Source: Spirogloea muscicola (Eukaryota; Streptophyta; Zygnematophyceae; Spirogloeales; Spirogloeaceae). From it: a stretch of DNA of 28,311 nucleotides. Made by a program: the position numbers and the translations under genes. Below the pieces are notes generated by a model. The model was not told where the DNA came from. It did no database searches and saw nothing but the letters and a program-made list of their open reading frames with translations. The DNA is taken from NCBI GenBank assembly GCA_009602725.1, contig WELB01000021.1, positions 413,003 through 441,313 on the forward strand. Reading direction: 5' to 3'. Shown here one piece after another: positions 1 to 28,311 of this stretch; position 1 is the first letter of the stretch, and each line of letters starts with the position of its first letter.

Positions 1-453
1 ACACAGGCAAAGCACTAGCGCATAGGCGCAGCGGAAGACAGGCCCCGTGGCGCCGCCGTCCGGCGGCGACTCCACCTCCTGGGCGCAGGCCGGCGCAGCA
101 GGCCCCGCAGCAAGGTGCGGCGGCGGCTGCGGCGGCGAGCAGCGGCAAGGCTGCTCCTGGGCTTCACCGGCTCGAACTCCCTCGAGCCTCAGCCCCAAGG
201 CTCTTCGTGCTTCCCCGTGCCACCCCCCCTCCAGGGGTGTGAGCGGGTCGCCTCATGGCCTGCCAGGCGGCGGGCCAAAGATCCTCCCTTGAACGGGCGA
301 GGGCACTTCTGGACGGGCGGGGCCCGCCTCTGGGCGGGCGGGCCACTTGCCCGGCAAGCCAGCCCGCCACCTGGCGGGCCCACTTGTCCCAAATAGCCGA
401 TCATGTAATGCCAACAGAGCCATGTGGCTTAACCAAATGGCTGGTTCATTACA
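1..453 (-). repeat. LTR-A, minus orientation, cut by the left window edge
   Basis: The reverse complement matches the 5' LTR of element A (13791-14338) almost throughout. It begins TGTAATGAACCAGCC at 453 and runs into the window edge about 85 bases before the expected LTR end. No purine tract precedes it on the minus strand, so it does not look like the 3' LTR of the flanking minus-strand remains. It is more likely a separate insertion into them. Whether it is solo or attached to an element cannot be seen. Confidence 0.85.
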
Positions 454-936
454 GTACCAGTGCCCCGCCGGCACCTCTCACTCCCCACCATCCTTCTTCA
501 CACGCAGAAGGTGGCCATCGCGCCACCGGTACCACTGCGCTCGCGGTCTTGGCCCTGCTCCTCCCTAGCGGATGATCGCGCCGCTGGAGGTACTCCAACA
601 ACTCCTGGTCATGCTAGACATCTCGCTCACCCCAGCCGCCTGCTGAGAGGTCCCCCATGGCATGGGCCTCGGAGAAGTGGGTGTCGTCAACCTACCTCCT
701 GCTATGGGACCGCCCTCGCGTGCACAAACGACATTGCTAGTTGCAAGGACTATCAACTGCTGCAAGGCTCCAGGGCGAAAATACGACCCGGAGAGTCCTT
801 CCTTCACGGCGGCCAGGCGATGCGCTGCCCAGCGACTTCAGACGCCGGCTCCCGCTCCACGCTCCGCGAAGCTCCTCCTCTGCTGCAGCGGCCTCCTCCT
901 CGGCTGCCGCAGACCACCCCCATCCACGTGCCATCA
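454..936. other. Unassigned GC-rich stretch between LTR-A and the protease remnant
   Basis: This lies downstream of the minus-strand protease remnant, where the related right-hand element has its methyltransferase. I looked for the methyltransferase motifs (FAGIG, ECQ or PCQ, ENV) on the minus strand and saw none. Open frames here are short and overlap on both strands, as expected from GC-rich sequence. It may be diverged or rearranged retrotransposon DNA. Confidence 0.4.
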
Positions 937-1424
937 CTACAATTGCTGCAGCGCCTCGCTGCACCGCCTGGCCCCCGCCGCTCCCGCCGATTGCTCTGCG
1001 GGGCCCCCTCCCGCCTCCCGCTGGTGGACCCCGTGGCCAGCGACAGCCGCTCCCGGCTGCATGGCCGATAGTGGCGTGATGAACGCCTCCTCCTGCGGCA
1101 CAGCCGGTAGATCGCTGCCCACCCATGCCGCGTCGCTGTGGCAGGCGAAGACTGCCCCTGCCGCTGCTGCAGCCACCACCTGCAGCGGAAACTCCACCTT
1201 CCGCCCCTCCCTACGCGTGCCGACCCGGGGCGGCTGCTCCTCTCAGAGGTACAAATCATCCCCAAAAGGTATAGGAACTCTGTCCTTAGCAGCTCATCGT
1301 AAGTTGTCGCCCCCGTGACCAGGCAGCTGATGCGCTGGCTGACCTTGTCAGCGCTGCCCTGGTTGAGGGTGATGCAGATTGGCTCCCATTTCTGCTGCAG
1401 GCCCACCGAGAAGGGCTCGCCCAT
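937..1424 (-). pseudogene. Element E post-protease region, frameshifted remnant
   Basis: The first part (1424-1242) reads EPICITLNQ, then ISCLVTGATTYDELLRTEFL. It aligns with the end of the protease domain of the right-hand methyltransferase element (ITNGG..CLVTEATSYDVLLGTEFL near 26111-26210). After a frameshift the remnant continues at 1197-937 with FPLQVV, FACH, AAW and a late ALQQL, matching FPLKLV, FACH, MAW and TLQEC at 26300-26575. A stop (937-939) ends it where the other element leads into its methyltransferase. This is seen from the translations; no function remains. Confidence 0.75.
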
Positions 1425-1577
1425 CGAGAATAGAAACCGGAAAAGCCAGCCCAAAGAAGAAGAAACAAAGTACGAGAGGGGGGCCAGGGGAAGTGCTGAG
1501 AAAAACTAAAACAAGAACAACAAGAAACAAAGCAGCTTACGTATCACTCAGTAACCCCTGCTTAGCAGCCTCAGGTC
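1425..1577. repeat. Short dispersed repeat interrupting the protease remnant
   Basis: About 150 bases split the protease reading between ATGGLSVTLT (up to about 1571) and GEPFSVGLQQ (from 1424). On the plus strand it reads AAAGCCAGCCC, then purine-rich GAAGAAGAAAC, AAAGTACGAGAGG and later ATCACTCAGTAACCCCTGC. The same block order recurs at about 20240-20370, and its first part at 20925-21000. It may be the end of an uncharacterised interspersed element. An intron is less likely because copies occur outside the gene. Confidence 0.5.
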
Positions 1578-1715
1578 AGAGTCACCGAGAGGCCTCCCGT
1601 CGCCCTCTTCATCGTGATGAGTGACGGTGGCAGGTCCTGCGCCCTCAGTCCCAGCAGCCGCACCATGCTGCAGCCCAGCAGCACCGGCTGAGAATCCCCG
1701 TTCAAGATCAAACGC
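1571..1715 (-). pseudogene. Element E retropepsin core, broken remnant
   Basis: Directly after the LTR-D insertion the minus strand reads LILNGDSQPVLLGCSMVRLL, then GLRAQDLPPS and ITMKRATGG. It is collinear with MVDSGAQRVLLGRAMV, LRAKDLEPSP and IKTATGG of the right-hand element (25952-26075). The catalytic DSG/DTG is degenerate here (GDSQ), so the protease is dead. The upstream half of the same domain is at 2711-3027, on the other side of the solo LTR. Confidence 0.75.
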
Positions 1716-1720
1716 TCCGG

Positions 1721-2705
1721 TGTAATATCCCTGTTGTCCCTAATCACACAGTTAGGGTCAGAATGTCCTGTTTGGGTTGATAGGGTGTTTTGGAGACAAC
1801 CCTCATACAAGAGAACGCCAACGCACATACGCGCACAGAGCGCAGCGGAAGTCTTACCCTGAGGCACCGTCTAAGGGCGATGACTCTACTAATAGAATCA
1901 CAAAGAGCTGGCGGGGCCCGCAGCGAGGAGCTGCGGCGACGGGCTGGGCAGCAGGCGGCAGCGGCAGAGCTGTAACGGCGGCGGCGGCAGCAGGCAGCAG
2001 CGGGGCTGGCTAGGCAGCAGCAGAGCTGTGTCTCTCTCGGCGTTGGTCGGACTGAAGAGTCTGGCCAAGGCCTACTACTTATAGCGGTTCTCCTGGCCAC
2101 CCCTCCCCGGAGGGTGTGACGAGGATCGCCCCCAGGGCCCACCCTCCGGAGGGGCGGGCCTGACAAGGGGACACGATGAATGCAAGAGGCTGACGCACAG
2201 GGCCAGAGGCCCGTAGCACGAGTCCAAGGGACTAGCGCTAAGAGGGCCGGCGCGCGAGTCCAAGGGACTGGCGCGCAGAACAGGGACTAGCGCCAAGGAG
2301 GCGGCGCGCCAGGCCAAGAGCCTGGCTTACGGGGCCAAAGGACTGAGGCTATGAGGACTCAGGACCGAGGCCCTGCGGCCAAAAAAGCTGGCCAACCCGG
2401 CCAGCCCGCAGGGCGCTGGCCTGAGGGAGAGCTGCCTCACCCGGCCAGCTCGCACGGCGCTGGCCTGCGGGAGAGCTGGCCCACCCGGCTAGCCTGCAGG
2501 GCGTTGGCCTGCGGAAGAGCTGGCCCACCCGGTCAGCCCGCAGGGCGTAGGCCCGGGGCGTGCGCACGTGGTACGGAGCCCGGGACCTCAAACCGTACAT
2601 AGCTACACGTGGTGTAGCAAAGTTACCTGCACCGTTTGGGACTCCGATACGATCATGCAAGGTTACCGGCCCCATTGGCACGCCCAGACGGGGAGGAACG
2701 TTACA
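1721..2705 (-). mobile_element. Solo LTR-D inserted in the element E protease
   Basis: This 985-bp LTR runs on the minus strand from TGTAACGTTCC (2705) to GGGATATTACA (1721). The flanks are TCCGG (1716-1720) and TTCGG (2706-2710), a 5-bp target-site duplication with one mismatch. On both sides the protease reading of element E resumes, so this is a clean solo LTR left by LTR-LTR recombination. A TATA-like CTATAAGTAG lies on the minus strand at 2075-2084, and CAG/CGG-rich triplet tracts lie at 1918-2030. The internal region of this family is not seen in the window. Confidence 0.85.
2075..2084 (-). promoter_or_regulatory. TATA-like box of LTR-D
   Basis: The minus strand reads CTATAAGTAG. The identical decamer is in LTR-B (3985-3994) and in the LTR-D fragment at 22637-22646, always in the orientation of the LTR. 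Shared position and sequence make it the likely LTR promoter TATA box; this is inference. Confidence 0.6.
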
Positions 2706-2710
2706 TTCGG

Positions 2711-3027
2711 CGCCGTGCCGTTGAACGTGATAGAGTCGTGGCGATTCCCACCGGCGCCACGTTGGGGATGACCCCCACGCGCTCCGCCACCCGCCGCTTG
2801 GGAAGCGACGGGCTCACCCCCTGCATGGTCAGCCCCCAAGACACGAGTGTTTGGTACATGGAGTTGCGCCGCTGGCCCCGACTCCGCATTCAAGGATGCC
2901 GCCGTAATTGGTGCAGGCAGCACGGATGAGAGCGACCTGCGGGGACCTCTTTTGGGGTGTCCGCCCCCCGCGCGGCCTTGCGCACTTCACTTGGTACCTG
3001 CCGCGTCGCCCTCCAGCACGGCCGGAA
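2711..3027 (-). pseudogene. Element E region upstream of the protease core, remnant
   Basis: The minus strand gives the segment leading into the retropepsin: IPNVAPV and then a frame-shifted FNGTAP motif, matching IPNVARV and FNGCAP of the right-hand element (25878-25940) and IPNVALV..FNGTAPE at 11338-11400. It lies between two solo LTR-Ds of opposite orientation. Together with 10883-10945 on one side and 1571-1720 on the other it restores one collinear protease region, so three separate blocks belong to a single old element. Confidence 0.75.
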
Positions 3028-3601
3028 TGTAACGTTCGCTCCGTTTGGGAGTTCCAACGGTGCCGGTAACCTTACATGATCGTATCGTATTTACCGTTTG
3101 GATCCCAAATGGTATCCGTAGCTTTGCTCCACTATATGTAGCTAAGCACGGTCCGAGGCCCCGGGTTTCGCACCGCACGTGCACCGCACAGGAGGCGCCG
3201 CTGCGCGCCCCCTTGGAGGCGCCAGGTGGAGCCGCCCAAGGCGCCGCGTCGCGCCGCCCAAGGCGCCGTGTTGCGTCTCCCTGATGCCGCCCAATGAGCG
3301 CCGTTTCCTGTCTCCTTGTACCGCCCAAACGGCATCGCTTCGTGTCCCCATTGGTCAGGCCCGCCCCTCCGGGGGGGACCTTGGGGGTGACCTCGTCACA
3401 CCCTCATGGGAGGGGTGGCAGATGGAACGCTTGTCAGTAGTAGGCAGAGGCCAGACTTCTCAGTCGGACCCGTGACGCCAAGAGAGGCACAGCCCTGCTG
3501 CTGCCTGCTGCCGCAGCCGCAGCCACAGCTCTGCTGCTGCCGCCTGCTGCCGAGCCCATTGCCGCAGCTCGTCGCTGCGGGCCTCGCCGGCTCTCTGTAA
3601 G
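3028..3601 (+). mobile_element. Solo LTR-D (plus), left part, split by element C
   Basis: It starts TGTAACGTTCGC at 3028 and continues at 10652-10877 after the 7-kb element C. The LTR is flanked by CGGAA at 3023-3027 and again at 10878-10882, a perfect 5-bp target-site duplication. Its first 150 bases are the reverse complement counterpart of 2570-2705. A second, uninterrupted copy of the split point exists at 19300-19330. It is another solo LTR in the old element E. Confidence 0.88.
3597..3601. repeat. Target-site duplication of element C, left copy (GTAAG)
   Basis: GTAAG lies directly before TGTGACGG of element C and is repeated at 10647-10651 directly after the other LTR. The related LTR-D at 19308-19318 carries a single GTAAG at this point, which is the empty site. 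Confidence 0.9.
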
Positions 3602-4444
3602 TGTGACGGCCCTGACCCTTAACAGCACAGTCAGGGGTGAGTACGTCCTTTTTGGTTTCGGTCGCTGGGGTTTAGAGACAAACCCCCAGCACAGTGAAGC
3701 ACCACGTGTGATACGCAGCGGAAGTCTCGCCCTGAGGCGCTGCCGACAGGCAGCGACTCACCTCTCAGGTACGGGCCAGCGACTGTCCCCAAGGGAGCAG
3801 CCACAGTCTTACTCACAGAGAGCCGTCGAAGATCCGCGACGACTGAGTGCGGCGACGGGCTGCAGCAGCGGGCAGCAGCAGAGCTGCGTCGGCGGGCTGC
3901 GGCAGCAGGCGGCAGCAGGGCTGCGCGCCTCTCTTGCGGGCTTCACTGAGTTGACCGAGTTCCCTCTTGAGTCCGCTCTCAGCCCTACTTATAGTGCTTC
4001 ATGTGCCACCCTCCCCAGGGGTCTCTGAGAGGTTCGTCTCAGGGCCCACCTTCGGAAGGCGGGCCCGATACGGGAATCTAGTGCGAGGGCAGACCACGCG
4101 GCTCCCTTCTGGAGGCGGCGGCCGTCCTGCGGCGCCGCCGAGCGGCGCCCTGCGGCGCCGCCTCGCAGCGGCGCCTTGCGGCGCCGGCTTGCGGCGCCGC
4201 CAGTGAGTCAGCGGTGTTGCGCCGCGTCACAGGCGCGCGACACGTGTCCCATACACGTCATTGCGGGCACGACGGCAGAATCGGGAATATGCCGAGAAGC
4301 TCCGCTCTGGAAGACCAGGTTTGCCGCCTCGGCTGGAGGCGGCGCGCCTGCACGTCACATCGTCAGCAGGCGCGTCACACCGCGCGACACCTTGGGCGGC
4401 GCTTAACTCGAAGTCAAGCGTCCCGTAACGGCGGGGACGTTACA
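3602..4444 (-). repeat. LTR-B, 3' LTR of element C (843 bp)
   Basis: In coding orientation it runs TGTAACGTCCCC...GGCCGTCACA. It contains an array of GGCGCC palindromes at about 4124-4202, a TATA-like CTATAAGTAG (3985-3994, minus), a perfect-looking hairpin GCTGGGGTTT/AAACCCCCAGC (3664-3690) and a terminal hairpin (3612-3641). A nearly identical solo copy is at 18261-19092. The other LTR of element C is about 245 bp shorter. Confidence 0.9.
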
Positions 4445-4457
4445 TTCCTCCCCGCTT
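4445..4457 (-). other. Polypurine tract of element C
   Basis: The minus strand reads AAGCGGGGAGGAA directly before the 3' LTR terminus TGTAACG. This is the expected site and composition for second-strand priming. Element A has AGAGTGGGGAGGTA at the equivalent place. Confidence 0.8.
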
Positions 4458-4509
4458 AATTGTTCACGTCCTCGGGAACAAGGAGAGGGGGGCCACGGAC
4501 TCGAAGAAG

Positions 4510-5322
4510 TTAAGTACGACGAGGGCGCGGAGTACTACGACGCAAAGGGGAATGCCCTTTTGCAAGATACTTACGGAGAATGGCGCGACAATGGGCAAGA
4601 TTGGCCGCCGGTTCCCAGATATTGTGCTCAGGTCCATAACCTAGCCACTTGACAAGGTACTCTCGGGACTTACGTCGCCCACGGAGTTTGTCGCGGTGAG
4701 ACAAGATCTCCTCCACCTGAAACTCTTCCTCGTTCGCAACAACGAGGGGAGGTGGGGGCGGTTGGACACGACCATCCGAATGGAATGGTTCGAGCTGGGA
4801 CACGTGGAATACTTTGTGGATTTTCCAGTGTACCGGTGTATCCAGCTCATATGCGACCGGACCGATACGGCGCACTACACGAAAGGGTCCAACCCACTTT
4901 GGCAGCAATTTAGGCGTACCAACTGCCCGCATGGAGAGGTGCTTTGTGCTCAAGAGCACTTGAGCACCCACGTCGAAGGATATATCTCGACGATGTCGAT
5001 CAGCATACGCCTTTTGCCGTTGCTGGGCAATCTCCAAGCATTGCCTAGCCCTCCGCTGAGCTTCCAGGAGGTGACCGGTAAAGGTTGCTGCGGCCGGCAC
5101 ACGTTCCGGCCTCCCCACCTGTAAAGGTGCCCGGGGATGCTGACCGTAAATAAGGAAGAAAGGGGTGTTCTTGGTGAACTCATGAAAGGCATTGTTCACA
5201 GCATATTCCGCTGGAGCAAGATACTCATCCCAGTCAGTCTGGCTGGGGTTTACAAAGTGCCGTAACATGTCCTCCAAAACCCGATTCATCCTTTCGGTCT
5301 GACCATCGGTTTGGGGGGTGGA
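4510..5322 (-). pseudogene. Element C integrase C-terminal half with GPY/F module and chromodomain
   Basis: This reads the last part of the integrase core, PQTDGQTERMNRVLEDML, whose Glu (codon about 5293-5295) is the third catalytic residue. The core continues with AEYAVNNAFHE. A GPY/F module follows (LLPKWVGPFRVVRRIG, about 4836-4902), then VFHVSQLEPF. A chromodomain comes last at about 4564-4722 ([31 protein letters not shown]). Chromodomains of chromoviruses bind modified histone tails and steer integration to heterochromatin; that role is family knowledge. The reading is one base out of phase with the upstream integrase at a run of six C on the coding strand (about 5310-5315). Confidence 0.88.
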
Positions 5323-6439
5323 ATGCCGTGGATAAGGATTGCTTAGTGCCAATAAGCCTGCACACTTCACGCCAGAAGTAACCCGTAAAGCGAGGGTCGC
5401 GATCAGACACGATTCGCTCGGGCACTCCGTGCAGTATCCATACACGGTCCACGAAGATACCAGCAAATTCCGGAGCGGACACTGTAGTGGTCGTAGGCGC
5501 AAAATGCACCAATTTACTTAGACGATCCACAAACACGACAATGGCATCATAGCCGTTTCGCGTCTTGGGGAATTGTGTGATGAAATTCACACTGACGTCA
5601 GACCAGTTCCGCGGAGGAATCTCCAAAGGTTGGAGCAACCTGGCAGGCTTCTGAGAGCGTGCCTTACTACCCTGGCAGGTGGCGCAAGTCTTCACAAAAA
5701 GACTGTACTTTTGGGCTTTCAAGCCGGGCCACCAAAAGAGAAGCTGAGTAGCTTTCTTTGTCTTCCCCATACCCAAATGACCACTATAGGGTGGCTCATG
5801 CATCTCCTGCATGATAGTACTTCGTAGGGCATTGCAGTCAGGAACTACAATGGCGTCCCCTTGCCACCAAAAATCTTGGTCAGACACTAGTGTGCGTGTT
5901 TCGTTTGCATTTGCAAACCACGGGTCGGTGCTATACCCATCACGAATACGCACATACAGCTCAGAGAGGTTGGCGGTGGACTGCCGAGCAGCTCCACGAG
6001 TAGGCCGCACGTCTGCGGTCTGAGCCCCTGATGCGTGCAAGACAGCCGCCACATCAGCCCCTACAATGTTGCGGCTCACCGGGTCCGCAACATTCATTAT
6101 TCCAGGGCGGTACACCCACTGGAAACGGAATATGGCCAACAACTCTGCCCACCTTGTTTGACGCCTGCTCAATTGCTGTTGTGTGTGGAAGTAGGTCAAC
6201 GGGCAGTGATCCGTTACGACCGTAAATTCAACACCCTCGAGATAGCATCGCCACACACGTAGGGCGTGCACAAAAGCAAGGAGCTCTTGCTCCCCCGTAG
6301 TGTAGTTACGCTCTGCCGGACGAAGCAGGCCACTCTCAAATGCTACGGGGTGACCCTCCTGCAAGAAAACGGCACCAATACCGATCAATGAGGCGTCACA
6401 TACTACTTCAAATGGCACGCCTTCTCGAGGCAAGGCCAA
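5316..6439 (-). pseudogene. Element C RNase H and integrase N-terminal half
   Basis: It begins with PFEVVCDASLIGIGAVF, the Ty3-type RNase H start with catalytic Asp, and continues with ERNYTTGEQELLAFVHAL, VVTDH and the tether YRPGIMNVADPVSR. An integrase zinc-binding HHCC domain follows (YSGHLGMGKT, then CATCQGSK). In the core the first catalytic Asp is replaced by Asn (SDVSVNFITQFPKT, near 5580-5600). Element A has the normal SVDFITQ. The second Asp is present in VSDRDPRFTGYF. The reading ends in a frameshift just before the third catalytic residue. The substitution alone should abolish strand transfer. Confidence 0.88.
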
Positions 6440-6872
6440 ACGGGTGGATTAACCAGGACCCGCTTATATCCTCGAATGCCTTCTGGCACTCGGACGTCCA
6501 CCCCCAGGACACGTCCTTACGAGTGAGCTTCGTAAGAGGAGATGCCATACTTCCGTATCCTTGCAGGAACTTACGGAAGTAATTCGCGAATCCCAAGAAG
6601 GATCGCAACTGTGGCACATTCCGTGGCACCGGCCAGTCCGTTACTACTGCAGTCTTTTTGGGGTCGACGCGAACCCCGTCTTTGCCCACCACATGCCCTA
6701 AGTATGTCAGCTCGGGCTGGTTAAAGACACACTTGGACTTTTTGGAATACAACTTATTCTCACGGAGCAACTGCAGCACTTGCCGCAGGTGCCGCACATG
6801 ATCCTCAGGCGTTTCGCTAAACACAAGTATGTCATCCAAGTAAACCAGTACGAACGTACAATAGGGGGCCAA
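6408..6872 (-). pseudogene. Element C RT palm and thumb/connection
   Basis: VLVYLDDILVFSETPEDH carries the YLDD polymerase active site. After it come SKCVFNQPELTYLGHVV, VDPKKTAVV and the Ty3 thumb signature LRSFLGFANYFRKF (about 6560-6610), then PLTKLTRKD and CQKAFEDI. The reading loses phase with the RNase H part through two apparent one-base deletions near 6464 and 6438. It is also out of phase with the preceding RT segment near 6866, next to a run of five C. Active-site residues are intact. Confidence 0.88.
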
Positions 6873-7942
6873 AGACCTTCGTCATTACAGCTTGAAATGT
6901 GGCAGGTGCATTGGTCAAGCCAAAGCTGAGCACCTTGAACTGGAAGTGACCGAGTGGCGTACGGAATGCCGATTTCGGTACATCCTCAGGTGTAATACGA
7001 ATTTGGTGATTAGCCGCTTTGCAAATCGAGGGAGCTGAACACATTATTAGCTAACGCGAGACGATCGAACAGATCATCAATGCGCGGCAACGGGTACCGG
7101 TTCTTGACTGTGAGCTTGTTCAAGGCTCGATAGTCGATGCACATCCGAAGACTACCATCTTCCTTCTTAACGAAGATCGGTGCACCGTACGGCGACTGGG
7201 AGGGCTCGATATGCCCTTTCTTCAGCAAATCCTCCACTTGGGATTGCATCTCGCAAAATTCGAGAGGACTCAGTCGATACATAGGACGGTACGGCGGCGC
7301 AGCGCCGGGCTCCAGAGGAATCGTATGAGCCACGCCTCGGTGAGGAGGCAGACCGTCTGGGAGAACTTCGGGGAACACATCCGAGAATTCTGCCAACAAC
7401 TTGTCAAGAGCCGGCCCATGTGAGGCCACATCACTCACTACTCCTGAGTCAGAGCGAGACTCAGCACTCATTACCACCAACAGATACACGGGCGAAGCCG
7501 GCTCTGCGTGAAGGAGCTTCTTGAACTGTATAGCCGACAGCTGGATAGAAGAAGCATTCACGGATGGTGGCGCGCGGGGAACGTCTTTGTGCAATACAAA
7601 ACGACGAGCACCGCGTTGACCAGAGCAAGTTCGCGCATCAAAGTCAAGTAGGCCCGCAGTGGAACAAAGCCAATCATCGCCCAAAATCACATCAAAGCCC
7701 GGTGCCAATTCAATGACAAGGCAAGACACAATTGTCTTATAATTTTGAATGTGTATGGGGACTCGACAATAGCCCATGACTTCGGCAGTTTGTCCATTAG
7801 CCAATGTAGCCTGAGAGACATTGATGGGCTTTACAACAAAACCCTTGTCGCTCACAACATTCTTACTGATGCAGGAGACAGTAGCCCCCGTATCTATGAG
7901 GATCTGGACCGCATGACCGGCCACCAGTCCCGAAAACACCAT
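6850..7942 (-). pseudogene. Element C protease and RT N-terminal part
   Basis: Pol appears to start at an ATG (7942) in [10 protein letters not shown]. The retropepsin signature [13 protein letters not shown] follows at about 7870-7910, and [10 protein letters not shown] closes the protease. RT begins around [12 protein letters not shown], with the fingers motif [20 protein letters not shown] and then SSLDLQSG. One inserted A near 7011 causes a stop, after which the reading resumes as HQIRITPEDVPKSAF, VLSFGLTNAPATFQ. Gag and pol lie in the same frame but are separated by stops over about 170 bases, where element A instead has overlapping frames. Confidence 0.87.
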
Positions 7943-8110
7943 AGTTGGCGCTGCGGCAGCGACTGCCGAGGCACTTACGGTAGTAAGAATGAAACTCCGA
8001 GCTACTTATACGAACAGTTTCCTCGAGGGACGTACAACATTTTCAACCTCCGATTTCACTTGAGGGCGCTTCGCCTTCTTGCGACACAGCAACACCAGCC
8101 CCGACGGAGG

Positions 8111-9492
8111 TTAAGGGTTCACTCCTCGACTGCATGGCACGATGAAGAACACCGGTTCTCTAGCACCATGGAGACTGATCCAGCTCAAGTACATGCTCGC
8201 AGCTTTTTGCAACTGATTGGAAGGAACCCATACAACGAGGGGACCTTCGTTCACCAGCGCTTGCTTAAGCCCATGTAGAGAGCGTACTACTGGCATAACA
8301 GACAGCGGACACACTCGTCCTAAGCGTTCAAAGAGCATTTCCACATCATGCCGATGAAACACCCACAACGGTGATAGGGAGGGGGACTCACTTTTCCCTT
8401 TTCCCTTGTACAAGCCCTTCGGGCGCGTCGAAGCAGGCTTGGTAGGTTGGGACGTCGGCGGTTGCAGACAATCCCGTATCCGGTGGCCCTTTTGGCCACA
8501 CCGGTAACAAGCCCTGTCCTCTTCTGGGACAAACTTCGCTGCAGCCTTGGCTGGCGCCGACCGCGATGGTGGCCCAGGCTTACTACTTGGCTTGAACCCG
8601 GACTTGGGCTTGAAGCGCTTTGCGGGTGACAGTCTCGATTTGTCCCCATTTTCCTCATGGAGGAAACGCTTGCGCGTCGGGTACATCGAGTACGACTGCC
8701 GAGCTTGCTCGACGAGCTGCTCCAAAGTCGTCACCGGCTGAAAAGTGGTCTTGTCCACTTGCGACATCACCGCGATGTGCTGTGGCAAACCAGCTTTAAA
8801 GCGCTGTACTTGGTCCTTGGCGTCCATGGACCCGCACTTCACCAGCAGCATGTGAAACTGCCGGACATACTCTTCGAAGTCATCACCTCGCATGCGGATT
8901 GCATCGAGTGCATTGCGAGCTTTTAGCTCCGCATGGACTTCGCCGTACATTGTAGTCAACGACCTTGTGAAGAAATCCCACGTATTGAATACACTGGGGG
9001 TAGAGGATAGCTTCACAGACTCCCACCACGCGGCAGGGTCACCGGTCAAATACGTGGCAGCAATGCCAACTCGCGATGCCGATGGTGCCTCACAGAGGAC
9101 GAACCATGCCATCATTTCGCGCAACCACGCTGCGAGACTGCCCTGCCCACTGAACTTGGCAGGTTGGCATTGCTGGGCACGGCCCAGCCGAGCGCTGTGG
9201 CTTACTTTCGCCTTCAGGCGTTGGATGCGTTCCTCGCCCGCACACACACGGGCAATGAGGATCCGCACCTCGGCACACAGCATCCCCACACGGGATTTGC
9301 CAGCGATTCCCCACCGGGAACGGCAGTCTCCAACTGCTTCAGGCGCGCAAGGCGCCGCACCTCTTCAGAAGTCAGCCCATCCGGGCCAGGTGCACGGAGC
9401 TGCGCTAGGTCGTAGACAACGTCCTCTACTTCAGGAGGAGGTACAGCTGGCGGTGGAGGGCTTGGTGGTGCACTTGAGCTAGCCGACTCCAT
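8111..9492 (-). pseudogene. Element C Gag, one frameshift
   Basis: The likely start is MESASSSAPPSPPPP at 9492. The reading shifts frame near 9290 and continues with FSGQGSLAAWLREMMAWF, a retrotransposon gag capsid-like domain (AATYLTGDPAAWWES, FKAGLPQHIAVM). A basic linker and one CCHC zinc knuckle follow (CYRCGQKGHRIRDC, 8468-8509). After the knuckle comes a conserved segment of about 90 residues (8117-8350: DVEMLFERL, GPLVVWVPSNQLQKAASMYL, VFFIVPCSRGV), which element A also has and which I do not recognise. Gag forms the particle and binds RNA. Confidence 0.85.
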
Positions 9493-10032
9493 GCCTTTAC
9501 ACCACACACACTGAGGGATCAAGTCAGCGGTTGGCGTAAGACACAACGGCCAGGACAATACTACCACAATGGTACTGAGCTATGCCGGGGCCCCGGAAAA
9601 GCAAAGCAATCATGGCAGCGCACCAACCATTTCCCCAACTCGCAAGCTGTACGAGCAACTGAGGGAGGGACCAGGACTGGAGTACGGACCAGCCTCTGGC
9701 AGATAGTCAGACTTGGCCGCCCAGCGGCGATCGGTTTCAACTCCTTGCATACGGCAGGCGATCCGCCGACCGCAGAAGGTTACGCAGGCAAAGTACTGAC
9801 CTGGCAATACGGCTTGCCGCCGGAGTGGTGGAGGATCTGCCGCCATAGCCGACCCCGGACACGTGGATGCAGTGGGCGATAGGATGGACAGCACCAGTCG
9901 ACCCGGCGATGCAAATCCACGGATACACTCTGGCACGAAGACATCTCAAAGGACCAATCAGTGCCAGCACATCAGAAGGAACCTTGCACTGTCAACCGTA
10001 AAAGATTACGAGGCCAATCAGATGCAAGGACT
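9493..10032 (-). other. Element C 5' untranslated leader
   Basis: About 540 bases lie between the primer-binding site and the Gag start on the minus strand. No supported coding region is seen. Packaging signals would be expected here, but none can be identified by eye. Confidence 0.6.
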
Positions 10033-10044
10033 TCTCTGATACCA
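10033..10044 (-). other. Primer-binding site of element C (initiator-Met type)
   Basis: Two bases inside the 5' LTR the minus strand reads TGGTATCAGAGA. TGGTATCAGAG is complementary to the 3' end of plant-type initiator methionine tRNA, the standard minus-strand primer of plant LTR elements. It sets the element's direction independently of the coding evidence. Confidence 0.9.
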
Positions 10045-10046
10045 AA

Positions 10047-10646
10047 TGTGACGGCCCTGACCCTTTAACAGCACAGTCGGGGGTCAGTACGTCCTTTTTG
10101 GTTTCGGTCGCTGGGATTTAGAGACAAACCCTTGCGCGGGCTTCACTGAGGTTGACCGAGTTCTCTGATTCCGCTCTCAGCCCTAGTTATAGTGCTTCAT
10201 GTGCCACCCTCCCCAGCGGTCTCTGGGAGGTTCGTCTCAGGGCCCACCTTCCGGAAGGCGGGCCCGACAAGGGGAATCTAGTGCGAGGGCAGACCACGCG
10301 GCTCCCTTCTGGAGGCGGCGGCCGTCCTGCGGCGCCGCCGAGCGGCGCCCTGCGGCACCGCCTCGCGGCGGCGCCTTGCGGCGCCGACTTGCGGCGCCGC
10401 CAGTGAGAGTCACGGGTGTCGCGCGGCGTCACAGGCGCGCGACACGTGTCCCATACACGTCATTGCGGGCACGACGGCAGAATCGGGAATATGCCGAGAA
10501 GCTCCGCTCTGGAAGACCAGGTTTTCCGCCTCGGCTGGAGGCGGCGCGCCTGCACGTCACATCGTCAGCAGGCGCGTCACACCGCGCGACACCTCGCGCG
10601 GCGCTTAACTCGAAGTTAAGCGTCCCGTAACGGCGGGGACGTTACG
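10047..10646 (-). repeat. LTR-B, 5' LTR of element C (600 bp, internally deleted)
   Basis: The ends match the 843-bp LTR at 3602-4444, but about 245 bp are missing between GAGACAAACCC and GCGGGCTTCACTGAG (junction near 10130). The missing part includes half of the first U5 hairpin. The outer terminus reads GTTACG instead of GTTACA. The TATA-like decamer is changed to CTATAACTAG (10183-10192). LTRs are identical at insertion, so the deletion arose afterwards. Confidence 0.88.
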
Positions 10647-10651
10647 GTAAG
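10647..10651. repeat. Target-site duplication of element C, right copy (GTAAG)
   Basis: GTAAG directly abuts the outer end of the 5' LTR and equals 3597-3601. After it, the LTR-D sequence resumes. Confidence 0.9.
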
Positions 10652-10877
10652 TGCCATGGCTGCGCCCCTTGCGGGGACAGCTGCTGACCCTCGTTCGAGT
10701 TGCCACCTTCCGGCGGTGCCTCAGAGAAAGTCTTCAGCTGCGCTGTGTGCGCGTATGCGTGCGCTGTGTTCGCTGGCGTTCCACTCTGTAAGGGGGTTGT
10801 CTCCAAAACACCCTATCTCCGAAATCCAAACTGGACGTTCTGACCCTAACCGTGTGATTAGGGACAGGGACGTTACT
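10652..10877 (+). mobile_element. Solo LTR-D (plus), right part
   Basis: It continues the LTR interrupted at 3601 and matches 19313-19534 closely, from TGCGCCCCTTGCGGGGACAG to the end GGGACGTTACT. The CGGAA duplication follows at 10878-10882. It carries the U5 block: AGTCTTCAGCTGCGC, then GGACGTTC, then a terminal hairpin CTGACCCTAA/TTAGGGACAG (10840-10867). Confidence 0.88.
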
Positions 10878-10882
10878 CGGAA

Positions 10883-10945
10883 GGTGCTGCTGCAGCGCCT
10901 TCGTCATCGTCGCCTCCGAAAACTAATGTCCACAGCGGCAGCGCT
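10883..10945 (-). pseudogene. Element E remnant upstream of the protease, at an inverted junction
   Basis: The minus strand contains TCGGAGGCGACGATGACGAA and GGCGCTGCAGCAGCACC, matching the right-hand element at 25310-25340 (GAAGGCGCTGCGGCAGCACC). Directly to its right, the plus strand begins a similar sequence in the opposite direction (10946 onward). This is a head-to-head junction. Confidence 0.6.
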
Positions 10946-11485
10946 GACGTGTGCGCGCTCATGCGGACTTTCGGAGGCGACGCTGAGGAAGGCGAAGCGG
11001 CAGCACCTTTCGGGCGTGCTGGAGGGCGACTCGGCGGGTCCGAGTGAACCGCCCAAAGCCGCCGGGGGGAGCGGACACCCCGACTACCTCCACGAAGTTG
11101 GGGCTTCCGAATCGCCCATTGAGGATAGGGGCTGGGAGGCTGCCCCTGCAGGGCTTCCGAGAGGGACCCCTGCAGGTCGCTTCCATCCGTGCTGCCTGCA
11201 CCGATTGCGGCGGCATTCTTGGTTGGAGCCGGCGGCAGTGGCAGAGCTGCATGTACTGAGCACTCGTGGTTGGGGACTGCCATGCAGGGGGGAGCGCGTC
11301 GCTTTTCAAGGGGTGGGTAACGGACCGTGTGGGGTCCATCCCCAACGTGGCGCTGGTGGAGAATCGCTTTGTGGTGTTCAACGGCACGGCACCGGAGCGA
11401 GTGATGTCGGATACGGGTGCTTAGCCGGTGCTGCTGGCCCGCAGCATGGTGCAACTGTTGGGGCTGACGGCGCGTGCGTCCTCTC
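10946..11485 (+). pseudogene. Inverted protease-region fragment (F), with stop
   Basis: Plus-strand remnants match the pre-protease and protease part of the right-hand element: LSEATLRKAKRQHL (versus VTEAALAKALRQHL), and at 11335 onward IPNVALVENR, FNGTAPER and MSDTGA, where a TAG stop (11422-11424) follows the catalytic triplet. Then comes PVLLARSMVQLLGL. Several frame changes occur between these blocks. It is a second, inverted copy of material also present on the minus strand, and it separates that strand's gag fragment from its protease fragments. Confidence 0.75.
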
Positions 11486-12013
11486 TCCCAGGGCCCCCAG
11501 CAGCCCACAGCAGGGCGTCCTCAGCAGCGGATGGCCCTGCGGCAGCCTCCTCTGGTGCTGAGAGGCGCATGGCCTCGTCATGGTCCGCCGTCCGAGTGCC
11601 AGCACCTGCCTCTCCTCCTGACCGCCTCGCCCAGCTGCCAGGCCTCTCGCCGGCCAGCACCTCCTCAGTGGCGGCATGCACCTCCTTCCGTATAGACTGA
11701 TAGAATCGCAGCGCCAGGCCTGCCAGGAATTCCGGAAGGGTCTTGAAATCCAGCCGCCGCGCGAAGCGAGGGTTGAGCTCCAGGCGCTGGATGCCTCCAA
11801 CCCTCATCTTGAGCTCTACCAGGGAGGTCCCATCCGACCTCCCAGGGTAGCGCTTCCCCGTGGCAGCCTCCTCCCAATCCATGCCGGGACCGCTTTCTAC
11901 GCTCACACGCTGTCCTCCCTGTCGATGGTGCTGATGACCGTACCGGCCTCCGGCCTGTCCGGCTGCAGATCCGTATCATCGCGCCGCCGATCTGCCGGCG
12001 AGAGCTAGTAGTG
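11486..12013 (-). pseudogene. Gag N-terminal fragment (G) of the methyltransferase-type family
   Basis: The minus strand reads GKRYPGRSDGTSLVELKMRV, then LELNPRFARRLDFKTLPEFL and AGLALRFYQSIRKEV. These align with RRYTGRSDGISPVELEMRV, MELNPRFTRRVGFKVLPDYL and AGPALQFYGRVRDEV in the Gag of the right-hand element (23670-23850). The acidic N-terminus is frame-shifted. The fragment stops abruptly at about 11486, where the inverted fragment F begins. No zinc knuckle remains. Confidence 0.82.
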
Positions 12014-13084
12014 CGCGCCGCTCCGGGTGGCATTCAGCTCCAAGCCCCGGTCGCCCGATGCGCCCTCCCCGTTGCCGCCGCCTTACTCGCGCTCCAAAAT
12101 CCTCATAGCAACCGATCTCTGGCCTCTGACATCTCTCCACGAGTAAAGTGCGTCTCCTCGCCTCACTCGCTCCTCACTTTCTCCTGCGTGGTCACCCCCG
12201 CCGGGAGATCTCTCAGGCTCAGGCCCCCTGGCCACCCTGGCCTGAAGCGTTGGCCGGTGCGACGCGCGCTGCACCCTCCGAATCCTCGCCCGGCGGCTGC
12301 GGCGGCGCGCCCTAGGTCGTTCTCCAATAGGAGAAGCCCCTCCAATGGGGGGCTTGGGCATAGATGGGCTCTCCACGCCGTCCTCTTGGTAAGGCCCTAC
12401 CCCGCGAGGGGGGGGTCCAAGACAGTAGGAAAAGGGACTTGCGTCTGCGCCCCAGGGCTCTCCGGCCCGCTCATACGGGTTGCACCCTCCCAGCGAGTCA
12501 CCCCACGGGTTACCCCCGCTGAGGGAGTCCCTCCACCCCTTCCTCCGTTGGCTCCGTTTACGTAACCATTTTATCCTGCACTCAATATTGCTTGAACATT
12601 GTGTTGGCTTTAAGTGGCCTCCCTATCTCATGCGCTCCGCGCGCCTTCTCTCTTCGTACAATTTCCTGCACCTTTCCACACCTTCCAGCACTTCCTGGAG
12701 GCTCGGTGCCTTTTGAGTCTTGTGTCCTGCTACCGCACACATTTACTCTTATGTCCCTTCAGCGATCCCAAGCGCTTGCTTTGCACCGCCAAGTCGCGCC
12801 CTTGCAGCAGCCTCTGGCTTGTGCAGTAGGCTTGCTCTTGCTCCCCTCAGCTCATTTGACTTCCTACTGCTGACACGGGAGTACTAAGAGCGCCCTGTCT
12901 GCCTAGCCTGTGGCGTAGTCATAACACCTGTATACATTTGGCTGGCTTTTCACAGCCGCTTTTTCAATATTAGCAGCCGCATTTCTACCTACCTCAAGAA
13001 ATCCGATCAGGGTTAGTCCCAGCTCGATTCCACCAACCGCCCTCTAGCCGACGCTACAACGACGCTCTGCGCCCGGGCATGACA
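12014..13084 (-). repeat. LTR and leader of the G remnant, with a large insertion
   Basis: The terminus TGTCATGCCCGGGCGC at 13084 (minus) equals that of the right-hand element's LTR (22983). Collinear similarity continues through GGGGTGGAGGGAC, TTGGACCCCCCC and GAGATCTCCCGGCGGGGGTG, matching 23085-23385. About 480 bases (roughly 12550-13030) have no counterpart in the 403-bp right-hand LTR. Either this copy has an insertion or the other has lost sequence. No coding function is evident in this stretch. Confidence 0.75.
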
Positions 13085-13790
13085 CAGATATGCATGTGCT
13101 CACTCAGGGGTACTAGCGACCTCTTTAGCCAGCTGGTTGCCCGTTACCGAAATCTTGTTAGGCTCGCATGGCCTCCTTTTTTCATGCGCCCGCGAGCCTC
13201 AGTTCCCGCATGTCGAGCGAGTGGTAAGATCCACCCTGAGCACCAGCTCCCTGCCTTGGTCACCTTACAGGACTCGCAGCTGGCAGTGTGTCATCCTCAC
13301 CCAGTGTATCGCCCGAAGTCCTACATACCTGTTTGTCGGACTGCACCCCCCACCTCTGCTCTGGAATGTAGTGTGTGGCCAAGTACAAAGGCAAGCACAT
13401 TGACAGATGTACATATACTCCTTTGCAGACTCCCGTCTCCAATAGACTCTCCACCACTGTGGACCACCCCATTCTCTTGTCTTCAGATATACTTGAGGAT
13501 ATTCATTAGTGACCCCCTTAGTGAGCTCATTGCTCGTTTACAGGACTTTTGTAAGGCTCGAACCCTTTCGATATCATGCGCACCGCGCTCCTTCTCTTTC
13601 TTGTCTGATTCGATTGCCCTCCTCCAGCTGACGCTTCTCATGAGCAAAGGCGGCATTGGGTGCTGCCCACTGGCTCGCCTGTCCCCAGCGACTCACCTGG
13701 GGTGCTGGACCCAAGCGGCTCCACCATTTCCGGCCACTTTGCTCTGAGGGGTCAGGCTGTTTTAATACCCGCCATAGCGGGTGTAGCAAC
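13085..13790. other. Unassigned stretch before element A
   Basis: No supported gene is seen. The motif TCATGCGC plus a pyrimidine-rich CTTCTCT tail occurs at about 12628-12655 and 13570-13605, with a weaker form at 13180-13200. This suggests a degenerate short repeat shared with the insertion in the neighbouring LTR. The open frames are pyrimidine-rich and lack recognisable domains. Confidence 0.4.
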
Positions 13791-14338
13791 TGTAATGAAC
13801 CAGCCGTTTGCTTAAGCCACATGGCTCTGTTGGCATTACATGACCGGCTATTTGGGACAAGTGGGCCAGCCAGGTGGCGGGCTGGCTTGCCGGGAAAGTG
13901 GCCCGCCCAGAGGCAGGCCCCGCCCGTCCAAAATAACCCTCGCTAGGATCCGCCGGTTCAAGGGAGGATCTTTGGCCCGCCGCCTAGCAGGCGATGTGGC
14001 TACCCGCTCACACCCCTGGAGGGGGGGTGGCACGGGGAAGCACGAAGAGCCTTGGGGGCTGAGGCTCGACGGGGGAGTTCAAACCGGTGAAGCCCAGGAG
14101 CAGCCTCGCCACTGCTCGCCGCCGCAGCCGCCGCCGCACCTTGCTGTGGGGCCTGCTGCGCCGGCCTGCGCCCAGGAGGTGGAGTCGCCACCAGACGGCG
14201 GCGCCACAGGGCCTGTCTTCCGCTGCGCCTATGCGCTAGTGCTTTGCCTGTGTAGTGGGTTGGTCCCTCAACCCCCTACAGCCGAACTCAAGAAGGACTT
14301 CTCACCCTAACTGCGTGTGTAGGGCGAGATTCCTTACA
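13791..14338 (+). repeat. LTR-A, 5' LTR of element A (548 bp)
   Basis: It runs from TGTAATGAACC to GATTCCTTACA and is followed directly by the primer-binding site. Its U5 end holds TCTTCCGCTGCG (14217-14228), a hairpin GGGTTG/CAACCC (14257-14274), GGAC, and a terminal hairpin CTCACCCTA/TAGGGCGAG (14301-14328). Other copies or fragments are at 1-453, 21895-22180 and 22798-22982. Confidence 0.9.
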
Positions 14339-14340
14339 TT

Positions 14341-14352
14341 TGGAATCAGAGG
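14341..14352 (+). other. Primer-binding site of element A
   Basis: TGGAATCAGAGG lies two bases inside the LTR. It differs by one base from the initiator-Met core TGGTATCAGAG found in element C, at the same spacing. Confidence 0.8.
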
Positions 14353-14840
14353 CGGTCTTGCATTCATCGCGCTTGTGACTTACTGTGCTCGCCGCTCTTG
14401 ATGCAAGGATCACCCTGATGTGCTGGCCTGACCCTGATTCTGTCAAAGATAAAGTGCTTGCCAGACGTTGGTCCGAGAGGCGGCTCAGCGGAAGCGCCGG
14501 GTGTGGAGCCATCTTTGCGCAGTGAGCCAGCAACGACCAACGCCAGATTGACCGACTGATCCTTGAGGACCACTTGCTGCTTTCGCTTCGCGAGGTGTGG
14601 CTTGAGCCTGCAGCCTTTGTGTGGTAAGGTCAGTCGTGTGGCCAGCAGTGACCGTGTGCATCGGTCCTGGTCATATCTGCGGCTGTCTGCCTGCCTGCTG
14701 ATTGAGGTGTGGAGTTGCGCGCTGCCTTGCTTGCTCGCTCGCTGGTGCACCAGTCTTGCGATGTCCTGTATTGCGGTATGGAGTGTGTGATTTGCTGACT
14801 GTCGGAGCCTGGATTGATCACTCAGTGTCCTTCAGACAGC
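14353..14840 (+). other. Element A 5' leader
   Basis: About 490 bases lie between the primer-binding site and the Gag ATG. The leader of element C is of similar length. I see no coding region. Confidence 0.6.
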
Positions 14841-16580
14841 ATGGTATCGCACACCTCCAGTGCGCGGCCGAGCCCTCCTCGGGAGGCAGAGCAGGCGGCT
14901 GCTGAGGCAGCGGCTGCTGCAGGGCCAGCTGCTGCGGCAGTGGCTGCTGCGGAGCACGCCCAAGAGGGGCACGCCCACGAGGGGCACGCCCACGAGGGGC
15001 ACGCCCAAGCGGGGCTCGCCCACGAGGGGCACGCCCACGAGGGGCACGCCCAAGCGGGGCACGCCCAAGAGGGGCACGTCGAGCTGGGAGCCGGAGGCCA
15101 GGGAGGCTTGTCGGCTGGGGACTTGCAACGCGTTGCACTCCTCACTCGGGATCTGGCAGCAGCCCAGTCTACGACGGACCCAGCTCAAAACCGGCTTCTT
15201 GCGAGGATCTGCGCGGAGCAGCGCGCCCTCCTCGTCCGGCAGCGCGTCGAGGAGCGGCACATGCAAGAGGTGGATGCCTCGTTGCATCCGATGCGCAAGA
15301 GCAGCGGCAACCCTGAGCATGGACTTGCCAGGGCCCATGCACCCAGACAGTTCTCCGGTCACGATGATCGGGGAGGGTTGCAGCCATGGCTGGATGAGAT
15401 GGACGAATGGTTCGTCTGCTTCAACACGGACGCGGGGACACGCGTGCGCCTCGCTGCCACCTACCTCTCAAGGGAGCCCCCGGAGTGGTGGAACACTCTA
15501 AAGAAGGGCTCTACGCGCGAGGAGTATGGTGGTTGGGACTTCTTTTGCAGCTCGCTTACGTCGGCGTATGGCGACCCACACGCAGAGCTGCGCACCCGCG
15601 ATGAGCTGGATGCTCTCCGCATGAGGGGCGAGGGAAGCGAGGGCTTTGAGCCCTACGTGTGGCGATTCCGTCTGCTGCTGTTTAAGCTACGCAGCGAGCC
15701 CATGAAGCCAATTGACCAATGCCAGCGACTTAAGGCTGGACTGCCTACTCGCTTCTGCAATTGGGTCGCGGTGGATTCCGCAACAGCGCAACCTGTCACA
15801 GACTTCACCGAGATGGTGGAGCACGCCCGCAAGGTGCTCAGCACGCCGGAAATTGCCGGTCCGAGCAAGCGTCCCCTGCTGGAGGCAGGCGGCTTTGATG
15901 CAGAGCGAGGCAAGAAGCGGTTCGTCCCAAGGCACGGCTTGAACGCTCGACCTCAAGGCGACTTACCCAAGCCGCGGGTGGAAGGCGCTAGCTGCTTCAA
16001 GTGCGGTGCCAAGAGCCATCAGCTCAGGGACTGCCCGGCGGCAGGTCCCTCTTCCTCACGGCCACGTCCACAGCGCCCTATGGGCCGGGACCAGGGCAAT
16101 TCCAGGAGCAAGCGTGAGTGCTTGACCCCTACCTCTGCAAGCCATCTAATTCAGCCAGACGCACTTGAGCTGTTTGATCTTGCTGGCATTCCTGCGTCAA
16201 CCAACATACCGCTTGTGCGCTACATTATTGCTTTATTGCAAGGTCTGGAGGCAAGAGGGCCTCTATTTGTGTTGGTTGCCCACAATGACTTGCAAGAGGC
16301 TGCAGATGTCTATCTGAGCTGGCCTGAGTGCCGTCGGCCTGAAGAAATGCTGTTCTTCATTGTGCTACAGAAGCGCGGCGTGATTGATCAAGCTTCGCTG
16401 GGGATGTCGCTGTTGTGCTCGCACGAGGCGGGACACAGGCTCCTTAGGCGTAGTGTCGATGAAACCCGACTTTGGTCAGGGTATATGTCGCTCGCACCCC
16501 ATTCCTTGGCAGTGTCCATGGGGGACACACTATGCTTTTTGAGGGGCTGGTTGCTGCGGCACCAGCAAGGATCCTCATAG
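14841..16580 (+). CDS. Element A Gag with a pentapeptide repeat array
   Basis: This is an uninterrupted 579-residue Gag. I chose the ATG at 14841 (MVSHTSSARPS), since upstream in-frame codons offer only non-ATG starts. The order is an Ala-rich stretch, a tandem array of EGHAH/EGHAQ units (14952-15081), a capsid-like gag domain (QPWLDEMDEWF, AATYLSREPPEWW, RLKAGLPTRF; about 15380-15850), and a zinc knuckle CFKCGAKSHQLRDC (15993-16034). The ca. 90-residue post-knuckle segment shared with element C follows (ALELFDLAGI, GPLFVLVAHNDLQEAADVYL, FFIVLQKRGV; about 16160-16385). The end overlaps the start of the protease frame. Its integrity contrasts with the decayed pol. Confidence 0.9.
   Translation: MVSHTSSARPSPPREAEQAAAEAAAAAGPAAAAVAAAEHAQEGHAHEGHAHEGHAQAGLAHEGHAHEGHAQAGHAQEGHVELGAGGQGGLSAGDLQRVALLTRDLAAAQSTTDPAQNRLLARICAEQRALLVRQRVEERHMQEVDASLHPMRKSSGNPEHGLARAHAPRQFSGHDDRGGLQPWLDEMDEWFVCFNTDAGTRVRLAATYLSREPPEWWNTLKKGSTREEYGGWDFFCSSLTSAYGDPHAELRTRDELDALRMRGEGSEGFEPYVWRFRLLLFKLRSEPMKPIDQCQRLKAGLPTRFCNWVAVDSATAQPVTDFTEMVEHARKVLSTPEIAGPSKRPLLEAGGFDAERGKKRFVPRHGLNARPQGDLPKPRVEGASCFKCGAKSHQLRDCPAAGPSSSRPRPQRPMGRDQGNSRSKRECLTPTSASHLIQPDALELFDLAGIPASTNIPLVRYIIALLQGLEARGPLFVLVAHNDLQEAADVYLSWPECRRPEEMLFFIVLQKRGVIDQASLGMSLLCSHEAGHRLLRRSVDETRLWSGYMSLAPHSLAVSMGDTLCFLRGWLLRHQQGSS
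14952..15081 (+). repeat. 15-bp minisatellite coding for an EGHA(H/Q) repeat
   Basis: About nine units of GAGGGGCACGCCCAC lie in tandem and vary mainly at the last codons (CAC or CAA) and GAG/GCG. The array stays in frame within Gag and is also free of stops in all three minus-strand frames. It encodes a His-rich acidic spacer in the Gag N-terminal part. Confidence 0.92.
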
Positions 16581-16618
16581 ACTCAGGGGCCTCAGTGTCA
16601 AGCTTCTCGGCAGACCAC
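16532..16618 (+). pseudogene. Element A truncated protease start, overlapping Gag
   Basis: An ATG at 16532 opens MLFEGLVAAAPARILIDSG, homologous to MVFSGLVAG...ILIDTG of element C and containing the retropepsin catalytic triplet DSG. The frame is -1 relative to Gag, and CTTTTTG spans the overlap. A slip or re-initiation could connect Gag to Pol; this is inference. About ten codons after DSG the deletion junction changes the sequence to integrase material and a TGA ends the frame, so no working protease can be made. Confidence 0.8.
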
Positions 16619-18073
16619 GGCTGAGCTCTCTGAGCTCTACGTGCATATCCGTAAAGGGTATGGCACAGACCCATGGTTTGCTGACGCCGCCAACGTAAGC
16701 ACCCTCACTGATGACAAAGGCTTCTGGTGGCAAGGTGACGCTATTGTAGTCCCGAACTGCAATGCCTTGCGCACAGACATAATGCAGGAAGTGCATGATA
16801 CGCCTTACAGTGGTCATTTGGGAGTGAGCAACACCAAACAGGCTGTGCGACGCCTCTTTCGGTGGAACGGGCTTTTCAGCCCAGGTGCGCGCTTTTGTGG
16901 CAAGCTGTGCCACATGCCAGCGTAGTAAGGCAATCTCTGGCAAGCCTGCCGGATTACTTCAGCCCTTGCAGATTTCGGAGCGAATTTGGTCTGATGTAAG
17001 TGTGGATTTTATCACACAATTGCCTCAGACGCGGAACGGCTATGATGCCATTGTCGTCTTTGTGGATCGCCTGAGTAAAATGGTGTGCATTTTGCTCCCG
17101 CTACTACGCGGGCATCGGCGAAGAAGTTCGCTGGCATATTCGGGGATTAGGTGTGGAAGCTACATGGAGTACCTGAGAGGCTGGTCTCGGACCGCGATCC
17201 TCGCTTTACAGGTCACTTCTAGAAAGAAGTCTGCAAGCTTATTGGCACGAAGCAGTCCATGTCCACAGCCTTCTATCCTCAAAGGGATGGCCAAACTGAG
17301 CGAATGAATTGAGTTCTTGAGGACATGTTGAGGCACTCTGTCAAATCTAGCCAGACTGGCTGGGATGACTATTTGGCTCCAGCTGAATATGCTGTGAACA
17401 ATGCCTATCATGCGTCCACAAAGGAGACTCCATTCTTCCTCAGCATCCACGAGCTCCACTTCAGGTGGGGAGGCCGGAACGGGTTCCCGCCGCGGTAGAC
17501 TTTACTGGGACCGACCCTCTTGGAGGCTCAGAGACGAGCTCGGTTTTTCTTGGAGATTGCTCAAAGTCACCAGAAGGCTTATGCTGACAAACATCGGAAG
17601 GACGTGTCCTTCGATGTTGGTGCGCAAGTGCTGAGCACGAAGCATTTATCCTTGCGCGCTGGGGGTAAGCGCAAGTTGCTGCCCAAGTGGATTGGACCAT
17701 TTGCAGTAGTACGCCTTGTGGGCAAGGTGTCCTACGAGTCGAAGACACCGGTGCATTGGAAGGTCCATAACGTCTTCCATGTGTCTCAGCTGAGGGCCTT
17801 CCTTTCGGATGGTCGTGTCCAATCGCCCCCCCTCCACTAGTCATCGAGGATGATTTGGAGTTTGAGGTGGAAGAGATCTTGTCTCACAGGGACAAGCCTC
17901 GAGGGCGTAAGACCCGTGAGTATCTGGTGAAGTGGCTCGGGTATGGGCCTGAGCACAACACGTGGGAGCCTGCGGCCAATTTGGCAAATTGACCAGATGC
18001 TCTCAGGGAATACCTGGCCAAGGGTGGTAATTCTCCTAGGCTTGGTAGAGGCAGCAGCCGTCGGGCATCTTAA
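16601..18073 (+). pseudogene. Element A integrase and chromodomain, frameshifted
   Basis: Right after the deletion the sequence reads AELSELYVHIRKGYGTDPWF and continues through the zinc-binding domain (YSGHLGVSNTK, then CATCQRSKA after a shift near 16885). The core begins VSVDFITQLPQT with the catalytic Asp intact. Further shifts and stops follow near 17085, 17148 and 17220. The GPY/F region LLPKWIGPFAVVRLVG lies at about 17680-17730. After another shift, a chromodomain ([33 protein letters not shown]; about 17861-18025) contains a TGA at 17990. It is clearly dead as a protein. Confidence 0.87.
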
Positions 18074-18117
18074 TACCTGTCGGCTGTTCTCTTGTTGTTC
18101 CTGAGGACGTGAACACC

Positions 18118-18131
18118 AGAGTGGGGAGGTA
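18118..18131 (+). other. Polypurine tract of element A
   Basis: AGAGTGGGGAGGTA lies directly before the 3' LTR terminus TGTAATGAAGC. Confidence 0.8.
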
Positions 18132-18260
18132 TGTAATGAAGCAGCCGTTTGATTAAGCCACATGGCTCTGTTGGCATTACATGACCGGCTATTTGGGATA
18201 GTGGGCCCGCCAGGTGGCGGGCTGGCTTGCCGGGCATGTGGCCTGCCCAGAGGCGGGCCC
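18132..18260 (+). repeat. LTR-A, 3' LTR of element A, left piece
   Basis: The first 129 bases of the LTR, up to AGGCGGGCCC. The LTR resumes at 19093 with CTAGTGTTTTGCC, but about 310 bases that should lie between the two pieces are missing. Confidence 0.88.
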
Positions 18261-19092
18261 TGTGACGGCCCTGACCCTTAACAGCACAGTCAGGGGTGAG
18301 TACGTCCTTGTTGGTTTCGGTCGCTGGGGTTTAGAGACACACCCCCAGCACAGTGAAGCACCACGTGTGATACGCAGCGGAAGTCTCGCCCTGAGGCGCT
18401 GCCGACAGGCAGCGACTCACCTCTCAGGTACGGGCCAGCGACTGTCCCCAAGGGAGCAGCCACAGTCTTACTCACAGAGAGCCGTCGAAGATCCGCGACG
18501 ACTGAGTGCGGCGACGGGCTGCAGCAGCGGGCAGCAGCAGAGCTGCGTCGGCGGGCTGCGGCAGCAGGGCTCCGCCTCTCTCTCGCGGGCTTCACTGAGG
18601 TTGACCGAGTTCCCTCTGAGTCCGCTCTCAGCCCTACTTGTAGTGCTTCGTGTGCCACGCTCCCCAGGGGTCTCTGAGAGGTTCATCTCAGGGCCCACCT
18701 TCGGAAGGCGGGCCCGATACGGGGAATCTAGTGCGAGGGCAGACCACGCGGCTCCCTTCTGGAGGCGGCGGCCGTCCTGCGGCGCCGCCGAGCGGCGCCC
18801 TGCGGCGCCGCCTCGCGGCGGCGCCTTGCGGCGCCGGCTTGCGGCGCCGCCAGTGAGTCAGCGGTGTCGCGCGGCGTCACAGGCGCGCGACACGTGTCCC
18901 ATACACGTCATTGCGGGCACGACGGCAGAATCGGGAATATGCCGAGAAGCTCCGCTCTGGAAGACCAGGTTCGCCGCCTCGGCTGGAGGCGGCGCGCCTG
19001 CACGTCACATCGTCAGCAGGCGTCACACCGCGCGACACCTCGCGCAGCGCTTAACTCGAAGTCAAGCGTCCCGTAACAGGGGGGACGTTACA
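18261..19092 (-). mobile_element. Solo LTR-B in the 3' LTR of element A
   Basis: It is nearly identical to the LTR of element C at 3602-4444 in the same orientation, with both termini (TGTGACGG and CGTTACA in plus-strand reading). The flanks GGCCC and CTAGT do not form a target-site duplication, and part of the host LTR is missing. This is therefore not a simple insertion followed by LTR recombination. It carries the GGCGCC palindrome array at about 18769-18853. Confidence 0.85.
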
Positions 19093-19195
19093 CTAGTGTT
19101 TTGCCTATGTAGTGGGTTGATCCCTAAAACCCCTACAGCCGAACTCAAAAAGGACTGCTCACCCTGACTGTGTGTGTAGAGCGAGGTTCCCTACA
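19093..19195 (+). repeat. LTR-A, 3' LTR of element A, right piece
   Basis: The U5 end of LTR-A, with the first hairpin region (TGGGTTGATCCCT), GGACTG and the terminal stem CTCACCCTG...TAGAGCGAG. It ends CCCTACA. Confidence 0.85.
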
Positions 19196-19534
19196 GGCAC
19201 AGCCCTGCTGCCTCCTGCTGCCGCAGCCGCCGCCACAGCTCTGCTGCTGCCGCCTGCTGCCCAGCCTGTCGCCGCAGCTCGTCGCTGCGGGCCTCGCCGG
19301 CTCTCTGTAAGAACTATGGCTGCGCCCCTTGCGGGGACAGCTGCTGACCCTCGGTCGAGTCGCCGCCTTCCGGCGGTGCCTCAGGGTAAGACTTCTGCTG
19401 CGCTATGTGCGCGTATGTGTGCGCTGTGTGCGCTGGCGTTCCACTGTGAAAGGTTGTCTGCAAAGCACCCTATGTCCGAAATCCAAACAGGACGTTCTGA
19501 CCCTAATTGTGTGATTAGAGACAGGGACGCTACT
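19196..19534 (+). repeat. LTR-D fragment (3' part)
   Basis: It starts inside the LTR at GGCACAGCCCTGCTG (compare 3489) and ends GGGACGCTACT. It includes the unbroken sequence CTCTCTGTAAGAACTATGG (19300-19318), the empty counterpart of the element C insertion site. The LTR's 5' part is missing. Confidence 0.82.
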
Positions 19535-21084
19535 CTCGCCATGCATCTGCGTGCTGGCTGTGCCTTGGCTGCTGTCGCAAATATCGGCTGGCCAACTCCA
19601 CTCCGGCTGCTACTTTCCAACTTGCTGCAGTCGACAAGGGTGATTAAGCTGCCATCTGTGGTAGCCACTTCGCTTGCTGAATGCTTTGTACTTTTGAGTC
19701 AGGCTTCCCGCTTGACCTTATTCTCTATCGTAAGCTGGCCTTCCAGTGGCGATTATCTCGCTTCGGAATGATTATGCTCTGACCTACTGCTAGCATAACA
19801 GACCCTGGTTTTCGATGGCATTCCTGGACAGTTATCCGAGTAAATTCCAAGATCATCTGTGTTTCCAGTGATCCGAGCTTCTCCCTGTACCTTGAATATA
19901 TTTCTGGCTAGCCTTGTACAGCTACCGCCTCCGCTTATATGCCCTTGTCTTATCGCCGGGATTCCGACTTGTGACTATGCCTGTAACTTCCAACTTGCAG
20001 CTTGACTTGTGCTTATTCATTGGCCATTATCATTGGCTATAGGCTACCAATGGTCGCCAATAACTCCGATTAATGAGACATGGAATTTCTGGCCCCTCAC
20101 GTCTTGACCATTTCTTTGGGCAAGCCTTTTACAGGCATTGCCCCCGGTAGGAGGCGATAGCTCGGACACTCAGTATCGTTGAACAGCGCGCTTGAACTAG
20201 GAAAAGACGCTTCCAGGAGAGGGCAGTGGCTGTGATAGGCCAGCCCGGAAAGAAGAATGAACAAAGTTCGAAGGGCGCAGAGAGTGCTCTAATGCACACA
20301 ATGAATCAAGTAGCTACGAATCACTCAGTCACCCACCCCTGTTGAGCAGACGCAGGTCGGAGAAACTAGTGGCACTGCCGCAGCCTCATATCAGGACAGA
20401 AATAACATAATGTTTACGAAAGAAGAGACACGCTGTTAGGAAGGCTGCGCTATCAATTGAAATTAGGTGGGCCACCCTGCCGGTGAGGAATGACGTCGAC
20501 ATTGCCGTCGACAGGGCGTGTGGAGTGAATGGCTAGACGTTCCCCAGCAACTTTAACGGCGAACGACCATCTGACACCAACGCCAGCGGGTTGAGCCCGG
20601 CTTCGATGCCAACTGGGTCGCCAGCTCACTTGTTGTCATGCGGTAATAAGTATGCTTAAGCGTCTCCAGGCACTCTCAGGGCATTCGTGGGCAGGCCGCG
20701 CTTTGGGTGCTGCTTCCAGGACTCTGGCTGCTAGATGCTCGGCCATGCCCGGCCTCGGCCATGCCTGGCGGCATGCTCTCCCGCGGCCATGCTCGGCGCC
20801 ATGGTGCCTGCTGGATACAGCTCATGGTTCCCTCGTCAGGCACGCTCCCTGCGGGCTAGCCTTGGGGGCCACTCCCATGCACCCTGGAGGGAGAAGAAGA
20901 AGTGGCTCTCCCAATGGGGGCAAGGGCTGTGAGAAGCCAGCCCGAAAAGAAATGACAATGTTCGAAGGGGCCAAAGTACGAGCTAAGCAGCAACCGCGGG
21001 GCCTGAAGAGGCTATGGCAGAACTGGAATGGAGAGTGACACAGAGAAAGTAAAGAGTAGAGAGTGACCCGACCGGAGGCCGGGG
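19535..21084. other. Lower-GC stretch without a recognisable gene
   Basis: The base composition is more balanced than in the surrounding LTRs, and the frames are short with many stops on both strands. I see no domain, tRNA or LTR terminus. Two stretches (about 20240-20370 and 20925-21000) belong to the short dispersed repeat described at 1425-1577. This may be the least altered host intergenic DNA in the window, or an unknown repeat. Confidence 0.4.
20240..20370. repeat. Second copy of the short dispersed repeat
   Basis: It reads GGCCAGCCCGGAAAGAAGAA, then AACAAAGTTCGAAGGG, then GAATCACTCAGTCACCC and CAGGTCGGAG, the same block order as 1437-1580. Spacing differs slightly between the blocks. 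Confidence 0.45.
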
Positions 21085-21384
21085 ACTCAGTGAAGCTTTG
21101 AAAGTGGCGCAGCCCTGCGGCTGCCTGCTGCTGTAGACCGCTGCCGCGCGCGGCTCGTTGCCGGCTCAGCCGAGGAGACCTTGGCGGCGTTCCGCTCGGG
21201 GCAAGCCTGCAGCGCGTGCCCAGAAGGTGGAGCTGCTGCCTGGCGGCAGGCAGTGCCACAGGGCAAGTCTTCGGCTGTATCGGAGTGCTTCCTCGGGGCG
21301 GGTGGTTGTCCCTCGATCCCCAAGCACTCAATCCCAATAAGGACGCATTCGGTTCTAACTGCCTATTATGGACCGAACGCTACA
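21085..21384 (+). repeat. Diverged LTR fragment with a U5 end
   Basis: The CAG/CTG-rich part and GGCAGTGCCACAGGGCAAGT resemble LTR-D (19370-19400). The end has GGACG, a hairpin TTCGGTTCTAA/TTATGGACCGAA (21348-21377) and CGCTACA at 21378-21384. The hairpin sits where LTR-D has CTGACCCTAA/TTAGGGACAG. It is a member of the same LTR superfamily but not LTR-A, B or D itself. Confidence 0.65.
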
Positions 21385-21600
21385 GCAGGGCTGCGCCCCT
21401 CTCTGGACTTCACTGCTCCGAACTGTCTGTCCGTATCTCTGGCGCCAAACTTTCGGTGCTTCCGGTACCGCCAGGGGCCATGGGGTCGCCCGAAGGCCCA
21501 CCGAAGGCAGTCTTGCCGTCGCATCCGTGTAGCTCAACACGAACCACTCTATGATCTCGCTGAGCTAGGCCTGGAGGCCACCCCGGTCATCCTGACCAGA
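21385..21600. repeat. Weak LTR-B-like stretch
   Basis: GCAGGGCTGCGCCCCTCTCT, then GACTTCACTG, GTGCTTC and GGGCCATGGGG follow the order seen in LTR-B at about 3911-4050. The similarity is partial and the edges cannot be set. Confidence 0.4.
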
Positions 21601-21890
21601 GCATTGCTGAGGTAAGTGGGCCCTCACAAGTCCATGCGCAGGGTTGCCACGGTTCTGACGCATCAGAAGCACCTCAGCATCGACCCCTTGCAAATGCCTC
21701 CCGCCAGCAGCGTGCTGGCCGAGCAAGCAATGCGCTTCCCCACACAGCGCCCCCAAAGGGCGTGGGAAGTCGGATCCAACACAGCCTTGGCTGTCTCCAG
21801 GTGCTCCGCAAGGAATGCAACTCATTGCATCTCCTCCCACTCTGGTCAGATTGACCGGAGTATGGCTGACATTGGGCGGCCCTGGCAAGT
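21600..21890 (-). pseudogene. Gag fragment of an element A-like copy
   Basis: The minus strand reads VDAEVLLMRQNRGNPAHGLV, then RAHLPQQCSGQDDRGGLQA. This aligns with VDASLHPMRKSSGNPEHGLA and RAHAPRQFSGHDDRGGLQP of element A Gag. It lies downstream (minus direction) of an LTR-A-like piece at 21895-22180, as in a 5'-truncated or rearranged copy. Confidence 0.78.
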
Positions 21891-21894
21891 CCAG

Positions 21895-22180
21895 GCTGCT
21901 CCTGGGCTTCGCCGGTCCGAACTGATGTCGGGTCTCGGCTCAAGGCTCGTAGTGCTTCCGCCGTGCCACCCCCCCTCCAGGGGTGTGAGCGGGTCGCCCC
22001 AAGGCCTGCCTTTGCGGCAGGCCCAAGGTCCCCCCTTGGCAGGTTGGAACCTGGCGAGGTTTAGTCCAGGACGGGCGGGAGTTGCCCGCACCTGGGCGGG
22101 CCCACTTGTCCATCAAGCGGCTAGCGGTCATGTAACGCTAACAGCACCGTGTGGCATAACCAAACGGCTGGATCGTTACA
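21895..22180 (-). repeat. Diverged LTR-A fragment
   Basis: The minus strand begins TGTAACGATCCAGCCGTTTG at 22180 and follows LTR-A through GGGCCCGCCCAGGTG and the CCACCCCCCCTCC block, with many differences. The U5 end is missing. Confidence 0.75.
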
Positions 22181-22236
22181 CTAAGTATGTCAGCTCTGGC
22201 TGGTGAAAGACGCATTCGGATTGCTTGGCATACTGT
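22181..22236 (-). pseudogene. Short RT fragment
   Basis: The minus strand reads YAKQSECVFHQPELTYLV, matching YSKKSKCVFNQPELTYLG in the RT of element C (about 6700-6750). About 19 codons remain, jammed between two LTR fragments. Confidence 0.75.
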
Positions 22237-22476
22237 CCCTGCGGATCTTCATCGGCTCTTCTGAAGGTAGACTGTGGCTGCTCCCTTTGGGGGCAGTTGC
22301 TGGCCCGTACCGAGAGGTGAGTCGCCGCCTGTCGGCGGCGCCTCAGGGCAAGGTATTCCGCTGCGTGTGAACGTGGTGCTTCTCTGTGCTGGGGGTTTCG
22401 TCTCAAAATCCCAGCGACCGGATACAATCAGGACGTTCTAGCCCTTGACTGTCTGTGAAGGGCTCAGAACGTCACA
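22237..22476 (+). repeat. LTR-B-like fragment, U5 half
   Basis: It matches the reverse complement of 3602-3840 with substitutions and ends GAACGTCACA at 22476. It holds the first hairpin (GCTGGGGGTTT/AAATCCCAGC, 22388-22414). It also has the best terminal hairpin in the window: GTTCT-AGCCCTT pairs with AAGGGCT-C-AGAAC (22435-22470). Confidence 0.82.
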
Positions 22477-22483
22477 CTCACAG

Positions 22484-22790
22484 CGATGAGCTGCGGCGAC
22501 GGGCTGGGCAGCAGGCGGCAGCAGCAGAGCTGTGTCGGCCGCGGCAGCAGCAGGCAGCAGCGGGGCTGGCTAGGCAGCAGCAGGGCTGTGTCTCTCTTGG
22601 GCGTTGGTCGGACCTTTAGGTCTTGACCAAGGCCCACTACTTATAGCGTTTCTCTTGCGACTCCTCCCCAGAGGGCGTGACGAGGGTCGTGCCCATGACC
22701 CTGCCCCGGAGGGACGAGCCAGATAAGGGGACGACGAATATGCGGACGCTGCCGCGCGGGGGGGAGCAGCGCATGGCTGCTGGAGTGAGA
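22484..22790 (-). repeat. LTR-D fragment
   Basis: It matches 1925-2185 (GAGCTGCGGCGACGGGCTGG, the triplet-rich tract, and the TATA decamer at 22637-22646 on the minus strand). Both LTR ends are missing. Confidence 0.8.
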
Positions 22791-22797
22791 GTCCAGG

Positions 22798-22982
22798 TGT
22801 AAGGAACATCGCCCTACACACGCAGTTAGGGTGAGCAGTCCTTCTTGAGTTCGGCTGTAGGGGTTTAGGGACCAACCCACTACACAGGCAAAGCACTAGC
22901 GCATAGGCGCAGCGGAAGACAGGCCCCGTGGCGCCGCCGTCCGGCGGCGACTCCACCTCCTGGGCGCAGGCCGGCGCAGCAG
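22798..22982 (-). repeat. LTR-A fragment cut by the methyltransferase element
   Basis: The minus strand ends CGATGTTCCTTACA at 22798, the proper LTR-A terminus. The similarity stops at GGCCGGCGCAGCAG (22982), where TGTCATGCCC of the next element begins. Position 105 of the window shows how LTR-A continues when uninterrupted. Confidence 0.88.
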
Positions 22983-23385
22983 TGTCATGCCCGGGCGCGT
23001 CGGCGTCGTCGTAGTGTCGTGCAGAGGGTGGTTGGGCGGAAGGTGCCAGGTCATCGTACCGGTACACGTGGCATAGGCAGGAGAGGTGTGAACGGGACCC
23101 TCGGGGGAGTAGACCTTGGGAAGCCGCGCCACCCGTGTGGGAGAGGGAGAGCCCCGGGGGCGTCGAAATGGCGAAGTCCTGTACCTCCTGCCTTGACCCC
23201 CCCGCGGGGGTAAGTCACGTGGCTGGCGGAGAGAGACCCATCTCTCCGCTAGTCCTCTCGGAGAACCGGGGCGCCCTAGCGATGGCGGCGCCGCGGAATG
23301 CGGGGATGCTGGCGCGGGTTTGGGGGGTGTAGAGCGGGCGCGCCAGTGAGGCCGAAGCGGGGGAGATCCCCCGGCGGGGGTGACA
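22983..23385 (+). repeat. 5' LTR of the methyltransferase element
   Basis: It starts TGTCATGCCCGGGCG and is taken to end GGGGTGACA, giving the 5-bp inverted termini TGTCA/TGACA and a length of 403 bp. The start is firm because a second copy of this terminus is at 13084 (minus). The end is inferred; the following CGCACTGTGGATGAGCG is not an obvious primer-binding site for a known tRNA. Confidence 0.65.
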
Positions 23386-23511
23386 CGCACTGTGGATGAG
23401 CGAGTGAGAGAGCGAGCCCATTACTTGCGGAGAGATGGGCGCAGCGAGCCTGTGCGGCCGCGGGAGGGCAATGCAGCGGCAGCAGGCGCCGGCCGGAGGT
23501 GGCGCCGCCTG

Positions 23512-24842
23512 ATGCCCACTCGCCGCGGCACGGACTACGCGCCATCCGCCCGGCAGCGCGACGCCGAGGCGGACGACCCCGACCTGAGTGACGGTGAGGG
23601 CAGCCACTCCTCGGGCTCCAGCACGGCCAGCCACGTGGCAATGGAGGCCGAGGAGGCGGCCCCCAAGGTCGGGCGGCGGTACACGGGGCGGTCCGATGGG
23701 ATCTCCCCGGTGGAGTTGGAAATGCGCGTGGAGGCGGCCCTGGCGCGGATGGAGCTCAATCCTCGCTTCACCCGTCGTGTAGGGTTTAAGGTGCTGCCAG
23801 ACTACCTGGCAGGCCCGGCGTTGCAGTTTTATGGGAGAGTGAGGGACGAGGTGTTAGCCCTGCGGGAGGAGGTACCGGCGGCCGCGGTGGTGGCTGTAGA
23901 GGGCGGGGAGCCTGAGAGCTCTGCAGCGGCGGACTCGAGGTCTGCCGTGGGGGTCGCAGCGGGGAAGCAGGAGGAGCGCCTCCTGGCTGACCCGGTGACC
24001 CACTTCCTACGGTTGCTCGGGCGTCAGTTCAAGACTGACACCGCGGCCAAGGTCGCGGAGCTGACCAACTTCCGTAGGCTGCCGGGTGAGGATGTCATGG
24101 TGGTGGCTGAGCGGATGAAGCAGCTGCGCCGCGACACCGGGCGGCCGGAGGTCGACGCTGCCCAGCGCTTCCTGGATGCGCTGAGTGGCGGGAAGAAGGG
24201 TCTGTGGCTCGAGCAGCAGGTGTTCGCAGCGTACCGCCGCGACTTCACAATCGACCAGGTCGCTGAGCTGGCGGACGAGGTGGAGCGCCACTTCGCGGGC
24301 AAGGCGGTGGAGCCACCGGCACCAGCCAAGGCGGCTGAGGCGAGGGGCTTCAAGGGGTTCCACCGCGGCGGCGCCAAGGCGGCAATGGAGGCAGCGGCGG
24401 GCGGGGGCAAGAAGGCCATGGCGGCAGCGGCTGCCGCGGGCACCGGCGGCGGCGGCCCCCCTCCCCCGCGCTGCTACGTCTGCAACCAGCTTGGCCACCT
24501 GAAGCGGGAGTGCCCGAAGGCCGCTGGCATGCAGTGTAGGCACTGCGGCAAGAGCGGGCACGGGGCTGACGCGTGCTGGACCCTGCATCCGCAGCTGCGC
24601 CCGGCGCACCTGCAGGCTCATGCAGCGGCGGGGAAGAGCTCGGCGTCGGGTGGTGCGCGGGGAGCGAAGGGGAAGCGCGCTGCTGTCGGCGGGGGGGGCG
24701 CCGCGATGGAGTCCCTGCGCGCACAACTGGCGGAGCTGCAGGCGGGGCTGGCGATGCTGGTCGCACGCGGTGGCCAGTCGGAGCAGGACCTTGAGGACGA
24801 GGAGGAGGCAGCGCACCGCAACCGCTTCGGGCTGGCGGTGCA
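23512..24842 (+). CDS. Gag of the methyltransferase element
   Basis: The first in-frame ATG is at 23512 (MPTRRGTDYAPSARQR); the open frame extends further upstream without ATG. An acidic Ser-rich N-terminus leads into YTGRSDGISPVELEMRV and PDYLAGPALQFYGRV. A capsid-like segment follows (DPVTHFLRLLGRQFKTDTAAK, trimmed here to its start; FRRLPGEDVMVVAERMKQL, QRFLDALSGG). Two zinc knuckles come next: CYVCNQLGHLKREC (24472-24513) and CRHCGKSGHGADAC (24535-24576). A helical MESLRAQLAELQAGLAML lies near 24706. Gag packages the RNA and builds the particle. It runs on into the protease region without a stop once the duplicated block at 24843-25198 is allowed for. Confidence 0.85.
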
Positions 24843-25198
24843 GATCGCGGACTGCTGGATGGCGGGCCGCAAGGGGAAGGGGAAGAGGAGGTGGAGGGGG
24901 AGGGCCCCTCGGGGAGCGGGGAACACGGCCGCGTGCAGGAGGAGCACGGGCCTCGCTGGCCCCGCTCATTCCAGCTGCTCCCCGACACCGCCGACCCGGA
25001 GAGGCCGGTCCTGGACGTGNGATCGCGGACTGCTGGATGGCGGGCCGCAAGGGGAAGGGGAAGAGGAGGGAGGAGGGGGAGGGCCCCTCGGGGAGCGGGG
25101 AACACGGCCGCGTGCAGGAGGAGCACTGGCCTCGCTGGCCCCGCTCATTCCAGCTGCACCCCGACACCGCCGACCCGGAGCTGCCGGTCCTGGACGTG
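24843..25198. other. Assembly join: N at 25020 inside a duplicated block of about 177 bp
   Basis: Sequence from GATCGCGGACTGCTGGATGG at 24843 to GGTCCTGGACGTG at 25019 is repeated almost exactly at 25021-25198, with a single N between. The copies differ by a few substitutions and a small indel. In the second copy the reading IADCWMAGRKGKGKR continues smoothly into the protease region; in the first it runs out of frame. The offset of 178 bases accounts exactly for the apparent frame change between Gag and protease. This looks like two contig ends overlapping rather than biology. Confidence 0.85.
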
Positions 25199-26620
25199 CG
25201 ACCTGCGGGAGGGAGGGCCAGGCCGCCGCTGCGCAACACTGCGCAGTGGCTGGCTGCCGCTCTCATGCGGACGCCGACGCTGACATTGGCTGACGTTGGC
25301 GTGACGGAGGCGGCGCTAGCGAAGGCGCTGCGGCAGCACCTGCCCGCCCTTCCTGACGGCTTGGCGGGTGCAGAGGACGTGGAGGTCCCTGCACTCGAAG
25401 CCGCCTGTGGAGCGAATGCCCCACCCGCGTACAACTGCAGCGGGGTCCTTAAGCAATTAAGGATCCCTGCCAGATCGCCTCTATCCCTGCCACTGCCGGT
25501 GCCTGTTGCTGCCGAGTCTGAGGGAAGTCAGCTGGCTGTGGAGGGGGAACCCAGCGCGGGCGGTGCACTGGCAACCCGCGCAGGGGAGGTGTCGAGCGCG
25601 ACTGAGGAGGACGCACTGGAGGACAACCCAGCCGTGAAGGACGCCTGGGGAGCGGATGCCCCACCCGCGTACAAATGCAGCGGGGTCCTTAAGCAATTAA
25701 GGGCCCCTGCCAGGTTGCCTGACTCGCAGACGCGCGCTGTGGCTGTGGTGGACGTCCCTGGGGAGTCGGTTGTGCTGCGCCCGAGCGAGCCCATGCCAAG
25801 CACCGGTGCCTGGGGGGCTGCCCGTGCAGGGGTGCCAGCATCACCACCCCGGCGGCTGGTCGCAGAGCGCTTGGAGGTCATCCCCAACGTGGCCCGCGTC
25901 GAGAACGAGAAGGGGGTCATCACCTTCAACGGGTGTGCCCCGGCGCGCGAGATGGTCGACTCCGGCGCGCAGCGCGTGCTGCTGGGGCGTGCCATGGTGG
26001 GGGAGCTGAGTCTCAGGGCCAAGGACCTGGAGCCATCCCCCATCCGCATCAAGACCGCGACAGGAGGCGCGGCGACGGGGGTCCTGCAGACCAAGGACCC
26101 CGTCACCATCACCTAGAACGGGGGAACGGCAGACGAGGTAACCCTGCACCTCCGATGCCTGGTGACCGAGGCCACATCCTACGACGTGCTTCTGGGCACG
26201 GAGTTCTTGTACCCAGTTGGGGCAGGGATTGATACGTGGGAGGAGGTGGGGTACTACCGCCCTGGGTACGCGCGAGGGGAGGGCCGCAAGGCCACCTTCC
26301 CGCTGAAGCTCGTCGGCTGTGCGGAGGCTGGGACGGCCTTCGCGTGCCACGGTGAGATGGCCTGGAAGGGCCACGAGCTGCTCGACATGCCGCCAGAGGA
26401 GGAGGCCAGCATGGCGATGGCGGCTGGGTGGGCGCCTGCGAGCTCGGCGGAGCAGGTGGCTCCGGCGGACCCGTGCGCAGCCGACTTGGCGGTGGAGCTG
26501 GCGTGGAGCACCCAGGCGCTGCGAGCGCGGGAGCCGGCCACCAGCCCGCTGGAGACGCTGCAGGAGTGCGGGGACCCTCCTGTCGACTCGGGCATCATCG
26601 AGTGGGCTGTACCGGAGGGC
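25021..26620 (+). pseudogene. Protease region of the methyltransferase element, in-frame TAG
   Basis: A long linker (MRTPTLTLADVGVTEAAL, LRQHLPALPDG) contains two copies of an APPAYxCSGVLKQLRxPAR motif (25405-25470 and 25645-25710). The retropepsin follows: IPNVARVENEKG, FNGCAPAREM, catalytic VDSGAQRVLLG (Asp codon 25958-25960), LRAKDLEPSPIRIKTATGG. A TAG at 26114-26116 interrupts the domain. The same frame then resumes with the conserved end YDVLLGTEFLYPVG and a spacer (ATFPLKLVGC, LETLQECGD) leading straight into the methyltransferase. The equivalent position in remnant E is a Leu codon, so the stop is probably a mutation; retroviral-type read-through cannot be excluded. Confidence 0.8.
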
Positions 26621-27755
26621 GGCATTGTCCTCGTCGAGTTCTTCGCGGGCATCGGGACCGGGCTGGCCGCGGTGCTCGCCAACGGCATTCGGGTCAGCCG
26701 GTACGTTTACATGGAGCCAGACCCCGCTGCGCAGTCGGCAGCGCGGCACCACGGCGCTCCTGTCCGCGTACCCGCAGCTGCTAGTGGAGGGTGCAGTGCT
26801 CGGCTTCCAGAGCACCCTGCCAGCCGACATCCGGCTGGTAGGGGAGAGGCACCTGCCGTTGCTGGGGCAGGTGGGCCTGGTGGTGGCCGGGTGGGAGTGC
26901 CAAGGCCACTCGCGCGCCGGCAAGGGGAGGGGGCTGGCGGACCACCGCTCGCGCCTCTTCTGGGAGCTGGAGCGTGTGCTGGCGCTGCTGCAGCAGGGGC
27001 AGGAGGCCCCTGTTGCCTACATCCTCGAGAACGTGCCAGCGGGAGAGGACCGGCGCGACAGCGTGCAACGCGACTTCGACATCGTGGAGTCCCGCATCGG
27101 GCGTGGCGTGGCGCTGGACGCGGCAGCGCTCGGGAGCAGAGCACACCGCCTTCGGGTGAAGTGGACGAAGCTTGCTCGCCCCGAGTTGCTCGCTGCTGTC
27201 GCCGCGCTGGAGCGCCGACCCCCCGGGTTGGTCGTCGACGACATCCTGGACCCAGGACGCTCGTCGCAGCCAGTGGTGAAGGAGGACTGCGCGCCCTACG
27301 CGCAGTGCAACAAGGTGGGGCAGCCGCGGGCTGCCTTGCCGACGCTGGTCAGCTACCCAGGCTCGTACGCGTTCCGCAACGGCGGGCCAGGCCTCGTCTG
27401 GGACGAGGCAACACGTCGCTGGGAGGAGCCGCGCGCCGACGAGCGGGAGCGCGCGATGGGATTCTGCACGGGCACCACCGCAGCGCCTGGGCTCACGGAG
27501 GCGCAGCGCCGCAAGCTCCTGGGCCAGGCCATGGATCTAAACGCCTTGAAGTGGCTGCTCGCAGTTTGCCTGGCAGCGCAGCGGAGCCAGCGAGCGGCAT
27601 GGAGGCGAGCGGAGGAGCTGAGGCGGCAGTGGGTAGCGCGCGCGGGAGCTGGCGGGCACCCATTGGGGGGGGGAGCAGGGAGCAGGAGGACAGGACCGGT
27701 AAAGCAGGTTGCACAGGTGGCACCCCAGCAGGAGGCGGGGGGGGCCCTGGAATAG
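26621..27755 (+). CDS. DNA (cytosine-5) methyltransferase domain captured in a retrotransposon
   Basis: It transfers a methyl group from S-adenosylmethionine to cytosine C5 in DNA. Visible motifs in canonical order: I (SAM binding) LVEFFAGIGTGLAAVLANG at 26633; II YVYMEPDPAAQSA near 26704; IV GWECQGHSRAGKGRGLADHR with the catalytic Cys codon at 26898-26900; VI YILENVP at 27018; VIII SRAHRLRVKW near 27136; a short target-recognition region; IX ERERAMGFCTG near 27445; X GQAMDLNALKWLL at 27523. The Pro before the catalytic Cys is Glu (ECQ, not PCQ). Motifs I and II are one frame away from the rest; a one-base change near 26748 separates them. With about 310 residues it is a catalytic core without the N-terminal regulatory domains of host maintenance enzymes. 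Motif IV resembles bacterial and DNMT1-type enzymes more than DNMT3/DRM. Confidence 0.88.
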
Positions 27756-28311
27756 CAATCACTGCAGGAGGTGCGGGGGGGGCGGGAAAGGAGAAGCCGC
27801 CCCCGGAGTTGGACCTGGGGGAGCAGCTCACAGCGGAGGAGCGCAGGCAGTGGGTAGAGCTGCTGGAGGGGAGGCGCCTGACTTTTGCCTTCTCCATGGC
27901 AGAGCTGGGAACCTGCAGGAAGGCAGAGATGGAGATCGAGCTGACCACGACGGAGCCGGTCTACCGCAGGCGGCATCGGCTGAGCCCAGTCGAGTGGGAG
28001 CTGGTGCGGCAGCGGTGCGAGGAGCTGCTGCGGGTCGGCCTGATCGAGGAGTGTGAGTCCAGATTCGCTGCCCCGACTGTCATGCCTGCCAAAAAAGACT
28101 TGTTCGGGCAGTGGACGGAGAAGAGGATGTGCGGTGACTATCGCGCGCTGAACGACGTCACGAAGCCGGATAAGTACCCAATGCCGACCCCGGAGGAGAT
28201 CTTCGACGTCGTAGGTGCAGCCTGCTTGTTCAGTGTGCTGGATCTCAGGCAGGGCTTCAACCAGATAGTCATCCGGCAGGGGGACCGGGGGAAGACCGCC
28301 TTCTGGGGAGC
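27756..28311 (+). CDS. Reverse transcriptase N-terminal part, cut by the window end
   Basis: The RT reading (ELDLGEQLTAEERRQWVELL from 27806) goes through TEPVYRRRHRLSPVEWELV and GLIEECESRFAAPTVMPAKK, then MCGDYRALNDVTKPDKYPMP, and ends in the palm start LFSVLDLRQGFNQIVI. The active-site YxDD lies outside the window. It is one frame away from the methyltransferase end. The frame is open for at least 200 bases upstream, so the switch could occur at either G-run (27665-27673 or 27737-27744). No protease stands between methyltransferase and RT, so the two would be neighbours in one polyprotein. Confidence 0.87.

Follow-up and report, generated by a model that had tools for sequence, protein, structure and literature searches.

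A cytosine-5 methyltransferase (MT) domain lying between the protease and the reverse transcriptase (RT) of a retrotransposon raises the question of whether it belongs to the element or landed there by chance, and, if it belongs to the element, where in the polyprotein it is made and what it might do. Such a domain was found at positions 26621-27755 (+) of a 28,311-nucleotide stretch of Spirogloea muscicola DNA (the window, C21:413003-441313). The window was analyzed against the assembly of 153 Mb and 471 contigs.

The methyltransferase in the window copy

The MT domain of the window is split across frames 2 and 3. The frame 3 piece (26748-27752) matched PF00145 with 33.2 bits (E 5e-8, cut-off 22); it scored 33 bits against TIGR00675, below the cut-off of 101. 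The N-terminal piece alone (26621..26746) gave no Pfam match and was assigned by motif reading. The window copy retains the catalytic Cys, ENV, SRAHR..WT and motif X; motif numbers in Table 1 follow the usual scheme. An earlier note, made from the letters alone, had read C5 methyltransferase motifs in order at this place, with Gag and retropepsin on the left and RT on the right in one direction, and had proposed one frame correction near 26748. These readings were borne out: all parts lie on the plus strand, and the frame break near 26748 is present and private to the window copy. In the copies L017, L019 and L026, one frame runs from the end of the protease through motif I into the next part of the MT; L017 stays in frame throughout the MT, and L019 and L026 break further on within it.

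Two more frame changes are private to the window. One lies between Gag and protease, where L018, L020, L024 and L026 have a single frame, and the other just after 27755, where L019, L023 and L026 have the stop and RT in one frame. A programmed frameshift within the MT or between Gag and protease was ruled out, because other copies are single-frame there. In the linker between Gag and protease, the window carries a 150-nt direct repeat (24873-25201, 91% identity) with an unresolved base in an open-frame stretch, and this repeat may be linked to the frame change there.

The protease of the window scored 22 bits against Asp_protease_2 and 21 bits against gag-asp_proteas, both below the cut-offs, which were exceeded in L017. 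RVT_1 gave 20.9 bits, also below cut-off, for a match cut by the window end. The window end corresponds to L036 1-114, followed by an assembly gap (L036 115-1587) in which the right part of the copy is lost. The left end of the element, at 22983, interrupts another repeat, the uninterrupted form of which is found at window 101/102 and L036 5774/5775. Copies of the left terminal repeat elsewhere include the pair C142:369555-369989 and 378423-378859. The window copy is unable to make the protein and is a decayed member of an old Ty3/gypsy family.

Two further degenerate Ty3/gypsy elements without MT lie in the window, at 4510-9364 (-) and ~13791-17883. The MT copy of the window (by its left flank) and the C142 copy (by its right flank, in L024) were both inserted in copies of the ~13791-17883 element. 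Rfam gave no match on the window at gathering scores.

Table 1. Features of the window copy and terminal repeats of two further copies
Feature	Position	Strand	Basis or remark
Window: left terminal repeat A1, begins TGTCAT	22983..23418	+	element's left end; 95-97% copies elsewhere
Window: Gag region, frame 1	23512..24700	+	zf-CCHC 29 bits, over cut-off; start is first in-frame ATG, end approximate
Window: two Gag CCHC zinc knuckles	24469-24516, 24532-24579	+	zf-CCHC match
Window: retropepsin core, DSGA motif to LLGTEFLYP, frame 2	25952..26221	+	Asp_protease_2, gag-asp_proteas
Window: MT N-terminal piece, motifs I-II, frame 2	26621..26746	+	motif reading
Window: motif I, frame 2	26624-26677	+	
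Window: motif II, frame 2	26699-26728	+	
Window: MT motifs III-X, frame 3	26748..27566	+	PF00145 33.2 bits
Window: motif III, frame 3	26811-26840	+	
Window: motif IV, frame 3	26883-26921	+	
Window: motif VI, frame 3	27015-27044	+	
Window: motif VIII, frame 3	27135-27173	+	
Window: motif IX, frame 3	27327-27365	+	
Window: motif X, frame 3	27516-27566	+	
Window: linker, motif X to stop, frame 3	27567..27752	+	
Window: TAG CAA TCA, stop codon and CARYYA hexamer	27753..27761	+	proposed type I readthrough signal
Window: RT N-terminal part, frame 2	27884..28311 (start approximate)	+	RVT_1; runs past window end
C142 sister copy: A1	C142:369555-369989		
C142 sister copy: B1	L024 8257-8423		
C142 sister copy: A2	L024 ~8424-8860		
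C142 sister copy: B2	L024 8867-9033		
L028: A1	267-567		
L028: B1	8527-8760		
L028: A2	8763-9062		
L028: B2	9565-9798		

Occurrence in the genome and in other organisms

At least 71 places in the genome matched PF00145, and the window MT as query gave at least 120 matches, of which one copy can yield several. For the comparison of loci, matches were merged into at least 97 places for MT and at least 79 for protease, with most of the MT matches and part of the protease matches used, and set against 52 RT loci with at least 50% identity to the RT of the window or of L029. Among the matches listed, 39 of the 52 RT loci had an MT on the same strand, no more than 2 kb upstream. Twelve of the 13 RT loci without MT also had no listed protease within 4.5 kb, the region being truncated or deleted or, in one case (C142:374118), falling in a gap. 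The earlier note had held that RT directly after protease in other copies would speak for a chance insertion of a host gene. That arrangement was seen at one locus among the matches listed, C17 (L056), where homology to ORF1 breaks off shortly ahead of motif I and is regained 22 codons past the stop. Since this gap spans both the MT and the stop, the MT was deleted there.

The recurrence of the same order at 39 of 52 RT loci indicates that the MT is part of the element, as the earlier note had proposed, and is enough to refute the rival explanation that a host gene happened to insert between protease and RT in one copy. Dozens of genomic sites show the order Gag-protease-MT-RT, and open frames of up to 1411 aa span Gag, protease (PR) and MT. 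The trees of MT and RT (32 of 33 and 31 of 33 rows, pieces under 100 aa left out) were concordant in their main groups as judged by eye on trees printed without support values, and the order protease-MT is also found in a liverwort protein. With these observations against it and none found in its favour, the probability of chance insertion is negligible.

At least 41 copies were read (39 loci, L017-L035 and L037-L056, with L026 read twice, and the window). They fall into two subfamilies: A consists of the window and L017-L026, with L027 distantly related, and B of L028-L035 and L037-L056. Identity between A and B is about 34-38% in the MT and 50-57% in the RT. In subfamily A, a linker module that precedes the protease is repeated after the MT (L017 2865-3249 and 5109-5254), with an identity of 88-99% in L017 and 81-85% in L018 and L019. 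The subfamilies differ strongly in base composition, which was 0.71 GC with a CpG o/e of 0.87 in the window MT, and 0.50 GC with a CpG o/e of 0.59 in ORF1 of L029.

A search with the MT profile against the PDB placed DNMT3A/DNMT3B on top (E ~1e-21), followed by M.HaeIII (4e-11), DRM2 (6e-11), then M.HhaI and DNMT2; no chain named DNMT1 was among the 57 listed. The model of the window's own MT piece (pLDDT 51) was not used, and an unbroken relative, P0001, was modelled with a mean pLDDT of 60 (74-95 for residues 41-140, in blocks of ten). All of its best 50 fold matches listed were DNMT3 or DNMT3/3L entries (E 4e-9 to 5e-7), with TM-scores of 0.33-0.37 by query, which are low because the C-terminal half was poorly modelled. 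By best profile and fold match, the MT is classified as DNMT3-type.

The profile search for MT relatives found 81 proteins, among them a protein of the liverwort Calypogeia fissa that combines protease and MT, and an MT relative in the desmid Closterium sp. NIES-54; no match was labelled Klebsormidium, in a set in which two proteins only carried organism names. With the liverwort and desmid proteins the family extends beyond one alga, and the arrangement looks long-lived in the plant lineage rather than peculiar to a single genome. When a distant bacterial-type enzyme was taken as the root of the tree, subfamily B branched first (support 99 for the B clade, 84 for everything besides B and the root), and subfamily A sat among metagenome, liverwort and desmid proteins, with a weak tie to P0001 and P0002-like proteins (47, FastTree 0.82). 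With this soft root, the A and B lines would have split before A parted from its relatives, or would have moved between hosts.

The metagenome protein P0022 (757 aa) has an MT-like ECQ region, which gave no match to Pfam PF00145, followed directly by the integrase domains H2C2 and rve with no RT match between; this layout is either a different order or an effect of the gene model. The long polyprotein region as query gave no match among 7976 candidates scored. In viral_contigs and genome_contigs, 50 and 95 pattern matches were obtained and no relative was confirmed at that sensitivity, at which a viral or prokaryotic origin was set aside.

The stop codon between methyltransferase and reverse transcriptase

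A single in-frame stop parts the MT frame from the RT frame in L028, L029, L031, L032 and L034; in L029, an ORF1 of 1411 aa, the stop and an ORF2 of 1037 aa follow one another in the same frame. These five copies, in which the stop was first seen and its place fixed, served as references in a set of 33 junctions. Twenty-three others were positioned by aligning them with the codons that directly follow a reference stop, with L048 extrapolated over two codons. The junctions of the window, L018, L025, L044 and L055 were located by the pattern itself and are thus not independent support; those of the window, L018 and L025 resemble the aligned junctions of L019 and L026. Eight copies have no MT-RT boundary to read: RT is out of reach in L017, L021, L022 and L035, L020 and L024 run into an assembly gap, RT is too distant in L027, and the MT is deleted in L056.

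The stop was present at 29 of the 33 junctions (21 TAG, 8 TGA and no TAA), and the six bases after it were CARYYA in 29 of 33; as the copies are related, these counts are not independent events. Stop and hexamer occurred together in 26 copies. Among aligned junctions only, 19 of 23 had the stop. It was missing in L030, L041, L052 and L053, and in L028, L044 and L048 it was followed by a hexamer that deviates from CARYYA. Every other column of MT or RT had at most two stops, against a background of 31 in 9398 MT codons and 23 in 5646 RT codons. Decay stops in the same MT and RT pieces comprised 20 TGA, 17 TAA and 17 TAG. Because TAA is common among these, its absence from all 29 junction stops looks unlike decay, with the reserve that the copies are related. 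TAG and TGA alternate within subfamily B, where L028 and L051 carry TAG amid TGA copies.

The second codon after the stop encodes Ser in 11 copies, Leu in 11, Pro in 9, and Arg and Thr in one each, and it has the form YYA in 30 of 33. In subfamily A, CAA is followed by YCA in 7 of 7 copies, despite a GC3 of 0.84 in the window MT and 0.75 in L017. Since YYA is kept while the amino acid varies, and codons ending in A are kept in the GC-rich subfamily A, the constraint on the hexamer looks to act at the nucleotide level.

CARYYA is the hexamer of readthrough of the tobacco mosaic virus (TMV) type, and in a mammalian reporter it was reported to act about equally with UAG and UGA and much more weakly with UAA (PMC4132726). 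In plants, readthrough of 32% was reported for the TMV site and 11% for the BNYVV site; UGA or UAA in the TMV context gave less than UAG, yet all three were decoded (PMC2754532). The junction shares with type I readthrough of TMV (UAG CAR YYA) the stop with its hexamer context, and differs from it in lying in a retrotransposon, between MT and RT, and in using UGA too. All parts of a type I signal, stop, CARYYA and an open frame beyond, were found here, the last being the 1037 aa of ORF2 in L029. In the reference copies, and in the 19 copies placed by alignment that have a stop, RT lies in the frame of that stop. A programmed frameshift between MT and RT was ruled out, because RT shares the frame of the stop, and an altered code in which TAG encodes Gln is unlikely, given open frames of up to 1411 aa without TAG, TGA or TAA.

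The conserved stop with CARYYA would very probably act as a leaky readthrough signal, as judged from the pattern of conservation. The rival explanation is that the stop is a true end, RT being made from a spliced or internal transcript or by re-initiation. It is consistent with the four copies of 33 that have no stop, but RT continues in the frame of the stop, the hexamer is kept in its nucleotides while amino acids vary, and clades exchange TAG and TGA without losing the stop, TAA being absent though common in decay; we consider this rival quite improbable.

The preferred reading of the stop as leaky bears on where the MT is made. The earlier note had placed it within Pol. The conserved leaky-type stop separates MT from RT, and MT is thus assigned to the Gag-protease side. 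In alpharetroviruses, recoding takes place between gag-pro and pol, with the protease on the Gag side. The element resembles recoding retroelements in that recoding would set the ratio of Gag to Pol and in that the protease lies on the Gag side as in alpharetroviruses, and differs in that an MT is added on that side and CARYYA is used. A stop between gag and pol has been described in Tca2 (PMC2194720) and in RIRE2 of rice (cited in PMC2754532). The conserved leaky-type stop offers a concrete and testable answer to where, and in what amount, the MT is made.

Element architecture, known systems and possible role

The Pol side was read in ORF2 of L029, where RVT_1 (105 bits), RT_RNaseH (129), H2C2 (52) and rve (44) follow in the order RT-RNase H (RH)-integrase. 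By its domains the element is Ty3/gypsy. The integrase is of the DDE type, and no tyrosine recombinase, the criterion of DIRS elements, was found among the Pfam matches of the pieces scanned. Past the integrase, at the C-terminal end of ORF2, lies a PHD finger (PF00628, 38.7 bits, cut-off 24). It is present in both subfamilies, with 48.9 bits in L019, 43.0 in L033, 44.2 in L035 and 39.6 in L024 (stops read as letters), and was matched by tblastn in L018 and L028. Among solved PHD fingers, the nearest belong to ATXR5, KMT2D, KDM5B, CHD4 and KDM5A, with UHRF1, BAZ2 and PHF21A below these. Several of these solved fingers read unmethylated H3K4, and by analogy the PHD finger of the element is predicted to be a reader of H3 unmethylated at K4, a reader added to the MT as writer.

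The terminal repeats are not ordinary LTRs. In L028 and the C142 copy they are split direct repeats in the layout A1-ORFs-B1-A2-B2; in L028, B1 adjoins A2 internally, and A1 and B2 bound the element. In L028, A2 is followed by about 450 nt absent from A1 and then by a 47-nt stretch, a repeat of 556-602, that immediately precedes B2. L028, the one copy of which both ends were read, begins with TGTCAT and finishes with CACGACA. It is flanked left and right by ACGT, a 4-bp target duplication; a match of four flanking bases has a chance of 1 in 256. The B1-A2 junction is GACAGCTGTCAT in both L028 and the C142 copy (L024). A 19-base form of this junction from L024 had seven exact matches in the genome, itself included, and its backwards control had none. 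The junction has the look of two ends of the element that have been joined, as would occur in a circle. The element is thus gypsy by domains, DIRS-like by repeats, and DDE by integrase. Alignment of the L028 repeats gave 2 differences in 293 positions for A1 against A2, and 7 in 232 for B1 against B2; if the repeats start out identical, so few differences indicate a fairly young insertion.

Retrotransposons carrying a DNMT have been in print since 2018 (de Mendoza 2018, PMC5890265), and the statement of the earlier note that MT capture was reported in dinoflagellates and Klebsormidium agrees with that paper. A 2025 survey describes DNMT3 in retrotransposons of streptophytes and dinoflagellates (PMC12344493). 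By description, the nearest relative is KnitGypsy-Dnmt3 of Klebsormidium nitens, in which a Dnmt3 domain lies in the Pol ORF of a Gypsy element with DIRS-like repeats (PMC5890265). The two share the set of Gypsy domains, a Dnmt3-type domain free of introns, a DIRS-like repeat layout in spite of the Gypsy domains (in the two copies read here), a charophyte host, and purifying selection on the domain (PMC5890265). They differ in that the DNMT there is described in the Pol ORF, whereas here it lies on the Gag-protease side of a leaky-type stop. In yeast, no methylation was obtained with the isolated domain of KnitGypsy-Dnmt3, a result that the authors termed inconclusive (PMC5890265). SymbioDIRS-Dnmt3 and SymbioLINE-Dnmt of Symbiodinium are likewise DNMT-carrying retrotransposons, and the SymbioDIRS domain, in one ORF with RT, methylates CG in yeast (PMC5890265); those elements use tyrosine recombinase or LINE machinery, unlike the DDE integrase here. 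Ginger1 DNA transposons also combine a Gypsy-type integrase with extra C-terminal domains, which include a PHD finger in Ginger1-9_HM; as described there, they are DNA transposons, with no mention of an MT (PMC2836005). The main text of de Mendoza 2018 makes no mention of PHD, readthrough or frameshift (PMC5890265), and no description of a leaky stop or PHD finger in DNMT retrotransposons was found among the open-licence PMC papers listed. This kind of element is already known. The features that set the present one apart are an MT located on the Gag side of a conserved stop of the TMV type, a PHD finger and, in motif IV, an ECQ line.

The observed order, frames, catalytic residues, purifying selection, stop with hexamer, PHD finger and repeats can be joined in one life cycle. 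The element would run from A1 through Gag-PR-MT in one frame, a leaky-type stop (UAG/UGA with CARYYA) and RT-RNase H-DDE integrase-PHD to B1-A2-B2. Most ribosomes would halt after the MT and yield abundant Gag-PR-MT, and a minority would read through to Gag-PR-MT-RT-RH-IN-PHD. Since the MT would be made with Gag-PR upstream of the leaky stop, it would be packed in the particle at Gag dose, and shipping in the particle via Gag becomes more plausible. The protease would cut the MT free, and the freed MT would carry out de novo methylation of the element's double-stranded cDNA or of its new insertions; the earlier note had suggested that self-methylation may let the element pass as host heterochromatin, escape a nuclease or damp its own expression. 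Through the PHD finger at the end of the integrase, the cDNA would be guided to chromatin in which K4 of H3 is unmodified. We hold this account as a whole, from Gag-PR-MT and readthrough to methylation of element DNA by a particle MT and targeting by PHD, with moderate confidence. The part in which the MT is packed at Gag dose, freed and active de novo on cDNA or new insertions is proposed tentatively, and the steering by the PHD finger more tentatively still. It is rather doubtful that the two form a chromatin kit, in which a DNMT3 writer at Gag dose pre-methylates the cDNA and a PHD reader lands it in H3K4-unmethylated chromatin; if they did, the element, on entering the genome, would already be marked in the manner of silent host DNA.

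Motif IV bears on whether the MT is active at all. In the window it reads GWECQG, with Glu in place of the usual Pro before the catalytic Cys. The motif was readable by pattern in 27 of 39 loci and in the window: in subfamily A, EC is found in 8 of the 9 readable copies, the window among them, and GC in L018, and all 19 copies of subfamily B in which the pattern located the motif carry PC. EC is also present in Calypogeia fissa P0023, Closterium P0058 and the metagenome protein P0022, and ECQ thus looks inherited rather than a product of decay; PC is present in P0001 and P0002-like proteins. The change from Pro to Glu could lower activity in subfamily A. It and its sharing with these three proteins would suit a domain kept for binding of DNA, RNA or particle contacts and weakly or non-catalytic, at least in the ECQ subfamily A. 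This explanation is improbable, given the retained catalytic residues and motifs of the window copy and the PC of subfamily B.

An active MT might instead act on integrated copies or host DNA, silencing its own family and lowering harm to the host, rather than protecting cDNA. Self-limitation of this kind is an option discussed by de Mendoza 2018 (PMC5890265), and diverse lineages persist here with the MT under purifying selection. By the Nei-Gojobori method on MT pieces without stops, dN/dS was mostly 0.10-0.20: 0.17 for the window and L017 over 296 codons, 0.11 for L017-L020, 0.15 for L031-L030, 0.14 for L029-L049 and 0.13 for L034-L038. It was 0.49 for L017-L026, both stop-free, and reached 0.85 in pairs including broken copies; as dS exceeds 1 or is saturated in many pairs, the values are rough. 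They indicate that the MT is kept by purifying selection; its capture is old. Against self-limitation, selection for self-restraint would be hard to sustain, and co-expression with Gag points to a role in the particle. CpG decay is also not clearly higher in MT elements: CpG-transition ratios were 1.6-2.9 in six comparisons and 0 in two with few differences, overlapping those of other repeats (0.97, 1.02, 1.13 and 2.21). We regard self-limitation as unlikely.

Further protease matches, with 72-82% identity to subfamily A and no listed MT or RT nearby, were seen at C84:88457-92779 (-), C38:684858-688015, C61:119083-119619, C114:124699-128660 and C253:101743-103229. A-like repeats flank the protease of C84 on both sides, about 4 kb apart, and lie on one side at C38, C114 and C253. 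From their coordinates, these loci are candidates for short, non-autonomous members of the family that carry Gag and protease. An LHCII exon from the assembly scored 420 bits against a tandem LHCI chain, 343 against 7xqp_a (moss) and 321 against 6kac_Y (Chlamydomonas), by which the host is probably a streptophyte. Host tubulin and LHC genes in the assembly were often paired at near-equal score (C3/C262, C23/C154 and C33/C293), as in separated haplotypes or recent duplication.
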